From Bryobacterales bacterium KBS 96 (GTDB lineage: Bacteria > Acidobacteriota > Terriglobia > Bryobacterales > Bryobacteraceae), in NCBI GenBank assembly GCA_000381625.1, contig KB906767.1, forward strand, positions 1,280,629-1,344,628: 64,000 nt of DNA, written 5' to 3'. Below are positions 1 through 64,000 of the stretch, in pieces. The notes beneath the pieces are model-generated. The model was given only the letters and a program-made list of their open reading frames with translations. It was not told the DNA's origin and made no database searches. The position numbers and the translations under genes were made by a program. Position 1 is the first letter of the stretch. Each line of letters begins with the position of its first letter.

Positions 1-1404
1 CGGTAAAGCCCACGTGACGAGCTGCCAGGTTTCGTTCGGATCGGCCCCCACAAAAATCGAGGTATCGACTTTTTTGATGGCGTCCCCAATATGCAGGTCG
101 TACGGCGCCGTGAACGCTGGATTCCCGCCCAGGACCACCAATTGCTTTACCTGCCCGTTGTTAATCTCGCCGACCAGGGATTTAAGCGCCGAAACGCCGG
201 CGTCCGCCGTTTCGTAGACCGGCTTTGTAAAGGTGATGGTCTGGCCGATGTTGCCAAGCTGTTGGTTCAGCGCGAAACAGAGGGCGTGAACAGCCGGCGG
301 CTGGTTCGGGCCGGCGATAACGACCGACTTGCCCTTGTTGGCATTCAACTCTTTGGCAAGAACACCAATCCATTTGGAACGCTTATCGGCGCCGCTCGGG
401 GCCTGTCCTTCCACTGCCGCCATCAGATCCGCAACAAATGCCGGAATCTCCGTCGATCGCAGCCGCAGCCGGTGATCGGCATTCATGCCCGTCAGCGAGT
501 GCCGGCTCTCGACCGCATACAGCCGGTTCAATTCCGTCGCGCCTTCGTGGAGGTGGCGATTCTTGGTCCATCGTTTGATCGGGAGAACCGTTCCTGAATC
601 CACGCCGAGGAAATCGCTGTCCAAAGCGACCGTGACGTTCGCTTGATCGAAATGATAGTGCGCCGTTAATGGCTGCCCAAAGGCCGTCACCGTCCCGGCC
701 AGCTCGTTTTCCGCCGCAAACGGCTCGTATTCCACCCACTTTGCGTTCGGGTACGCTTTGAGCGTGCTCGCTTTGAGTGCTCGATACGACGGCGACAGAA
801 TGCGCCCGCTCAGAAAACGAAGCCCATCGCCCCGCCCGAGGCGTAGCATCCACTCCGAGATCACAAAGGAGTTGAACTCGTCCCAGCCGCTCTCGTTGCC
901 ACTCTTCGCTACCTTCTGCGCGCGGTCCGGATCGTACATGCTCAACAGCGACGCTTGCGCATGCACGGTCGAAGCGCCGAGGCTGTATGGGTGTTGGGGG
1001 TTGCCTTCGATCTTCGTGGGCCGGCCGTCGTGCGTTTCGACGAGAATGCCCATGGCCTCGCCGGCGTGTTGAAAAATGCTGCTGTAGAAATAAGCCTGAC
1101 CGGGAACGAAATCTTCAATGCCGCGCGAGGCGGGCAGAACGTGCTCCATCGGCCGGCGGCAGGCCGCGAGTCCCGCCATGCCGAAGGATGCCGCCATGAT
1201 CTTCAGCACATTGCGCCGCGAAGAGCCCTCCAGCATATCCACGCCGCCGGGAAATTCTTTCGTCACCCACTCGCGGAATTCCTTCGTATCGGCAAGCTCG
1301 TCGAGACTCCGCCAATACTTTTTGCCCGCCTTTTGCGTCAGCGGCATGCTGATCTGTATGAGCTCGTTACTCATCGGTTTCGGTGTATCGTTATTCAAAC
1401 TCAT
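1..1404 (-). CDS. actB: Alternative complex III molybdopterin/Fe-S subunit ActB, N-terminal part (partial)
   Basis: This frame is open on the minus strand from ATG at 1404 to the left edge, giving about 468 residues with no stop, so the C-terminal half lies outside the window. The N-terminus carries the ActB hallmark: a Trp-Arg-Ser-Leu-Asp-Glu-Leu segment near residue 30, then an SSRRNVLKIMAASFGMAG stretch near residues 60-78 resembling a Tat signal, followed by AACRR. The rest resembles a molybdopterin oxidoreductase-like domain, including VVLGGNPAFTAPYDL. In ACIII this domain is known to lack the molybdenum cofactor, and the C-terminal part binds Fe-S clusters. ACIII oxidises quinol and passes electrons to cytochrome c or an oxidase on the periplasmic side. 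It lies 9 bp downstream of the pentaheme gene, the usual actA-actB order. The gene is complete only beyond this window. Confidence 0.88.
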   Translation of the reverse strand, partial: MSLNNDTPKPMSNELIQISMPLTQKAGKKYWRSLDELADTKEFREWVTKEFPGGVDMLEGSSRRNVLKIMAASFGMAGLAACRRPMEHVLPASRGIEDFVPGQAYFYSSIFQHAGEAMGILVETHDGRPTKIEGNPQHPYSLGASTVHAQASLLSMYDPDRAQKVAKSGNESGWDEFNSFVISEWMLRLGRGDGLRFLSGRILSPSYRALKASTLKAYPNAKWVEYEPFAAENELAGTVTAFGQPLTAHYHFDQANVTVALDSDFLGVDSGTVLPIKRWTKNRHLHEGATELNRLYAVESRHSLTGMNADHRLRLRSTEIPAFVADLMAAVEGQAPSGADKRSKWIGVLAKELNANKGKSVVIAGPNQPPAVHALCFALNQQLGNIGQTITFTKPVYETADAGVSALKSLVGEINNGQVKQLVVLGGNPAFTAPYDLHIGDAIKKVDTSIFVGADPNETWQLVTWALP

Positions 1405-1413
1405 CCGGAGCTC

Positions 1414-2067
1414 CTAGCGATGACAGCCGGAGCAGTTCACCGGCGGACTGATGTGTTTTTCGGCGATGATCCTGCGCCCGATGACGGCCGGATCTTCGCC
1501 GTTCGGCGGCGTCCAATCCAGCTTCGTCACGTATTGAACGGGCCGCAGGTTCGGCGCCGGATTGCGATGGCACTCCAGGCAGAAAAACATATTCAGCGGC
1601 TTCACCTGCCTCACCTCGAGCATCTGGTCGACGCGGCCGTGGCAGCTCACGCAACTGACGCCCGAATTGATATGGGCGCTGTGGTTGAAGTAGACATAAT
1701 CCGCAAGCTTGTGAACCCGGACCCACTGAACCGGCTGTCCGGTGGCGTAGCTTTCGCGAACTTTTTCAAGCAGCGGGCTGTCTGTCTTCACCTTCGCGTG
1801 GCAATTCATGCAAACCTGGGTCGGAGGGATCGCGGCGTAGGCAGCCTTGTATACGGTGTAATGGCAGTAGTAGCAGTCCATTCCCATGTTGCCTGCGTGC
1901 AATTTATGGCTGTACGGCACGGGCTGCACGGGCTGGTAGCCCGTCTTTAGAACGCTGGGAGACGTCGCGTATGCAAATACCGCAATACCAATCACCGCGC
2001 CGACGGTCGATAGAATGCCGCCAATTTGAACATATTTGTCGACGATCTTTGGGAAGAAAGCTGCCAT
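1414..2067 (-). CDS. actA: Alternative complex III pentaheme cytochrome c subunit ActA
   Basis: 217 residues with one N-terminal hydrophobic segment (about residues 15-33), which would anchor the protein with the heme domain in the periplasm. Five CXXCH heme sites are visible: CYYCH, CMNCH, CVSCH, CLECH and CSGCH (the last at the extreme C-terminus). Five c-type hemes, one anchor and this length match ActA of alternative complex III. The gene directly precedes actB on the same strand and is probably the first gene of the ACIII operon. Its start lies about 100 bp from the divergent histidine kinase gene, so both share a short regulatory region. A general cytochrome c3/c7-like protein is the alternative, but the actB neighbour makes ActA the better name. 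Confidence 0.9.
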   Translation of the reverse strand: MAAFFPKIVDKYVQIGGILSTVGAVIGIAVFAYATSPSVLKTGYQPVQPVPYSHKLHAGNMGMDCYYCHYTVYKAAYAAIPPTQVCMNCHAKVKTDSPLLEKVRESYATGQPVQWVRVHKLADYVYFNHSAHINSGVSCVSCHGRVDQMLEVRQVKPLNMFFCLECHRNPAPNLRPVQYVTKLDWTPPNGEDPAVIGRRIIAEKHISPPVNCSGCHR

Positions 2068-2112
2068 TACAGAATCTTTGACCTCGGAGTCCCTTTCGTG
2101 CTCTTCCTGCTC

Positions 2113-2141
2113 TTGACTAATTTTAAAGTTCTATCATAGCT
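2113..2141 (+). promoter_or_regulatory. Possible sigma-70 type promoter for the histidine kinase
   Basis: TTGACT at 2113-2118 is followed after 17 bases by ATAGCT (2136-2141). The -35 box matches well and the -10 box poorly. It sits in the divergent actA/kinase gap, about 30 bases before the GTG start at 2172, which has a GGAGA ribosome site (2158-2162). Confidence 0.3.
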
Positions 2142-2171
2142 ACATTTTTTCTGGCATGGAGAGAAATATTT

Positions 2172-3650
2172 GTGGGGCGTGACACTTTTCCTTATCAAAC
2201 CGAAACCGGACGTATCCGACAGATTCGGCGTGCCTTCGACGATCTGAAGGTCCGGCCCAAGCTGATCCTTCTCCACAACCTGTTTTTTCTAGTGCTGACC
2301 GTGTCTGTTTATTTCTCAGTTATCCCGGTATTTGAGCAAAAAATTGCCAGCGCACGGGAACGGGAACTGGTCATGATGGCGCAGATTTTTCGCGCCGAAC
2401 TGCCGATGAGCGTCGAGCGCGGCGAACCGGACAGCCTGGATCTCTATAACTACCGCGAGGGACTAGCGCGCGACCTCGGCCTTTCCCCCGAAGGGCAGGC
2501 CTATTTGCGCCGGTTTCCCAGACACACCTGGCAGCAGGGAAAGGACACGCTGTTCCGTATGGGCCAAGACCCCGGCGAATACCGGCGCGTCAGCCTCTCG
2601 CCCACGTTCTACGAGGAAGCGGTGCAGCGGGCCCGTACTGTGCTGTTTTTGGTTCTGGGCGCCATTTACGTCCTGTCCATTTTGGCGCTGGAATTTGTGA
2701 TTATGCCGCAGTACGTCTACCAACCGCTCCGCCTCATGCTGGACGCGGATGCCGCAACGCTACGGGGCGACCGTGAGAACGAGTTAATCGACAAAGAATT
2801 GATTCTCCACGACGAAATCGGCCAGATTATGCGGTCCCGAAACGAGACCGTCGCCCAATTGCGCCGGCAGGAAGACCATTTGGCGAGCGCGCTTCAGCAG
2901 CTTGAAGAGCAAGACCGCCTGGTCAGCCTGGGACTGTTGTCCACAAGCGTGGCGCATGAATTGAACACTCCGCTTGCAGTACTGCAGGGGTCTATCGAAA
3001 AACTGGTCGAAACAACGGAAGATCGCGCGACGCTCGACCGGCTGAACCGCATGTTGCGGGTAACACAGCGGTTACGGAAAATCAGCGAAAGCCTGCTGGA
3101 TTTCGCGCGTAAACGCAAAGACGCCCTGGAGCCAGTGGAATTGCGCCCCTTGATCGACGAAAGCTGGAGTCTCGTCGCCATCGATGAAAAGGCGGCGGAA
3201 GTGCATTTCGAGAATTTGACCAAGGCCGCGGATGTCGTTACGGGGAATGCCGACCGGCTCATTCAAGTATTTGTGAACCTGCTCCGCAATGCTCTTCTCG
3301 CCGTTCCCCCGGGCGGGCAGATCAGCGTGGAATCGAAGAGCCTGCACCGCGGCGGCCAAAGCTGGGTCTCGTGCATCGTCAAGGATAACGGGACGGGCAT
3401 TCCGGCCCATGTGCTGCCGAACCTGTTCGAAGCATTTGTTTCGACACGTCTGGACGCGAAAGGCACCGGCTTGGGGCTGACTGTCGCCGAGGGCATCATC
3501 AGCCAGCACGGCGGAACAATCTCGGCCAGCAACGGACTCGAAGGCGGGGCCGTTCTCGAAGTGCTGCTGCCCGGTGTTGCCGAAGCACATCCTGTCGTCA
3601 CGGAGTTGCAGCATGGGCCGACGGCAGGCGGCCCGGAGGCACACGCCTAA
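2172..3650 (+). CDS. Membrane sensor histidine kinase
   Basis: 492 residues from a GTG start with GGAGA nine bases upstream. A first membrane segment lies near residues 33-52 and a second near 157-178, enclosing a periplasmic sensor loop of about 100 residues. A HAMP-like region and a short coiled coil follow. The dimerisation/phospho-acceptor motif SVAHELNTPLAVLQ puts the acceptor His near residue 261. The catalytic ATPase domain shows the N box (NLLRNAL), DNGTGIP and GTGLGLTVAEG. The receiver-XRE regulator starts 6 bp downstream, so the two probably form a two-component pair. It is divergent from the ACIII operon, which hints at a respiratory or redox input, but this is only inferred from position. 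Confidence 0.88.
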   Translation: MGRDTFPYQTETGRIRQIRRAFDDLKVRPKLILLHNLFFLVLTVSVYFSVIPVFEQKIASARERELVMMAQIFRAELPMSVERGEPDSLDLYNYREGLARDLGLSPEGQAYLRRFPRHTWQQGKDTLFRMGQDPGEYRRVSLSPTFYEEAVQRARTVLFLVLGAIYVLSILALEFVIMPQYVYQPLRLMLDADAATLRGDRENELIDKELILHDEIGQIMRSRNETVAQLRRQEDHLASALQQLEEQDRLVSLGLLSTSVAHELNTPLAVLQGSIEKLVETTEDRATLDRLNRMLRVTQRLRKISESLLDFARKRKDALEPVELRPLIDESWSLVAIDEKAAEVHFENLTKAADVVTGNADRLIQVFVNLLRNALLAVPPGGQISVESKSLHRGGQSWVSCIVKDNGTGIPAHVLPNLFEAFVSTRLDAKGTGLGLTVAEGIISQHGGTISASNGLEGGAVLEVLLPGVAEAHPVVTELQHGPTAGGPEAHA

Positions 3651-3655
3651 GCGCC

Positions 3656-4321
3656 ATGCCTGTATTCTCTAGTGAGGCGCCGGTACAACAGATGAGCGAC
3701 CAGACGACCACGGTCAACGGATTGATCGAGATTGCGGTTCTCGACGACGATCTCGATTTCAGAAATTACATCGAGGATTTTCTCCGCGATGAAGGCAATT
3801 ATGCTGTCCGCACATTTGCGCATCCGGAAGATTTATTTGCCGCGGCAGAGCAGCGTCTGCCCGACGTTGTTCTGCTCGACATGAAAATGGGCGAGTTCAC
3901 GGGCGACAAGGTGGTGGAGCAATTGCTTGCAAGGTGGCCGGAGCTCTGCATCATCGTCGTGACCGGATATCCGTCGCTCGAAGACATGCGGGTCACGTTC
4001 AAGCTGCGCGTTTTCGATTATCTGGCGAAGCCCTTTTCGCTTGCGCAGCTCCGCCAAACTCTGCAAAACGCCATCGAGAAATTCAACCTGGGGCGAACGC
4101 CGCAGGACCGTTTACGCGAGCGCCTGGGGCATCGCATTAAGCTCATGCGAGTAGAACGCGACTGGTCGCTTAAGGATCTCGCAGCGGCAACTCGCTTGAG
4201 CGTTTCGCAAATCAGCTCTATCGAGCGTGGCGCGAATTTGCCGAGCGTCGAAAGCCTCCTGGCCCTCTGCCGCGCCTTCGATCGGAAGCCGTCTGAGATA
4301 CTGGCGTCAATCGATTTCTGA
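3656..4321 (+). CDS. Response regulator with C-terminal XRE-type helix-turn-helix
   Basis: 221 residues. The receiver domain (about 27-140) has the acidic cluster LDDDLDF, a phospho-acceptor Asp near residue 75 in VVLLDMKMGEFTG, a Thr in VVTGYPS, and Lys in YLAKPF. The usual Pro after the acceptor (DxxMP) is Gly here. The output domain (about 155-221) is a Cro/C1-type HTH: RIKLMRVERDWSLKDLAAAT, then SVSQISSIERGANLPSVESL, as in XRE repressors, rather than the common OmpR, LuxR or Fis outputs. It is encoded 6 bp after the kinase and is its likely partner. An upstream region of about 26 residues precedes the receiver, so translation might begin at the internal Met at residue 13. Confidence 0.85.
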   Translation: MPVFSSEAPVQQMSDQTTTVNGLIEIAVLDDDLDFRNYIEDFLRDEGNYAVRTFAHPEDLFAAAEQRLPDVVLLDMKMGEFTGDKVVEQLLARWPELCIIVVTGYPSLEDMRVTFKLRVFDYLAKPFSLAQLRQTLQNAIEKFNLGRTPQDRLRERLGHRIKLMRVERDWSLKDLAAATRLSVSQISSIERGANLPSVESLLALCRAFDRKPSEILASIDF

Positions 4322-4413
4322 AACGCGGTGCGAGACACTTTCGCGGTACCCGTCCCGCTTGCTCTGCGTCTAAAAGATTTGCCACACTGGACCTTTTGAA
4401 TGAGTTCCACTGA

Positions 4414-5184
4414 ATGAGAAATCCCGCGCTCCGACAAGCTCTCGCCGGCTTGTTCATGCTAGTAATGGCTTCGGCCGGCGTAGCCCAATCGCCGCAGCCT
4501 GCCATCGCCGCCCCATTCCCTCTTCCTGAAAAGCTCGACTACCGGATCGAATGGCGCCTTATTACCGCCGGAATGGCAACGGTCAAACTCTCCAGGAGCG
4601 CCGGCAATCTTTGGGAAACGAATCTGAAGATCGAAAGCGCCGGCTTTGTGACGAAGCTCTATCGCGTACTCGATACCTATAGGGCATTGACGAACGACCA
4701 GTTCTGTGGCGTGAATACCACGCTCGACGCGCAAGAGGGCAAACGGCACAAGTATACGGTCCTGAGCTTCGATAATGGACGCCACAAGGTTCAGTACGAA
4801 GAGCGCGATCTTCTCAAAAACAAGAGCACGACCAAGGCGCTGGATGTTCCGCCTTGTACGCATGAAATCGTCGGCGCGCTCTCGGCCTTTCGCATGATGC
4901 GGCTCGAGCCGGGCAAATCCGCTTCCATTCCCGTGACGGATGGCAAGAAAGTCGCGATGGCCCGTGTCGAGGCCCAGGAGCGTGAAACCATCACCATCGA
5001 CAAGAAGGACTATCACACGATTCGATACGAGGCCTTTTTGTTCGACAACGTGCTCTATCAACGCAAGGGCCGCTTGTGGATCTGGATGACCGACGATGCA
5101 TCGCGACTTCCCGTGCAGATCCGTGTGCGCCTGGGATTTCCAATCGGCAACATTACACTGTTTTTGGATAAAGAAGAGCACTAA
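4414..5184 (+). CDS. DUF3108-family periplasmic protein
   Basis: 256 residues with a clear signal peptide (positive MRNPALRQ, hydrophobic core to about residue 23, AGVAQ at the likely cleavage site). The mature part has the DUF3108 pattern: KLDYRIEWRLITAGMATVKL near the start, an internal TYRALTNDQFCGVNTTLDAQEG segment, and the C-terminal LWIWMTDDASRLPVQIRVRL followed by GNITLFL. Family members are predicted lipocalin/beta-barrel-like periplasmic proteins whose biochemical role is not established. The gene follows the two-component pair after a 92 bp gap and may be transcribed separately. It ends just before the inverted repeat at 5212. Confidence 0.8.
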   Translation: MRNPALRQALAGLFMLVMASAGVAQSPQPAIAAPFPLPEKLDYRIEWRLITAGMATVKLSRSAGNLWETNLKIESAGFVTKLYRVLDTYRALTNDQFCGVNTTLDAQEGKRHKYTVLSFDNGRHKVQYEERDLLKNKSTTKALDVPPCTHEIVGALSAFRMMRLEPGKSASIPVTDGKKVAMARVEAQERETITIDKKDYHTIRYEAFLFDNVLYQRKGRLWIWMTDDASRLPVQIRVRLGFPIGNITLFLDKEEH

Positions 5185-5211
5185 GCAGAGGCCCCACAGC
5201 CGATAAAAAAC

Positions 5212-5315
5212 CCGAAACTGAGCCGGGAGCGTAAACGACCTAATGGGGAAGCTCGATCGATTGAAGCGAACCGCCGCGGTTCGTCTGGATCGCCGACGCT
5301 CCAGCTCAGTTTCGG
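5212..5315. repeat. Nested inverted repeat; candidate minus-strand small RNA with terminator, or decayed element
   Basis: The left arm 5212-5232 (CCGAAACTGAGC then CGGGAGCGT) is the reverse complement of the right arm 5296-5315 with one mismatch and one extra base. Inside lie a CGATC/GATCG pair and a 7-bp hairpin CGAACCG-CCG-CGGTTCG. Read on the minus strand, the closing arm is followed at once by a run of six T (plus 5205-5210), as in an intrinsic terminator. So it could be an RNA of about 110 nt transcribed toward the DUF3108 gene, or a short element with terminal inverted repeats. The pairing is seen directly; its role is inferred. Confidence 0.6.
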
Positions 5316-5418
5316 CGCTTAATCACGTTCGGCGACCTGCCCCGAAATTAACTCTTGACACGACCCGCAATCCGAGAAATCCTAGGCATAGATTTCGATA
5401 TGTAGAGAGACAAACGCC

Positions 5419-5751
5419 ATGGGCCGCATCCTGTCCAAGAGCTTGCAAGGTTCTCTGAATCTCCTCATCCTGAAAACGCTTAGCCGCGGACCGCTGCACG
5501 GCTATGGAATCACCACGCACATTCAGTCGATTTCCGACGACGTTCTACAAGTCGAAGAAGGCTCTCTCTATCCCGCTCTTCACCGTATGGAGCAAGAAGG
5601 TTGGATCGCGTCCGAGTGGGCGATCTCCGATACCAACCGGCGGGTCCGTTACTATCGCCTGACCACAAAGGGAAAGCGTCAACTCGCTCTCGAAGAAGGC
5701 AATTGGGACAAGCTGACCGCCGCGGTTACGAAAGTTTTGCGTTTCGTCTAG
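5419..5751 (+). CDS. PadR-family transcriptional regulator (pair 1)
   Basis: 110 residues, typical of short PadR regulators of acidobacteria. Motifs in order: GSLNLLILKTLSRGPLHGYG, VEEGSLYPALHRMEQEGWI (the winged-helix recognition region), then YYRLTTKGKRQL and a C-terminal helix for dimerisation. A TTGACA box at 5355-5360 lies upstream, but no good -10 at the standard distance is visible. It ends 9 bp before the large permease gene, whose AGGAGG ribosome site overlaps the end of this gene, so the two are co-transcribed. PadR proteins of this kind usually repress their own operon; the ligand is unknown. Confidence 0.9.
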   Translation: MGRILSKSLQGSLNLLILKTLSRGPLHGYGITTHIQSISDDVLQVEEGSLYPALHRMEQEGWIASEWAISDTNRRVRYYRLTTKGKRQLALEEGNWDKLTAAVTKVLRFV

Positions 5752-5760
5752 GAGGCCGGC

Positions 5761-8469
5761 ATGGGTATCTTCAAAAAGATCCGGAATGGCTTTCGACCGC
5801 TACACGCCGATGCCGATGACGAAATTACCTATCACGTCGAGCAGCGAACGGCGGACAATCTACGAGCCGGCATGAGTCCGGAGGAAGCATTGCGCGACGC
5901 GAGGCGCAGGTTCGGAAACCGCACGCTCGCCGGTGAACGAACGGCCGAAGCCGATGTCGTCCTCTGGCTGGAGGCGCTGAAACGGGACATCCGGCTGGCC
6001 GCGCGGATGCTGAGGCGCACGCCGGGAGTAACGACAATTGCGATCTTGTCTCTTGCGCTCGGCATTGGCGCGAACACTGTCGTGTTCACGTTAATGAAAC
6101 AGGTGGTGCTCGATTCGCTGCCCGTTCCCGACGCAAAGCGCCTGGTGATTCTGCACAACACGGAACCAGAGCTCGGGCACGAATCTTCTAACGGAATGAG
6201 GAGCAGTTTTTCGTATCCGCTCTATCGGGATTTACAATCGCACACGAAAAACATTTTTGACGATATTCTAGCGCGCTACCCCATCACCGTCAGCCTCGCC
6301 ACGGCGGAACAGACACAGCGAATTCATGGCGAACTCGTTTCCGGAAACTACTTTCAGGTGCTCGGCGTTCGGCCTTGGCGCGGCCGCGTGTTCACCTCGT
6401 CCGATGACGGCAAGCCGGGAGCCCATCCCGTGGTTGTTCTCGGCTACGGATTCTGGAAGCAACAGTTCGGCGGCAATCCGGCGATTTTGAACCAGAAGAT
6501 TCTGTTGAATCGGAGTCCCTACCTCGTGATCGGCATCGCCGCGCCAGCCTTCTACGGCATCGACATCAGCCAGCGCGCCGACGTGTTTGTTCCGATGGCG
6601 ATGAAAGCGCAGATGACGCCGGGCTGGGATGGGCTCAACAACCGCGTCAATCACTGGGCAAACCTCATTGCGAAATTGCGGCCCGGCATTACCCCGGAAA
6701 AAGCGGCGGCCGCCCTCAGCGTCATCTATCCGCCTTTGCGCGACCAGGACTTGGCTTTCATGCACCCCGGGTCCCGCGCCTCCGAAGAGCAGTTCAAACG
6801 GAAAACAATCGGACTGACTCCCGGCGGCCGCGGCTACACCGAGCTGCGGCAGGACCTCGGCAATCCGCTTCGAGTGCTGATGGTCATGGTTGGCCTGGTG
6901 CTGGTGATTACGGCCGTCAATCTCGCGAACCTGCTGATTGCGCGCGGTGTTGCGCGCCAGCGCGAGATGGCAATTCGCCTCTCTGTCGGCGCCGGACGTC
7001 GCGTGCTCATTCGCCAGTTGCTCGTCGAAAGCCTGATGCTCGCACTGGCTGGTGGAGCGTTTGGTTTTGCGCTTGCTTTTACGGGCGCCCCGCTGCTGCT
7101 ACGAGCCTTAAAAATGAATTTGAGCGGTTCCAGCCTGATGGCTCATCCCGATTGGCAGGTATTCGCCTTCGCGGCAATCGTCTCCATTGTCACGGGCTTG
7201 GCATTCGGTCTGTTGCCCGCCCTGCAATCCACCCGGGCGGAACTTGCAAGCGTGCTGAAGACTGAAAGCGGCGCATCGCAAGCCGGCCACTCCATCTGGC
7301 TCAGGCGGGTCCTGGTGATCGGGCAGATCGCCCTCTCGCTCGTACTCGTCGTAGCTTCGATTCTGTTTACGTTCAGTCTCCGCAATTTAATGAACATCAA
7401 TCCGGGCTTTCAGACCGACCACCTCATTACATTTGGCATCAATCCGGCTGAAGCGGGCTATTCACAGCAAAGGATTAGCCAGCTCGGAGAGCAGATCCGC
7501 ACGGCTCTCGACGCGACTCCCGGAGTCGCCAGCGCATCGGTTGCGACCGTGCCGGTCCTCGAAGGCAACTACGTGGGAGGCGGCGTCACGATAGAAGGAC
7601 ATCCCATGCGAGACGGCGAAGACAATGAGGTCCGCCGCAATGGCGTCGGAGCCAATTACTTCGCCACAATGCACATCCCGATCCTACAGGGCCGGGGAAT
7701 CAGCGCAAGAGAGATAGCGGGTGCTCCCAAGGTAGTTGTCGTGAACGAAAACTTCTGCCGGCGATTTTTGGCGGGGCAAAATCCGCTGGGGCTGCACATA
7801 GCGATCGGTTCAAATCAAAAGAAACTGGATTGGACCATCGTCGGTGTGGTCGCTGACAGCCACCACGGAGCATTACGGGACACGATTTTTCCATTCATGT
7901 ACCATCCTTATCTGATGGACCGAGGACTGACGGCGCTCACGTTCTACGCGCGCACGAAAACCAGCGAAGCCGCGGTAATGGACCACGTTCGCGGACTGGT
8001 GCGACGCTTCGATCCCACGCTGCCGGTTTATAACGTCAGCTCCATGACCGAAGTGATTAACGAATCATTGTTTGCGGAACGGAGCCTGGGCCTTTTGTCG
8101 CTGGCGTTCGGAATTCTGGCCACGCTGCTTTCAATCGTCGGGCTCTACGGTGTGATGTCGTATTCAGTAGCGCGCCGCTACCGCGAAATCGGTATTCGCA
8201 TGGCCCTTGGCGCGCGTCCCCGCCTTGTGATGCGCATGGTGCTGTCCGAATCCGCGCTGTTGGGTTTGGCCGGCGTGGCCTGCGCCCTTCCGGTTGTTTT
8301 CGCGGCAGGCGGCCTCATCCGCTCTGAGTTGTACGGAATTGCTCCGAACAATCCCTGGGTCTGGCTGGCCTCCGCAATCCTGCTGCTCGCGGTCACCCTC
8401 TTTGCCGGGTTCCTGCCCGCGCTCTCGGCCGCGCGCATCGATCCACAAACGGCGCTGCGGTCGGAATGA
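5761..8469 (+). CDS. ADOP-type large ABC transporter permease (pair 1)
   Basis: 902 residues. The N-terminal permease prefix domain (about 10-75, EEALRDARRRFGN) precedes the first membrane segment near residues 90-110 (SLALGIGANTVVF). Then come a MacB-like periplasmic core, an FtsX block with three membrane segments (about 370-500), a second periplasmic core, and a final FtsX block (about 770-900) ending in ARIDPQTALRSE. This duplicated MacB/FtsX layout is the acidobacterial duplicated orphan permease (ADOP) family. No ATPase gene is adjacent, as is usual for the family. AGGAGG lies 5 bases before the start. It probably exports or senses peptides or lipids; the substrate is unknown. Confidence 0.9.
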   Translation: MGIFKKIRNGFRPLHADADDEITYHVEQRTADNLRAGMSPEEALRDARRRFGNRTLAGERTAEADVVLWLEALKRDIRLAARMLRRTPGVTTIAILSLALGIGANTVVFTLMKQVVLDSLPVPDAKRLVILHNTEPELGHESSNGMRSSFSYPLYRDLQSHTKNIFDDILARYPITVSLATAEQTQRIHGELVSGNYFQVLGVRPWRGRVFTSSDDGKPGAHPVVVLGYGFWKQQFGGNPAILNQKILLNRSPYLVIGIAAPAFYGIDISQRADVFVPMAMKAQMTPGWDGLNNRVNHWANLIAKLRPGITPEKAAAALSVIYPPLRDQDLAFMHPGSRASEEQFKRKTIGLTPGGRGYTELRQDLGNPLRVLMVMVGLVLVITAVNLANLLIARGVARQREMAIRLSVGAGRRVLIRQLLVESLMLALAGGAFGFALAFTGAPLLLRALKMNLSGSSLMAHPDWQVFAFAAIVSIVTGLAFGLLPALQSTRAELASVLKTESGASQAGHSIWLRRVLVIGQIALSLVLVVASILFTFSLRNLMNINPGFQTDHLITFGINPAEAGYSQQRISQLGEQIRTALDATPGVASASVATVPVLEGNYVGGGVTIEGHPMRDGEDNEVRRNGVGANYFATMHIPILQGRGISAREIAGAPKVVVVNENFCRRFLAGQNPLGLHIAIGSNQKKLDWTIVGVVADSHHGALRDTIFPFMYHPYLMDRGLTALTFYARTKTSEAAVMDHVRGLVRRFDPTLPVYNVSSMTEVINESLFAERSLGLLSLAFGILATLLSIVGLYGVMSYSVARRYREIGIRMALGARPRLVMRMVLSESALLGLAGVACALPVVFAAGGLIRSELYGIAPNNPWVWLASAILLLAVTLFAGFLPALSAARIDPQTALRSE

Positions 8470-8526
8470 TCCGGTAGGAATGCTCACAGACCCGCCGTCT
8501 GCATTGTGCTACAGTGCGTGAGAGCC

Positions 8527-8994
8527 ATGGCCCGCAGCGTAAACAAAGTCATTCTCATTGGAAATCTCGGCCGCGACGCAGAAACGAAGTTCACACCGTC
8601 CGGCACATCCGTCACACGCTTCCCTCTCGCCACCACGCGCCGCTGGAAAGATCAGCAAAGCGGCGAATGGAAGGACGAGACGAACTGGACGAACGTGACC
8701 GTCTGGCGCCAGGAAAATCTCGCCAACTATCTCACCAAAGGCAAGCAGGTATACGTGGAGGGCCGCCTCCAAACACGCAGTTACGACGATAAGGACGGCA
8801 AGAAGGTCTACGCAACCGACGTGATCGCTGAGGACATTCTGCTGCTTGGCGGCCGCGGCGACTCCGCCCCGATGGAAGAAGGTTCGGGCATGGCGTCCGC
8901 CCCCCGCGCCCAAGCGCCGCGTCCAAGACCGTCCGCGTCGACTCACGACGAACCACCCGAGATGGGCATTACGGACGACGACATCCCGTTTTAG
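8527..8994 (+). CDS. ssb: Single-stranded DNA-binding protein
   Basis: 155 residues from ATG 8527. The OB fold begins MARSVNKVILIGNLGRDAE and includes TRRWKDQQSGEWKDETNWTNV and YVEGRLQTRSY. A flexible Pro/Ala-rich linker follows, then the acidic tail MGITDDDIPF, the conserved protein-interaction tip of bacterial SSB. A longer reading from 8506 would add seven residues, but that region holds a possible extended -10 (TG at 8507-8508 and TACAGT at 8510-8515), so 8527 is preferred. It is unlinked to rpsF/rpsR, so it may be the stand-alone housekeeping copy or a paralog. Confidence 0.93.
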   Translation: MARSVNKVILIGNLGRDAETKFTPSGTSVTRFPLATTRRWKDQQSGEWKDETNWTNVTVWRQENLANYLTKGKQVYVEGRLQTRSYDDKDGKKVYATDVIAEDILLLGGRGDSAPMEEGSGMASAPRAQAPRPRPSASTHDEPPEMGITDDDIPF

Positions 8995-9014
8995 TAGGTA
9001 GCGCGTCCACTTTG

Positions 9015-9703
9015 TAGTGGATACCGTTGCTGCCGATAATCCATCTGCACGAAGACTGCGTGGTTCGCAATGCTCGCTACGCCGATTTGCGCGGACCGAT
9101 GCCGCCGGTGGCTTATTTCCCCTTCCATGCGGTAGACGCGAACGGGGCGCCGCGCTCCAGAAACTCCGGAACCTTCATCGTGCGATCGTTCAGTTCGAAT
9201 CCGCTCGCGCTCGCGCCTGTCCTGCGCCGCGAAATATCGCGCGCGGGGCACGAACTCCGCATTACGAATCTCCGGACTCAAAAGGAGATTAATGCGCTGC
9301 ATACCATACAAGAGCGGCTTGTAGCGATGCTGGCGCTGTTCTTCGCGGGAGTTGCACTAGTGCTCGCCGGAGTCGGGCTCTACGGGGTGCTCGACTATTC
9401 CGTCTTTCAGCGGCGCCGCGAAATCAGCATTCGTATGGCGATCGGCGCACAAGTACCGATATTGCACGACGAGTTACGTTCGACATTTTCCGCATGGTGG
9501 TCGTGGGCGCACTTGCGGGTTTGGGGCTCGGTCTGGCATCGGCGCCATACATCAAAACGCTGCTCTACCAGGTCAAGAGCACCGATTGGAGCATGCTTGC
9601 ACTTCCGTCGATGGTCATTCTGGCCACAACACTGGTAGCCGCACTACCGGCTATGATCCGCGCCGTCCACATCGACCCGGTGAGAACGCTGCGCGTCGAA
9701 TAG
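9015..9703 (+). pseudogene. Decayed C-terminal remnant of an ADOP permease
   Basis: Only the last third of an ADOP permease is present. One frame (9027 to about 9480) reads RGPMPPVAYFPF, TFIVRSF, LRITNLRTQKEINALHTIQERL and ALFFAGVALVLAGVGLYGVLDYS, then REISIRMAIGAQ. After a frameshift near 9470-9495 another frame continues as FRMVVVGALAGLGLGLASAP and ends RAVHIDPVRTLRVE at 9703. The N-terminal two thirds, a start codon and a PadR partner are missing, and an in-frame stop lies at 9015. The final block resembles pair 2 (RAVHIDPAETLRSE at 25360-25377) more than pair 1. Confidence 0.85.
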
Positions 9704-9716
9704 ACGCATGGCCTCG

Positions 9717-11462
9717 TCAATCTCCGGAAAGATGTAGAAGCGCAAAGGGTTCGATGCCTTTGTCGTCGAACACGGTGGCATCGCCCGGTTCCGTACGCTT
9801 GCGGCGTAGAGCGGCGATAGCTATGAGAAGCACAGGCACTAGAATCGCCAGGCGCCAAAATTTCGTAAGAATCGAAACTTCAATTCCGACGAGCGCCGGA
9901 ATCAAAAATACGAGTGCGATCATACTTCCCGCCACTAAACGGAGAAGGCGATCGCGGTCGGCGGCGAACGAACACGTAAACGGAATTTTCCGAAAGCCGA
10001 ACAACAGCGCGTCCACTGCTACCACAAACAGCAATACATCGATCAGGGCGGCTATCGACGCGTTCGTCCAGTCCAAGGCAAGCACGGCAAAGGGAAACCA
10101 AATAACAAAGAACCACGTGAGGATAAAGGCCAGCATCGCCTTGCGGCACACACTTGGCAACCAATCGGGACGGTCGTTTGCCGCCAGTCGGAACAGCCAG
10201 TTCGCATCGACGCTGGCGGGGAGGTCGAACGTAAACCGCATCCCGGTAAGCACGAAGAATGCGAGCATCAGCGGCGCACTAAGGACAACGTCATGCGGTA
10301 ATCCTCTCGTCCCATTCGCGCCTGGCAGGAAGCCTTCGGCCGCGAGCAGCAATCCGAGTCCAGCCCAGATCCCGAAGAGCAGGAGTTGCGTATCGTTCCG
10401 GATCAGTGTTTTAACGATAAACCCGTAACATGCCGATTCCGGTCCGGGACGAACCCACAAACGCGAAATACGCCCCGACGACTGCAACCGGAACACGCGC
10501 CTGGGAGCGGGATTGCCTGGCCCCTCGCGACGTTCGGCAATTCGCAGGAAATAGCGGCGATAGCTCAGGGTAAATCCAAAAATCGCAACAGCAAGCGCTC
10601 CGGCGACGGCCCACACAGCGAACTGCGGCGCAATCGTGACTCTAGCTCGCAGCGGCGCAAGACGACTTTCAAATAGAGATAAAAACCAAAGTGGAGGCCA
10701 CCAATCTCCCGCTCCGCCCGGTTTCATCTTGAAGTTGAAAATCGAAAGCGGAACGACAAACGCCGAAATCAGAAGCGAAACAAAGAACACCAGCAGAATA
10801 GTCCGAACAACCAGAGAAACGCGCCGGTATGCGGAGTCCGGCAAAAGCGACTTAAGCAGCGACTGCAACGCAAGCAGCGCGAGGAATGTAAACAGGCTGA
10901 TTCCGAGCACAGCGATGGCATGCGCGGGCGCGAAGCGGGCAAATGCTCCGAATGTTCCTTCCTTCAAAGTAACCAGCAACGGAAACAGAATCGATGAGAT
11001 TAAGTTCACATCGATCGCGAAGATGATGGCGATGCCCCCCAGCGCTGTCGCGTTCGCAAGAAAGATGTCCCGGAGTTTCAAAGGCAGCGGAGCTAGATTT
11101 GCAAAATCCTGGCGGCCCGGCAGCAGGCGATCCCACCGTACTAGAGTGACCAGCCCCGTAATCGCCATGGAATAGACGATAAAAAAGTATTCGTCCGGAA
11201 CGCACACACGATAAGGGTCAAATAATGGATTGCCGCGGAGCCATTGGAGCAAGCTGGAGTATTTGCCGCTCAGGTAGATGGCTGTAAAGGCGCCCGGCAC
11301 AGCAAGCAGCGCCAGTGCTCCGGCCATGCCGAAATCCACGTCGGAATTGCCGCCGCTGCTCGCCATTCTCTCGAAAAAATGCTGGACCAGGCGCAAAAAC
11401 GGGCGCTTCGTGACAGTTCGAGACCATCGCCGCCGCACGGATTCTCCGAATGATCGTGTCAT
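9717..11462 (-). CDS. Multi-pass membrane subunit of an ABC exporter
   Basis: 581 residues with about a dozen hydrophobic segments spread over the whole length, for example FGMAGALALLAVPGAFTAIY near residue 45 and LLLFGIWAGLGLLLAA in the middle. Its start overlaps the stop of the ABC ATPase gene by four bases (ATGA), so the two are translationally coupled and form one transporter. The N-terminus is cytoplasmic and basic (SVRRRWSRTVTKR). I do not recognise a named family beyond a large ABC-2-like permease; the substrate is unknown. The gene converges on the ADOP remnant. An internal Met at residue 33 is a possible alternative start. Confidence 0.7.
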   Translation of the reverse strand: MTRSFGESVRRRWSRTVTKRPFLRLVQHFFERMASSGGNSDVDFGMAGALALLAVPGAFTAIYLSGKYSSLLQWLRGNPLFDPYRVCVPDEYFFIVYSMAITGLVTLVRWDRLLPGRQDFANLAPLPLKLRDIFLANATALGGIAIIFAIDVNLISSILFPLLVTLKEGTFGAFARFAPAHAIAVLGISLFTFLALLALQSLLKSLLPDSAYRRVSLVVRTILLVFFVSLLISAFVVPLSIFNFKMKPGGAGDWWPPLWFLSLFESRLAPLRARVTIAPQFAVWAVAGALAVAIFGFTLSYRRYFLRIAERREGPGNPAPRRVFRLQSSGRISRLWVRPGPESACYGFIVKTLIRNDTQLLLFGIWAGLGLLLAAEGFLPGANGTRGLPHDVVLSAPLMLAFFVLTGMRFTFDLPASVDANWLFRLAANDRPDWLPSVCRKAMLAFILTWFFVIWFPFAVLALDWTNASIAALIDVLLFVVAVDALLFGFRKIPFTCSFAADRDRLLRLVAGSMIALVFLIPALVGIEVSILTKFWRLAILVPVLLIAIAALRRKRTEPGDATVFDDKGIEPFALLHLSGD

Positions 11463-12226
11463 TGGGTCAGAGTCAGTTCCGCCAGTTTACGGGCAACATC
11501 TTCCGCGTCGTTTTCCTCGACAAGCCGCGAAAATGTCTGCTCTAGCGTTTGCATCGATTGCATTCCCGCGACATCCTGGAGAGAGCCATAAGCGATAACG
11601 GCTCCTTTGCGCAGGACCAGCACATGAGAACAAACCTTCTCGACGACTTCGAGAACGTGAGAGCAATAGAAAATCGCCTTACCAGCCTGTTTCAATTCCT
11701 GGACCAGATGTCTAAAGATCAGCGCGGAGGTAACATCGAGGCCGGAGAGCGGCTCATCGAATATCAACACATCCGGATTGTGCAGCAGGGCCGCCGTGAT
11801 AAGAATGCGCTGGCGCATCCCTTTTGAATATGTGGCGATCGCAACATGGCGGCTGGGATAGAGAGAGAAGAGCCGCAGAAATTCATCGATCCGTTTCTGC
11901 AGCCACGATGTTTCCAACCCGCGCAGCCCTCCGACCAGTTCGAGGTATTCCCGGCCTGAAAGATAAGGATACAGATTGGCTTCTTCCGGCACGTAGCCAA
12001 GGCGCCGCTTGTAACCGGCAAGGTCGTTGCGGATATCCTGGCCCTGAAACAGGACGCACCCCTCACTCGGCTCGAGCAGGCCCGCCAACATTTTGACGGT
12101 CGTGCTTTTGCCCGAGCCGTTGGGCCCCAAATAGCCGAGAACGTGCGCGGGCTGAATGGAAAAGTTGACGTTCGAAACGGCGGGAACGCTTGCGTATCGC
12201 TTGCTCAGAGTCCGGGCTTCCAGCAT
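11459..12226 (-). CDS. ABC transporter ATP-binding protein
   Basis: 255 residues from ATG 12226, chosen because AAGGAGG lies just upstream; a longer reading from 12277 would pass through this ribosome site. Walker A is GPNGSGKST, the Q loop lies near GYVPEEANLYPYLSGREYL, the signature is the variant YSKGMRQRI (Lys in place of Gly), and Walker B is VLIFDEPLSGLD, followed by the switch His in YCSHVLE. This is the CcmA/YadG-like class of exporter ATPase that pairs with ABC-2 permeases. It is coupled by a four-base overlap to the 581-residue membrane gene. Confidence 0.9.
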   Translation of the reverse strand: MLEARTLSKRYASVPAVSNVNFSIQPAHVLGYLGPNGSGKSTTVKMLAGLLEPSEGCVLFQGQDIRNDLAGYKRRLGYVPEEANLYPYLSGREYLELVGGLRGLETSWLQKRIDEFLRLFSLYPSRHVAIATYSKGMRQRILITAALLHNPDVLIFDEPLSGLDVTSALIFRHLVQELKQAGKAIFYCSHVLEVVEKVCSHVLVLRKGAVIAYGSLQDVAGMQSMQTLEQTFSRLVEENDAEDVARKLAELTLTQ

Positions 12227-12347
12227 CGCCGTTCCTCCTTCCAGGAATAGAATACTACATAGGGTATGGCGAGGCAAGCTGCCGTTTCGAAAACCTTAAA
12301 CGAGTTCGTCTAATGGCGAGTCAGATCTTTCGGATCAGCGAGGGCAC

Positions 12348-13274
12348 TCAGTCCCCTTCCGCCTCCAGAAACCGCTCCGCCTCAATCGCGGCCATGCAGC
12401 CCGCGCCGGCTGCCGTAATCGCCTGGCGATACGTGCGATCCTGCACATCACCCGCGTGGAATACGCCTGCGATGTTCGTCCGCGCGCCACCGTGCGAAAG
12501 GATATATCCATCCGGATCGAGATCCAATTGGCCTACAAACGGCAATGTGTTCGGAATGTGCCCGATTGCCACAAAGAACCCATCAACCGGCCGCTCGGTC
12601 ACTTCATTCGTCACAATGTTCCGCAGCTTTACACCGGTGACGTGGCCCTTTTCGACATCGTAGATGTCTTCGACGATCGTGTTGAGAACCAGCTCGATTT
12701 TCGGATTATTTTTCACGCGCTCCAGCATGATCTTCGAGGCGCGAAACGCCTCGCGCCGGTGAACCAGCATCACCTGCCGCCCGAAGCGCGTCAGAAAATT
12801 CGCTTCTTCCATGGCGGAATCACCGCCGCCGATCACCATAATCTGTTTGTCGCGGAAGAAGAAGCCGTCGCACGTCGCGCACGAACTCACGCCATAGCCG
12901 ATTAGCTTCTGTTCGTTCGGAAGGTTCAACCAGCGCGCGGAGGCGCCCGTGGCGACAATCAGTGTGCGCGTTTCGAACACCTCGCCATCTTCCAGTTTCA
13001 AAGTAAACGGCCGCTGCCGCAGATTCGCCTCCACCACGCGGCCGTGTCGGTACTCGGCGCCAAAGCGTTGGGCCTGCTTCTTCATGTTCTCGACGAGTTC
13101 AGGCCCCTGAATGCCTTCGGGAAATCCAGGGAAATTCTCGACTTCGGTGGTGATGGAGAGCTGCCCTCCCGGCTCGTGCCCCTCGAAAACCAGCGGTTTT
13201 AAATTCGCCCTGGCGGCATAGATCGCAGCAGTGTTGCCGGCACATCCCGTGCCAAGTATGACGACGTTTCGCAT
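12348..13274 (-). CDS. trxB: Thioredoxin reductase
   Basis: 308 residues, the usual length. The N-terminal FAD-binding motif is GTGCAGNTAAIYAARANL (Cys where most family members have Pro). The redox-active pair is in SSCATCDGFFF, the NADPH-binding motif is VIGGGDSAMEEANFLTRF with HRR (VHRREAFRAS), and the C-terminal FAD motif is GVFHAGDVQDRTYRQ. It reduces thioredoxin with NADPH in the cytoplasm. It lies between feoB upstream and the ABC pair downstream on the same strand, with gaps of about 100 bp on each side, so it may have its own promoter. Confidence 0.93.
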   Translation of the reverse strand: MRNVVILGTGCAGNTAAIYAARANLKPLVFEGHEPGGQLSITTEVENFPGFPEGIQGPELVENMKKQAQRFGAEYRHGRVVEANLRQRPFTLKLEDGEVFETRTLIVATGASARWLNLPNEQKLIGYGVSSCATCDGFFFRDKQIMVIGGGDSAMEEANFLTRFGRQVMLVHRREAFRASKIMLERVKNNPKIELVLNTIVEDIYDVEKGHVTGVKLRNIVTNEVTERPVDGFFVAIGHIPNTLPFVGQLDLDPDGYILSHGGARTNIAGVFHAGDVQDRTYRQAITAAGAGCMAAIEAERFLEAEGD

Positions 13275-13374
13275 GAATAGATTGGAAAACCTTCGCGGGA
13301 GGTCCAGCCCAAATGGTCATGCTAACAAACGATTCGCCTGGATCCCGGCCGCGTTTGGCGACTCATTTGATGAG

Positions 13375-15306
13375 TTATTGGAAGAAAAGATTCGCGACGC
13401 GATAGGCCACCAGCGAACCTCCGTACGCCAGGGCCAGCATATAGCTGAACTGAAAGATCGGCCACTTCCATCCGCCGGTTTCTCTGCGCACGACGGCAAT
13501 GGTTGAAAAACACTGCATGGCGAACGCGAAAAAAACGAGTAGTGCCACTGCTCCGGCGGGCGTCAGGTCGGCGTGCAGCGCTTTCTGCAGCCCTTCGGAG
13601 TTGCCGTCGCTTTCAATTCCGTAGATAGTGCCGAGCGTCCCGACGATCACCTCGCGGGCCGCCAGCGACGTAATCAGACCGATGCCAATTTTCCAGTTGA
13701 ATCCGAGCGGTTTGATGGCCGGCTCAATGGTCTTGCCCACCATGCCTGCATAGCTGTTCTCGATCTCCGGCATTTTGCCATGCGAGAGCGGCAGATTCGC
13801 CAATATCCAGAGCACAATCGACACGGTCAGAATCACGGTGCCTGCCCGGCGCAGAAATACCCTCCCGCGATCGATCAGCCGCAGACTCAGCGACTGAAGC
13901 GTGGGCAGGCGGTAAGGCGGCATTTCCAGAATGAAAGAGGAACGCTGGCTTTTGAGCACTGTCGATTTCAGCAGGCGGGCAGTGATCACCGCCGCCGCGA
14001 AACCTAGAACATAGAGCAGCAGCATGGTCGCCGCCGGCAGCGAAAGGACGCCGCGGACCAGAGGAATGTTCGGCACGAATGCCGCAATGATCAGCGTGTA
14101 GACTGGCAAGCGCGCGGAGCACGTCATCAATGGCGCGATCATGATGGTCGCGATACGGTCGCGCTTGTTTTCAATGACTCGTGTCGCCATCACGGCCGGA
14201 ACCGCGCAAGCATACGCCGACAGCAGCGGAATAAAGGATTTCCCCTGTAAACCGAATTTCGCCATCGTCCGGTCCGCGATGAGCGCCGCGCGCGCCATGT
14301 AACCGGAATCCTCGAGAACACCGATAAACAAAAAGAGCAACAGGATCTGCGGCAGAAAGACCAATACCGATCCGACGCCGGCCCAGACTCCATTCACGAC
14401 AAGCGATCGGACCACGCCGTTCGGCAGCACCATGCCCATCCATTGCCCCGACATGGACACCGCGTAGGTCATACCGTCCATAATCGGCTGGGCCCATGAG
14501 AAGATACTCTGGAAAACCGCCACCACGACAGCGGCAAAGACCAGCGGGCCGAAAACCGGATGCAGGAAAACAGAATCGAGCCGGCGCGTCCAGATTGGAG
14601 GAGCCGGAGCACGATACGATGCGCGGGTGTTGAGCTTCGATGCCCATTGGCGGCACTTGGGAACGTCGTTCAGAACCGGCAGCTCGACCCGGGCCGGTTT
14701 GGCGCCCGCCAGATTCGCGGCTGTACCCGACAGAAATTGCTGGATGCGGTCAACGCCGGTTCCCTTCGATGCGCTAACCAATACCACTGGCGCGCCCAGT
14801 TCATGCGATAGCGCCGCGACATCCACCTTGCCGCCGCGAACGGCCAAGTCGTCCGCCATGTTCAACACCACCAGCGTCGGCAGCCCCAAACTCAGAACCG
14901 GCGCCGCCAGAACCAGGTGCCGCCCAAGATTTGTGACATCCAAAATAAGAACCACAGCGTCCGGTTTCGCGAAACCTGGCCGGACTCCTTTTAAAATGTC
15001 GTTGGCCACCTGCTCGTCTTCCGAGCGGGGATGCAAACTGTAGACGCCGGGAAGGTCGACCAGAAAAACCTCTTGCCGATTCTTCAGTTTGGCCTTCCCC
15101 ATCCGGTGCTCTACGGTCACGCCAGGGAAATTCGCCACCTTCTGGCGAAGGCCGGTCAGGCGATTGAATAATGTGGATTTGCCGGAATTCGGCGGCCCGA
15201 TAATCGCGACAATTAATGGCCGCTCATTTACCGCCGCATGTGGGACCGGAATGGTCGGATTTGGGAGCAGGCCTTTGCGTGGACCGCTGTCGTGGCAATT
15301 GCTCAT
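13375..15306 (-). CDS. feoB: Ferrous iron transporter FeoB
   Basis: 643 residues. The cytoplasmic G domain shows G1 GPPNSGKST, the switch region ANFPGVTVEHRMG, G3 DLPGVY and G4 NMAD. A linker precedes the membrane domain with its Gate motifs and the long helices (for example VLVFLPQILLLFLFIGVLEDSGYMARAAL, quoted here only in part). The protein is shorter than E. coli FeoB (773), as in many bacteria. It starts 3 bp after the FeoA stop. It imports Fe(II) across the inner membrane. A feoC gene is not visible. Confidence 0.92.
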   Translation of the reverse strand: MSNCHDSGPRKGLLPNPTIPVPHAAVNERPLIVAIIGPPNSGKSTLFNRLTGLRQKVANFPGVTVEHRMGKAKLKNRQEVFLVDLPGVYSLHPRSEDEQVANDILKGVRPGFAKPDAVVLILDVTNLGRHLVLAAPVLSLGLPTLVVLNMADDLAVRGGKVDVAALSHELGAPVVLVSASKGTGVDRIQQFLSGTAANLAGAKPARVELPVLNDVPKCRQWASKLNTRASYRAPAPPIWTRRLDSVFLHPVFGPLVFAAVVVAVFQSIFSWAQPIMDGMTYAVSMSGQWMGMVLPNGVVRSLVVNGVWAGVGSVLVFLPQILLLFLFIGVLEDSGYMARAALIADRTMAKFGLQGKSFIPLLSAYACAVPAVMATRVIENKRDRIATIMIAPLMTCSARLPVYTLIIAAFVPNIPLVRGVLSLPAATMLLLYVLGFAAAVITARLLKSTVLKSQRSSFILEMPPYRLPTLQSLSLRLIDRGRVFLRRAGTVILTVSIVLWILANLPLSHGKMPEIENSYAGMVGKTIEPAIKPLGFNWKIGIGLITSLAAREVIVGTLGTIYGIESDGNSEGLQKALHADLTPAGAVALLVFFAFAMQCFSTIAVVRRETGGWKWPIFQFSYMLALAYGGSLVAYRVANLFFQ

Positions 15307-15309
15307 GGC

Positions 15310-15585
15310 CTAGGGTGTCGCTGCTTTGATACTGGGAAAGTGCAAACGCATGAAGAGCCGGGCCGCCGTGTCGTCCCTCAATGCTATTTCACTGCCATCC
15401 ACACGAAACACGCGCGCTCCGCCGCCGGGAGCGGTTCTGGCGGGAATGATTGCGTTTCCGGGGAGAAAGCCTAATTCCATCAAGCGGCGTGCGATATCGT
15501 CGGGCAGGTCCAGACGATCCAGAATACCTTCTTCGCCGTTACGTAGCTCCGCTAACGTAGCAGGACGTTTGTGGGTGGCTGCCAT
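15310..15585 (-). CDS. feoA: FeoA-domain protein
   Basis: 91 residues from ATG 15585 (MAATHKRP). The SH3-like FeoA fold shows TLAELRNGEEGILDRLD, ARRLMELGFLPGN and VDGSEIALRDDTAARL. The start was chosen because the predicted transcription start near 15619 would cut the ribosome site of the alternative start at 15609, while AAGAGGAG stands before 15585. FeoA is a small cytoplasmic partner of FeoB needed for ferrous iron uptake. It is first in the feoAB operon. Confidence 0.85.
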   Translation of the reverse strand: MAATHKRPATLAELRNGEEGILDRLDLPDDIARRLMELGFLPGNAIIPARTAPGGGARVFRVDGSEIALRDDTAARLFMRLHFPSIKAATP

Positions 15586-15625
15586 CTGGCTCCTCTTGTT
15601 GAAAATCATTTGCAGCTCACCTCTT

Positions 15626-15654
15626 AGTATCAGGCGGGGTCTCGGGACTGTCAA
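15626..15654 (-). promoter_or_regulatory. Promoter of feoAB with a possible Fur-like site
   Basis: On the minus strand TTGACA (15654-15649) and GATACT (15631-15626) are separated by exactly 17 bases, a strong sigma-70 type promoter. Just downstream, GCAAATGATTTTCAACAAG (15613-15595) agrees with the classical Fur box at about 11 of 19 positions by eye and would overlap the transcript start. The promoter is well supported; the Fur site is only a suggestion. Confidence 0.6.
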
Positions 15655-15743
15655 GAAAGGCCCGTGTTTGAACAGATTCGGGAAACCAGGCGGAAGTTCC
15701 GGTAATTGAATGGGAAAACGCACTCCGTACAGCGCGGGCTACG

Positions 15744-15752
15744 TGCTAGAAT
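15744..15752 (+). promoter_or_regulatory. Extended -10 promoter of the MerR-TPR gene
   Basis: TGCTAGAAT reads as TGn plus TAGAAT (five of six consensus bases). The expected transcript start is near 15759, which is the GTG codon, so the message may be leaderless. A small dyad CGTA (15726-15729) / TACG (15740-15743) lies just upstream, where a MerR-type protein could bind. Confidence 0.5.
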
Positions 15753-15758
15753 CGGTGC

Positions 15759-16748
15759 GTGCTGCGAGAGGCCTCGCCACCTCCCACACAACCCGCCGAG
15801 AGAGAGCAAGCCGCTGTCTTCTCTCGAACCCAAGTTCGCCGGCTGCTTAACGTTGCCGAGCGTCTGCTCCGAAGTTGGGAGCGGCAGGGCCTTATTCCTC
15901 AACAAGATGAGTACCGTTTTTCGGACTTGCTCGTCCTAAAGACCATCCTCAAACTGCGTGATGCCCAGGTGCCGCCGCAGCGGATTCGCCGCTCACTGTT
16001 AGCGCTTCGCGAACGCCTGAAGGATGCACCGGATCTCTATTCGGAAATTCGCGTGTTCTCACAGGGCCAGCGCGTACAGGTGCAAATCGGCAAGCAGCAG
16101 ATGGAACCGATCTCCGGTCAGTTTCTGTTGGATTTCAGCGAAAGCGAGGTCAGCAAGTTGCTGCATCTGCCGAAATCCTCGCGAGATACGGAAAAAACCG
16201 CCGATCTGCTACGGCGCAAAATGGAATCGGAAAACTGGTTCGAAAGAGGCTTAGAACTGGAGCAGCGGGGCGCCCCGGTCGAGCAGATCATCGACGCCTA
16301 CCAGAAAGCAGCCGCCCTCGATCCTCGTGCGGCGGGCGCGCTGGTGAACCTCGGCACCATCTTCTTCAACGGGCACGCCTGGGCCGATGCTGAAACGCAT
16401 TACAAAAAAGCTCTGGAGATCGACCCCGACTATCCGCTGGCTCACTTCAATTTAGGCAACCTCTACGACGAGCGCGGCGACTACGAAACCGCTGTGTTTC
16501 ACTATCTGGCTGCTGTACGGCTATTTCCAAACTACGCGGACGCCCATTACAACATCGCGTTGTTGTACCAGAATGCGGGAGAAGTCATGAATGCCGTGCG
16601 CCACTGGAAGCAGTATCTAAAACTGGACACGAACACGGCTTGGAGCCATATCGCCCGGCGTGAGTTGAGCAAGCTGGAAGCGATCACGGTGGTTGCGGGC
16701 AGCCGGCCGCCACGGAGCGTTCCCGGATCGCGCGCCGGCGAATCGTAG
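15759..16748 (+). CDS. MerR-like DNA-binding domain fused to TPR repeats
   Basis: 329 residues from GTG. Residues 20-90 form a MerR-type winged helix: FSRTQVRRLLNVAERLLRSW, EYRFSDLLVLKTILKLRDAQ, then VPPQRIRRSLLALRERL. A connecting region of about 70 residues follows, and from about 165 there are tandem tetratricopeptide repeats: ALVNLGTIFFNGHAWADAE, YPLAHFNLGNLYDERGDYE and YADAHYNIALLYQNAGEV. There is no metal- or drug-binding domain of the classical MerR type; the TPRs replace it and probably bind a protein partner. It is divergent from feoAB across 173 bp, so it could act on the iron genes, but this is only positional. The C-terminus is a short basic tail. Confidence 0.82.
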   Translation: MLREASPPPTQPAEREQAAVFSRTQVRRLLNVAERLLRSWERQGLIPQQDEYRFSDLLVLKTILKLRDAQVPPQRIRRSLLALRERLKDAPDLYSEIRVFSQGQRVQVQIGKQQMEPISGQFLLDFSESEVSKLLHLPKSSRDTEKTADLLRRKMESENWFERGLELEQRGAPVEQIIDAYQKAAALDPRAAGALVNLGTIFFNGHAWADAETHYKKALEIDPDYPLAHFNLGNLYDERGDYETAVFHYLAAVRLFPNYADAHYNIALLYQNAGEVMNAVRHWKQYLKLDTNTAWSHIARRELSKLEAITVVAGSRPPRSVPGSRAGES

Positions 16749-16995
16749 GGTCGGAGGAATGCGTCGACCATGGCCGCAAAGCGACTCCCGCTCCGCTATC
16801 CTGGCCGCGGGCTACCCCTGTCCCGCCGCCCTCTGCCGGAACGGGCGACGGTTCGCCCCGCCCCGCTCGAAAGTCGGGTTGCGTACTGGCAGCATGACGA
16901 TAGAGGTTCGCTGAAACAGACAGTGTGAAAATGTCTCCGACGAACGAGCACGGGCGGGGCATATCCGGCCCGACGATGACGTTAGATTTTCGAAA

Positions 16996-17622
16996 ATGAA
17001 TTCCGATCGGCACGTCCGGGGTCCTCTGATGCCAGCAGCTGCTCTGATTCTGGCAGCAGGCTCCGCCAGCCGGATGGGTAGCCTCAAACAATTACTTCCC
17101 TACGGAAACGGAACATTGCTTACTCATTCGATTGAACAGGCACAGCAAGCCGCCTTTGACCGGATCATCGTCGTTATCGGCGCGGAAGCCGAGCGTGTGC
17201 GCCGTTCAGTCGCGGGGCTACCCATCGAGATCGCTCTTAACGAGAACTGGGCAATGGGAATGGGCTCGTCCATCGCTGCCGGCGTGCAACGGTTTAGAAC
17301 GGCCGGGCCGGTCCTGCCCGTTCTCGGCATCCTGTTAGCCGACCAGCCCTGGGTGTCGGCCGGACACCTGCGAGCGATGCGCGAACAGTTGGAATCGACA
17401 AATGCGGCCGCCGTGGCCGCCGAATACGCGAACGGACTTGGAGTACCCGCCTTGTTCCAGGAGAAATTGTACCCGCTGCTCGCCGCCCTGCCGCCCGAAG
17501 CCGGCGCGAAACATCTGCTGAGAGACTGCGGAATGATAGTCAGCGCCTTTCCGCTACCGGAGGCGGCTACCGATATCGATACGCCATCCGATTTAGCGGC
17601 TCTAGAATCGATGCGAACATGA
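16996..17622 (+). CDS. MobA-like nucleotidyltransferase (MocA/CoxI-associated type)
   Basis: 208 residues. The NTP-transfer signature LILAAGSASRMGSLKQLLPY is near residue 15, followed by NENWAMGMGSSIAAGV (substrate loop) and LLADQPWVSAGHLRAM. Near the end is AKHLLRDCG and TDIDTPSDLAAL, the metal-binding IDTPxDL motif. These match molybdenum cofactor cytidylyl/guanylyltransferase-like proteins (MocA/YgfJ group), which charge the cofactor for xanthine dehydrogenase-family enzymes. No such enzyme is in the window. The next gene overlaps its stop by four bases (ATGA). Confidence 0.82.
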   Translation: MNSDRHVRGPLMPAAALILAAGSASRMGSLKQLLPYGNGTLLTHSIEQAQQAAFDRIIVVIGAEAERVRRSVAGLPIEIALNENWAMGMGSSIAAGVQRFRTAGPVLPVLGILLADQPWVSAGHLRAMREQLESTNAAAVAAEYANGLGVPALFQEKLYPLLAALPPEAGAKHLLRDCGMIVSAFPLPEAATDIDTPSDLAALESMRT

Positions 17623-18776
17623 GAGTAGCTGTGCGTTCTTCGAACTTATCCATACTGCGCCTGCGGCTCAACCAGGGATTAATGATTGTCGGAGCGTGGA
17701 CCATTGTCGCGCTGATTTCTCTGACACGCCATTACATGGTGGAAGCCACGCAGCCCATGAACGAACCGTTCTGGAAGCTGTTTCCCATCTGGCTGACCTG
17801 CTACTACTCCTGGATGCTGCTAACGCCGGCCGTTTTCGGCATGGCCCGGCGCTGGCCTCTCGCCAAAAACCGGTGGGGCCGCAATCTCCTGATTCATATT
17901 CCGCTGTCTCTGGCGTTCACCGCCGCCGCCGTATTCCTGAGCCACGCCTTCTATCTGCTGGTGAAACAGCACTCGGAGGCCGGCCTCGGCGCCTACATGC
18001 TGCACGTCCACTTTGTTTCCTACCTGAAGCATTTCCCGTTCTATTGGACAACGCTCGCGGTCGCTAACATGCTTGCCTCGTTCCGGGCCCTGCGCGAAAA
18101 GGAGCGGCTTGCGGCGCAACTCGAACTTGAACGCTCCCGCCTCGAAACAAGCCTGCGGCAGGCGCAATTGGATGCGCTCCGCATGCAGTTGAATCCACAT
18201 TTCCTGTTCAACACGTTGCAAACGATTTCCGTGCTGATGATGGACGATACCCATTCGGCGAACCGCATGCTGGTGCGGTTGAGCGATCTTCTGCGTTCCA
18301 CGCTGCGCAGTTCCGTGGAAGCGATCAGCCCCCTCAGCGAAGAACTCGCGTTTCTGCGCGCCTACCTCGAAATCGAACAGATCCGTTTCGCGGATCGTCT
18401 GCGGGTGCAGTGGAATATCGACCCGTCGACCGAGGCTGCCCTCATCCCCACACTCTTGCTTCAGCCGCTGGTTGAGAATTCGATTCGCCACGGCATCGCC
18501 CGCCTGGCCACGCCTGGGACAATCACGATTTCGAGCCGGAGCGAAGACGAAACTCTCCATTTATCGGTCGCGGATACCGGACCTGGTCTTTCCCAGCAGC
18601 AGGACGATCTGGGCCACGGCATCGGTTTGACCAATACACGCAAGCGCCTGAAGCAACTCTATCCCGAGCATGAAATGGAAATCATCGCCGGGCCAGCCGG
18701 GGGTTTCGAGGTTCGTATCGCGATTCCGCTGGCAATACAAACGCCGGCAACGGCCGGAGAGTTGGTGGCTCAATGA
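17619..18776 (+). CDS. LytS/YehU-type sensor histidine kinase
   Basis: 385 residues. Four membrane segments occupy about residues 20-155. A coiled coil (EKERLAAQLELERSRLETSL) leads to the His_kinase motif ALRMQLNPHFLFNTLQ with the acceptor His near 193. The ATPase part shows PLVENSIRHGI (N box), VADTGPGL and GHGIGLTNTRKRL. This is the 5TM/LytS-like class without HAMP. It overlaps the LytTR regulator by four bases and forms a two-component pair with it. The signal is unknown. Confidence 0.9.
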   Translation: MRVAVRSSNLSILRLRLNQGLMIVGAWTIVALISLTRHYMVEATQPMNEPFWKLFPIWLTCYYSWMLLTPAVFGMARRWPLAKNRWGRNLLIHIPLSLAFTAAAVFLSHAFYLLVKQHSEAGLGAYMLHVHFVSYLKHFPFYWTTLAVANMLASFRALREKERLAAQLELERSRLETSLRQAQLDALRMQLNPHFLFNTLQTISVLMMDDTHSANRMLVRLSDLLRSTLRSSVEAISPLSEELAFLRAYLEIEQIRFADRLRVQWNIDPSTEAALIPTLLLQPLVENSIRHGIARLATPGTITISSRSEDETLHLSVADTGPGLSQQQDDLGHGIGLTNTRKRLKQLYPEHEMEIIAGPAGGFEVRIAIPLAIQTPATAGELVAQ

Positions 18777-19528
18777 TTCGCGTTTTAATTGTCGATGACG
18801 AACCGATTATCCGGCGCGGGCTGCGTAATCATCTCGCAAACCGCGACAACTACGAAGTGATCGGCGAATGCTGCAATGGACGATCGGCTATCGAGCAGAT
18901 CGAAGAATTGAAGCCCGATCTGGTGTTTCTCGACGTCCAGATGCCCGAAGTGGACGGCTTCGGCGTTATTCGCGAAGTTGGCGCCGAAAACATGCCTCCC
19001 GTTGTCTTCATCACCGCCTACGATGAATACGCGGTCAGCGCGTTTGACGTAAATGCGCTGGATTATCTCTTGAAACCATTCGACGAAGATCGTCTGCTGC
19101 GCTGCCTGTCGCGGGTGGAGCAGCGCCTGGCGGAACCGCGCGCCGAATCGGTGCTGGTGCGGCAACTCGCGTCGCTTGTAGCCGGACAGGTAAAGCCGAG
19201 AATTGCCGACCGGCTCGCCATCCGCAACTCCGATCGAATCACGCTGCTGCAAACCGACGAGATCGATTGGATCGAAGCAGCGGATAATTACGTCGAGATC
19301 CACGTCGGCAAACAAGTCCACCTGATGCGCGAGACGTTAAGCAATTTAGAGCAGCGGCTGCAGCCTCACCGTTTCCTGCGTATCCACCGCTCGCGCCTGG
19401 TGAACGCCGATCGGATCAAAGAGATGCACCCGCTCTTTCATGGCGAGTATGAACTCGTGCTGCACGACGGCACACATCTCACCTCAAGCCGCCATTACCG
19501 CGAAGTGCTCCAAAGCCTGCTGGTGTAA
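18773..19528 (+). CDS. LytTR-family response regulator
   Basis: 251 residues. The receiver (about 1-120) has IVDDEP, the acceptor Asp near residue 54 in LVFLDVQMPEVDG, Thr in FITAYDEYAVSAF and Lys in DYLLKPF. The LytTR DNA-binding domain (about 150-250) has DEIDWIEAADNYVEIHVGK, LEQRLQPHRFLRIHRSRLVN and HLTSSRHYREVL. All catalytic residues are present. It is the partner of the upstream LytS-type kinase. Its last 87 bases and the following 150 bases are repeated at 22082-22325. Confidence 0.92.
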   Translation: MIRVLIVDDEPIIRRGLRNHLANRDNYEVIGECCNGRSAIEQIEELKPDLVFLDVQMPEVDGFGVIREVGAENMPPVVFITAYDEYAVSAFDVNALDYLLKPFDEDRLLRCLSRVEQRLAEPRAESVLVRQLASLVAGQVKPRIADRLAIRNSDRITLLQTDEIDWIEAADNYVEIHVGKQVHLMRETLSNLEQRLQPHRFLRIHRSRLVNADRIKEMHPLFHGEYELVLHDGTHLTSSRHYREVLQSLLV

Positions 19529-19677
19529 TCGATCCGGTTGCGCTGAAAGAGATAACCCGCTTGCGAAGCGTAAGGCGGCTCCGTTTCAAGGCAACCTGTA
19601 AACGGAACAGCCACACGCTAGTACGTGGGTTGCATACGAATGGCTATCCGTTTTTGGGACAGCACCGTTCGCCTACG
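19441..19677 (+). repeat. Direct repeat copy A: lytTR 3' end and downstream structured region
   Basis: The last 88 bases of the LytTR gene plus about 150 bases after it match copy B at 22082-22325 along their full length. By eye the coding part is close to nine in ten identical, and the noncoding part is clearly related but with small insertions. After the stop, TCCGTTT and AAACGGA flank a loop beginning CAAGGCAACC, with outer GGC/GCC pairs, giving a stem-loop that could terminate the lytS-lytTR transcript. Confidence 0.8.
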
Positions 19678-20104
19678 AACATAGCCAGACGCGCTCCGCG
19701 CCAATAGCTGGCCCGTTGCGCCATAGTGCTAAGTCGCTCCAACGCGGCTAACTCAAGCCGCCGCAATAAATAGACGATTTATCTGTTGCCGCCGCGCGCC
19801 GATCGTTGCAATGACAGGATTGGCCGCCGGCGTGCCTGCAACAAGCCCGCGTGCAGGCCGAACAAAGGCGAAGGAGAAAAACTCCGCGCGGATATCTCCT
19901 CCATGCTTTTGGCGCTTGCGGGCCCGTCCCTGCGGGCTGCGGAATCGGATGAAGACGTGCGGTTGCCTGCACCGAACCCCGACCGTGAGAGAGCGGACGT
20001 TTCTACCGATCGTCTTCAACGGAGTGGTTATTGACGAACCTTGATTGGAAGCAAACAGCACTGGACAAAAGCCAGTCAAACCCGAATGCATCTAAGAGGA
20101 TTTC
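19678..20104. other. Intergenic stretch without a convincing gene
   Basis: About 430 bases lie between the repeat and the first secreted-protein gene. A short reading frame of 43 codons at 19901-20032 begins with a hydrophobic segment but has no ribosome site or recognisable similarity. AAGAGGA just before 20105 is the ribosome site of the next gene. Confidence 0.5.
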
Positions 20105-20884
20105 ATGTCAAAGCGTACTTTTCAGTTACTGCTGGTTGCCTGTCTGGTTACAGGCATGTTATGGGCAGCGAACGACGCCTTCGTAGGCAGATGGAAGCTC
20201 AACCCATCCAAAAGCAAACTCACTGATCAAATGAAGGTAGAGGTCGCGGGCGCAAATAAGTACGCCATCGATTTTGGCGGCGGCGTTGCCGAAATCGTCG
20301 TGGCCGACGGGAAGGACCAGCCCGGCCGCTTCGGGACAACTCTTGCCATTACCGTCGAGGGGCCCGATACCTGGAAGGTCGTCCGCAAGAGGAACGGCCG
20401 CACGTTGCTTACGGGGATTTGGAAGCTTTCCGAAGACGGCAAGACCCTCAGCGACTCCTTTACAGCTAACCAGCCCAACGGGTCGACGTTTAGCCTGGAC
20501 TATCTGTACAAACGGACGGCCGGGAGCTCAGGTTTCGCGGGCACGTGGGAAAGCACGAGCGAGAAGGTGAACTCGGCCTTCGAGCTTCAGATCCGGCCCT
20601 ACCAGGGTGATGGCTTTTCATTCATTAATCCCGCTCAAGGTTCGACTCAAAACATGAAATTCGATGACAACGATTATCCGAACCTGGGCCCGAATGTGGC
20701 CCCAGGCTCGGCGTCGTCGGGACGCCGGGTGAACGAGCGCACTCTGGAAATAACCGACAAGATCAAAGGCAAGGTCACGGACACCCGGCAGATCGAGATC
20801 TCTCCCGATGGCAAGACCCTGACGATGATCGTGCACGCAGTAGGTCGAAGCAAGCCGAACATCCTTGTGTTTGATCGGGAATAG
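20105..20884 (+). CDS. Secreted lipocalin-like protein of unknown function
   Basis: 259 residues with a signal peptide (SKRTFQLLLVACLVTGMLWA, cleavage near residue 21-22). The mature part has two similar beta-rich halves, each opening with an FxGxW motif: DAFVGRWKLNPSKSKL and SGFAGTWESTSEKVNSAFEL. Residues 75-125 alternate polar and hydrophobic positions, as in a small barrel. Proteins of this type are common in acidobacteria and have no assigned role. AAGAGGA sits 5 bases before the start. It lies between the two direct repeats, together with the next secreted protein. Confidence 0.75.
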   Translation: MSKRTFQLLLVACLVTGMLWAANDAFVGRWKLNPSKSKLTDQMKVEVAGANKYAIDFGGGVAEIVVADGKDQPGRFGTTLAITVEGPDTWKVVRKRNGRTLLTGIWKLSEDGKTLSDSFTANQPNGSTFSLDYLYKRTAGSSGFAGTWESTSEKVNSAFELQIRPYQGDGFSFINPAQGSTQNMKFDDNDYPNLGPNVAPGSASSGRRVNERTLEITDKIKGKVTDTRQIEISPDGKTLTMIVHAVGRSKPNILVFDRE

Positions 20885-20961
20885 AAGAGCGGGCCGGCGG
20901 CGCGTGTATCCGTTCGCTCCGCCCGCGCGCTTCTCCATAGAGGCTGGCGAGGGGGAATTCA

Positions 20962-22071
20962 ATGAAATTCACAATGATGTACAAGTTTGCGTCGCTGCGG
21001 AGGAAAGCGGACGTTCGCTGCATTCCGCGTCGGATTGAGAACAACGTGTATCGAGTCGCACGGGTAGGACACCGGGCACTTCCGGTCTTTGCGATTTTAC
21101 TGGCCTGCGCCAGCTTCGCTCAGGCTGCCTCCAACGTTCAAACGTTTGCACTGAGCGACAGCAAGGATCTGGTCTTGGTTAACGTGAAGGCCGACGCAGT
21201 CGAATACAACGGGCGTAAGGCTGTGCGCCTCACCAGCAATCCGGGAAAGGACGGCTTCGCACTTCTGCGGGGCACGGACTTTCAGGATGGAACCATCGAT
21301 GGGGACATTGCCTTGAAGATCACCACGCCGCCGGGCGTAAGGATGCCCGGTTTTTTCGGCATCGCCTTCCGGGCGCGACCGGACGCATCGCGTTACGAAC
21401 TCTTCTATCTGCGACCGGGGAACGCCCGCTCGGATGACCAGGCGATGCGAAACCATTCGGTGCAATACAGCTCCGAGCCGGACTTCGGCTGGTACAAACT
21501 GCGCCGCCAGTGGCCTGCGGTTTACGAAACCTACGCGCCCTTGAAAGTGGAGACCTGGACGAATGTCAGGATCGAAGTCGAAGGCCGCTCCGCCAAGCTC
21601 TATTTAAACGGATCGGAGCAACCAACCCTCGTCGTGGATGGCCTTAAGGGTGAGGATTTGCGTGGTGGCGTCGCGCTGTGGGGTTACCAAGGCGAGGAGG
21701 CGTATTTCTCCAATTTCCGCATCACTAACTCGACCCCGCTGCCTGTGAAGAATAGCTCGGATGCGAGCGGCACGTGGCAGGTGAGGTTTTTGAGCGACAC
21801 CGGACCTTTCGAGGGCGCTCTGCAACTCGAACGAGATGGGGGCAAGGTGACGGGGACATGGTCCGGCGCTCTCGGTAATGCGCGCCCTGTTACTGGAACG
21901 TGGCGGAACGGCTACGTCGAGCTGAACTTTGACGCGGAATGGAAATTTCCGCATCTCCAGGGCCATGGCGCCGCGACGCTCGCCGGATGGATCGACGGCG
22001 ATTCTGCCGCTGGCCGCATGAAAGTGGAAGGCCTGACCGATGGCCGATGGACGGCAACTCGGAAGCCATAG
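20962..22071 (+). CDS. Secreted protein with a concanavalin/LamG-like domain
   Basis: 369 residues. A long N-terminal leader (about 53 residues, basic then hydrophobic VFAILLACASFAQAAS) suggests a Sec signal with an extended n-region; an internal Met at 5-6 is a possible start. The central part (about 60-265) looks like a laminin-G/DUF1080-like sandwich: GTIDGDIALKI, GIAFRARPDASRYELFYLRP, WTNVRIEVEGRSAKLYLNGS and GGVALWGYQGEEAYFSNFRI. The C-terminal 90 residues (SGTWQVRFLSDTGPFEGALQ) form another small beta domain. It could bind a carbohydrate or lipid; no catalytic residues can be named. A GGGGG ribosome site is 7 bases upstream. Confidence 0.75.
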   Translation: MKFTMMYKFASLRRKADVRCIPRRIENNVYRVARVGHRALPVFAILLACASFAQAASNVQTFALSDSKDLVLVNVKADAVEYNGRKAVRLTSNPGKDGFALLRGTDFQDGTIDGDIALKITTPPGVRMPGFFGIAFRARPDASRYELFYLRPGNARSDDQAMRNHSVQYSSEPDFGWYKLRRQWPAVYETYAPLKVETWTNVRIEVEGRSAKLYLNGSEQPTLVVDGLKGEDLRGGVALWGYQGEEAYFSNFRITNSTPLPVKNSSDASGTWQVRFLSDTGPFEGALQLERDGGKVTGTWSGALGNARPVTGTWRNGYVELNFDAEWKFPHLQGHGAATLAGWIDGDSAAGRMKVEGLTDGRWTATRKP

Positions 22072-22081
22072 CGAATTGATT

Positions 22082-22325
22082 TGGCGAGTATGAACTCGCG
22101 CTGCACGACGGGACACATTTCACATCGAGGCCTCATTACCGCGAAGTGCTCCAAGGCCCCGCTGTGTGGTCGATGTGGTGGCGCTAAAACGATTGTTCGA
22201 AATGACCCGCTTGCTTAAAGGCGGCTCCGTGTCAAGGCAACCTACAAGCGGAGCCGCCGCACGTTGGTGCGCGGGTTGGGTAACGGATGACTATCCGCTT
22301 TCGGACAGCACTGTCCGCCTACAGG
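22082..22325 (+). repeat. Direct repeat copy B: lytTR gene fragment plus stem-loops
   Basis: The first 85 or so bases match the end of the LytTR gene at 19441 but are frameshifted and lack a start, so they are a gene fragment. The rest matches the region after lytTR. Three hairpins are clear here: GGCGGCTCCG/CGGAGCCGCC (ten perfect pairs, around 22222-22256), CGGAT/ATCCG (around 22283-22296) and CGGACAG/CTGTCCG (around 22302-22317). It ends about 50 bases before the PadR gene of pair 2 and also accounts for most of the otherwise empty 22072-22377. Confidence 0.8.
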
Positions 22326-22377
22326 CGTATCGGGCTACAGCACACCATAGCTGGCTTTGTAATAAGATATCTTGGGT

Positions 22378-22707
22378 ATGGCAAAAACCGATGCGCTTCA
22401 AGGCTCCCTCGATTTGCTGGTGCTGAAGATTCTTTCTCGTCGCGCGCCCCTGCACGGCTACGGGATTATGACCGCGATCGAGGAGATTTCCGGCGATGCG
22501 CTGCGGGTAGAAGAAGGCTCAATCTATCCCGCGCTGCATCGTATGGAAGAGGCCGGTTTGGTCCGCGCCAAATGGATCGAAAAATCAAATGGCCGCCGCG
22601 CGCGCAGCTATGAAATGACAGCCCGTGGCCGCAAACAGCTTACGAGCGAAGAAGCTCGCTGGACCGCGGTTACCAGCGCTGTGCAGCGTGTTCTCAAGCT
22701 GGCGTGA
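22378..22707 (+). CDS. PadR-family transcriptional regulator (pair 2)
   Basis: 109 residues from ATG 22378. Motifs: GSLDLLVLKILSRRAPLHGYG, EISGDALRVEEGSIYPALHR, then SYEMTARGRKQL. It is a close relative of the pair 1 regulator. Just upstream, AAGATATCTT (22364-22373) is a perfect ten-base palindrome that could be an operator, and TAAGAT (22362-22367) could be a -10 at leaderless distance. No ribosome site is visible. The ADOP gene starts 12 bp downstream with GAGGAGA. Confidence 0.88.
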   Translation: MAKTDALQGSLDLLVLKILSRRAPLHGYGIMTAIEEISGDALRVEEGSIYPALHRMEEAGLVRAKWIEKSNGRRARSYEMTARGRKQLTSEEARWTAVTSAVQRVLKLA

Positions 22708-22719
22708 GGAGAACAACCC

Positions 22720-25380
22720 ATGTCGTGGATCGGACGGTTTACAAATCTCTTCCGGCGAGACCGGCTCCATGAAGAAATCGCAGAGGAATTGGCCTCGCAC
22801 ATCGCGGAAGCGGTCGAACGAGGCCGTTCTGCCGGCGAGGTCCGTAAGGCGTTTGGTAACGAGCTTTTGCAACGGGAACGCAGCCGTGACATCAAACTTG
22901 TGCCGTGGCTCGACTCGCTGGCTTCGGATGTGGTTTTCGGATGGCGGCAGCTTCGCAAACGTCCGGCCGTCAGCACCGCTGCGATTTTATCGCTCGCTTT
23001 GGCGATCGGCGCCACGACTGCGGCCTTTCGTCTGGTTGACGCCGTCCTGCTGCGCACCTTGCCCGTCGCCCATCCGGACCGGCTGTTCTATTTGGCGGTA
23101 AATTACGTCGACCGCGACGGCCAACCAGACTATCGCGACGATTTCGACTACCCGACATTCCAGAAATACCGGGAGGCGGTGGCGGACCGCGCGGATTTGA
23201 TGGTTGTCGGAATCAACGCGCGACAGGACGTGGTCTTTGGGTCCGCCGCCGAACCGGAAAGGGTGTATCGGCAATATATTTCCGGTAACGTCTTCAATGT
23301 TTTCAGCTTGCAAGCGGCTCTCGGCCGTCTTATCGCACCCTACGACGATCTCACGACCGGCGGAAGTCCAGTGGCAGTCTTGAGCTACGAATATTGGACA
23401 CGCCGCTTCGCACGCGATCCCGGCGTTCTCGGAAAGACGTTTCGAATGGGGAGTGATCTCTTCCGGATCGTCGGAGTGGCGCCACGGGGTTTCATCGGAA
23501 CGGAGCCAGGCGCGGTCACCGACGTTTTCGTACCAGCGATGATGAACACGGAAGCGATCCATAGCCTCGGCTGGTCCTGGTTTCGAATCTGGATGCATCC
23601 CAAACCGGGATTCTCGGCGGAGCAGGTTCGACAGCTATTGCAGGTCTTCTTCCTGCGCGAGCACCAGGAACGCCTCAAGGAGTTTGACTCCCGCACAGCC
23701 AAAACGGCGATCAAGGCTTTTCTCAATGAGAAACTCCTGCTCCTCCCTGCGGCCTCGGGGGCCTCAGATGTCAAACGGCAATACCGCCGTCCCCTGCTCA
23801 TTCTGGCCGCGCTCGTGATCTTGGTTCTTCTGATCGCCTGTATGAATGTCGGTAATCTGCTGGCTGCCCAAGCCGCGGCGCGCGCTCGCGAGATGGCGCT
23901 GCGCGTATCGATCGGCGCGGGGCAATGGCGGCTGATCCAGTTGGTGCTGATGGAAAGCACGCTGCTGGCAGCGATCGCCTCGGCTCTCGGCACGTTCTTT
24001 GCTTCTTGGTCGGCGCCGTTGGTGGTTTCCATGCTGCACGTGCCGGAAGATCCCGTGCGTCTGGTTCTCAATTCCGGTTGGCGAAGCCTGGCGTTTAGTG
24101 TTGCGCTCACGTCGTTAGTCGCCCTACTGTTTGGGCTGGCGCCGGCGCTCCGGGCATCGGGCGTGAAGCCGATAAGCGCGCTTAAAGGCGGCCAGGAACC
24201 ACCGTCACGCCGCCGCGGGATGAAGGCGCTATTGGCTGCCCAGATGGCGTTTTGTGTCCTGGTGCAATTCGTCGCGGGACTGTTTGTCGCGAGTTTCCAG
24301 CGGCTGTCAAACCGGCCGCTGGGGTTCTCGGCCGAGCATGTTCTGGTAATGGACTTGTCAGCCTCCCAAAAGCAGCCGCTGCAAGTCTGGATGCAAATGG
24401 CGGATCAGTTGCACGGCACGCCCGGCGTACAGTCTGCCGCGCTTGCGGGGTGGCCGCTGTTGAGCCGTAACCGCTGGACTGAGATGGGTGTGCGCGTTCC
24501 TGGCAAGCTGACCGAGGGTCGCCCGTCGTATGTTCTCGACGTTTCTCCCGGCTTTTTTGAAACCATGCGCATCGACCAAATCGATGGACGCGATTTCCGG
24601 CGCGGCGATCTTCCTCCGCGATTAGGCGCGTCGACGCAGCCGTTGCCGGGAGTTGGCATCGTCAATGAGGCTTTCGCACGCGTCTATTTCAAAGGAGAGA
24701 ATCCGGTAGGCAGATCCCTGTGGCTCCCTATCGCTAAGGACCTCTCCGCGCCGATGCAGATCGTTGGCTACGTGCGCGACGCAGTCTATTACGACGTGCG
24801 CGAGCGGGTGCATCCCACGATGTATCTGCCGATGAACCCCAGACAACACGACGCGTTTCTGGTGCGGACCGCCGGCGATCCGCTGGCGCTGGCGCCTACC
24901 TTGCGGAGCCTCGTTTTAAAGGCGCGTTCCGATTTTCAAGTACACACAATCGAAACCCAAAGCGACTTCATTCGGTGGCAAATGCTCCGCGAACGGCTGC
25001 TCGCCACGCTCTCGCTATTCTTCGCCATCGTTGCGCTGCTGCTGGCGGTGGTTGGACTGTATGGCTTGCTCAACTATTTGGTCACCCAGCAACGGCGGGA
25101 AATCGGCATTCGGATAGCTCTGGGTGCTCGCCCCACGCAGGTTGTCCGCCGGGTCACGACCGATCTGCTCGCCATGGTTTCGTTCGGCCTCTTCCTTGGA
25201 CTTGCTGGAGGTTTAGCCTGCGGGCGTTTCGTCGAAAGCATTTTGTACGAGGTCAAGCCGACCGACCCGGCCGCCGCCGCGCCCCTGCTGGCTCTTTTCG
25301 CGGCGGCATTGCTAGCAGTTCTTCCTCCGGCAATTCGAGCCGTGCATATTGATCCCGCTGAGACGCTAAGGAGCGAGTGA
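22720..25380 (+). CDS. ADOP-type large ABC transporter permease (pair 2)
   Basis: 886 residues with the same order as pair 1: prefix domain (RLHEEIAEELASHIAEA), first membrane helix near ILSLALAIGATTAAF, MacB-like periplasmic core, FtsX block (LLILAALVILVLLIACMNVG), second core, and last FtsX block (FFAIVALLLAVVGLYGLLNY) ending RAVHIDPAETLRSE. No ATPase is linked. The prefix domain is shorter than in pair 1. Sequence differs widely from pairs 1 and 3, so these are old paralogs rather than recent duplicates. Confidence 0.9.
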   Translation: MSWIGRFTNLFRRDRLHEEIAEELASHIAEAVERGRSAGEVRKAFGNELLQRERSRDIKLVPWLDSLASDVVFGWRQLRKRPAVSTAAILSLALAIGATTAAFRLVDAVLLRTLPVAHPDRLFYLAVNYVDRDGQPDYRDDFDYPTFQKYREAVADRADLMVVGINARQDVVFGSAAEPERVYRQYISGNVFNVFSLQAALGRLIAPYDDLTTGGSPVAVLSYEYWTRRFARDPGVLGKTFRMGSDLFRIVGVAPRGFIGTEPGAVTDVFVPAMMNTEAIHSLGWSWFRIWMHPKPGFSAEQVRQLLQVFFLREHQERLKEFDSRTAKTAIKAFLNEKLLLLPAASGASDVKRQYRRPLLILAALVILVLLIACMNVGNLLAAQAAARAREMALRVSIGAGQWRLIQLVLMESTLLAAIASALGTFFASWSAPLVVSMLHVPEDPVRLVLNSGWRSLAFSVALTSLVALLFGLAPALRASGVKPISALKGGQEPPSRRRGMKALLAAQMAFCVLVQFVAGLFVASFQRLSNRPLGFSAEHVLVMDLSASQKQPLQVWMQMADQLHGTPGVQSAALAGWPLLSRNRWTEMGVRVPGKLTEGRPSYVLDVSPGFFETMRIDQIDGRDFRRGDLPPRLGASTQPLPGVGIVNEAFARVYFKGENPVGRSLWLPIAKDLSAPMQIVGYVRDAVYYDVRERVHPTMYLPMNPRQHDAFLVRTAGDPLALAPTLRSLVLKARSDFQVHTIETQSDFIRWQMLRERLLATLSLFFAIVALLLAVVGLYGLLNYLVTQQRREIGIRIALGARPTQVVRRVTTDLLAMVSFGLFLGLAGGLACGRFVESILYEVKPTDPAAAAPLLALFAAALLAVLPPAIRAVHIDPAETLRSE

Positions 25381-25409
25381 AATAGCACGTACCATTTGGC
25401 AATCACATC

Positions 25410-25439
25410 TTGACAGTCATAATAAAGGCAGGCTATGCT
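25410..25439 (+). promoter_or_regulatory. Promoter of PadR/ADOP pair 3
   Basis: TTGACA (25410-25415) and TATGCT (25434-25439) are 18 bases apart. The PadR start at 25470 lies about 25 bases past the predicted transcript start. The previous ADOP gene ends at 25380, so pair 3 has its own promoter. Confidence 0.6.
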
Positions 25440-25469
25440 GGGCCGTATCTCCTTTTCGGAATATCAACG

Positions 25470-25805
25470 ATGTACGAACCGAATACAGATGTAATCCAGG
25501 GCACGCTGGACATGCTCATTCTCAAGACGCTCAGCCTTGAACCCATGCACGGCTTCGGCATTGCCCGCCGGATTGAGCAGATATCGCGCGGTGTCTTCAA
25601 AGTGAATCCAGGATCGCTGCTCACGGCATTCCAGAGGCTGGAGCGCGTCGGATGGCTGAATTCCGAGTGGCGCCAAACAGACAAGTCGCGCCGGGCGAAG
25701 TTCTATTCGCTGACCCGTTCGGGACGAAAGCAGCTTGAAATTGAGACGACGAACTGGAACCGCCGGGCGTCCGCGATAGCACGTCTCCTGAAAGCCGAGG
25801 GATAA
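25470..25805 (+). CDS. PadR-family transcriptional regulator (pair 3)
   Basis: 111 residues from ATG 25470 (MYEPNTDVIQGTLDMLIL), the start that matches family length; a longer reading from 25410 would begin on the promoter -35 box. Motifs: LKTLSLEPMHGFGIARRIEQ, then GSLLTAFQRLERVGWL and FYSLTRSGRKQLEIE. The recognition region has SLLTAFQRL where the other two have SLYPALHRM or SIYPALHRM. The ADOP gene starts 3 bp after the stop. Confidence 0.88.
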   Translation: MYEPNTDVIQGTLDMLILKTLSLEPMHGFGIARRIEQISRGVFKVNPGSLLTAFQRLERVGWLNSEWRQTDKSRRAKFYSLTRSGRKQLEIETTNWNRRASAIARLLKAEG

Positions 25806-25808
25806 ACG

Positions 25809-28508
25809 GTGTCGCTCTGGCGTCAGTTCACGTGCGGGTTGCGCGTGCTCGGAAACCGAAAAGCCGCCGACCGGGACACCGCCGATGAGGTGAATCATTA
25901 CCTGGAAGAAGCCACGGCGGCCTTTGTCGCCAGAGGACTCTCTCCCGATGAGGCCCGCCGCGCCGCCCGGCTGGAACTGGGTAGCACGACGGCCGTTCGC
26001 GAACAAGTGCGCGGATACGGGTGGGAAAACCGGATACACATCTTGTTTGCCGATCTGCGCTATGCGGCTCGCATTCTGACGGGAAATCCCGGCTTCACGG
26101 CGGTCAGCATGCTCACTCTGGCGCTTGGCATTGGCGCCTCCACGGCAATTTTTTCCGTTGTCGATGCCGTTCTACTGCGCGCGCTTCCATATCCGAATCC
26201 GCAAAAGATCGTGCGCGTATGGGAGCAGGCTCCCGACGGCCACCGCATGAACCTGGCAAACGCTAACTTTGAAGACTTTCGTGGGCAGAACAACACGATT
26301 TCCCATTTGGCTGCGTATACCGGCGATTTACTGACCTCTGTCGCCGGCGGCAGTGAGCCTGCTCGTGCAAGAGTCGCCGCAGTTTCCAGCGGCTTCTTTC
26401 AGGTGCTCGGCATCGAGCCTTTTCGCGGCCGCGATTTTTCCGCCGAAGAGCATCGTCCGCACGGCGCGCCGGCGGCCATCGTCAGCTACAGCTATTGGCG
26501 CGACTATCTCGCGGGCGCAACAGATCTCTCTCAATTTCATTTACGACTGATGGGCGGAGTCTATCCCGTGATCGGAGTGATGCCGGCGGGTTTCGATTTT
26601 CCAGCCGGCGTCGCCGTGTGGATTCCGAGTGAGTTGGATCCGGACCTTGGCACGCGCACAGCGCACAATTGGCGGGGTATTGGCCGCGTCCGCGATGGGA
26701 TTACCGTCGCCCAGGTGCGCGCGAATCTCAGCACAATTGCTCGTCGCATCAAAGATCAGTACGGGAAAAAGGTCGATCTCAACGATGCCGCGGTCGTGCC
26801 TCTCGCGGATGCGATTGTCGGAGATGTTCGGACCGCTCTCCTGACCCTCTTTGCCGCCGTCGGCCTCTTGCTGCTGGTTGCCTGCGCCAATGTCGCCGGC
26901 TTACTCTTGGCTCGCACCTCCGCGCGCCGTAAGGAACTGGCTGTGCGTGTCGCGCTTGGCGCTGGCCGCTTCCGCCTCATGCAGCAGTTCCTGACTGAGT
27001 CCTTCGCGCTTTCCTTTGCTGGTGGTCTACTCGGCATCCTGCTAGCGGTACTGGCCATTCGCGCGCTTCCAGCGATTCTTCCGGCAAATTTGCCGCGACA
27101 GCAAGAAATCGTCATCAATACACCGGTTCTGTTGTTCGCTTTAGGCGCGATTTTAGCCGTCGCCGCCTCTCTAGGGCTGTTTGCCGCATGGCGCGCGGTT
27201 CGAGGAGACGTCCAGGAAGCCCTAATCGCCGGCTCCCGCACTTATACAGGCGGGGCCGCGAGTCACCGGTTTCGCGGTTTTCTGGTGACTGGCGAAATTG
27301 CTACGACCCTCTTGATCTTGATCGGCGCCGGCCTACTCGGCCGCAGCTTCTTGCGGCTGATCTCCACGACTCCGGGATTTCGCCAGGCGAATCTGGTCAC
27401 CATCCAGTTTTCGCTTCCAACACCGCTCAATTTCAGCCAGGATGAGTCGGCGATCGCGCGTCAGATCCAACAACTGGACGAGCTAGCGACCCGTCTGCGC
27501 GCGATTCCCGGCGTTCAGAGTCTGGGCTTGGCCGGCGCCATGCCCGTTGCAGCCGGGGACAATCTCGCGGATGGCGGTTTTCTGATTTTGAATGGCCGAA
27601 AACCACCCACAAATTTCGAGGAATGGGACCGCATTGCGCAGAATCCTTCTCACGCCGGATACGCTCTATACGCTGTCGCCAGCGAGGGCTACTTCCGCAC
27701 GTTGGGCATTCCGCTGGTCCGCGGACGGATTTTCGGCGGCCAGGACGGCCTCCATGCGCCCCACGTTGCCGTAATCAGTCAAACCTTGGCTCGCGAACGC
27801 TGGCCCAATCAGGATCCGGTCGGTCAGGTCATCGATTTTGGCAACATGGACGGCAACCTGAAGCCGCTCACTATTGTTGGAATTGTTGGCGATGTTCGCG
27901 CGCGCGGTCTCGACTCTCCACCGAGTCCCATCATTTACGTCGATTATCGCCAGCGCGGAATGAACCTCAATGCATCGCCTACCGTGCTCATCCGGAGCAC
28001 CGCGCGATTAGGAGAAATCGCTCCCGTCGCGCGTGGCATTTTCCACGATCTCGCTCCCGATGTTCCCGTCAAATTCTCCACTTTCGCGGATGAAATGGGC
28101 GGCTGGCTCGCGGACCGGCGTTTTCTGCTTTTTCTTGTGGGATTGTTTGCTGCCGCTGCTCTGGCTCTTGCGACGGTCGGCATCTATGGAGTAGTAGCCT
28201 TTTCAGTGACGCGCCGCACCCAGGAAATCGGCATTCGCATGGCGCTCGGCGCGCAGCGAAGCGACGTATTGCGTCTGATATTGGGCGAGGGCGCCCGCCT
28301 CGCGATTCTAGGCGTAGCCATCGGCATTGCCGCATCATTCGTCATCACGCGCCTGTTGTCCAGTCTCCTCTTCGGAGTGAGCGCCACCGATCCAATCACA
28401 TTCGCCGGCGTGGCCCTGCTTCTTTCCCTTGTTGCGCTGGTTGCGTCGTATATTCCCGCGCGCCACGCCATGCGCCTCGATCCCAATCACGCGTTGCGCT
28501 ACGAATAG
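25809..28508 (+). CDS. ADOP-type large ABC transporter permease (pair 3)
   Basis: 899 residues from GTG, 3 bp after the PadR stop. Prefix domain (VNHYLEEATAAFVARGLSPD), then LRYAARILTGNPGFTAVSML, first helix at LTLALGIGASTAIF, MacB core, FtsX block near 345-460 (LFAAVGLLLLVACANVAGLL), second MacB core, and final FtsX block (ATVGIYGVVAFSVTRRTQEI) ending MRLDPNHALRYE. This is the most MacB-like of the three. The stop at 28506-28508 is immediately followed by the end-like sequence of an IS66 remnant. Confidence 0.9.
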   Translation: MSLWRQFTCGLRVLGNRKAADRDTADEVNHYLEEATAAFVARGLSPDEARRAARLELGSTTAVREQVRGYGWENRIHILFADLRYAARILTGNPGFTAVSMLTLALGIGASTAIFSVVDAVLLRALPYPNPQKIVRVWEQAPDGHRMNLANANFEDFRGQNNTISHLAAYTGDLLTSVAGGSEPARARVAAVSSGFFQVLGIEPFRGRDFSAEEHRPHGAPAAIVSYSYWRDYLAGATDLSQFHLRLMGGVYPVIGVMPAGFDFPAGVAVWIPSELDPDLGTRTAHNWRGIGRVRDGITVAQVRANLSTIARRIKDQYGKKVDLNDAAVVPLADAIVGDVRTALLTLFAAVGLLLLVACANVAGLLLARTSARRKELAVRVALGAGRFRLMQQFLTESFALSFAGGLLGILLAVLAIRALPAILPANLPRQQEIVINTPVLLFALGAILAVAASLGLFAAWRAVRGDVQEALIAGSRTYTGGAASHRFRGFLVTGEIATTLLILIGAGLLGRSFLRLISTTPGFRQANLVTIQFSLPTPLNFSQDESAIARQIQQLDELATRLRAIPGVQSLGLAGAMPVAAGDNLADGGFLILNGRKPPTNFEEWDRIAQNPSHAGYALYAVASEGYFRTLGIPLVRGRIFGGQDGLHAPHVAVISQTLARERWPNQDPVGQVIDFGNMDGNLKPLTIVGIVGDVRARGLDSPPSPIIYVDYRQRGMNLNASPTVLIRSTARLGEIAPVARGIFHDLAPDVPVKFSTFADEMGGWLADRRFLLFLVGLFAAAALALATVGIYGVVAFSVTRRTQEIGIRMALGAQRSDVLRLILGEGARLAILGVAIGIAASFVITRLLSSLLFGVSATDPITFAGVALLLSLVALVASYIPARHAMRLDPNHALRYE

Positions 28509-28889
28509 GTAAGTGTCTGAGAATCACCCCTGATCAGCCAAGATGAGGGAGCAGTAACGACGGGCTGAGTGCTTTAATAAAGATCGAATGCACGGATGCA
28601 ACGGAGGCGAACGTTCCTGAATGCTGCGATCGGCTAGAGTTTGCTCCTATCCCGCCAAGGGCGTCATCCGCTCGACGGGAGTTAAGTCTGGGTAAGAACC
28701 CAGTTGTAAGGCAGAAGGTCGGTAATTCGAATGATGGGATGAGCGCCGATGCGTGAGAGGAGTCTGTGGGTCCAGTTCCCGCGCCTGCTTTTCTATCCGG
28801 TATAGCTGAGCGATGAGCAACAGCGCCGGACTCATGCGGCTCTGGTCCGACTCCAGGACGTTATGACGCGGGCCACTGGCTGCCTGCAT
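28509..28889 (-). mobile_element. Decayed IS66-family transposase end
   Basis: On the minus strand the fragment SPALLLIAQLYRIEKQARELD (from about 28830; quoted motif spans the typical IS66 LYxIEKxARE region) is followed, after a deletion and a frame change, by HPIIRITDLLPYNW and a stop at 28682. Both are parts of the IS66 transposase C-terminus, which normally ends HPxxRIxDLLPWNW. The sequence GTAAGTGTCTGAGAATCACC at 28509-28528 begins with the GTAA typical of IS66 ends and abuts the ADOP stop codon. No matching opposite end was found up to 29037. The remaining bases 28890-29037 hold nothing I can name. Confidence 0.7.
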
Positions 28890-29037
28890 CAGCTTAGAAG
28901 AAGTCGAAGGGCTACACCGAGGAACGTATGTGCCTGTAACGGATCTCCTGATACAACCTGTAACGCATGTTATGAGACGATCCAGCCTGCCTCGCCCCTA
29001 CAAGAACCTGATGTATTCGTGGCGTCTAGAAAGGATG

Positions 29038-29733
29038 CTATCGGCGGACCACGCCGGCGATTTCATTCAGGATTTGCTCGCACGCCGCTTTGGGGTCCGC
29101 AGCGCGCGTAACCTGGCGGCCGATAACGAGATAGTCGGCTCCGGCTTGTATCGCTTCCGCCGGAGTCGCGACACGCTTTTGGTCGCCTGTCGCCGTGCCA
29201 GCCGAGCGTACGCCGGGCGTCACCAGTTTCAAGCCGGGGCCACCGATTTCGCGGACTTTCGCCACTTCAAGCGCCGAACACACAATGCCGTCGATGCCGC
29301 TCTCCACCGCTTTGCGAACTCGGAGCGCGACTAACTCGGAAACGGGTGTCGAGAACCCGAAATCGGCGAGATCGTCCTGATCGAAGCTGGTCAACACCGT
29401 TACCGCAAGCAATCGAGTGGCGCTATCGCCCCGGCCTTCCACCGCTGCCTGCATTACCGCTTTACTGCCGTGTACGGTTAGGAATGTCACGCCTGAGCGG
29501 GAGATCTGCCGGGTTGCTCGCTTCACTGTCTCGGAGATGTCATAGAGCTTCAGATCGAGAAAGACTCGCTTGCCACTGCCGAGCAACTCCTGCACAAATG
29601 ACATTCCCGCAACCGCATACAATTCCATCCCGACTTTATAGAAATCGGCGCCATGTCCAATGGCATTCACCAGGCGCCGGGCTTCCTCCACTGTGTCCAC
29701 ATCGAGAGCGATAATCAGCGGACTGTCCTTCAC
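29038..29733 (-). CDS. pyrF: Orotidine 5'-phosphate decarboxylase
   Basis: 231 residues, the usual length for the group I enzyme. The TIM-barrel start LIIALDVDTVEEARRLV is followed by the catalytic D-x-K-x-x-D motif in FLDLKLYDISETV, TVHGSKAVMQAA, CSALEVAKVRE, VTPGVRSAG and GADYLVIGRQVTRAADP. It converts OMP to UMP in pyrimidine synthesis. Its start overlaps the selD stop by four bases, so the two are co-translated, an arrangement with no obvious metabolic link. The other pyr genes are not in the window. Confidence 0.93.
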   Translation of the reverse strand: MKDSPLIIALDVDTVEEARRLVNAIGHGADFYKVGMELYAVAGMSFVQELLGSGKRVFLDLKLYDISETVKRATRQISRSGVTFLTVHGSKAVMQAAVEGRGDSATRLLAVTVLTSFDQDDLADFGFSTPVSELVALRVRKAVESGIDGIVCSALEVAKVREIGGPGLKLVTPGVRSAGTATGDQKRVATPAEAIQAGADYLVIGRQVTRAADPKAACEQILNEIAGVVRR

Positions 29734-30764
29734 GATTGCACCTCGATCGGCTTTCGGCTCCGCTCCGTTACGCGGCCAATGACATATGCTTCCGGACGCC
29801 GGTCCATTAGCCGCTCGGCGTCCGCGTCGCTCATCGTGAGAAGCAGACCTCCCGATGTCTGTGGGTCATAGAATAGCGATTCCACTTCAGACGGAATATC
29901 CTCGGCCATGATCACGCAATCGGAGACAAAATCGCGATTATTGCTGAGCCCGCCGGAATGCGCTCCGGCCTTCGAGTATTCGATAGCGCCGGGAAGGAAT
30001 TTCACCTTGCTTGCGGCAATTTTGAGAGTGACATTCGAGGCCAAAGCCATTTCGCGAGCATGTCCCAGCAAACCGAAGCCGGTGACGTCCGTGCAGCCGT
30101 GTACAGCCAAATCATCCATAGCCTCGGCGATGCCCCGGTTCAACGTGACCATCTGCGCGATGGACGCGTCCATATCGCCCTGATCGACGATTCCCTTCTT
30201 TAGAGCGGTCGAAATCACACCTGTGCCGATACGTTTGGTAAAAACCAGCACGTCGCCCGGCGCCGCTCCTGCGTTGGTGAGCGTGCGGCGCGGATCGATC
30301 AGCCCCGTGACCGCGTAGCCGAACTTCACTTCATCTTCCGAAATACTGTGACCGCCGAGAATCACGCAGTCGGCCTCGTGAATCTTGTCGGCGCCCCCCT
30401 TTAGAATGGCTTCGAGATCGGCTATGTCTCCCTTTGCCGGATAGACAAGCAGAGAGAGAGCGGTAACCGGACGCCCGCCCATGGCATACACGTCGCTCAA
30501 TGCGTTCGCCGCAGCGATAGCGCCAAATGTATACGGATCGTCCACAATCGGAGTGAAAAAATCTACGGTCTGCACCATTGCGAGCGGGATGCCGGCATCT
30601 GGAGTTAAGTCATACACGCCGGCATCGTCGGCAGTATCGTAACCGACCAGGACGCGATCGTTTGTCCTTCGAGGCGCCGATTTAAGGGCGCGATCGAGGA
30701 TTTTCGGGCTGAGTTTTGACGCGCAGCCGCCCGCCTTGACGTTCGCGGTAAGTTTTGCAGCCAT
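29730..30764 (-). CDS. selD: Selenide, water dikinase (selenophosphate synthetase)
   Basis: 344 residues. The N-terminal active-site motif reads GGCASKLSPKIL: the essential Cys and Lys are present, and the second Cys of the E. coli GCGCK motif is Ser. Then come GYDTADDAGVYDL (metal-binding Asp), VDFFTPIVDDPYTFGAIAAAN, YAMGGRPVTALSLL, GGHSISEDEVKFGYAVTG and GCTDVTGFGLLGHA. It makes selenophosphate from selenide and ATP for selenocysteine or selenouridine. No selA, selB, selC or selU is in the window. It is the first gene of a selD-pyrF unit. Confidence 0.93.
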   Translation of the reverse strand: MAAKLTANVKAGGCASKLSPKILDRALKSAPRRTNDRVLVGYDTADDAGVYDLTPDAGIPLAMVQTVDFFTPIVDDPYTFGAIAAANALSDVYAMGGRPVTALSLLVYPAKGDIADLEAILKGGADKIHEADCVILGGHSISEDEVKFGYAVTGLIDPRRTLTNAGAAPGDVLVFTKRIGTGVISTALKKGIVDQGDMDASIAQMVTLNRGIAEAMDDLAVHGCTDVTGFGLLGHAREMALASNVTLKIAASKVKFLPGAIEYSKAGAHSGGLSNNRDFVSDCVIMAEDIPSEVESLFYDPQTSGGLLLTMSDADAERLMDRRPEAYVIGRVTERSRKPIEVQS

Positions 30765-30832
30765 CTTGTTCCAGTGTAGATGGGGTCGCGCTCATTGCTT
30801 TGGTGGCGTTAGCCGCGCGCCATAGCCGGGCC

Positions 30833-31975
30833 TTACGGATTGTCGTGCAACTTGGGAATGCGCTGCTCTGCCGGCGGAAGCGGCGGAAAGTCTGTTGCGA
30901 TTTCGCGTTGATACCAGTAGGCGACTGAATAATAGTTGTCCGCGCGATCGTTGGCGTGCCCGTGCTCGATGGTGTATTTCAGAGACTTCTCGAACGTGAC
31001 CGGGTTATCGGCATGCCAGCGGTACATGCAATAGCGGCCGCCAGTCCGCTCGGGAAGTATGATCAGCGGGGCGCCGTAGAACTGATAACCGAACGGCACT
31101 GCGCCATCGCGCCCGCCGAAGTCCCAGCTTCCCAGAAAGTAATCTTCCGTTCCGGTGCCGGTGATTGCGGGCTTCGAGTTATCGTCGATAAAGATCATCT
31201 CATCGCCTTCCCCCGGCCAGCGGTCGGCGTTCTGCTGTATCCCGAGCGAGACCCCCATCAGATGACCGCTCCCTCGCGTTTCGCAAAAAACATAATTGTA
31301 TTTGCCGTCGAGATTTTTCTCCTGCGCCTCCGCGGGCGCTTTTTGGCACGGCGCCGCCTGCCGGTACTGGGCATGGAAATACAGCGTGTCGTCCGGCAAT
31401 TCAGGCCAGTTCTGGTAATCGATATTCGCGTAGAGCGCGTCCACCCGCTCGCTACCCTCGTTCGTAACCGTAATTTTCGCTGCCTTCTTGTAGGGCATGG
31501 CGAAATAGCAATTCAACGACTTACCCGGCGAGCACCCGAGAAACGCCGAGTCATACAGAGTGTATTGCCCTAGCGCCAGTCCGAACAGATCGCCGATCGG
31601 GGCCTCGACTGATGGTTTCGAGTTTCCGTCCCAGTACGCCCGCACGACCATTTCTTTCAAATGATGAGCGCTTTTTGCGGCGATTGTGAACCAGACGTGC
31701 GTGATAATTCCCGGCCGATCCGATTCAAATACCGTGAGGCTTTGGCCGCCCGCGATGGGACGCGCATCGGCATTCCCACCGGAACGATCATATGTGGACT
31801 GCTTAAGAGACTGGTACGATTGCTTTCTCACGTACGGCGGCAAGCGATCCAACGTGATCGAGGATTTCTGTTCGGCGCTTAGGGAGGGAACAGCGGCTGC
31901 GGCGGCAATTCCGGTTCCCGATAAGAGACTTTTCAAAAAGTGCCGGCGACGGTCGATGAGCGTTTGGATGGGCAT
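30833..31975 (-). CDS. Secreted DUF2961 (GH172-type) protein
   Basis: 380 residues from ATG 31975. A Tat-like leader RRRHFLKSLLSGTGIAAAAA is followed by the DUF2961 fold: SLTVFESDRPGIITHVWFTI, RAYWDGNSKPSVEAPIGDLF, CYFAMPYKKAAKITVTNEGS, GHLMGVSLGIQ, EMIFIDDNSKPAITGTGTED and YCMYRWHADNPVTFEKSLKY. DUF2961 includes the GH172 enzymes acting on fructans (difructose dianhydride I) and arabinofuranosides; this protein's substrate is unknown. A GTG at 32011 would add 12 residues before the leader and is less likely. It lies 68 bp upstream of selD on the same strand but probably has its own transcript. Confidence 0.82.
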   Translation of the reverse strand: MPIQTLIDRRRHFLKSLLSGTGIAAAAAVPSLSAEQKSSITLDRLPPYVRKQSYQSLKQSTYDRSGGNADARPIAGGQSLTVFESDRPGIITHVWFTIAAKSAHHLKEMVVRAYWDGNSKPSVEAPIGDLFGLALGQYTLYDSAFLGCSPGKSLNCYFAMPYKKAAKITVTNEGSERVDALYANIDYQNWPELPDDTLYFHAQYRQAAPCQKAPAEAQEKNLDGKYNYVFCETRGSGHLMGVSLGIQQNADRWPGEGDEMIFIDDNSKPAITGTGTEDYFLGSWDFGGRDGAVPFGYQFYGAPLIILPERTGGRYCMYRWHADNPVTFEKSLKYTIEHGHANDRADNYYSVAYWYQREIATDFPPLPPAEQRIPKLHDNP

Positions 31976-32186
31976 ATCAGCGGGATTATACATTACCCGC
32001 CAATTCGCCACAGGGTACTACCGAGATAGGGTGAAAAACTGGTACTGTAGTCCTATAAGCGGGCGTGCTCCCAATGCCGGCTGAAACGTCGCTTCGTACT
32101 AGTTCAGCACGTACAATCAAGGCGTTACGAGAATGCGACGATCCTGCTAGGCTAATGTCAAAGATGCCAGCTGTGGACTTACATTT

Positions 32187-32858
32187 ATGATCCGGCTATT
32201 AATCGCCGATAGTTTTCCGGTCGCAAGAGCCGGCCTGCGTGCTATTCTCGCCCCTTCTCTAGACATCGAAATTGTAGCCGAGGCGGAAGACGGCTCCGAG
32301 GCCATTGACCGCGCGTTGGAACTGGACCCGGATGTCGTCATTATGGAATTGCGGCTGCCCAAGACGGATGGCCTCACGGTCCTGCGAACCTTACAGACTC
32401 GCGCTCCGCGGACCAAGATTCTTCTCTTCACGGGATCCGATAGCAAGGATGAGTTCATCGAGGCAATGAAGCTGGGTTGTTCCGGCATTCTGATGAAGAA
32501 CTCCGCGCCTTCACTGATTATCAAAAGCATCCAGAAGGTGAACGCCGGAGAGATCTGGCTGGATTCGAACACAACCGCCGCCGTGATCCGCCAGTTCGCG
32601 AATCCTGCGGATTTCGCTGCCCCCTCCCAGCACGGGAACGGTAAACCCCGTGAACGCGCCCAACTCAGCCAGCGCGAGCGGGAGATCATCGTCCTGATCG
32701 CCCAGGGTTACAAAAACAAGGAAATCGCGGAAAAGATGTTTATCACCGAACAGACGGTCAAAAATCATCTGCACAACGTGTTCGATAAACTCGGCGTTTC
32801 CGATAGACTCGAATTGGCACTATACGCTATTCACAATAGCTTGCATTTAAAGCCGTAG
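32187..32858 (+). CDS. NarL/FixJ-type regulator with an atypical receiver domain
   Basis: 223 residues. The receiver (about 1-120) begins LLIADSFPVARAGLRAIL and the output is a LuxR-type HTH (LSQREREIIVLIAQGYKNKE, IAEKMFITEQTVKNHLHNVF). The phospho-acceptor position in VVIMELRLPKTDG is Glu (GAA codon) where the family has Asp, and the upstream acidic pair (usually DD) is DS. The Lys in ILMKNS and the small residue in LLFTGSDS remain. Such a receiver probably cannot be phosphorylated in the normal way and may mimic the active state. No kinase lies next to it; the TolB-propeller Ser/Thr kinase starts 77 bp downstream. A GC-rich hairpin (32860-32873) follows the stop. Confidence 0.9.
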   Translation: MIRLLIADSFPVARAGLRAILAPSLDIEIVAEAEDGSEAIDRALELDPDVVIMELRLPKTDGLTVLRTLQTRAPRTKILLFTGSDSKDEFIEAMKLGCSGILMKNSAPSLIIKSIQKVNAGEIWLDSNTTAAVIRQFANPADFAAPSQHGNGKPRERAQLSQREREIIVLIAQGYKNKEIAEKMFITEQTVKNHLHNVFDKLGVSDRLELALYAIHNSLHLKP

Positions 32859-32935
32859 CGCGCCCTGGGGCGCCCGCGTCTGACGCCCGGGCCAGCGGCG
32901 GCGTCTAACAAGGGTGGAACCCTACATCGACGGGC

Positions 32936-35761
32936 ATGGACGGAGAGCGTCAATCTCAGATCGACAATCTTGTTTACCGGGTCCTTACAATAGACCCTGG
33001 AAACCGCGCGTCCTTTCTCGAAAACGCCTGCCCCGATGCCGATATACGGGAAGAGGTCACCCGCACGCTCGTGCGGCTCTCCGTTTTCAGTGAACCCCGC
33101 TCGCTTGACGAAAAACCGGACAATATCCCGCTAGCGCAAGCTCCTCCGGATCATCGCGCTGGCCGGATAGTAGGCGTGTACCGGATTCTTAGACGCATCG
33201 GCCAGGGCGGAATGGGTGAAGTCTATCTTGCTATGGACGTACGCCTGGAACGGCATGTCGCGCTAAAATTTTTGCCCGCGCAGACGACCGGCGACGAACT
33301 GCTGGTGCGCCGCTTTCAACTGGAGGCGAGAACGGCATCGTCGCTGAACCATCCGAACATCCTGACGATTTTCGACGTCGGCAAAATCGATGGTGAGCAT
33401 TTCATCGCAAGCGAGTTCGTCGACGGCGTCACTTTACGATCCCGCCTGCGGGAAGGACCACTCGCATTCCCCGAAGCCATCGAGATCGTCACTCAGGCTG
33501 TGTCGGCGCTGGTCGCCGCGCATTCGGCCGGAGTCATACATCGCGATTTGAAGCCGACCAACATTATGATCCGGCCGGACGGCTACATCAAGGTGATCGA
33601 CTTCGGGTTGGCAAAACTGTCGGCCTCGCGCAATCAGGCGAATCGGGACGAGGCCTACACACGGCCCGGAACCATGGTGGGCACGGTCGACTATATGTCG
33701 CCGGAGCAGGCGCGCGGCGATGAAGTCGATCCGCGAAGCGACATCTGGAGCCTGGGCGTCGTGCTGTACGAGATGCTGACCGGACGAAAGCCATTCGACG
33801 GCAAGACGGACCACCACGTGGTCGTGAGCATTCTCGAAAAGGATCCGCCCCCGCTTGCGGAAACGGCATCGATTCCCGAAGATGTGCAGCGGCTTGTGGA
33901 TCGGTGTCTGCGGAAAGATCCGAAACAGCGCTATGGAAGCGCGGAAGAACTGCTGGCCGACTTGCGGACAATCAGGCGGGCACTGAACCTATCGGACGGA
34001 TCGCGGCCGGCCGTTGCGGCTGTTCGGAAGAAACCGAAGTGGATGTTCATCGCCGCGAGCGTAACCTGCCTCGCGCTGGCAGCCATGCTGTGGTGGCTTT
34101 TCGTTGGAAGGCAATGGTTTTTTGGCTTGGAGCCATTCGACATCGGAACTATCCAGCAACTGACCTTCAATGGAGATACAAAATCGGCTGCCATTTCTCC
34201 GGAAGGACGGTATCTTGCCTATATCTCGGGATCTCCCGGACACGAAGCGATCTGGATTAAACGCATCGATTCGTCCACCGAGAGCGTGAGAGCGCAAGTC
34301 TCGGCCGACGAATACGATTCGCTGACATTCTCAAGCGATGGGCAGGACATTTACTTCGTCGCCAGAAAAAAAGAGTATGGTCGGCTTTATAAGGTTCCAC
34401 TGGCGGGCGGCGATCCGCGGTTGCTCGTAAACGACGTAGACGGCCCGATCACATTCAAGCCGGGTGGTGCTCAATTTGCCTTTCGGCGTAATGTCAACGG
34501 CGCTTCGGGAATCGTGATCGCTTCCAGCGCGCCGCCTCGCCGAGAACAAACCATCTTCAAAAGCGATGCCCTGCTTGGGCGTAGAATCGCCTGGTCGCCG
34601 GATTCTAAAATAATCGCCACGACCGTTTATCCCGCGCCGGGCAGTTCGAAATGGCCCAGTTTGGCATTAATCGAAGCGGCCGGGCCACATCAAATACGTT
34701 TAATGCCGCTTTCAGGCTGGCGGGCTACCCATCAGTTCGTGTGGCTGAACCGCTCCGATCTAATTGTTCCTACAGCTTCGAACGAAGAGACCGACGACCA
34801 GATGCAACTCCGGGAATTCTCAACGAAGACTGGCGAGTCCAGGAGTTTGACGGCCGACATGTACGGATACTCGGGAGCTAGCCTGACGCAGGACCGGCAA
34901 TCGCTTGTCACGATCAGAATCGAAAGGCGCACCACGTTTTGGACGGCGAATCGGGATAACCTGCGGCTCGGAGAAAGCACGGCCGGCGATACCGGACGGT
35001 ACGAAAGCGTTGACTGGTCGGACGATGGTCTGCTGGTCTCGCAGGCCAATCGCGGCGCTGGAACGAATGTCTGGATGATCGATCCCACCGACTCGCGTCC
35101 GAAGAAACTGACTGACGGTCTATTTGTCGATAGAAATCCCGTCTGGATTCACGGTTCCCGCGCCGTTGCTTTTGCCTCGAACCGAAGCGGTTCCCCCGGG
35201 CTTTGGCGATACGATCTCGACACCGGCCAATACAAGCTTCTGGTAAGCGGCGCGGGCTACATCGAATCTCCCCAGTGCTCGCCGGATGGCAACTGGCTTG
35301 TATACACGGATTGGACCGCCAACCAGCCCTCGATCTGGCGGGTGGCATCGACCGGCGGAGCGCCTGTTCGAATTTTCTCGGAAGAAGCTCGCCATCCGGT
35401 TTTCTCGCCCGATGGAAAACGAATCGCGGCCGAAGTGCTCAGTGGTCCGCAGCACACAGAATGGCAGGTGACGGTTTTCTCACTGGACACAAATCGGCCG
35501 ATTCAACGCGTCCCTACCATCCCCAGCGGCGCGCGGCTGGGGTGGTATCCGGATGGGCGCGGGCTAACGTACATCGTTACCGACGATCACGGCGTGTCGA
35601 ATATCTGGCAGCAGCCTCTGTCGAGCAGCGCTCCTACCCAGATCACCTCGTTTCAGGAAAACCAAATCTTCGACTACGGTTGGTCTCAAGACGGCGAGAA
35701 GCTCGCATGCCTGCGAGGACGAGCGTGGTCGGATGCCTACTTGTTACAAAGGAAGCCATAG
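32936..35761 (+). CDS. Ser/Thr protein kinase with a TolB-like beta-propeller sensor
   Basis: 941 residues. An N-terminal region of about 80 residues precedes a complete Hanks-type kinase domain: IGQGGMGEVYLAMD (near 88), VALKFLP (ATP-binding Lys), HRDLKPTN (about 201), DFGLAK (about 221), GTVDYMSPEQARG. One membrane helix lies near 368-390 (FIAASVTCLALAAMLWWLFVG). The rest (about 400-941) is a WD40/TolB-like propeller with repeating blades, such as AAISPEGRYLAYISG, LTFSSDGQDIYFV, IAWSPDSKIIATT and PQCSPDGNWLVYT. The kinase is cytoplasmic and the propeller periplasmic. This architecture is common in acidobacteria; the ligand and targets are unknown. Confidence 0.92.
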   Translation: MDGERQSQIDNLVYRVLTIDPGNRASFLENACPDADIREEVTRTLVRLSVFSEPRSLDEKPDNIPLAQAPPDHRAGRIVGVYRILRRIGQGGMGEVYLAMDVRLERHVALKFLPAQTTGDELLVRRFQLEARTASSLNHPNILTIFDVGKIDGEHFIASEFVDGVTLRSRLREGPLAFPEAIEIVTQAVSALVAAHSAGVIHRDLKPTNIMIRPDGYIKVIDFGLAKLSASRNQANRDEAYTRPGTMVGTVDYMSPEQARGDEVDPRSDIWSLGVVLYEMLTGRKPFDGKTDHHVVVSILEKDPPPLAETASIPEDVQRLVDRCLRKDPKQRYGSAEELLADLRTIRRALNLSDGSRPAVAAVRKKPKWMFIAASVTCLALAAMLWWLFVGRQWFFGLEPFDIGTIQQLTFNGDTKSAAISPEGRYLAYISGSPGHEAIWIKRIDSSTESVRAQVSADEYDSLTFSSDGQDIYFVARKKEYGRLYKVPLAGGDPRLLVNDVDGPITFKPGGAQFAFRRNVNGASGIVIASSAPPRREQTIFKSDALLGRRIAWSPDSKIIATTVYPAPGSSKWPSLALIEAAGPHQIRLMPLSGWRATHQFVWLNRSDLIVPTASNEETDDQMQLREFSTKTGESRSLTADMYGYSGASLTQDRQSLVTIRIERRTTFWTANRDNLRLGESTAGDTGRYESVDWSDDGLLVSQANRGAGTNVWMIDPTDSRPKKLTDGLFVDRNPVWIHGSRAVAFASNRSGSPGLWRYDLDTGQYKLLVSGAGYIESPQCSPDGNWLVYTDWTANQPSIWRVASTGGAPVRIFSEEARHPVFSPDGKRIAAEVLSGPQHTEWQVTVFSLDTNRPIQRVPTIPSGARLGWYPDGRGLTYIVTDDHGVSNIWQQPLSSSAPTQITSFQENQIFDYGWSQDGEKLACLRGRAWSDAYLLQRKP

Positions 35762-35831
35762 GTTGGCCCGCTACTTGCATCGCTGTCAAATCGATATCAG
35801 GTCGTATTAGAGAAAGGGTAAGAAATAGAGT

Positions 35832-36359
35832 ATGTCAGGTCCCCGAAGCCCACAGGATCCTCCCAATTTACTGGCGGCGGTCAGAGTTACTTCCGGCCCC
35901 CGGAGCCCACAAGATCCATCCAACCGAACCGCACTCACCGATGCCGGAGCGGGCGCCGCAGCGCCGGCCCCAGCGCCGGTTACAGACCAAAAGCTCTCGC
36001 TTCGTGTCGAGATCAAAAGGGCTAAACCACTCGCCATTTCGATCTCAAGTCCCGACCCAATGAAGATTGAGATCCGGAAGGTAGAGATCGAAATATACAA
36101 GGACAAGGATCTTATTTTTTCAACTCTCGTGTCGGGGGCCTGTGACGTTGTGGTTGAGGATGCCAGCCAGCCACACGTTTTCCCCTTAAACCCGGACGAA
36201 TTAAAGAAAGCTCTTCCCTATCTTCGAGTGGGCAACGTCGCAGTCGTTCACGTTGAATATCTGGCAAAGACGCATGGCGAAATGCACGTCTCAGTCGTGG
36301 CTCATAGCCGCTCTCATTCCGTTGACGATATAGTGAAGCACGTTTTACATATGAAATAG
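35832..36359 (+). CDS. Unknown 175-residue protein with an N-terminal duplicated motif
   Basis: I do not recognise this gene. It begins with the motif SGPRSPQDPPN repeated 19 residues later as SGPRSPQDPSN (57-base period in the DNA), then an Ala/Pro/Gly run (AGAGAAAPAPAP). The remaining 120 residues alternate as in a beta sandwich: LSLRVEIKRAKPLAISISS, MKIEIRKVEIEIYKDKDLIF, VGNVAVVHVEYLAKTHGEMH. There is no signal peptide or membrane helix. AAAGGG stands about 16 bases before the start and AGAG 3 bases before. It follows the propeller kinase gene by 70 bp and could be co-transcribed with it. The coding potential looks real, but the function is unknown. Confidence 0.6.
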   Translation: MSGPRSPQDPPNLLAAVRVTSGPRSPQDPSNRTALTDAGAGAAAPAPAPVTDQKLSLRVEIKRAKPLAISISSPDPMKIEIRKVEIEIYKDKDLIFSTLVSGACDVVVEDASQPHVFPLNPDELKKALPYLRVGNVAVVHVEYLAKTHGEMHVSVVAHSRSHSVDDIVKHVLHMK

Positions 36360-36498
36360 TTCGGGCCGCACGTGCCGCGCCCGTGACACAGGAAGGATAG
36401 CGGGTTATCCGCTAAGATTACCGGCCCCATGCCGGAACGACCAAGAAGACGTTTCCGGCGCCTTGCGACTCCGGATTCCAGTACAATCTATACAGTAA

Positions 36499-37137
36499 AT
36501 GTTTCAAAATCGGGAAGGCGAAACGGAGATTTTGCTCGGCAATAAACAGATCGTTGGTATCTTCTTTATTCTGGCGGTGTTGTTCGGAGCGTTCTTCACC
36601 GCCGGTTACATGGTCGGTCGTAACTCGGGAGAAAAGAATACCGAAGACAATGCAGTTCAGGCAAGTTCGGCTCCCAATTCCGCGACGGCTGCGCCGATCG
36701 GCGAGACGCACGCGGTGCCTGGGGATGCCGGAGCGGCGGCGGGAGCCGCGCCAATACAGGGCAACTCCAATGACGACAGTAAGGGTCGGGTGGCGGCAAA
36801 CACAGCAGCGGAAGCGGCGCCGGCCACGCGAACGGAGACCGTTTCTCCAAAGAACACGAATCGCCAGCGCGTCGAAGAAGCCGATGGCGATTCTTTGATG
36901 ATCACGCCCCGTCGTGGGCAAACGTATCTGCAAGTCACGGCCGTCAGCAGGTCCGAGGCGGAAGCCGTGGCCGGCGTGCTCAGCAAGCGAGGGTTCCATG
37001 CGCACTTTGCCGCCGGACCGGACACAAAACTCTTTCGAGTGCTGGTCGGTCCCGTTCGCGATGCCGGCGATCTTTCCAGCACGCGCGATGCACTGAGGCG
37101 CAAGGGATTCCGGCAGGTATTCGTACAGCGGTATTAA
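36499..37137 (+). CDS. Membrane-anchored SPOR-domain protein
   Basis: 212 residues. A single membrane helix at about 19-41 (IVGIFFILAVLFGAFFTAGY) is followed by a long Ala/Pro/Thr-rich periplasmic linker (about 45-130) and a C-terminal SPOR domain (GQTYLQVTAVSRSEAEAVAG through FRVLVGPVRDAGDLSSTRDA to FRQVFVQRY). SPOR domains bind denuded peptidoglycan at the division site. A TACAAT box (36482-36487) lies 11 bases before the ATG and could give a nearly leaderless transcript. It is probably a cell-division or cell-wall protein. Confidence 0.82.
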   Translation: MFQNREGETEILLGNKQIVGIFFILAVLFGAFFTAGYMVGRNSGEKNTEDNAVQASSAPNSATAAPIGETHAVPGDAGAAAGAAPIQGNSNDDSKGRVAANTAAEAAPATRTETVSPKNTNRQRVEEADGDSLMITPRRGQTYLQVTAVSRSEAEAVAGVLSKRGFHAHFAAGPDTKLFRVLVGPVRDAGDLSSTRDALRRKGFRQVFVQRY

Positions 37138-37159
37138 TAGGACCAAAGTTTTACTTAAG

Positions 37160-37179
37160 GGGACGGGCATGCCCGTCCC
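37160..37179. repeat. 20-bp perfect palindrome, REP-like or terminator
   Basis: GGGACGGGCATGCCCGTCCC is identical on both strands. A further stem GGCGG-CCACG-CCGCC lies at 37218-37232. Together they occupy the gap between the SPOR gene and lipA. No T run follows either. Such palindromes often occur in many copies in a genome, which cannot be tested in one window. Confidence 0.7.
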
Positions 37180-37281
37180 AGGAATGCCTCGACCCGAGAT
37201 AGCCTACGTAGCTTAGGGGCGGCCACGCCGCCTGCATATCCAGAAGGGTGCGGACGCCCGCGCCGGTACAATGGAGGTTCC

Positions 37282-38211
37282 GTGCCCTCCGAATCACTCG
37301 TCCAGATCGACTCTCCCCCGCCCCAGCAACGTTTGCCCGCATGGTTGCGAAAGGGGCGCACACACTTTGAATCCGTTCAGATGCTGAAAAGCGAACTGCG
37401 CCGGCTGCATCTGCACACAGTTTGCGAATCGGCGCGTTGTCCCAACCTCCATGAGTGTTTCCATCGCGGCGCAGCAACGTTCATGATTCTTGGCAACCTT
37501 TGCACACGAGGTTGCGGATTTTGCTCGGTGCCGAAGGGATCGGCTGCAAAACACGAGTTCGAACTGGATCCGCTTGAACCGGCTCACGTAGCGGAGATGG
37601 CTGCACGCATGGGGCTACGGTATGTCGTGATCACGTCAGTGAACCGCGACGATCTCGAAGATGGAGGCTCGCAGCATTTTGCGGAGACCGTACGGGAGGT
37701 CCGGCGCGCCTTGCCTCAGGCGCGAGTCGAGGTGCTGACTCCCGACTTTTGCGGCGATCTGAATGCCGTTGCGCGAGTGCTCGACGCGGGACCGCACGTG
37801 TTCAATCACAACATGGAAACGATCCGGCGGCTGTACCGCCGCGTCCGGCCACAGGCCGACTACCGGCAATCGTTGCGCGTGTTGGAATTCGCGAAGAACT
37901 ATCGTGCCGATGTGCTGACGAAATCCGGCTTGATGGTTGGCTTAGGCGAACAACCTTCCGAGGTACATGAACTTCTGCGTGATGTTCGCGCCTCGGGAAC
38001 GGACGTAGCCACGATCGGACAATATCTTCAGCCAACGCGGCGCAATCTTCGCGTCTCGGAATTCGTGACTCCCGCGCAGTTCGACGCCTACCGCGATTTC
38101 GGACTCTCCGCTGGATTCCGCATGGTGTTCAGCGGCCCTTTCGTTCGCAGCTCCTATATGGCCGACCTCATCAGTGAAGAAGCGGCGCTCGCGCCGGAGC
38201 CACTGACGTGA
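37282..38211 (+). CDS. lipA: Lipoyl synthase
   Basis: 309 residues from GTG 37282, with GGAGG six bases upstream. The auxiliary cluster motif is CESARCPNLHEC, the radical-SAM motif is CTRGCGFCSVPKG, and the C-terminal RSSY motif is present (FVRSSYMAD). Other family segments are RYVVITSVNRDDLEDGGSQH, NHNMETIRRLYRRVRP and LMVGLGEQPSEV. The enzyme inserts sulfur at C6 and C8 of protein-bound octanoyl groups. A TACAAT box at 37267-37272 gives a short leader. It overlaps lnt by four bases. Confidence 0.95.
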   Translation: MPSESLVQIDSPPPQQRLPAWLRKGRTHFESVQMLKSELRRLHLHTVCESARCPNLHECFHRGAATFMILGNLCTRGCGFCSVPKGSAAKHEFELDPLEPAHVAEMAARMGLRYVVITSVNRDDLEDGGSQHFAETVREVRRALPQARVEVLTPDFCGDLNAVARVLDAGPHVFNHNMETIRRLYRRVRPQADYRQSLRVLEFAKNYRADVLTKSGLMVGLGEQPSEVHELLRDVRASGTDVATIGQYLQPTRRNLRVSEFVTPAQFDAYRDFGLSAGFRMVFSGPFVRSSYMADLISEEAALAPEPLT

Positions 38212-39692
38212 GGCCTCCGCGTCCGCGCTGGGAAATTCCACTTTATCTCGCTCTCGCGCTCCTGACCGGAGCGTGTTTGCGGCTGGCATTTCCGAATTAC
38301 GACGTTTACTGGCTGGCAGCTTTTGCGCTCACGCCGTTGCTGTTCGCCCTGGCCCGGGAGGACAGCGCAAAGCGACGCTTTCTGTATGGCTGGATGGCCG
38401 GTTTCGTGTATTGGTTCTGGCTCTGCATTTGGATCCAGTTTGTGCTCCAGGTTCATGCCTACATGGGAGTATTTGGAAGCTGGGGCAGCTTCGTTCTATT
38501 CAGCGCCTTGAAGGCGATACATCTCGCCGTCTTTGCGTGGCTCGCCGGACCCTTGATGTGGCGGGCGTATGCAATTCCCGCGATCGCGGCGCTCTGGGTC
38601 GGTTTGGAGCGTACTCACGGAACTTTTGGCTTCGCTTGGCTCGATCTGGGCAATGCCGGAATCAACATGTCCCTGCCTCTGCGGCTCGCTCCGTACGTCG
38701 GAGTCTACGGCCTTTCGTTCGTGTTTGTGATGCTTTCAGTCGCAATCGCAATCGTAGTTCTGAGATATCCGCGTAAGCACCTTTGGCCGTTGGCGGCACT
38801 GGGCGTTCTGTACGCGTTGCCTGCCGTGCCGCAACACTTCAAGGCCAGCCAGCAGGTTTTGGTTGTTCAACCAAACGTCGACACGGAAAAGGAATGGACG
38901 CTGGCCAGCGAGACGCAGGCCGAGCAGCACTTGCAAGTCATATCGGATGCGTTCGACGCACGCCTGGTGGTTTGGCCGGAATTACCCGCGCCGTTCTACT
39001 ACTATGACGATCCTGTCTTCCGGCAGGAGGCGCAGCACATTGCCCGCAAGCATGGCTATTTCTTGTTCGGCACGGTGGCGCATACACCGAGGAACCAGCC
39101 GTTGAATTCGGCCGTTCTTCTGGGACCGCAAGGGAACGTCATCGGCCGGTATGACAAGGTGAATCTCGTTCCCTTCGGGGAGTTTGTCCCGCCGCTGTTC
39201 AGCTTTGTCAATCGCGTCACCCAGGAAGCGGGCGATTTTGCGCCGGGCCATGAGATCAAAGTGCTGCCGCAGCCGCCGAACGATCTCGGGGTATTTATTT
39301 GTTACGAATCCGCATTTCCGGATTTCGTTCGCCAATTTGCTAGAAACGGCGCGACCGTGTTCTTCAATTTATCGAACGACGGCTATTTCGGCCATAGCGC
39401 CGCGCGGGAACAGCATCTGCTGCTGGTCCGTATGCGCGCCGTTGAAAACCGCCGGTTCATCGTCCGCGCCACCAACGATGGCATCACGGCGTCCATCGAC
39501 CCAGCCGGCCGTATTCTGCGGAAGCTGCCGTTGTATCAGGAAGTGGCGGCGCTGCTGCCTTTCGACAGCGTCCGATCGACGACGCCATACACACAGCACG
39601 GCGATTGGTTTGCCTGGAGCTGTCTTCTGATAGGCGTGGGTCTCTCGCTGCAGACCCAGCTCGCTTCGCGCATCAGGCGTTCCGCGAGCTGA
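38208..39692 (+). CDS. lnt: Apolipoprotein N-acyltransferase
   Basis: 494 residues from GTG, overlapping the lipA stop by four bases. Six or so N-terminal membrane helices (residues 8-205) are followed by a periplasmic nitrilase-like domain with the catalytic triad visible: Glu in VVWPELPAPFYYY, Lys in YDKVNLVPFGEFVP and Cys in FICYESAFPDF. A last membrane helix lies near the C-terminus (FAWSCLLIGVGLSLQ). It adds the third acyl chain to lipoproteins in the inner membrane. The link to lipA is through translation coupling only; both act in lipid-related modification. Confidence 0.93.
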   Translation: MRPPRPRWEIPLYLALALLTGACLRLAFPNYDVYWLAAFALTPLLFALAREDSAKRRFLYGWMAGFVYWFWLCIWIQFVLQVHAYMGVFGSWGSFVLFSALKAIHLAVFAWLAGPLMWRAYAIPAIAALWVGLERTHGTFGFAWLDLGNAGINMSLPLRLAPYVGVYGLSFVFVMLSVAIAIVVLRYPRKHLWPLAALGVLYALPAVPQHFKASQQVLVVQPNVDTEKEWTLASETQAEQHLQVISDAFDARLVVWPELPAPFYYYDDPVFRQEAQHIARKHGYFLFGTVAHTPRNQPLNSAVLLGPQGNVIGRYDKVNLVPFGEFVPPLFSFVNRVTQEAGDFAPGHEIKVLPQPPNDLGVFICYESAFPDFVRQFARNGATVFFNLSNDGYFGHSAAREQHLLLVRMRAVENRRFIVRATNDGITASIDPAGRILRKLPLYQEVAALLPFDSVRSTTPYTQHGDWFAWSCLLIGVGLSLQTQLASRIRRSAS

Positions 39693-39765
39693 GTTCCCCC
39701 CTGCAGAGTGCGGCCGCTAAACGAAAGATGACGGGTGGCAGCCACACCAAACCTGGACAGCTTAA

Positions 39766-41178
<1,413 letters not shown>

Positions 41179-41316
41179 AAGAGTGCGACAGTTGTGTCTT
41201 AGAGATTGCGATTCCGTCGAGCAACGCCTGATAGAATGCAAGCGGTTGCCGTAGTCCGGGGGTGATGGGACGAGGGTGGGCTGGCTAGTGCTTCCGATCC
41301 GACCCGCTACTCCGAG

Positions 41317-41646
41317 GTGGCTTTTGGCTGCGATGCTCACGGCGAACTGGAGTCTATGGAGATCAGCGGTTTTTTCAATCTGAACAAGTCTTTCGATTGC
41401 GACAAATTGAGAGAAGATCTGGTAGAGCGTTACGAAAACGATGTAAGGCCGTACGAGGTGTACGTGCTCAGCGATACAAGGGGCGAACGTATTCAGGTGC
41501 GTCTTGATTCGCGCGGTCCAGCGGGCGAGTTAAGCAGGGACGTCAAGGTCAACCAACGCATGAACGATGCCGAGTTAATGCGAGCCGTCACGGAGCGCAT
41601 CGACATCATGTTGGACGAGCTCGATTCATCGCTCCATACGCAATAG
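41317..41646 (+). CDS. Small conserved-looking protein of unknown function
   Basis: 109 residues from GTG 41317, or 96 from ATG 41356 (MEISGFFNLN). I do not recognise it. It is acidic and mixed alpha/beta: FNLNKSFDCDKLREDLVERY, YEVYVLSDTRGERIQVRLDS, and a C-terminal helix MNDAELMRAVTERIDIMLDE. An extended -10 (TGA plus TAGAAT, 41229-41237) lies upstream and an intrinsic-terminator-like stem follows the stop, which supports a short transcription unit of its own. Confidence 0.55.
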   Translation: MAFGCDAHGELESMEISGFFNLNKSFDCDKLREDLVERYENDVRPYEVYVLSDTRGERIQVRLDSRGPAGELSRDVKVNQRMNDAELMRAVTERIDIMLDELDSSLHTQ

Positions 41647-41657
41647 ACCTCTCGAAG

Positions 41658-41678
41658 AAAGCTACTAAGTAGCCTTTT
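41658..41678 (+). terminator. Candidate intrinsic terminator
   Basis: GCTAC (41661-41665) pairs with GTAGC (41669-41673) around a TAA loop and is followed by CTTTT; flanking AAA and TTT extend the stem with one bulge. It lies 12 bases after the stop of the small gene. Confidence 0.5.
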
Positions 41679-41937
41679 CACAATCCGTACACGTGGGGCG
41701 GTTGCGTTTTCCGATTGCCTTGATTCAGAGGCGCCCTGCGCAAGCAAGCGGGTTCCGACAACCGAACAATCCAGCGCACTCTCCTTCGAGGACTCCGTTC
41801 GCAGGTCGCCTCGGCGCGGTGTCCTCGGAAGGCCGCTTCCCCTTTTCTTCTATATCGATCGGCATAGAAAAAAGGCTGCCTTTAAGCAGTGGGCAACGGT
41901 CGTGAGACGCTCCATACTCGGAGTGTCGACGCAACCC

Positions 41938-43212
41938 ATGCCGCAGCAGCCTTCCCCCTCCTCACTCGAACAGACTAAGCCGGCCACTCCCGAAATTACA
42001 AACCAGCCGGGCAAACCGGGGCGCCCCTGGATCTGGCTTCTCCTCATCGTAATTGTCGGTTTCGGCGCCTATTACTTTTGGGCCCACGCGAAAAACGGCC
42101 AGCGCGCGAAGGGCACAGCTAATCCGAATATGCCTGCTAAAGCGGGTGGACGAACCCGCGGTGGAGGTGTTCCACCAGTAGTGGCCGTGAGGGCCGCTAA
42201 GGGCAATATCGGAGTCTATTACACCGGCCTCGGCGCAGTCACTCCCATTTACACCGTTACTGTCAAAAGCCGGGTGGATGGCCAGCTAATGCAGGTTCAC
42301 TATACGGAGGGCCAGTTCATTCATCAAGGCGATCCTCTCGCCGAAATCGATCCGCGGCCGTATCAGGTCCAGTTAGCGCAAGCTCAGGGACAACTCGAAA
42401 AAGATCAATCCACCCTTGAAAACGCGCGCATCGATTTGGCTCGTTACCAACAACTGATCGTCAAAAAAGCGGTGCCGGAGCAGACGCTGGCGACACAAAA
42501 AGCGACTGTGATTCAGGACGAAGGCACAGTGAAGACCGATCAGGCAAATATCGACAGCGCGAAACTCAACCTCGTTTATTGCCACATCACCGCCCCGATC
42601 ACCGGCCGCGTGGGGCTTCGGTTAATCGATCCCGGCAATTACGTGCAAGCCGCATCCGCCACGCCGTTAGCTGTCATTACGCAGATCAATCCGATCAGCG
42701 TCATTTTCACGATCTCTGAAGATCAGCTTCCGCCTGTGCTTCGCAAGCTACACGCCGGTGCACGCCTTCGGGTCGACGCGTACGACCGGGCGATGACGAC
42801 GAAACTCGCGGCGGGTTATGTCACGACGCTGGATAACCAAATCGACCAGACTACTGGCACGGTGAGGCTGCGCGCCACTTTCGACAACAACAACGGAATG
42901 CTGTTTCCAAATCAGTTTGTGAATGCGCGCCTGCTTGTCGAAGAGAAGAACGGCGTCACTCTCTTGGCGACTGCCGCCATCCAACGAAACACTCAGACGA
43001 CCTACGTATATTTCGTCAAGCCCGATCAGACGGTCACCATTCGCAACGTCAAAGTAGGAACAACGAATGGCGAAGTATCGGAGATCACCTCCGGGATCTC
43101 GCCCGGAGACGTGGTCGTTATGACAGGCGTCGATAAATTGCAGGAAGGTTCAAAAGTTCAAGCTCACATCGAGGACGCGTCACAGCCACAGGCGCAGGGG
43201 TCGAATCAATGA
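41938..43212 (+). CDS. RND efflux periplasmic adaptor (MdtA-like)
   Basis: 424 residues from ATG 41938; a GTG at 41902 would add 12 residues. A membrane anchor lies near residues 34-53 ([19 protein letters not shown]). The membrane-fusion fold follows: lipoyl half-motifs in [20 protein letters not shown] and [20 protein letters not shown], the coiled hairpin ([20 protein letters not shown]), beta barrel ([16 protein letters not shown]) and membrane-proximal domain. It bridges the RND pumps and the outer-membrane channel. Its stop overlaps the first pump gene by four bases. Confidence 0.9.
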
Positions 43213-46200
43213 ACCCGTCCCGGACGTTCATTCTCCGGCCTGTCGCGACCTCACTACTAATGGTCGGCATCATGCTTGCCGGCGCCGTCGCTTATAAAGA
43301 ACTGCCCGTCTCAGCCTTGCCCGAAGTGGATTATCCGACCATCCAGGTAGTGACGTTCTATCCGGGAGCGAGTCCGGACGTCATGGCGTCGTCGGTGACC
43401 GCGCCGCTCGAACGTCAGTTCGGCCAGGTTCCCGGCCTGCAGCAAATGACTTCGATCAGTTCTGACGGCAGTTCAGTCATTACGCTGCAGTTTAACTTGA
43501 GCCTGAACATCGACGTGGCCGAGCAAGAAGTGCAGCAGTCGATCAACGCATCGGGCACTTACCTGCCCGCCGATCTGCCGACTCCGCCAATCTACAACAA
43601 GACCAATCCCGCCGACACGCCCATTCTGACGCTGGCGCTTACGTCGAAAGCTCTTCCGCTATCGAAAGTGGAGGACCTGGCGGACACAAGGCTGGCGCCA
43701 AAAATCTCACAGTTGCCGGGCGTAGGACTAGTCAGCATCAGCGGCGGTCAAAAGCCCGCCGTGAGGATTCGCGCGAATCCAACGGCAATGGCGAATTTCG
43801 GCTTGAATCTCGAAGACCTGCGGAGCGCGATTACGGCCGCCAACGTAAATCAGGCAAAAGGAAATTTCGATGGAGCGCTCCAGGCTTACCAGATCGCGGC
43901 TAACGATCAACTGCTATCGAGCGCGGACTACAAGCCGCTGATTATTGCCTACCGAAACGGCGCCCCGGTGAAGATGACCGACGTCGCGAGCGTCGAAGAC
44001 GACACCGAAGACGTGCGCCAAGCCGCTTGGATGAATGACGTTCCCGCCGTAATCGTTAACATTCAGCGCCAGCCGGGAGCCAACATCATCTCGGTGGTCG
44101 ACAAAATCAAGCAGCTACTCCCGCAGTTAACTCAAACCCTGCCTACGGCCGTCCACGTCGATATTCTCACCGATCGCACAACCACAATACGAGCGTCGGT
44201 CTCGGACGTTCAGTTCGAGTTGATGCTCACGGTTGCGCTGGTCGTGATGGTGATCTTCCTGTTCTTGCGGAATGTATCCGCCACCATCATCCCGAGCGTC
44301 GCCGTGCCGTTGTCGCTGGTCGGAACGTTCGGCGTGATGTATCTTCTCGGCTACAGCTTGAACAATCTCACGTTGATGGCGCTGACGATTTCGACTGGAT
44401 TCGTCGTCGACGACGCGATCGTCATGATCGAGAACATCTCGCGCTTCATCGAGGAAGGCGAGTCCCCGCTCAAAGCCGCTCTAAAAGGCTCCGAACAAAT
44501 TGGATTCACCATCGTTTCATTAACGATCTCGCTGATCGCCGTACTGATTCCATTATTGTTCATGGGCGACATCGTCGGCAGGCTCTTCCGGGAATTTGCA
44601 GTCACTTTGAGCGTCACGATTCTTGTATCCGCGGTCGTCTCGCTGACTCTGACTCCAATGATGTGCGCAAAGCTGCTAAAGCACAAACCCGTCGCGCAAC
44701 AGGGCCGGTTCTATCGGATCTCGGAACTTGCGTTTGAAAAGGTGATTGCGTTCTATGGCAAGACGCTGCAATGGGTTCTGCGCTGGCAAACGGCAACGCT
44801 CCTCATGGCGATCGCCACCCTGGTGCTAACCATCGCGCTGTACGTGATCATTCCCAAGGGATTCTTTCCAATCCAGGACACAGGCGTGATTCAAGGCGTT
44901 TCCCAAGCCGATCAATCCGTATCTTTCAATGAAATGGCGGACCGGCAGCAGGCGCTCGGCAACGTGATTCTGCAAGATCCGGCCGTGGCGAGCCTTTCCT
45001 CGTTCATCGGAATTGATGGAACAAACACAACGCTGAACAGCGGCCGCATCCAGATCAACCTCAAACCGCTGGATCAGCGAGGCATCAGCGCAAGCGATGT
45101 CATCCGCAGGCTCCAACCGGACTTAGCCAAAATCGGCGGCATCACTCTCTTCATGCAGCCCGTCCAGGACCTTTCGGTGGAAGATCGCGTAAGCCGGACC
45201 CAGTTTCAGTACACGCTGGAAGACCCGAGCGCAACGGAGTTGAACACTTACGCACCGCGGATGCTCGCGCGCCTGCGGCAATTGCCGGAATTGACGGATG
45301 TAGCGAGCGATCAACAGGATGCCGGATTGCAAGCGAAACTGGTCGTCGATCGGGATACCGCGTCACGCCTCGGAATCACGCCGTCGATGCTCGACCAGAC
45401 GCTTTACGATGCGTATGGCCAGCGGCAAGTATCGACAATCTTTACGCAGTTGAACCAGTATCACGTCGTCCTCGAGTTGAATCCGGAATTCCAGAAAAAT
45501 CCTCTCGATTTGCAGCACCTATTCATCCGTTCGGCCGTTGGGAGTTCGACCGGTTCGACGGGGCTAGTCTCGGGCGGCGGCGCTAGCGCGAGTTTCAGCG
45601 GCCCCACCAGTTCCAGCGCGTTTAATTCGGTAACGGGAACGGCTGGCGCGGCGCTCGGCGGATCTTCCACATCGGCTTCCAGCCAGGTCTTTGGAGGCGG
45701 CTCCATCGCATCGGCGAGCATTTTCCCCAACGGCAGCCAGGTGCCGCTCAGCACATTTACACACGTCGTTACAACATCGGTCCCCATCACGGTGAATCAC
45801 CAGGGACAATTCCCCGTAGTGACTCTTTCGTTCAATTTGGCGCCGGGCGCGTCGCTCGGAGAAGCAGTGGATGCGGTGAACAAGGTGAAGGACGAAGTGG
45901 GCCTTCCACCAAGCATTCAGGCGGCGTTCCAGGGGACGGCAGAAGCGTTCCAAGCATCGCTTGCCAATGAACCGTTATTAATTCTCGCCGCAGTGGTGAC
46001 CGTGTACATCGTTCTTGGAGTGCTGTATGAGAGCTACATTCATCCCATTACGATTCTTTCCACGCTGCCTTCGGCGGGCGTCGGCGCGCTGGTTGCGCTC
46101 TTACTCTGCAGAACGGACTTCAGCATCATCGCCCTCATCGGGATTGTTCTGTTGATCGGCATCGTGAAAAAGAACGCCATCATGATGATCGACTTCGCTC

Positions 46201-46511
46201 TTGAAGCCGAGCGCAAAGAGGGCCTGAAACCGGTCGACGCGATCTATCAGGCGTCTCTCCTACGGTTCCGCCCTATCATGATGACGACCATGGCCGCTCT
46301 ACTCGGCGGCGTGCCCCTCGCGCTGGGTTCGGGAACGGGATCGGAGCTGCGCAGACCGCTCGGCATCACCATCGTCGGCGGCCTCATCTTCAGCCAGTTA
46401 TTGACGCTCTACACCACGCCGGTCATTTATCTTTGGTTCGATCGGTTAGCCGAGCGATTCTCCCGCCATCGCTCAATCGCGCCGGGAGCGGAGCCGGTTC
46501 CGGCGGAGTAG
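43209..46511 (+). CDS. RND multidrug efflux pump (MdtB-like) with a low-complexity insertion
   Basis: 1100 residues, about 60 longer than typical HAE1-type pumps. It has the expected two halves, each with a membrane helix, a large periplasmic loop and a cluster of helices. The proton-relay motif is [20 protein letters not shown] in the first half, and the second has [19 protein letters not shown]. Near residues 777-842 there is a Gly/Ser/Ala/Thr-rich stretch ([20 protein letters not shown] and more) placed before the VPLSTF strand, exactly where the second pump has only SPAGQEVPLDAI. It is the first of two pumps in an MdtABC-like operon. Confidence 0.92.
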
Positions 46512-46520
46512 GCGGCCGCG

Positions 46521-49500
46521 ATGAATATCTCCGCACCATTCATTCAACGGCCGATAGCGACGACGCTGCTCACTATCGCCGTGGCGCTGGCGGGCATAGT
46601 GGCATTTCAATTCCTCCCTGTGTCTCCACTGCCGCAAGTGGATTTCCCCACCATTTCGGTTTCCGCTCAGCTTCCCGGAGCGAGCCCGGAAACGATGGCC
46701 TCGTCCGTCGCCACACCACTCGAGCGGCAGTTCGGGAGAATCGCCGCGGTGACCGAAATGACGTCTTCAAGTTCACTCGGCGCCACGAGCATCACGCTGC
46801 AATTCGATTTGAACCGCAACATCGATGCAGCCGCTCGCGACGTGCAAGCCGCCATCAACGCCGCGCGTGGATATCTGCCTACCAACCTGCCGAATAATCC
46901 GAGGTATCGCAAGGTAAATCCCGCCGATTCGCCGATCCTGATTCTGGCGCTTACGTCCGACATACTTACGAAAGGCCAGATGTACGATGCCGCCTCGACG
47001 ATCATGGCGCAAAGCCTGTCTCAAGTTGCCGGCGTCGGACAAGTGCTGGTTGGCGGAAGCGCCCTTCCCGGCGTGCGGGTCGAATTGAATCCGCCTAGGT
47101 TGAACAAATACGGTATCTCGCTGGAGCAGGTCCGAAGTGTGTTGAGCAGCGCCAATGCGAACACCCCCAAAGGACATCTGGCGTATGGCAACCGCATGTA
47201 TGAAGTCGGAGCGACCGATCAGATATTCAAGGCCGTCGACTACGCTCCGCTGATTGTTGCGTATAAGAACGGCGCGCCCGTGCGTGTATCGGATGTCGCC
47301 GACGTAGTCGATTCGGTCGAAGATATTCGCAATGCCGGCTATTCGAATGGAAAACCATCGGTGCTGCTGATTGTGTTCCGCCAGCCCGGCGCGAACATCA
47401 TTGATACCGTAGACCGGGTTTACGCGGTGCTTCCGCAGTTGAAGGCAGCCATCCCGCAGCAAATTTCGGTGAACGTCGCCATGGATCAGACCGTAACGAT
47501 CCGGGCCTCGGTACACGAGGTGGAATGGACGCTGCTCATATCGGTCGTTCTGGTCATTTTGGTGGTATTCGTATTTCTGCGGAGCCCGCGAACGACGCTG
47601 ATTCCAAGCGTCGCCGTGCCAGTATCTCTGATCGGCACATTCGGCGTGATGTATCTCTGCGGCTACAGTATCGACAATCTCTCCCTGATGGCGCTTACGA
47701 TCTCGACCGGCTTCGTGGTCGATGACGCGATCGTGGTCATCGAGAACATTACGCGGTATCTCGAAAAAGGCATGCTCCCGTTTCAGGCCGCTCTCAAAGG
47801 GGCACAAGAGGTTGGCTTCACGGTGCTGACAATCAGCCTCTCGCTGGTTGCCGTATTCATTCCCTTGCTGATGATGGGCGGCATTGTAGGCCGCCTGTTC
47901 CACGAGTTTGCCGTAACGCTTTCGGTAGCCATTGGCGTTTCCATGCTGGTGTCGTTGACCACAACTCCCATGATGTGCGCTTATCTGCTGAAGACCCATG
48001 AGCGGCACGGCAGAGTCTACCAGTGGGTTGACGGCATATTTAATTGGGTTGTGGGGTTTTATGGACGCACGCTCACGGCCGTCTTGCGAAGCCCCGCCAT
48101 CACGTTAGTCGTCCTACTGGCGACCGTCGCTCTGACAGGCTATCTCTTCGTTCGCGTTCCCAAAGGCTTCTTCCCGCAACAGGACAATGGCCGCATGGTT
48201 GGTTCCGTGCAAGCCGATCAAGATACGTCGTTTCAGTCGATGAACAGCTTACTTCAGAGAATGATCAAGATTGTGATAGCCGATCCGGCGGTCGACACGG
48301 CCACGGGATTCACCGGCGGCGGGGGAGGCGGGACCACAATCAACACCGCGCGCATGTTCATCTCGCTAAAGCCTCTCAGCGAGCGCAAGGTCACGGTCGA
48401 TTATGTCATTGCGAGACTCCGCCCTAAACTGATGCGCGTACCCGGCGCGACGCTTTATCTGCAGGCGTCGCAGGATCTGCGGGTTGGCGGGCGTCAGAGC
48501 AATGCGCAATATCAATTCACAATGCGCGGCGACAATCTTGAGGACTTAACAAAATATGCGCCCCGCATGCTGACCCAGTTCAAAAAGATTCACATGATCA
48601 CCGACGTCAGCAGCGACCAGCAGGATCGCGGTCTGGAGTACATGGTGACGTACGACCGGCGAACGGCAGCGCGCTTCAGCATCTCACCACAGTTGATAGA
48701 TAACACACTCTACGATGCGTTTGGCCAGCGGCAGGTGTCGACTATGTACTCGACCCTGAATCAATATCACGTGGTTATGGAAGCGGCGCCCGAATACTGG
48801 CACAATCCGCTCTTTCTCCACGATATTTACGTACATTCACCCGCCGGTCAGGAGGTGCCGCTTGATGCTATCGCTGCCTTTGCGCCACAGACGGCGCCGC
48901 TCGCCGTACCCCACCAGGGACTTTTTCCCGCTTTCACCATTTCGTTCAATCTTCAGCCGGGTGTTGCATTGGGCGATGCCGTTAATGCAATTGACAAGGC
49001 ATCCGAAAGCGAGGGATTGCCTGCGACGATTCATACTACATTCGCCGGCACGGCGCAGGCTTATCAGCAATCGCTCGGCAGCGAGCCGCTGCTGATCATG
49101 GCAGCGCTAGCGACGGTGTATATCGTGCTGGGGATTTTGTACGAAAGCTACATTCATCCCATCACGATTCTTTCGACGCTTCCGTCGGCGGGAGTCGGCG
49201 CGCTGCTCGCATTGATGTTTTTCAAAATCGATCTGAGCATGATTGCAATTATCGGCATGATCCTGCTGATCGGCATTGTCAAGAAGAACGCCATTATGAT
49301 GATCGATTTCGCGCTCGCCGCGGAGCGGACTGAAGGCAAGAACTCGCGCGATTCCATTTACGAAGCATGCCTGCTGCGCTTCCGGCCCATTCTGATGACG
49401 ACCATGGCCGCCATCTTAGGCGCCACTCCTCTCGCTTTTGGGACAGGCACGGGTTCGGAGCTGCGGCGTCCACTGGGCATCACCATTATCGGTGGATTGA

Positions 49501-49634
49501 TCGTCAGCCAGTTGTTAACGCTCTACACGACACCCGTGGTCTATCTCTATCTCGACCGTTTACAGCACTGGTGGTGGCGGCGTATAGGCTCCCAAAGCAG
49601 GCGGGCCGGCGGACCACTGGAAGTGGAAGCGTAA
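46521..49634 (+). CDS. RND multidrug efflux pump (MdtC-like)
   Basis: 1037 residues, the normal length. It starts 9 bp after the first pump. The motif [20 protein letters not shown] carries the proton-relay Asp pair, and [20 protein letters not shown] the second-half conserved Lys/Asn. Other segments are PQVDFPTISVSAQLPGASPE and TPVVYLYLDRL. Two different RND subunits in tandem suggest a heteromeric pump, as known for MdtB/MdtC. The sequence GGGGGG (residues near 600) is a short Gly run in the periplasmic loop. Confidence 0.93.
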   Translation: MNISAPFIQRPIATTLLTIAVALAGIVAFQFLPVSPLPQVDFPTISVSAQLPGASPETMASSVATPLERQFGRIAAVTEMTSSSSLGATSITLQFDLNRNIDAAARDVQAAINAARGYLPTNLPNNPRYRKVNPADSPILILALTSDILTKGQMYDAASTIMAQSLSQVAGVGQVLVGGSALPGVRVELNPPRLNKYGISLEQVRSVLSSANANTPKGHLAYGNRMYEVGATDQIFKAVDYAPLIVAYKNGAPVRVSDVADVVDSVEDIRNAGYSNGKPSVLLIVFRQPGANIIDTVDRVYAVLPQLKAAIPQQISVNVAMDQTVTIRASVHEVEWTLLISVVLVILVVFVFLRSPRTTLIPSVAVPVSLIGTFGVMYLCGYSIDNLSLMALTISTGFVVDDAIVVIENITRYLEKGMLPFQAALKGAQEVGFTVLTISLSLVAVFIPLLMMGGIVGRLFHEFAVTLSVAIGVSMLVSLTTTPMMCAYLLKTHERHGRVYQWVDGIFNWVVGFYGRTLTAVLRSPAITLVVLLATVALTGYLFVRVPKGFFPQQDNGRMVGSVQADQDTSFQSMNSLLQRMIKIVIADPAVDTATGFTGGGGGGTTINTARMFISLKPLSERKVTVDYVIARLRPKLMRVPGATLYLQASQDLRVGGRQSNAQYQFTMRGDNLEDLTKYAPRMLTQFKKIHMITDVSSDQQDRGLEYMVTYDRRTAARFSISPQLIDNTLYDAFGQRQVSTMYSTLNQYHVVMEAAPEYWHNPLFLHDIYVHSPAGQEVPLDAIAAFAPQTAPLAVPHQGLFPAFTISFNLQPGVALGDAVNAIDKASESEGLPATIHTTFAGTAQAYQQSLGSEPLLIMAALATVYIVLGILYESYIHPITILSTLPSAGVGALLALMFFKIDLSMIAIIGMILLIGIVKKNAIMMIDFALAAERTEGKNSRDSIYEACLLRFRPILMTTMAAILGATPLAFGTGTGSELRRPLGITIIGGLIVSQLLTLYTTPVVYLYLDRLQHWWWRRIGSQSRRAGGPLEVEA

Positions 49635-49649
49635 ACCGCGAGAGGCGCT

Positions 49650-49925
49650 ATGTTCTCGATGACAGCACTATCGCACGCTGCCGATTGCGTTACGTTGGCC
49701 CTCGCCGGAAGCGTCAACGCGGAAGTGCTTTCCGAGATCGAACGGTTGATCGATAACGGTAGGAGAATGCAAGGCCACGTGGTGCTCGATCTAAGTGAAG
49801 TGACTCTTATGGATCGTACGGCCGCTCGTTTTTTTGCCGGACGCCTACAGGAGGGCGTGGAACTGGTGAACTGCCCCTTATATCTAGAGCCCTGGATTTT
49901 GCGAGAGACAATTCATGAACGATAG
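49650..49925 (+). CDS. Small STAS-like protein within the RND operon
   Basis: 91 residues. The sequence VTLALAGSVNAEVLSEIERL, GHVVLDLSEVTLMDRTAARF and VELVNCPLYLEPWILRETIH has the order of a single STAS/anti-anti-sigma fold: a strand, a helix, a DLSxVTLxD strand with the usual phosphosite Ser/Thr replaced by Asp-Arg-Thr, and a last strand. The gene starts 15 bp after the MdtC-like pump and overlaps the outer-membrane factor gene by 11 bp, so it is part of the operon. Its role there is unknown; it might tune assembly or activity of the pump. Confidence 0.72.
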   Translation: MFSMTALSHAADCVTLALAGSVNAEVLSEIERLIDNGRRMQGHVVLDLSEVTLMDRTAARFFAGRLQEGVELVNCPLYLEPWILRETIHER

Positions 49926-51420
49926 CTCCAAAACTGCCCCGCGGCGTCCGATTTCATTCCTAATTGCGATTATTCTCCTCATCTTTTGGATGAGCGGTTG
50001 CATGGTGGGCCCCAAATATCAACGGCCATCCGCTCCCGTTCCTCAGGCGTACAAAGAGGCGCCTCCCGACAGCTTCAAAGAAGCGCAAGGCTGGAAGCAG
50101 GCAAAGCCAGCCGATGCGGTCAATCGAGGTAAGTGGTGGGAGATTTACGGCGATCCGCAATTGAACGCTCTCGAAGAGCAGGTAAACATCTCGAACCAGA
50201 ACGTACTGGCAGCCGAGGCGCAGTTCCGGCAGGCACGTGAAGTCGTTCACGCGGCTCGCGCCGCTCTATTCCCGACCGTTTCGGCGGCTCCCGGAATCAC
50301 CAATTCGCAATCCTCCGGCACGCTCTACAAAGGAGGACAACTGTCGTCTCTTGTGCAGCAGCGCACAACTTTTACAATGCCTTTCGACTTTTCGTACCAG
50401 GCGGACATTTGGGGCAGCATCCGGCGGACTGTCGCGGCGGATGTGGCCACCGCTCAGGCAACGGCGGCGCAACTCGAAAATGCGCGCCTCTCGTATCAGG
50501 CGCAACTCGCCGGCGATTACTTTCAACTGCACGGCTCCGACGCCAACGTGGATCTGCTTCAGCGCACCGTCAGCTCCTACAAGGATTACCTTGACCTCAC
50601 CCGCAACCGCTTCGATGCGGGCGTGGCTTCCGACGCGGATGTCGCCCAGGCGGAAACGCAACTGGAGACGACCCAAGCACAACTGATCGACCTGGAGGTA
50701 GCCCGCGCGCAATTCGAGCACGCAATCGCCATTCTGACTGGCAAACCACCCTCGGCCCTGTCGATTCCGAAATTGAGTTTGAAGACGCCGCCGCCCGCTA
50801 TCCCCGGCGCGCTTCCTTCGGAACTATTGGAGCGCCGGCCGGACATTGCAACGGCCGAACGGCAGATGGCTGCGGCAAACGAGGAAATCGGTTTCGCCAC
50901 GGCGGCATACTATCCGAATATTACGTTGAGCGCATCGGCTGGGCTCGAAAGTTCCAGCATCACTCAATGGTTTACATGGCCGAGCCGGTTCTGGTCGGTT
51001 GGCCCGAGCCTCGCGGAAACCCTGTTCGATGCAGGCAAGCGCCATGCGCAAGTGGCTGAGGCGCGTGCTTCCTATGATGCTACGGTTGCGGATTATCGCC
51101 AGACCGTTCTCGTTGCGTTTCAACAAATAGAAGACAACCTGGCCGCAATGCGCGTGCTCGAGCGGGAAGCTGCCGTGCAAGAGCAAGCGGTGCGATCCGC
51201 GGAACGCTCGCTCGACGTTTCGACTGAGCAATACAAGGCCGGGACCGCGGACTACTTGCAGGTGATTACCACGCAAGCCATTGCTCTTCAGAACGAAAGA
51301 ACTGCGGTCGATATTCTCACCCGGCGGATGACTTCCAGCGTTTTGCTCATCGAGGCGCTGGGCGGCGGCTGGAATACGTCCGACCTGCCGTCGCGGGATG
51401 CCATCCTGCATGGCAAGTAG
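49915..51420 (+). CDS. Outer-membrane efflux lipoprotein (OprM/NodT type)
   Basis: 501 residues. A lipobox (FWMSGC, Cys29) follows the N-terminal hydrophobic segment, so it is a lipoprotein of the TolC-like class. It shows MVGPKYQRPSAPVPQAYKE, WWEIYGDPQLNALEEQVNIS, the two repeated coiled halves (ANVDLLQRTVSSYKDYLDLT and REAAVQEQAVRSAERSLDVS), RRPDIATAERQMAAANEEIG and LVEALGG-like LIEALGGGW at the end. It is the channel of the tripartite pump whose adaptor and pumps precede it. A GC-rich hairpin lies 10-25 bp after the stop. Confidence 0.92.
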   Translation: MNDSSKTAPRRPISFLIAIILLIFWMSGCMVGPKYQRPSAPVPQAYKEAPPDSFKEAQGWKQAKPADAVNRGKWWEIYGDPQLNALEEQVNISNQNVLAAEAQFRQAREVVHAARAALFPTVSAAPGITNSQSSGTLYKGGQLSSLVQQRTTFTMPFDFSYQADIWGSIRRTVAADVATAQATAAQLENARLSYQAQLAGDYFQLHGSDANVDLLQRTVSSYKDYLDLTRNRFDAGVASDADVAQAETQLETTQAQLIDLEVARAQFEHAIAILTGKPPSALSIPKLSLKTPPPAIPGALPSELLERRPDIATAERQMAAANEEIGFATAAYYPNITLSASAGLESSSITQWFTWPSRFWSVGPSLAETLFDAGKRHAQVAEARASYDATVADYRQTVLVAFQQIEDNLAAMRVLEREAAVQEQAVRSAERSLDVSTEQYKAGTADYLQVITTQAIALQNERTAVDILTRRMTSSVLLIEALGGGWNTSDLPSRDAILHGK

Positions 51421-51556
51421 CTTCGCGCCGGTGGCGCCGCTTACGCACTCGAAGCACCGCTACTCTTCACATGGAACCGTAATCGGTCATGACACCGTTA
51501 CATGTGGCGCCCTCGTGAAATATCTTAAGCACTGGCGAGCGTCTCCGTCATAGTTT

Positions 51557-52261
51557 ATGGCACAAGATGCAAAAGCCAATCAAACGACGGAGTCCGGCAA
51601 ACAGAGTTCGACGGGTCGGCAATTGGAACGATCGTCAGAAGGCGGCCGCTCGATGCAGCCTTTTGGCAGATCGATAGATCCGCTTTTCTTTTCTCCTGGT
51701 GAGTTCTTTGCAAATCCGTTCGGCATCATGCGGCGAATGCACGACGAAATGGATCGGATGTTTGCGGAAAGTTTTGGTTCCGGCGGTTCGCAAACCGGCA
51801 GCCGCTCCGGAAGCGGCATATCGAGTTGGTCGCCGGCGCTCGAAATATCGCAGCACGGCAACAACTTGGTGGTTAGCGCCGAATTGCCAGGCCTGCGCCC
51901 GGAAGATGTGCACCTCGAAGTGACAGACGATGCGCTGATCGTTTCAGGAGAACGGCAAAGAAGTCACGAATCGGAGGAAGGCGGCATTCACCGCAGTGAG
52001 CGCCACTACGGACATTTCTACCGGGCAGTTCCGCTGCCGGAAGGCGTCAATCCGGAACAGGTTCACGCACAATTCGCCAATGGAGTTTTGGAAGTCACCA
52101 TTCCGGTTCCGCAAGCGGAGAGCCGGCGCCGCCAGATTCCCATACATGGCGGTGCTGACAAACCGCAGACAGCGCAAACAGGCGCCGCTGGCGGGCAAAG
52201 CAGCGGAGGAACTGCTCAGAAAACTGGGACAGCGACTCAATCCTCGGCAGGAAACCGGTGA
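51557..52261 (+). CDS. Small heat-shock protein (Hsp20 family)
   Basis: 234 residues, longer than usual because of disordered Ser/Gly/Gln-rich ends. The alpha-crystallin domain spans about 95-190: SPALEISQHGNNLVVSAELP, RPEDVHLEVTDDALIVSGER, HYGHFYRAVPLPEGVNPEQV, and QFANGVLEVTIPVPQ. The oligomerisation IxI motif is RRQIPIHGG. The C-tail of about 40 residues (QTGAAGGQSSGGTAQKTGTA) is low complexity. It holds unfolding proteins in the cytoplasm. No ribosome site is seen before the ATG and no recognisable heat-shock promoter could be named. Confidence 0.92.
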   Translation: MAQDAKANQTTESGKQSSTGRQLERSSEGGRSMQPFGRSIDPLFFSPGEFFANPFGIMRRMHDEMDRMFAESFGSGGSQTGSRSGSGISSWSPALEISQHGNNLVVSAELPGLRPEDVHLEVTDDALIVSGERQRSHESEEGGIHRSERHYGHFYRAVPLPEGVNPEQVHAQFANGVLEVTIPVPQAESRRRQIPIHGGADKPQTAQTGAAGGQSSGGTAQKTGTATQSSAGNR

Positions 52262-52279
52262 TTATGCGCTAGAGATGAA

Positions 52280-52310
52280 GATGACCGGCCCTCCAACGCA
52301 GCCGGTCATC
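52280..52310. terminator. Bidirectional hairpin between hsp20 and a small minus-strand gene
   Basis: GATGACCGGC (52280-52289) and GCCGGTCATC (52301-52310) form ten perfect pairs around an 11-base loop. It stands 19 bases after the hsp20 stop and 31 bases after the stop of the minus-strand gene. The T run is weak. Confidence 0.5.
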
Positions 52311-52340
52311 GCTTTGTTCGGCTCTCAGAGCATGAACTGA

Positions 52341-52469
52341 TCACCATTTAATGCCTTGTTTGTTTTCTCCGCTTCTCCGGCGCGGAGGGTGCGACCTGAC
52401 CAACAGATAAATAACGAACACGACAATCGCCGCAACAATTATGCCGAATCCAATCACACCGTAGAACAT
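52341..52469 (-). CDS. 42-residue single-helix membrane protein
   Basis: The open frame from ATG 52469 to TGA 52341 encodes MFYGVIGFGIIVAAIVVFVI then YLLVRSHPPRRRSGENKQGI and KW. A strong hydrophobic helix (residues 3-24) is followed by a basic tail, the layout of many small bitopic membrane proteins with a cytoplasmic C-terminus. GGGGTGG lies about 9 bases before the start. The frame is flanked by a hairpin on its 3' side. The gene is too short for routine gene calling; the amino-acid pattern and ribosome site support it. Function unknown. Confidence 0.6.
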   Translation of the reverse strand: MFYGVIGFGIIVAAIVVFVIYLLVRSHPPRRRSGENKQGIKW

Positions 52470-52695
52470 TATCAATCCACCCCTTTGGGATGTTACGCTG
52501 GATGGGATAACTTGGCGCAATCCCTACCAGGCGCAATTCGAAAGAGCATTGCTCTTCCTGTTCCTGCATAAATTAGGACGATGAAAATGGCTCGCGCATT
52601 TCGATGTTTCGCCATGAGGTGCGAAGCGGGCAAAAGAAGATGCGGGCGCCCTCGGCGGAAATGCTAGAAATGAATGAGGGATTCAATCGTCCGTA

Positions 52696-53541
52696 GTGTC
52701 AACATCGTCTTTTCCAACACACCTAGACGTGCACCGTAAGCCGCTATTCCAGCGCATGCGCACGACATTAGATCTCCTGGGCATGCTGCTCAAGAGAGAT
52801 CTGGACGCGCGATACAAAGGAGCGCTCTTAGGAAAGCTCTGGCCGCTGATTAATCAGGCAATGCAAATCGTCATCTACACGGTCGTGTTCTCGACGATTA
52901 TGGTGGCCCACGTCGACATGCCTGGGCTTAACAACAGCAAGCTGGCCTTTGGCGTCTGGCTGTTCACCGGATTGCTGCCGTGGATCGGGTTCGCCGGCGG
53001 CATATCCGCGTCGGCAACCGCCGTTATCTCCCAGCCAAACTTCGTAAAGAAGATCGTGTTTCCCTTGCCGCTACTGCCGGTAGTCCCGGTGATCACGGCC
53101 ATCATCGAAAGCTTATTCGGAATGGTGCCGCTCCTGATTGTTGTCGTGGCGATCACGCACACACTACATCCCACGATTTTGTTGCTCCCTATCGTTTGGG
53201 TCGTTCAGGCATTGTTCACAATCGGGCTGGCGTATGTGGCGGCGGCAATCACGGTATATCTTCGGGATATCCCGCAGTCCATCGCGACGATTTTGAACGT
53301 CTGGTTTTATTTGACACCGATCATTTACCCGCTTTCAACGCTTCCGCCAGGGGTTCGGAAGTTCGTGTTGTATGCCAATCCCATGACTGCGTTTGTCGAT
53401 GTCTATCGCGACCTCATCCTGGCTGGGAAGGTTCGCGACCCAACCGTATTGCTGTGCGCCGGAATTTGGACGGCTGTCGTCTTCACGATCGGGTTCACCT
53501 TCTATCGCCGACTTCAAGTCGCCTTTGCGGACGTACTGTAA
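52696..53541 (+). CDS. ABC-2 type polysaccharide exporter permease (Wzm/KpsM/TagG-like)
   Basis: 281 residues from GTG. The cytoplasmic N-terminus reads LKRDLDARYKGALLGKLWPL, the amphipathic region typical of O-antigen and teichoic-acid exporters, followed by six membrane helices (QAMQIVIYTVVFSTIMVAHV, WLFTGLLPWIGFAGGISASA, VIESLF-like stretches, and FYLTPIIYPLSTLP) and a last LQVAFADVL. The Wzt/TagH ATPase that normally sits next to it is absent here. The following gene is APS kinase after 80 bp. The exported polymer is unknown. Confidence 0.85.
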   Translation: MSTSSFPTHLDVHRKPLFQRMRTTLDLLGMLLKRDLDARYKGALLGKLWPLINQAMQIVIYTVVFSTIMVAHVDMPGLNNSKLAFGVWLFTGLLPWIGFAGGISASATAVISQPNFVKKIVFPLPLLPVVPVITAIIESLFGMVPLLIVVVAITHTLHPTILLLPIVWVVQALFTIGLAYVAAAITVYLRDIPQSIATILNVWFYLTPIIYPLSTLPPGVRKFVLYANPMTAFVDVYRDLILAGKVRDPTVLLCAGIWTAVVFTIGFTFYRRLQVAFADVL

Positions 53542-53608
53542 GCGTGGCTTGGCTCTGCCTATCCTGACCGCCGGACTTTCATCCCGCCGAAACGTTCGGC
53601 GGCCCACG

Positions 53609-53614
53609 TATAAT
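53609..53614 (+). promoter_or_regulatory. Perfect -10 box of cysC at leaderless distance
   Basis: TATAAT lies seven bases before ATG 53622 (four before the alternative GTG 53619). The transcript would start near the ATG. No -35 match is seen at 17 or 18 bases. Confidence 0.5.
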
Positions 53615-53621
53615 CGGTGTG

Positions 53622-54221
53622 ATGACGGTCGGGAATGACCAAACCTCGGAAGGAATGACCATCTGGCTGACGGGTCTCCCGTCGGCCGGGAAAACGACAA
53701 TTGGATCTCAGGTCACGGAGCAGTTACGGGCCGCCGGGCTCAACGTCGAATTTCTGGATGGCGACGTAATCCGGAAACGACTCTTTTCTGAACTCGGCTA
53801 TACGAAACACGATCGGGACGAGAATGTCCTTCGCCTCGCATTCCTCGCGCACTTGCTATCGAGGAATGGAGTGATTGTTGTGGTCGCCGCAATCGCCCCC
53901 TACCGGGCCATCCGTCAACGGATTCGCGAGAGCTCCACGAACTTCGTCGAGGTCTACGTCAATGCGCTGTCTTCCGTTTGCGAACAGCGAGACGTCAAAG
54001 GTCTCTATCGAAAGGCGAGGCGGGGAGAACTCATAGGCTTTACGGGCGTCGACGACCCGTATGAGCCGCCGGTTCAACCTGAAGTAGAATGCCGGACCGA
54101 CCAGGAGACGATAGCCGAAAGCGCGGCTAAAGTACTAGGCTACGTGTCGGATCATCTGCCGGCCTCGGCCGCCGTTGATGTCCGGAAGCGTCTCCAAATA
54201 CCGCGTTCGGCGCCTTCATAA
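53622..54221 (+). CDS. cysC: Adenylylsulfate (APS) kinase
   Basis: 199 residues from ATG 53622. The P loop is GLPSAGKTT in MTIWLTGLPSAGKTTIGSQV. Then FLDGDVIRKRLFSELGYTKH, HDRDENVLRLAFLAHLL and the family signature CEQRDVKGLYRKARRGELIG with FTGVDDPYEPP. It makes PAPS from APS, for sulfonation or sulfate reduction. A partner ATP sulfurylase is not in the window. The exporter gene upstream suggests possible use in polysaccharide sulfation, an inference only. Confidence 0.92.
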   Translation: MTVGNDQTSEGMTIWLTGLPSAGKTTIGSQVTEQLRAAGLNVEFLDGDVIRKRLFSELGYTKHDRDENVLRLAFLAHLLSRNGVIVVVAAIAPYRAIRQRIRESSTNFVEVYVNALSSVCEQRDVKGLYRKARRGELIGFTGVDDPYEPPVQPEVECRTDQETIAESAAKVLGYVSDHLPASAAVDVRKRLQIPRSAPS

Positions 54222-54313
54222 CGACAAATCGCCCACTCGCGATGCTTTCCGGCAAAAATACTGGCCATCTGAAAGCGACGAGGACACCGGAAACGGTGTT
54301 ATGGTGTGGATGA

Positions 54314-54625
54314 GTGTCCGCCTACGAACTCCGATCCCTATTCCCTTTCAACGAACACGACTTCACGACGCCGCAGGGTTCCTGGAGATGCGGTCTTACC
54401 GAAGTTTCGGATCTCAGGCCGCAAAGCGACCGGTTTGCCTGGTATCTGACGTTTCATTCGCGGCACAAAGGGCATGATGACGAGCCGAAGCAGCGGAACC
54501 TCGAAGTCCTCACGTCAGCCGATCATTTGTCAAAACGAGGATTTGGCCCCGATCTGGAAACCCGCATCGAGGAATGGCTAAATACCAACGAGGGTGACGG
54601 CCGCCTTGAGTGGTTGGACTACTAA
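54314..54625 (+). CDS. Small hypothetical protein
   Basis: 103 residues from GTG, the first possible start after a stop at 54311. I do not recognise it. The segment WYLTFHSRHKGHDDEPKQRN and LETRIEEWLNTNEGDGRLEW look like a folded soluble protein, and the frame fills the gap between cysC and gltX. There is no ribosome site. An overlapping frame (54175-54477) is less protein-like. Confidence 0.4.
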   Translation: MSAYELRSLFPFNEHDFTTPQGSWRCGLTEVSDLRPQSDRFAWYLTFHSRHKGHDDEPKQRNLEVLTSADHLSKRGFGPDLETRIEEWLNTNEGDGRLEWLDY

Positions 54626-54663
54626 CGCTGAATCCGTTCTTCCAGTTTGTACACTTAAACTTC

Positions 54664-56085
54664 ATGGTTCGAGCACGTTTCGCTCCGTCGCCGACGGGGT
54701 ATCTGCACATCGGTAGTGCACGTACATTCATTTTCAACTGGCTTTATGTCCGCCATCAGCAGGGTACGATGGTGCTGCGCATCGACGATACCGACGTTGA
54801 GCGCAACACCCAGGCATCCCTCGATTCGATTATGGATGGCCTGAACTGGCTGGGGCTTGGCTGGGATGAATTCTATCGCCAATCGGAGCGTCTGGACCTT
54901 CATCGCCGGCTCGCGTACCGGCTGCTCGATTCCGGGCTCGCTTACCGCGACTTCACGCCCGCAGTGGCGGGGGATGCGGAAGAACGCCTTCACGAAGGTC
55001 CGTGGCTGTGCAATCCCGAAATGCGCGCGCTGTCGAAAGCCGAAAGCGAGCGGCGTGCCGATGAGGGAGAGCCGTTTGTCGTGCGGTTTCGGGTGCCGAG
55101 GGAGAATCCTCGGGAAGTCGCTTTCCAGGATGCCGTATACGGGCCGCAATCGAAATCGACCGCCGATATAGAAGACTTCGCGCTATTGCGCAGCAACGGC
55201 ATGCCGACGTATCACATGGCTTCCTGCGCCGACGATATCGATCTGCAAATTACTCATGTGATTCGCGGCCAGGATCACCTGACCAACACGTTTAAACATA
55301 TTCTGATCTTTGAGGGAGCGGGAATTTCCCCGCCCCAGTTCACGCATCTGCCGTTGCTGATTGCGCCGGATGGAGCGAAGCTCTCGAAGCGCAAACACGG
55401 CCCGGTCGTTAGCGTAACGACATATCGCGATGCCGGATTTCTGCCGATCGGCTACATCAATTTTCTGTGCCTGCTCGGCTGGTCTCCGAAAGACAATCGC
55501 GAGCAGATGTCGCTTCGCGATCTGATAACCGCGTTCAGCTTCGACGGCGTGAATCGCAGCAATGCGGTTGTCAATTTCAGTGAAGAAGATCCGGTGGATC
55601 CGAAGGCGCTCTGGCTGAATTCGCAACATCTCCGGACGATGCCGGTGGCCGAACTGCTTCCCTATGTGAAACAGACGCTCGCGGCCGCGGGCATTGCGCC
55701 GTATGGCGATGAGGCGCATTTCACGTTCACGGTCGACACGATTCGCTCGCGTTTCTCAACCCTTTTGGAGTTTTCGAACCGCGGCTTGGCCTATTTCAGC
55801 GACAAATTTCCGATCGACCCGGCATCGCTCGAAAAGCTGAATGCGCCGGGCGCTCGGGAACTGCTACGCGAGCTTGGGAACCGGCTTGCGGCGAACCCCG
55901 AGTTTACGGAAGGGAGCGTTGAGGCCGAGCTTCGTGGGTTGGCGGCGGAACGGGGTGTTAAGGCCGGCATCCTGATCAACGCCAGCCGCGCGGCATTAAC
56001 GGGTCAGCCGGTGGGACCCAGCGCGTTCGCTGTATTTCTTTGCATTGGCCGCGAACGCTGCATCGAACGGTTGAAAGGGGTTTAA
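54664..56085 (+). CDS. gltX: Glutamyl-tRNA synthetase
   Basis: 473 residues from ATG 54664, which places the first signature at the right distance: RFAPSPTGYLHIGSARTFIF (HIGH-type) near residues 5-24. KLSKRKHGPVVSVTTYRDAG (KMSKS-type) lies near 240. Other family segments are LRIDDTDVERNTQASLDSIM, IRGQDHLTNTFKHILIFEGA and the C-terminal anticodon-binding part GILINASRAALTGQPVGPSAF. It charges tRNA(Glu) in the cytoplasm. The carbamoyltransferase gene begins 3 bp after the stop. Confidence 0.95.
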   Translation: MVRARFAPSPTGYLHIGSARTFIFNWLYVRHQQGTMVLRIDDTDVERNTQASLDSIMDGLNWLGLGWDEFYRQSERLDLHRRLAYRLLDSGLAYRDFTPAVAGDAEERLHEGPWLCNPEMRALSKAESERRADEGEPFVVRFRVPRENPREVAFQDAVYGPQSKSTADIEDFALLRSNGMPTYHMASCADDIDLQITHVIRGQDHLTNTFKHILIFEGAGISPPQFTHLPLLIAPDGAKLSKRKHGPVVSVTTYRDAGFLPIGYINFLCLLGWSPKDNREQMSLRDLITAFSFDGVNRSNAVVNFSEEDPVDPKALWLNSQHLRTMPVAELLPYVKQTLAAAGIAPYGDEAHFTFTVDTIRSRFSTLLEFSNRGLAYFSDKFPIDPASLEKLNAPGARELLRELGNRLAANPEFTEGSVEAELRGLAAERGVKAGILINASRAALTGQPVGPSAFAVFLCIGRERCIERLKGV

Positions 56086-56088
56086 GCC

Positions 56089-57666
56089 GTGCCACGGATT
56101 CTAGTCGGACTCGGCGGATTACTAAGCGATGCCGCCTGCTGCGTCATCAAGGACGGCCATTTAGTCTCGGCTGTTGAGCAGAGCAAAGTCTCACGCTGGG
56201 ATCGCCACAGCCAGTTTCCCGATGAGGCGTTCTCGGCCGCGCTCGAGGCGGCAGAAGTGGAGCCGGCGGAAATTGAGTGTGTCGCGATCGCGCGCCAATT
56301 TGCACAGGGCTCGGAGAGCGCCGCGCAACTCGAGCTGCGCTCCAGGTTCCCGCGCAGCGAAATCGTCGTCGTCGAGCATCACACCGCGCATGCGGCGTCC
56401 GCTTATTACACCTCGGGCTTCGACAGCGCTACCGTGTTGAGCGTCGATCGAGCCGGCGATTTTCGCTCGGCGGTTCTGTTCGAAGCCGCCGGGAATCAAC
56501 TCACGCCGGTGCGTGAACTCTATTTCCCGGACTCGCTAGGAGATTTGTTTAATCGCGTCACCGCGCTGCTCGGATATCAGCCTCGTGGCGACGAGCACAA
56601 AGTTCAGTGGTTATCGACAAGCGGCGAACCGGCGGAACACAAGTTGTTTGTCGATCTGCTGCATCGAAATGGCTTAACGTGGCCGCAAATCGATCGCAGC
56701 TATCTCGATGCCGACCGGTTGACGCAAGGCGGGTTCAGCCGCAGGTTTTATGACGCAATAGAGCTATCACCGAATGAACGCATTCCGGCGGCGAAACAGG
56801 CCTCGATTGCCGCCAGTCTGCAACAGGCTGTTAACGAGACCGTGGCCGCCATGCTGGGCGGCGCGCAACGCGTTTGCATCGCCGGCGGCCTGGCCCTTAA
56901 TGCACTGCTCATCGCTTCTCTGGAACGGCAATTCCCGAGCGTCTTCGTCCAACCTGCGGCCGGCAACGCGGGGACGGCCATGGGAGCGGCGCTGCACGCA
57001 TGGCACAATTTTTATCGCCGGAAGGAACGTGTTCCGTTCGACACGCTCTGCCTTGGACCGCAGTACTCGGCCGAGCAGATTAAGCGCGTCCTCGAGAACT
57101 GCAAACTTCACTTCCGTTTTTTGTTGACGGAAGGCGAAGTCATCGATAAGGCTATCCAGGCCCTGAACGCGGACAAGATCGTCGCCTGGATGCAGGGGCG
57201 CATGGAGTTCGGTCCGCGCGCGCTAGGCAATCGCAGCATTCTCGCGTCTCCCAAAAACCCATATTCGACGGAAAACCTGAACGTGTACATCAAGCACCGT
57301 GAAAACTTCCGAAAGTTTGCGGCTTCCGTTCCGGCGGAACTGGCTGCCGACTATTTCGAAGTGGGTTCGAATGCGCGTTTCCTGGCCACTGTCGGACGCG
57401 TGCGTCCCGAGCACAAAAAGCAATTTGAGGCGGCGCTGCTGGGCGGCGATCTCGTCCGGGTTCACACTGTCGAGAAGCATGAGAACCCGCGCTATCATGC
57501 GCTATTGACGGCGGCCGGCAAAGCAACCGGCCTGCCTGTGCTATACAATACCAGCTTCAATTTGTTCGGCGACCCGCTTGTCTGTACGCCGCGCGATGCG
57601 GTGCGTAGTTTCTATTCATCGGGCATCGACGCCATGTTCGCGGGGAATTTTTATCTGGAGAAATAG
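56089..57666 (+). CDS. Carbamoyltransferase (NodU/CmcH type), divergent
   Basis: 525 residues from GTG, 3 bp after gltX. The N-terminal kinase-like fold reads LVGLGGLLSDAACCVIKDGH, VEHHTAHAASAYYTSGFDSA and TVLSVDRAGDFRSAVLFEAA. The C-terminal YrdC-like part has the signature GRMEFGPRALGNRSILASPK, then RKFAASVPAELAADYF and GLPVLYNTSFNLFGDPLVCT. In well-known members the start has HDA and DGxGE; here these positions read SDA and DRAGD. Family enzymes carbamoylate sugars or antibiotics. The substrate is unknown, and coupling to gltX is unusual. Confidence 0.85.
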   Translation: MPRILVGLGGLLSDAACCVIKDGHLVSAVEQSKVSRWDRHSQFPDEAFSAALEAAEVEPAEIECVAIARQFAQGSESAAQLELRSRFPRSEIVVVEHHTAHAASAYYTSGFDSATVLSVDRAGDFRSAVLFEAAGNQLTPVRELYFPDSLGDLFNRVTALLGYQPRGDEHKVQWLSTSGEPAEHKLFVDLLHRNGLTWPQIDRSYLDADRLTQGGFSRRFYDAIELSPNERIPAAKQASIAASLQQAVNETVAAMLGGAQRVCIAGGLALNALLIASLERQFPSVFVQPAAGNAGTAMGAALHAWHNFYRRKERVPFDTLCLGPQYSAEQIKRVLENCKLHFRFLLTEGEVIDKAIQALNADKIVAWMQGRMEFGPRALGNRSILASPKNPYSTENLNVYIKHRENFRKFAASVPAELAADYFEVGSNARFLATVGRVRPEHKKQFEAALLGGDLVRVHTVEKHENPRYHALLTAAGKATGLPVLYNTSFNLFGDPLVCTPRDAVRSFYSSGIDAMFAGNFYLEK

Positions 57667-57702
57667 GCAAGCTGTACAAATGAGCATGCCACCCGGGGCT
57701 AA

Positions 57703-60700
57703 TCAGCGCTCAATGGCGCTGTATTCGGCCAGAACGCGACGGAGTTCGTCCATCTGCACGGGTTTCAGCAAATAGGCATCGGCTCCGGCGCCCTTCGCTC
57801 GCTCACGATCTTCAGCGGTCGCGCTCCCGCTCAGCATCACAACCATCGAGCGGCGCTTGCCATCTTCGCGCCGGCGTAGTTCGCGAGTGGCTTCTATTCC
57901 GTCCATTCCCGGCATCTGCAAATCCATCAGAATCAGATCGAATTCCGAGTGACTCATTTGTGCCAGCGCGTCGTATCCATTGGGAACGGCGGTTACCGAA
58001 CAGCCCGCGCGCTCAAGCAGGCGTGTGCCTACCTTTAGACTGATCGGGTTGTCCTCAACCAACAGCACACGCATGTTTGTCGTGTCCGAATCGGGCTCAT
58101 GGAAACCGTTCCGAGCCTCGGGCGGCGAAGCAAGCTCGGGCAGCGGGATGACGAAGCTGAATATGCTGCCGCGCCCGGCCTCGCTCGTGAGACTCAATTC
58201 GCCTTTCATTTGAGCGATGAGACGCAGGCAAATAGAGAGGCCTAGCCCGGTGCCGCCAAATTTACGGGTGGTCGACCCGTCTGCCTGGCGGAACGGCTCG
58301 AAGATAATCGCCCGCTTCTCTTCGGGCACTCCAATGCCAGTATCTTCCACGCTGAAGCGAACCAGATTCGGATGTTCTTCGGACGCTGCACGGTACGTAG
58401 TCAGATGTACGCGTCCGGCGGGGGTGAATTTCACGGCGTTGCTCACCAGATTTGTCAGAATCTGGCGCAACCGGTCTGAGTCTCCGATCACCATCTCCGG
58501 CAAGCTGTCGCCCAGCAAAACTCGAAAGTCGAGCCCCTTCTGTTTGGCGACAATCGCCATGGTTCCCGCCGCGGATTCGACGCATTCGCGCAATGAAAAC
58601 GGCGCAATATGCAGCGCGAGTTTGCCGGCCTCGATTTTCGAAAAATCGAGAATGTCGTTCAGAAGCCGCAGCAGCGAGCGTGCCGACCTTTCGGCAAGCT
58701 CCAGATACTCGCGTTGCTCCTCGGTCAACGATGTTGTTAGCGCCAACGCTGTCATGCCCAGCACCCCGTGCAAAGGCGTCCTGATCTCGTGGCTGATGTT
58801 GGCAAGGAACTCGTCTTTTAGTTTGCTGGTTCGCTGGGTTTCGGCAAGAAGTTGTTCAATCTGCTGTTTTTGCCGCTCGACGGTCGTCTTTTCATCGCGT
58901 ATTTCCGCCGTTCGCTGCCCAACGGCGATCGCCAACGCGTTCTTCTGGGCGAGTAAAGCGCGGATTCGCCAGCGCCAAAACCCAAAAATGCCTGCCGCCA
59001 ACACCGTAATCGCTAAAATCCGGAACCAGATAGCCTGCCACCAGAATGGTTCCACATTGAAACTCATTGCCACCGGTTTGGTGACCCAGCCTCGCATCGG
59101 GTGATATGCTTCCGCTTCGAACCGGTAATGACCCGGGCTCAGGCTCGGCAATACTGCGGGCCCTTGATCCACATCGATCCACCGGTTATCGAGTCCAACC
59201 AACCGGTATCGATAGCGCAACCCTTGCCGCTGATCGAATAGAAGCACTGCGAGGCCAAACTTCACGGTGGAACCGGGCGGCAGGGAGCGCCCTGGCTCCA
59301 AGGCGGACATCGATTTGCCATTCACTTCGATATCGGTCAATGCAAAGGCGGGAGCGACCGTGGGCGGGAGCGGTTGCTTGGGAACATCGAATCGGCTCAA
59401 GCCTCTGGTGGTGCCGATCCACACGACACCATCCGGATCAGCCCAAAAGGCGTTGAACCAGGTGTCCGGCCAGACGAGCCCGTCCTCGGCGTCATAGTTT
59501 CGCCAACGGCTCCCATCGAAGTGATTTACACCGGTGTCCGAACCAACCCAGATACCTTGCGGCCCAAGACCGAGAAAGTTGACGACGTTAGTAGGTAGCC
59601 CGTTTTGATGAGTGAAATGATGGATTTGCAACCGGCCGCCGGTATATCTAAACCGTGAGAGCCCGATATCCTCACCGTAGCCGATCCAGATACGGTCCTG
59701 TCGGTCGATGGTCAGAAAGGCGACTGCGTCTTCCAGCATTCCGTCCTTCTTGCCAAATCGCTTCCAAATCCCGTTTTCCTGAACGAACAGGCCGGCGAGA
59801 GTTGCCGCCCACAATCTACCCTCCCGGTCAAACTGGATCCGGTAGACCGCCTTATCCGCAGTCTCAGGAGCAAACGATTCGAGAGAAGTCCAGCGGGTGA
59901 ATCGCCAATTAGCGCTGCTGCCACTTCGCTTTCCTGGAGCATCGGTTAAAGGATGGACAAAAACGCCTCGCCGGGTATAAACCCACAACTGGTCTCCGGC
60001 AACGTCCAGGCCGACGATCTCCGGCGACATAACTCCCTGACTCGCCCCAACAGCGTGAGCAACGCCCGAACGCGGGTTGAAGGCGGTCAGGCCACTCTTC
60101 GAGGTGCCAATCCAGATTGTGCCGTCGGGCGTCGACCGGATTGCCCGGATCTGCCGGGTCCAGTCGGCCTTCGACACCAATTCGAAGCGCGAGCCGCGCA
60201 TCCGGTGCAACCCATATCTCGTCCCGACCCAGAGTATTCCGGATTGGTCGCGGTAGATGGCGCTGACCATGTTGTTCGTCAGGCCGTCTTTCTCGGCATA
60301 GGATTTCCAGGCGTGCGAGCCCGCCCAAAGCAATAGCCCTTGGGACGCGGCGCCGATCCAGGGCGTGCCGTCGCGGTCGATGATGACGCAGCAGAGAGGA
60401 TCGTCCGGAAGCCCTTCTTTCTGGCTCGCCCAGACTTCTCCTCCCGGCCTGAGCAGCCCTTCGTCGGTAGGGATCACAAGGTTGCCTGCCGAATCGAGCG
60501 CCAGTTGGCTGCTCCAGTTCCGGGTAGGCAGGCCGTTCACCATCGCAAATTTGCTTGCTCCCCGGCGCAGAACGCGCACACTATCGTTGCTGCGAACGTA
60601 AAGATCGCCCCGACGGTCGCGCACAATTCCGCTCCATTTTTCGCTGCTCGGCAAGCCTTCGGAATTCGAATATTCCGTCAAGTTGCCATCCCGCAGTCGC

Positions 60701-61263
60701 CATAGGGCATTACGGGACGTCAGCCAGATCGTTCCAGCATCGAAATACACGCTTTCCGTCAGAGTTTGTGGCACGCCCAGCACGGGTTCGACTCGCCAGA
60801 AATTTCCACCCCAGCTTGCCGCGAGAAGGCCTTGGCCGGAAGCGATATAGACCGTGCCCTTGCCATCCGATGCAAACGATTGCGGGCCGTACACGATAGG
60901 AGGAACGCTCTGCAGCGGCTGCCACGCTCCATTTCGTCGGGTGATCACGCCGCCGGAGGTCCCAACCCAAAGGGTCCCGTCTTCCGCCTCTGTGAGCGAT
61001 TGGATGAAGTTGCTTGGTAGACCTTGCGCTGTTGTATAAACAATGAAGCGCTCGCCATCAAAACGGTATAGGCCGTTCTCGGTGCCTACCCAAATGAAGC
61101 CCAGCCGATCTTGCAGCAGGGCGCGGACCGCGAGATTCCGCAGTCCTTCCGGCTCACCGTATTGACGAAACGAATAGTGCTGGGCGGCTGCCACACCGGT
61201 AGCGAGCACAAATGTGATGACACACACGAGCGCACGCAGCCCCCAGCCCTTTCCCGCAACCAT
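57703..61263 (-). CDS. Hybrid sensor histidine kinase with two-component-regulator propeller
   Basis: 1186 residues. A signal peptide (GLRALVCVITFVLATGVAAA) is followed by a large periplasmic propeller (about 30-640) made of repeats such as DRLGFIWVGTENGLYRFDGE, DRSGILWVGTRYGLHRM-like and DGVVWIGTTRGLSRF. A Y_Y_Y domain (RYRLVGLDNRWIDVDQGPAV) and one membrane helix (about 745-765) come next. HisKA has FLANISHEIRTPLHGVLGMT (His near 825), HATPase has VEDTGIGVPEEKRAIIF and GTGLGLSICLRL, and the C-terminal receiver has LVEDNPISLK and LILMDLQMPGMDG. All catalytic motifs are complete. Such sensors in other phyla respond to polysaccharide products. No target gene is adjacent. Confidence 0.92.
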   Translation of the reverse strand: MVAGKGWGLRALVCVITFVLATGVAAAQHYSFRQYGEPEGLRNLAVRALLQDRLGFIWVGTENGLYRFDGERFIVYTTAQGLPSNFIQSLTEAEDGTLWVGTSGGVITRRNGAWQPLQSVPPIVYGPQSFASDGKGTVYIASGQGLLAASWGGNFWRVEPVLGVPQTLTESVYFDAGTIWLTSRNALWRLRDGNLTEYSNSEGLPSSEKWSGIVRDRRGDLYVRSNDSVRVLRRGASKFAMVNGLPTRNWSSQLALDSAGNLVIPTDEGLLRPGGEVWASQKEGLPDDPLCCVIIDRDGTPWIGAASQGLLLWAGSHAWKSYAEKDGLTNNMVSAIYRDQSGILWVGTRYGLHRMRGSRFELVSKADWTRQIRAIRSTPDGTIWIGTSKSGLTAFNPRSGVAHAVGASQGVMSPEIVGLDVAGDQLWVYTRRGVFVHPLTDAPGKRSGSSANWRFTRWTSLESFAPETADKAVYRIQFDREGRLWAATLAGLFVQENGIWKRFGKKDGMLEDAVAFLTIDRQDRIWIGYGEDIGLSRFRYTGGRLQIHHFTHQNGLPTNVVNFLGLGPQGIWVGSDTGVNHFDGSRWRNYDAEDGLVWPDTWFNAFWADPDGVVWIGTTRGLSRFDVPKQPLPPTVAPAFALTDIEVNGKSMSALEPGRSLPPGSTVKFGLAVLLFDQRQGLRYRYRLVGLDNRWIDVDQGPAVLPSLSPGHYRFEAEAYHPMRGWVTKPVAMSFNVEPFWWQAIWFRILAITVLAAGIFGFWRWRIRALLAQKNALAIAVGQRTAEIRDEKTTVERQKQQIEQLLAETQRTSKLKDEFLANISHEIRTPLHGVLGMTALALTTSLTEEQREYLELAERSARSLLRLLNDILDFSKIEAGKLALHIAPFSLRECVESAAGTMAIVAKQKGLDFRVLLGDSLPEMVIGDSDRLRQILTNLVSNAVKFTPAGRVHLTTYRAASEEHPNLVRFSVEDTGIGVPEEKRAIIFEPFRQADGSTTRKFGGTGLGLSICLRLIAQMKGELSLTSEAGRGSIFSFVIPLPELASPPEARNGFHEPDSDTTNMRVLLVEDNPISLKVGTRLLERAGCSVTAVPNGYDALAQMSHSEFDLILMDLQMPGMDGIEATRELRRREDGKRRSMVVMLSGSATAEDRERAKGAGADAYLLKPVQMDELRRVLAEYSAIER

Positions 61264-61359
61264 TTAGGAAACTAGTAGAACTGTACCAGAGCAACTATTC
61301 CGGAACTTCCAGAGTAACGCAGATTGAGTGCTTTGCGGTAAGCTGTCGCAAGACCTGCT

Positions 61360-61629
61360 ATGGCTTGCCTACTTGCGGTACTTGTGGTGGCGTTTCCGCG
61401 GATCGCCATCGTGCTCCTCTACCTCTTGACGAACTTCTTTTCGGGAATCTACCATTCATTTCTGATCCCGATTCTCGGTTTCATTTTTTTGCCGTTGACC
61501 CTGATCGCCTATACGTACCTGGTGGACGCGCACATGCCGCTCAACAATATCTCATCATTGGTGATTATCTTTATTGCAATCATCCTGGATTTGGGGTTAG
61601 TTCGCGGCGCAACCTGGCGGCGCAGGTAG
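61360..61629 (+). CDS. Small membrane protein
   Basis: 89 residues, almost entirely hydrophobic, with three helices: ACLLAVLVVAFPRIAIVLLY, IPILGFIFLPLTLIAYTYLV and ISSLVIIFIAIILDLGLV, ending in a basic tail GATWRRR. It has no recognised domain. It is divergent from the hybrid sensor kinase, with 96 bp between. The run of helices and the absence of charged residues make a real membrane gene likely. Its role is unknown. Confidence 0.68.
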   Translation: MACLLAVLVVAFPRIAIVLLYLLTNFFSGIYHSFLIPILGFIFLPLTLIAYTYLVDAHMPLNNISSLVIIFIAIILDLGLVRGATWRRR

Positions 61630-61688
61630 GCAAGTTCAATCCAAGCGCAGGCGCGCGGAGCGGGAACACCGCAGGATCGTCAAGCGAA

Positions 61689-62078
61689 TCAGCGCGCTCC
61701 GGCTCGCGCGGACAATGGCGAAATGGACGCGGTGCGCGCTGAATGCCGGTGCACCGGCATCGCGCGTTCAACACCGCGCCGCAGTATTGGAGCAGTGACG
61801 TCGACGGCCGGACGTGAAATCTCATCCAGGTAGTGAAGCGACTCTGCCGTTGCTGCGGCAAAGATCACACCGAACTTGTGCATTTGGTGCAACAAGGCAT
61901 GGCCGGCAGCATCGTAGCCGGTCAGACCCGAAAGATTCACGACGAATCGGCGCCAGAAGACGTGCGACATTGACCGTTGCCACGCTTGAAACAAGTTCTC
62001 AACTGCTGAGTCGCTTAGACGTCCGCAAATCTCGACGCGAACTTCATCCGCTCCATCTCGAATGTCTAGTATGTCCAT
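61689..62078 (-). CDS. STAS-like protein
   Basis: 129 residues from ATG 62078, chosen because GAAGGAACGG stands just upstream; a longer reading from 62111 runs through it. The part EVRVEICGRLSDSAVENLFQ, RRFVVNLSGLTGYDAAGHAL and FAAATAESLHYLDEI has the order of a STAS domain with NLSGLTGYD in the usual phosphosite strand. A Ser/Arg-rich tail of about 30 residues follows. It is unrelated in sequence beyond this fold to the STAS-like gene in the RND operon. It may be an anti-anti-sigma-type switch; no kinase or sigma factor is adjacent. Confidence 0.65.
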   Translation of the reverse strand: MDILDIRDGADEVRVEICGRLSDSAVENLFQAWQRSMSHVFWRRFVVNLSGLTGYDAAGHALLHQMHKFGVIFAAATAESLHYLDEISRPAVDVTAPILRRGVERAMPVHRHSARTASISPLSARAGAR

Positions 62079-62484
62079 TTGCCGTTCCTTCGTTACGTCG
62101 CTCACTCGCACAATAATTTGGACTCTTATCTAGGGTGAAGGGCTACTTCTATTTTCGTTTATTTCTAAACTTTTGGAACACGTTTTTATACTAAGTTGTT
62201 GCTTTTTTGTGCTTCTGTAACGGTAGATTCACATTTTGCATCTAAAGCGAAGATAGGGTGAACTACAATACCGCCGTCGAAACGGCTCACGCCTGTTGTC
62301 AGAGGAACGGACGCGGCGAATAGATCGGGCAAGCCAAATTCGAGCGTAAGAGAACGAGATTACAAAGCTGCAGCCTTTAAGCAAACGATAACTTCTAACT
62401 CCGTAGCTAGTCTTTAGCTATGAGAGATTTGATTCATCCGCCAACCGGCTTTAACGCTTTTTACTTCAGGGGAATCCATTCTGA
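62079..62484. other. AT-rich divergent regulatory region
   Basis: About 400 bases without a gene, noticeably more AT-rich than the rest of the window in 62110-62260. It must hold the promoters of the minus-strand STAS gene and glgX. No clear -35/-10 pair or RNA fold could be assigned. AGGGGA at 62468-62473 is the ribosome site of glgX. Confidence 0.5.
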
Positions 62485-64000
62485 ATGCTTTCAAAAACTC
62501 TTCCAGGATCTCACTACCCACTCGGCGCCACATGGGATGGCATGGGAGTGAATTTTGCAATTTTTTCGGAAAATGCGACTGAAATCGAAGTCTGCCTGTT
62601 TGACGAGCCGGACGCGCCCGCAACCGATACCATTTTATTGTCGGAGTCCACCGGCCACGTCCGCCATTGCTATATCCAAGGCCTGACGATCGGGCAGCTT
62701 TACGGATATCGTGTGCACGGACCTTACGAACCCGAGAAAGGCCTTAGATTCAACCCTGCCAAACTGTTGATCGATCCCTACGCAAAAGCCCTCGCCGGCA
62801 AAGTCGATTGGAGCAAGCCCGTTTTCAGCTATAAACTGAACGATCCCGGAGCCGATCTGACAGTTGACGAGCAGGACGATGCCGCCGGCGTCCCGAAGGG
62901 CGTCGTGACCACCTCCGTATTCGATTGGCGCAACGACCGGCCGCCTGGAACGCAATTACACGATTCGGTTATTTACGAATTGGACGTCAAGGGATTCACT
63001 GCCCGCGACCCTAACGTGCCCGAAGAACTACGTGGTACTTACGCCGGCCTTGCGACACCATCGGTGGTTCAGTACCTAAAAGATCTGGGTATCACCGCAG
63101 TGGAGTTGATGCCCGTGCACGATTCCCTGGACGACAAACATCTTGTGGACCAGGGACTCTCGAATTACTGGGGGTATAACACCACTAACTTTTTTGCGCC
63201 GGACGCGCGCTTTTCAAGCACCGGCGATCGCGGCCAGCAAATCGGTGAATTTAAAACAATGGTGCGAGCGCTGCATCAGGCTGGAATCGAAGTCATTCTG
63301 GACGTTGTTTACAACCATACATCCGAAGGCAACCAGCTTGGCCCGACGTTAAGCTTTCGCGGGATCGACAACCTGACCTATTACCGGCTGGTTCAGGATC
63401 AGCCCCGATATTACATGGACTATACGGGAACCGGTAATACGCTGAACGTACGCCATCCACAGGTGTTAAAACTCGTAATGGACAGCCTTCGTTATTGGGT
63501 CCAGGAAATGCACGTCGACGGCTTTCGTTTCGATCTTGCCGCAGCCCTCGCCCGTGAGCTTCACGATGTCGACCGATTGTCGGCATTTTTTGACGTCATT
63601 CACCAGGATCCCGTTCTCAGCAAAATAAAACTGATCGCCGAGCCATGGGATGTCGGCGAAGGCGGGTACCAGGTGGGCCAGTTTCCCGCATTATGGGCCG
63701 AGTGGAATGGCAAATACCGGGATTCGGTGCGGCGCTATTGGCGAGGTGATGAAGGGCAGCTTGCCAATCTGGGGTATCGCCTCACCGGCAGCAGCGATTT
63801 ATACGAACGGGATGGGCGGCGGCCGTCGGCCAGCATCAACTTCATTACGGCTCACGACGGATTTACCCTCAACGATCTCGTCAGCTACAACGATAAGCAC
63901 AACGAAGCGAACGGGGAGGAGAATCACGACGGGTCGAACGAGAACTACTCGTATAACTACGGAGTGGAGGGGCCAACCGAGGACCAGGAAATCGTCGAAG
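62485..64000 (+). CDS. glgX: Glycogen debranching enzyme GlgX, N-terminal part (partial)
   Basis: The frame is open from ATG 62485 to the right edge (about 505 residues), so the C-terminus is outside. AGGGGA is 11 bases upstream. A carbohydrate-binding module 48 ([40 protein letters not shown]) precedes the GH13 barrel. The four GH13 regions are visible: [21 protein letters not shown] (nucleophile Asp), LIAEPWDVG (acid Glu) and [20 protein letters not shown]. The acid/base Asp of the last region is in AHDGFTL. GlgX removes alpha-1,6 branches from glycogen after phosphorylase action. Confidence 0.93.

Follow-up and report, generated by a model that had tools for sequence, protein, structure and literature searches.

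The window analysed here, a 64,000-nucleotide stretch from the genome of Bryobacterales bacterium KBS 96, encodes a NarL/FixJ-type response regulator with glutamate in place of the phospho-accepting aspartate, followed on the same strand by a gene for a Ser/Thr kinase (Table 1). This arrangement raises the question of how such a regulator may be controlled, and whether the glutamate itself or the neighboring kinase could stand in for the usual phosphorylation on aspartate. Both the open reading frame and the intact LuxR-type output described in an initial annotation were found as stated. Response_reg (PF00072) matches residues 5–115 at 80.7 bits (cut-off 30.2) and GerE/LuxR (PF00196) residues 159–214 at 72.5 bits (cut-off 23.5), giving the receiver joined to a GerE/LuxR output that is characteristic of NarL/FixJ response regulators, also according to Foldseek with LiaR, VraR and NarL as top matches. 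In the AlphaFold2 model (mean pLDDT of 80.3 for the whole regulator), the five strands and five helices of a (beta-alpha)5 fold are predicted for the receiver, with pLDDT values of 93–98 in the block of residues 1–80, and the receiver fold is predicted to be retained, as expected of a pseudo-receiver.

Table 1. Features of the regulator–kinase locus and other genes discussed; positions are those of the window, and residue counts refer to the 17 members of the pseudo-receiver clade described in the text.
Feature	Position	Strand	Remarks
AIR-synthase-type protein	29730..30764	-	Pfam AIRS domains
NarL/FixJ-type response regulator with pseudo-receiver domain	32187..32858	+	223 aa, ATG start
Receiver domain, residues 5–115	32199..32531	+	Pfam Response_reg PF00072; AlphaFold2 model
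Acidic pair Asp8 (kept) and Ser9 (canonically Asp)	32208..32213	+	residue 9: S/G/A in 17/17
GAA, Glu54 at phospho-Asp position	32346..32348	+	Glu 6/17, Asp 11/17
Thr82, conserved Thr/Ser position	32430..32432	+	A 10, T 3, S 3, P 1
Cys98	32478..32480	+
Lys104, conserved active-site Lys	32496..32498	+	K 15, R 2
LuxR/GerE DNA-binding domain, residues 159–214	32661..32828	+	Pfam; residues 155–221 identical to G001 in amino acids
Regulator–kinase spacer, 77 bp	32859..32935	+	93% identical to G001 (alignment includes gene ends)
Hanks-type Ser/Thr kinase, 941 residues	32936..35761	+	Pfam; starts 77 bp after regulator stop
Kinase domain, residues 82–340	33179..33955	+
ORF after kinase, 175 aa	35832..36359	+	no Pfam match
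Canonical two-component pair	17619..19528	+	His_kinase-family sensor 17619..18776 overlaps LytTR response regulator 18773..19528

The residue set for aspartate phosphorylation, canonically D, D, D, T, K, is absent from the regulator, as its active site reads Asp8, Ser9, Glu54, Thr82 and Lys104 (D, S, E, T, K), with Ser9 at the second metal-binding Asp position. Both replacements had been pointed out in the initial annotation, the GAA codon at the phospho-acceptor site and DS for the DD pair, and both are confirmed and shared by G001, the nearest relative found (89% identical), which has the same residues and the same codons, GAA at 54 and AGT at 9. The shared codons argue against a sequencing error, and a recent mutation in a single genome is rejected because G001 carries Glu54 and Ser9 too. 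Scoring above the PF00072 cut-off and yet bearing Ser at the second position of the DD pair and Glu at the phospho-site, the protein falls under the definition of a pseudo-receiver or aspartate-less receiver. Within its own genome, Asp is missing from the phospho-site of 4 of the 80 receivers examined (87 found), a share close to the rate of about 4% given in the literature (PMC12632262). Two of these four carry Glu, one of them being a partial and weak match (L294); the further receivers of this kind, L270, L292 and L294, read Ala, Pro and Glu, respectively, in an automatic alignment. Cys98 of the regulator is kept in at least 90% of 38 aligned rows, canonical and converted.

Searches with the regulator gave matches in 96 of 121 genomes (E ≤ 1e-30) and in 187 of 237 genomes of the same family (E ≤ 1e-70), and the comparison set comprises the window protein and the best 80 of at least 506 relatives, i.e., 17 clade members and 64 others. 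The 17 orthologs, all from Bryobacteraceae (Acidobacteriota), form one clade with 100/100 support and of single origin; they come from three genera and are represented by the window, G001 of the same genus, G068 and 14 members of the genus g50. All 17 keep Asp8 and a basic residue 104 (Lys or Arg), and all have lost the second acidic residue (Gly in 11, Ser in 4 and Ala in 2), while residue 54 is only ever Asp or Glu. In contrast, 63 of the 64 other relatives read DDDTK and one DYDTK, with Glu54 never occurring among them. Loss of Asp9 in 17 of 17 members, set against the complete five-residue set in 63 of 64 others, argues for a clade-wide pseudo-receiver beyond chance. The check proposed in the initial annotation, whether close relatives have Asp at this site, has a divided answer, as G001 carries Glu and 11 of the 17 clade members have Asp. 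The frame is open in every member, and each of the 17 genomes gives a single match at E ≤ 1e-70, hence no second canonical copy, so that the converted form seems to have taken the place of the canonical protein; a paralog existing beside a canonical copy is not supported. An eighteenth member, G143, has Glu54 and Ser82, with an assembly gap interrupting its gene (L210 7780–8413). Genomes G152 and G154, from which no regulator ortholog was obtained, were left out of the counts.

The kinase gene downstream encodes a catalytic domain followed by one predicted membrane span (residues 372–390) and a WD40-like/TolB-type beta-propeller, and the catalytic motifs VALK, HRDLK and DFG are present in 9 of 9 clade kinases. 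That a Ser/Thr kinase follows the regulator had been noted initially, and it proves to be a recurring neighbor: a kinase domain follows immediately in the same orientation in 6 of the 17 clade members (window, G001, G068, G142, G144 and G149) versus none of the 64 others, five of which have less than 1 kb in view, and still none of the other 59. Fisher tests, both ignoring relatedness, give p = 3.8e-5 for 17 versus 64 and 5.7e-5 versus the 59 with at least 1 kb. The regulator–kinase link is thus real as genome organization, and the kinase may act on the regulator. In trees of 46 and 44 kinases, which exclude some G034 matches without locus, the six adjacent kinases form one clade (100/99 and 100/98) with those of G050, G151 and G155, which lie away from the regulator (in G155, about 6 kb further downstream in the same orientation), and the branching of this clade broadly parallels that of the regulators. 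A kinase match of G152 was discarded as clade ortholog since it was placed outside this clade, and the absence of the kinase ortholog from canonical genomes is based on six genomes. Adjacency occurs in three genera and in two gene contexts, one of which, that of the window, G001 and G068, has a divergently oriented gene for a DUF2961 protein upstream. In the g50 context, the divergent gene is one that we take to be pgk-like from the start of its protein, and metH, named by Pfam in one locus (L072) and by eye elsewhere, lies downstream in several cases. As the G050 kinase adjoins a metH-like start away from the regulator, the sequence of regulator, kinase and metH may be the older g50 order. 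Propeller kinases have numerous paralogs in the genomes examined, so that some adjacency would come cheaply, and unrelated kinases occur upstream within 5 kb at two canonical loci and in one clade member.

Some further observations concern this unit and its surroundings. The regulator-linked kinase of G144 is present as two ORFs, one of 370 aa with the kinase and one of 508 aa (L066 10546–13289), owing either to gene fission or to an assembly frameshift. The ORF after the kinase, in which a GPRSPQDP stretch is repeated close to the start, is conserved in G001 (88%) and is possibly a third gene of the regulator–kinase unit. Around the regulator, spacer included, a consensus scan gave no terminator; promoter-like sites amount to one versus 0.6 expected, the search for an autoregulatory site gave nothing above chance, with one weak inverted repeat on each side, and folding of the spacer is no better than that of shuffled sequence. 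Upstream, the AIR-synthase-type protein on the opposite strand has a Cys in an N-terminal GGC motif. This product resembles the selenophosphate synthetase SelD.

No kinase ortholog was found in 8 of the 17 clade members, which include the incomplete genomes G147 (55%) and G157 (73%), nor in G143; hence, the kinase cannot be needed by all. Within the set of 17, the ortholog occurs in all 6 Glu54 genomes versus 3 of the 11 Asp54 genomes (p = 0.009, ignoring relatedness). With G143 added, the numbers change to 6 of 7 versus 3 of 11 (p = 0.05, again ignoring relatedness), and without the two least complete kinase-lacking genomes p is 0.06; a strict coupling of kinase and Glu54 is accordingly weakened by G143. 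Residue 82 is Ala in all eight members without kinase ortholog and in two of the nine with it (G149 and G151), and Pro in G068, where the kinase is adjacent. Counting G143 as well, a residue other than Ala is found at 82 in 7 of 9 members with kinase versus 1 of 9 without (p = 0.015, ignoring relatedness). Tests on independent pairs have one (supported branches) to three (all branches) contrasts at their disposal, none opposite in direction, which means that these associations cannot reach significance and that the link between kinase and residues is a lead, not a result.

From these data, the reading that we prefer, and to which we would give an even chance of being right, is that an orphan NarL/FixJ regulator became a phospho-Asp-independent pseudo-receiver in one three-genus lineage, with the kinase as input where it is present. 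The starting point would have been a NarL/FixJ regulator without histidine-kinase neighbor and with the normal receiver seen in most Bryobacteraceae sampled, which then turned pseudo-receiver in this one lineage. Phosphorylation on Asp would no longer control the protein; the acidic residue 54 and the basic residue 104 may have been kept for holding the fold, or a dimer, in a working conformation, and the regulator would bind its DNA sites without phosphate on Asp. In the kinase-bearing members, the propeller might sense something outside the cytoplasm and, less certainly, the co-oriented membrane kinase might phosphorylate the regulator on Ser/Thr. Candidate sites are Thr82 in the pocket, proposed because of its residue pattern, and Thr187 and Thr190 in the DNA-binding domain. 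Threonine is common at positions of the latter type in LuxR-type domains, so that a match there is weak evidence. The choice of Thr187 and Thr190 follows from the 7ve6 alignment, in which they coincide with Thr175 and Thr178 of VraR, reported sites of Stk1 (PMC4601284).

A possible though less probable course is that the pseudo-receiver is always competent for DNA binding, with control exerted through protein level, a partner protein, a ligand or redox conditions via Cys98, the kinase being a historical neighbor that does not act on it. Retention of the regulator in the eight members without detected kinase ortholog would be in line with this, as would the amount, partner, ligand and redox routes included among published pseudo-receiver controls (PMC12632262) and the near invariance of Cys98 in the 38 rows. 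Yet kinase adjacency has survived in two contexts and three genera and is confined to the clade, and Cys98 is not special to pseudo-receivers, as canonical relatives have it equally. Going further than our preferred reading, one could assume a dedicated pair in which the beta-propeller receptor kinase replaced a histidine kinase, Asp9 being lost first and site 54 becoming free to be Asp or Glu, with Thr/Ser82 or the recognition-helix threonines as new target and the hydroxyl at 82 being lost in lineages that lost the kinase; we regard this more specific sequence of events as doubtful.

The main idea of the initial annotation, that Glu54 mimics phospho-Asp and locks the receiver in its active state, is improbable in our view and is not supported as the main story. 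In its favor, aspartate-less receivers carry Glu more often than any other replacement (26%), Glu can activate some regulators (PMC4395418), and the window protein retains Thr82 and Lys104, by which the mimic would be held. However, loss of Asp9 is common to the whole clade, and Glu and Asp interchange after residue 9 had already been lost, residue 54 requiring five changes on a 37-row tree built without active-site columns and four on a smaller tree of 21 rows. This toggling suggests that a pocket altered beforehand tolerates either acid, Asp or Glu, and, judging from the trees, Glu54 is a repeated, conservative state and not the founding change. Moreover, the Glu members G151 and G068 have Ala and Pro, respectively, at residue 82, where the usual coupling Thr is gone, and the exchange of Asp for Glu alone often does not activate (PMC4395418). 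Proposals that Glu confers constitutive activity have in some cases been refuted by mutation (PMC12632262). Further changes fixed in the clade are Leu to Phe at 81, Gln to Arg at 67 and Ser to Thr at 187.

It is very unlikely that the clade has a weak but working receiver, with residual phosphorylation of Asp54 in the Asp members, little or none in the Glu members, and a distant histidine kinase as donor. Asp54 in 11 of 17 and Lys104 in most members would allow for it, and the chemistry does not necessarily disappear with changes at DD, T or K (PMC12632262), but none of the 17 retains the direct metal ligand, residue 82 is Ala or Pro in 11, and site 54 is Glu in 6. In addition, no HisKA_3 domain was found within 60 kb of the regulator on its own contig among the 103 matches listed for 12 genomes (5 clade and 7 canonical, several with short contigs). 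Canonical and converted regulators alike look like orphans in the genomes checked, so that an adjacent histidine kinase would have been lost before the pocket changed. The window itself also encodes a canonical sensor–regulator pair, the genes of which overlap (Table 1).

Between window and G001, the receiver has a dN of 0.086 and a dS of 0.735 (dN/dS 0.117), and residues 155–221 show zero amino-acid change at a dS of 0.427, which, as far as codon comparison goes, shows strong purifying selection on the DNA-binding domain and in sum indicates a working, maintained gene. Hence, a decaying gene or an assembly artefact, for which the interrupted copy of G143 could be adduced, is hardly credible in view of dN/dS values of 0.117 and 0 in the two domains, codons shared with an independent assembly and open frames throughout the clade.

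The pseudo-receiver reading places the protein beside the known aspartate-less or pseudo-receivers (ALR, PsR), such as the Glu-bearing ChxR, which likewise keep the fold, have Glu for the phospho-Asp, have lost the second acid and retain the first acid and Lys. In aspartate-less receivers, Glu accounts for 26%, the first acid is kept in 65%, the second position is acidic in 29% and the Lys position basic in 70% (PMC4395418), and loss of the second acid with first acid and Lys retained is the typical published pattern (PMC4395418, PMC12632262). Acidobacteria are described as rich in such receivers (PMC4395418). Unlike ChxR and its kind, the regulator has a NarL/FixJ output, and its clade contains both Asp and Glu versions, with fully canonical orthologs in sister genera. 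Its best PDB sequence match is NarL of E. coli (1a04, E 1.8e-32), which has the same two-domain layout but, unlike the regulator, keeps phospho-acceptor chemistry. The Gram-positive VraR/LiaR regulators (5hev, 4gvp, 7ve6) are the closest class in fold and sequence; here again, VraR differs in having a normal receiver and a histidine kinase.

For the kinase as input, the closest parallel is RitR/StkP of Streptococcus pneumoniae, RitR being an orphan without phospho-Asp that receives input from a eukaryotic-like Ser/Thr kinase (PMC4601284); in the present case, the linked kinase has intact catalytic motifs and is adjacent in 6 of 17 clade members. RitR differs in being of OmpR/PhoB type with Asn at the site and in depending on a general PASTA kinase, whereas a beta-propeller receptor kinase is encoded adjacent to the regulator of this study. 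That Ser/Thr kinases can act on response regulators is documented for WalR (PMC4478028) and RitR (PMC4601284), and the literature describes the mechanisms switching bacterial pseudo-receivers on and off as largely unknown (PMC12632262). There are precedents for pseudo-receivers with Glu and, in RitR, for a pseudo-receiver acted on by a Ser/Thr kinase, while no report of the present pair was found in the open-licence literature on linked pseudo-receivers and Ser/Thr kinases or on Bryobacter signaling. Less usual is the visible series of orthologs from canonical via half-converted to fully converted, together with a linked receptor kinase. A single family thus offers canonical, half-converted (Asp54 kept, Asp9 lost) and fully aspartate-less orthologs with a nearly invariant DNA-binding domain and, in some clade members, an adjacent gene for a candidate substitute input, by which the order of events and the idea of a takeover by a Ser/Thr kinase become directly testable with few natural proteins.
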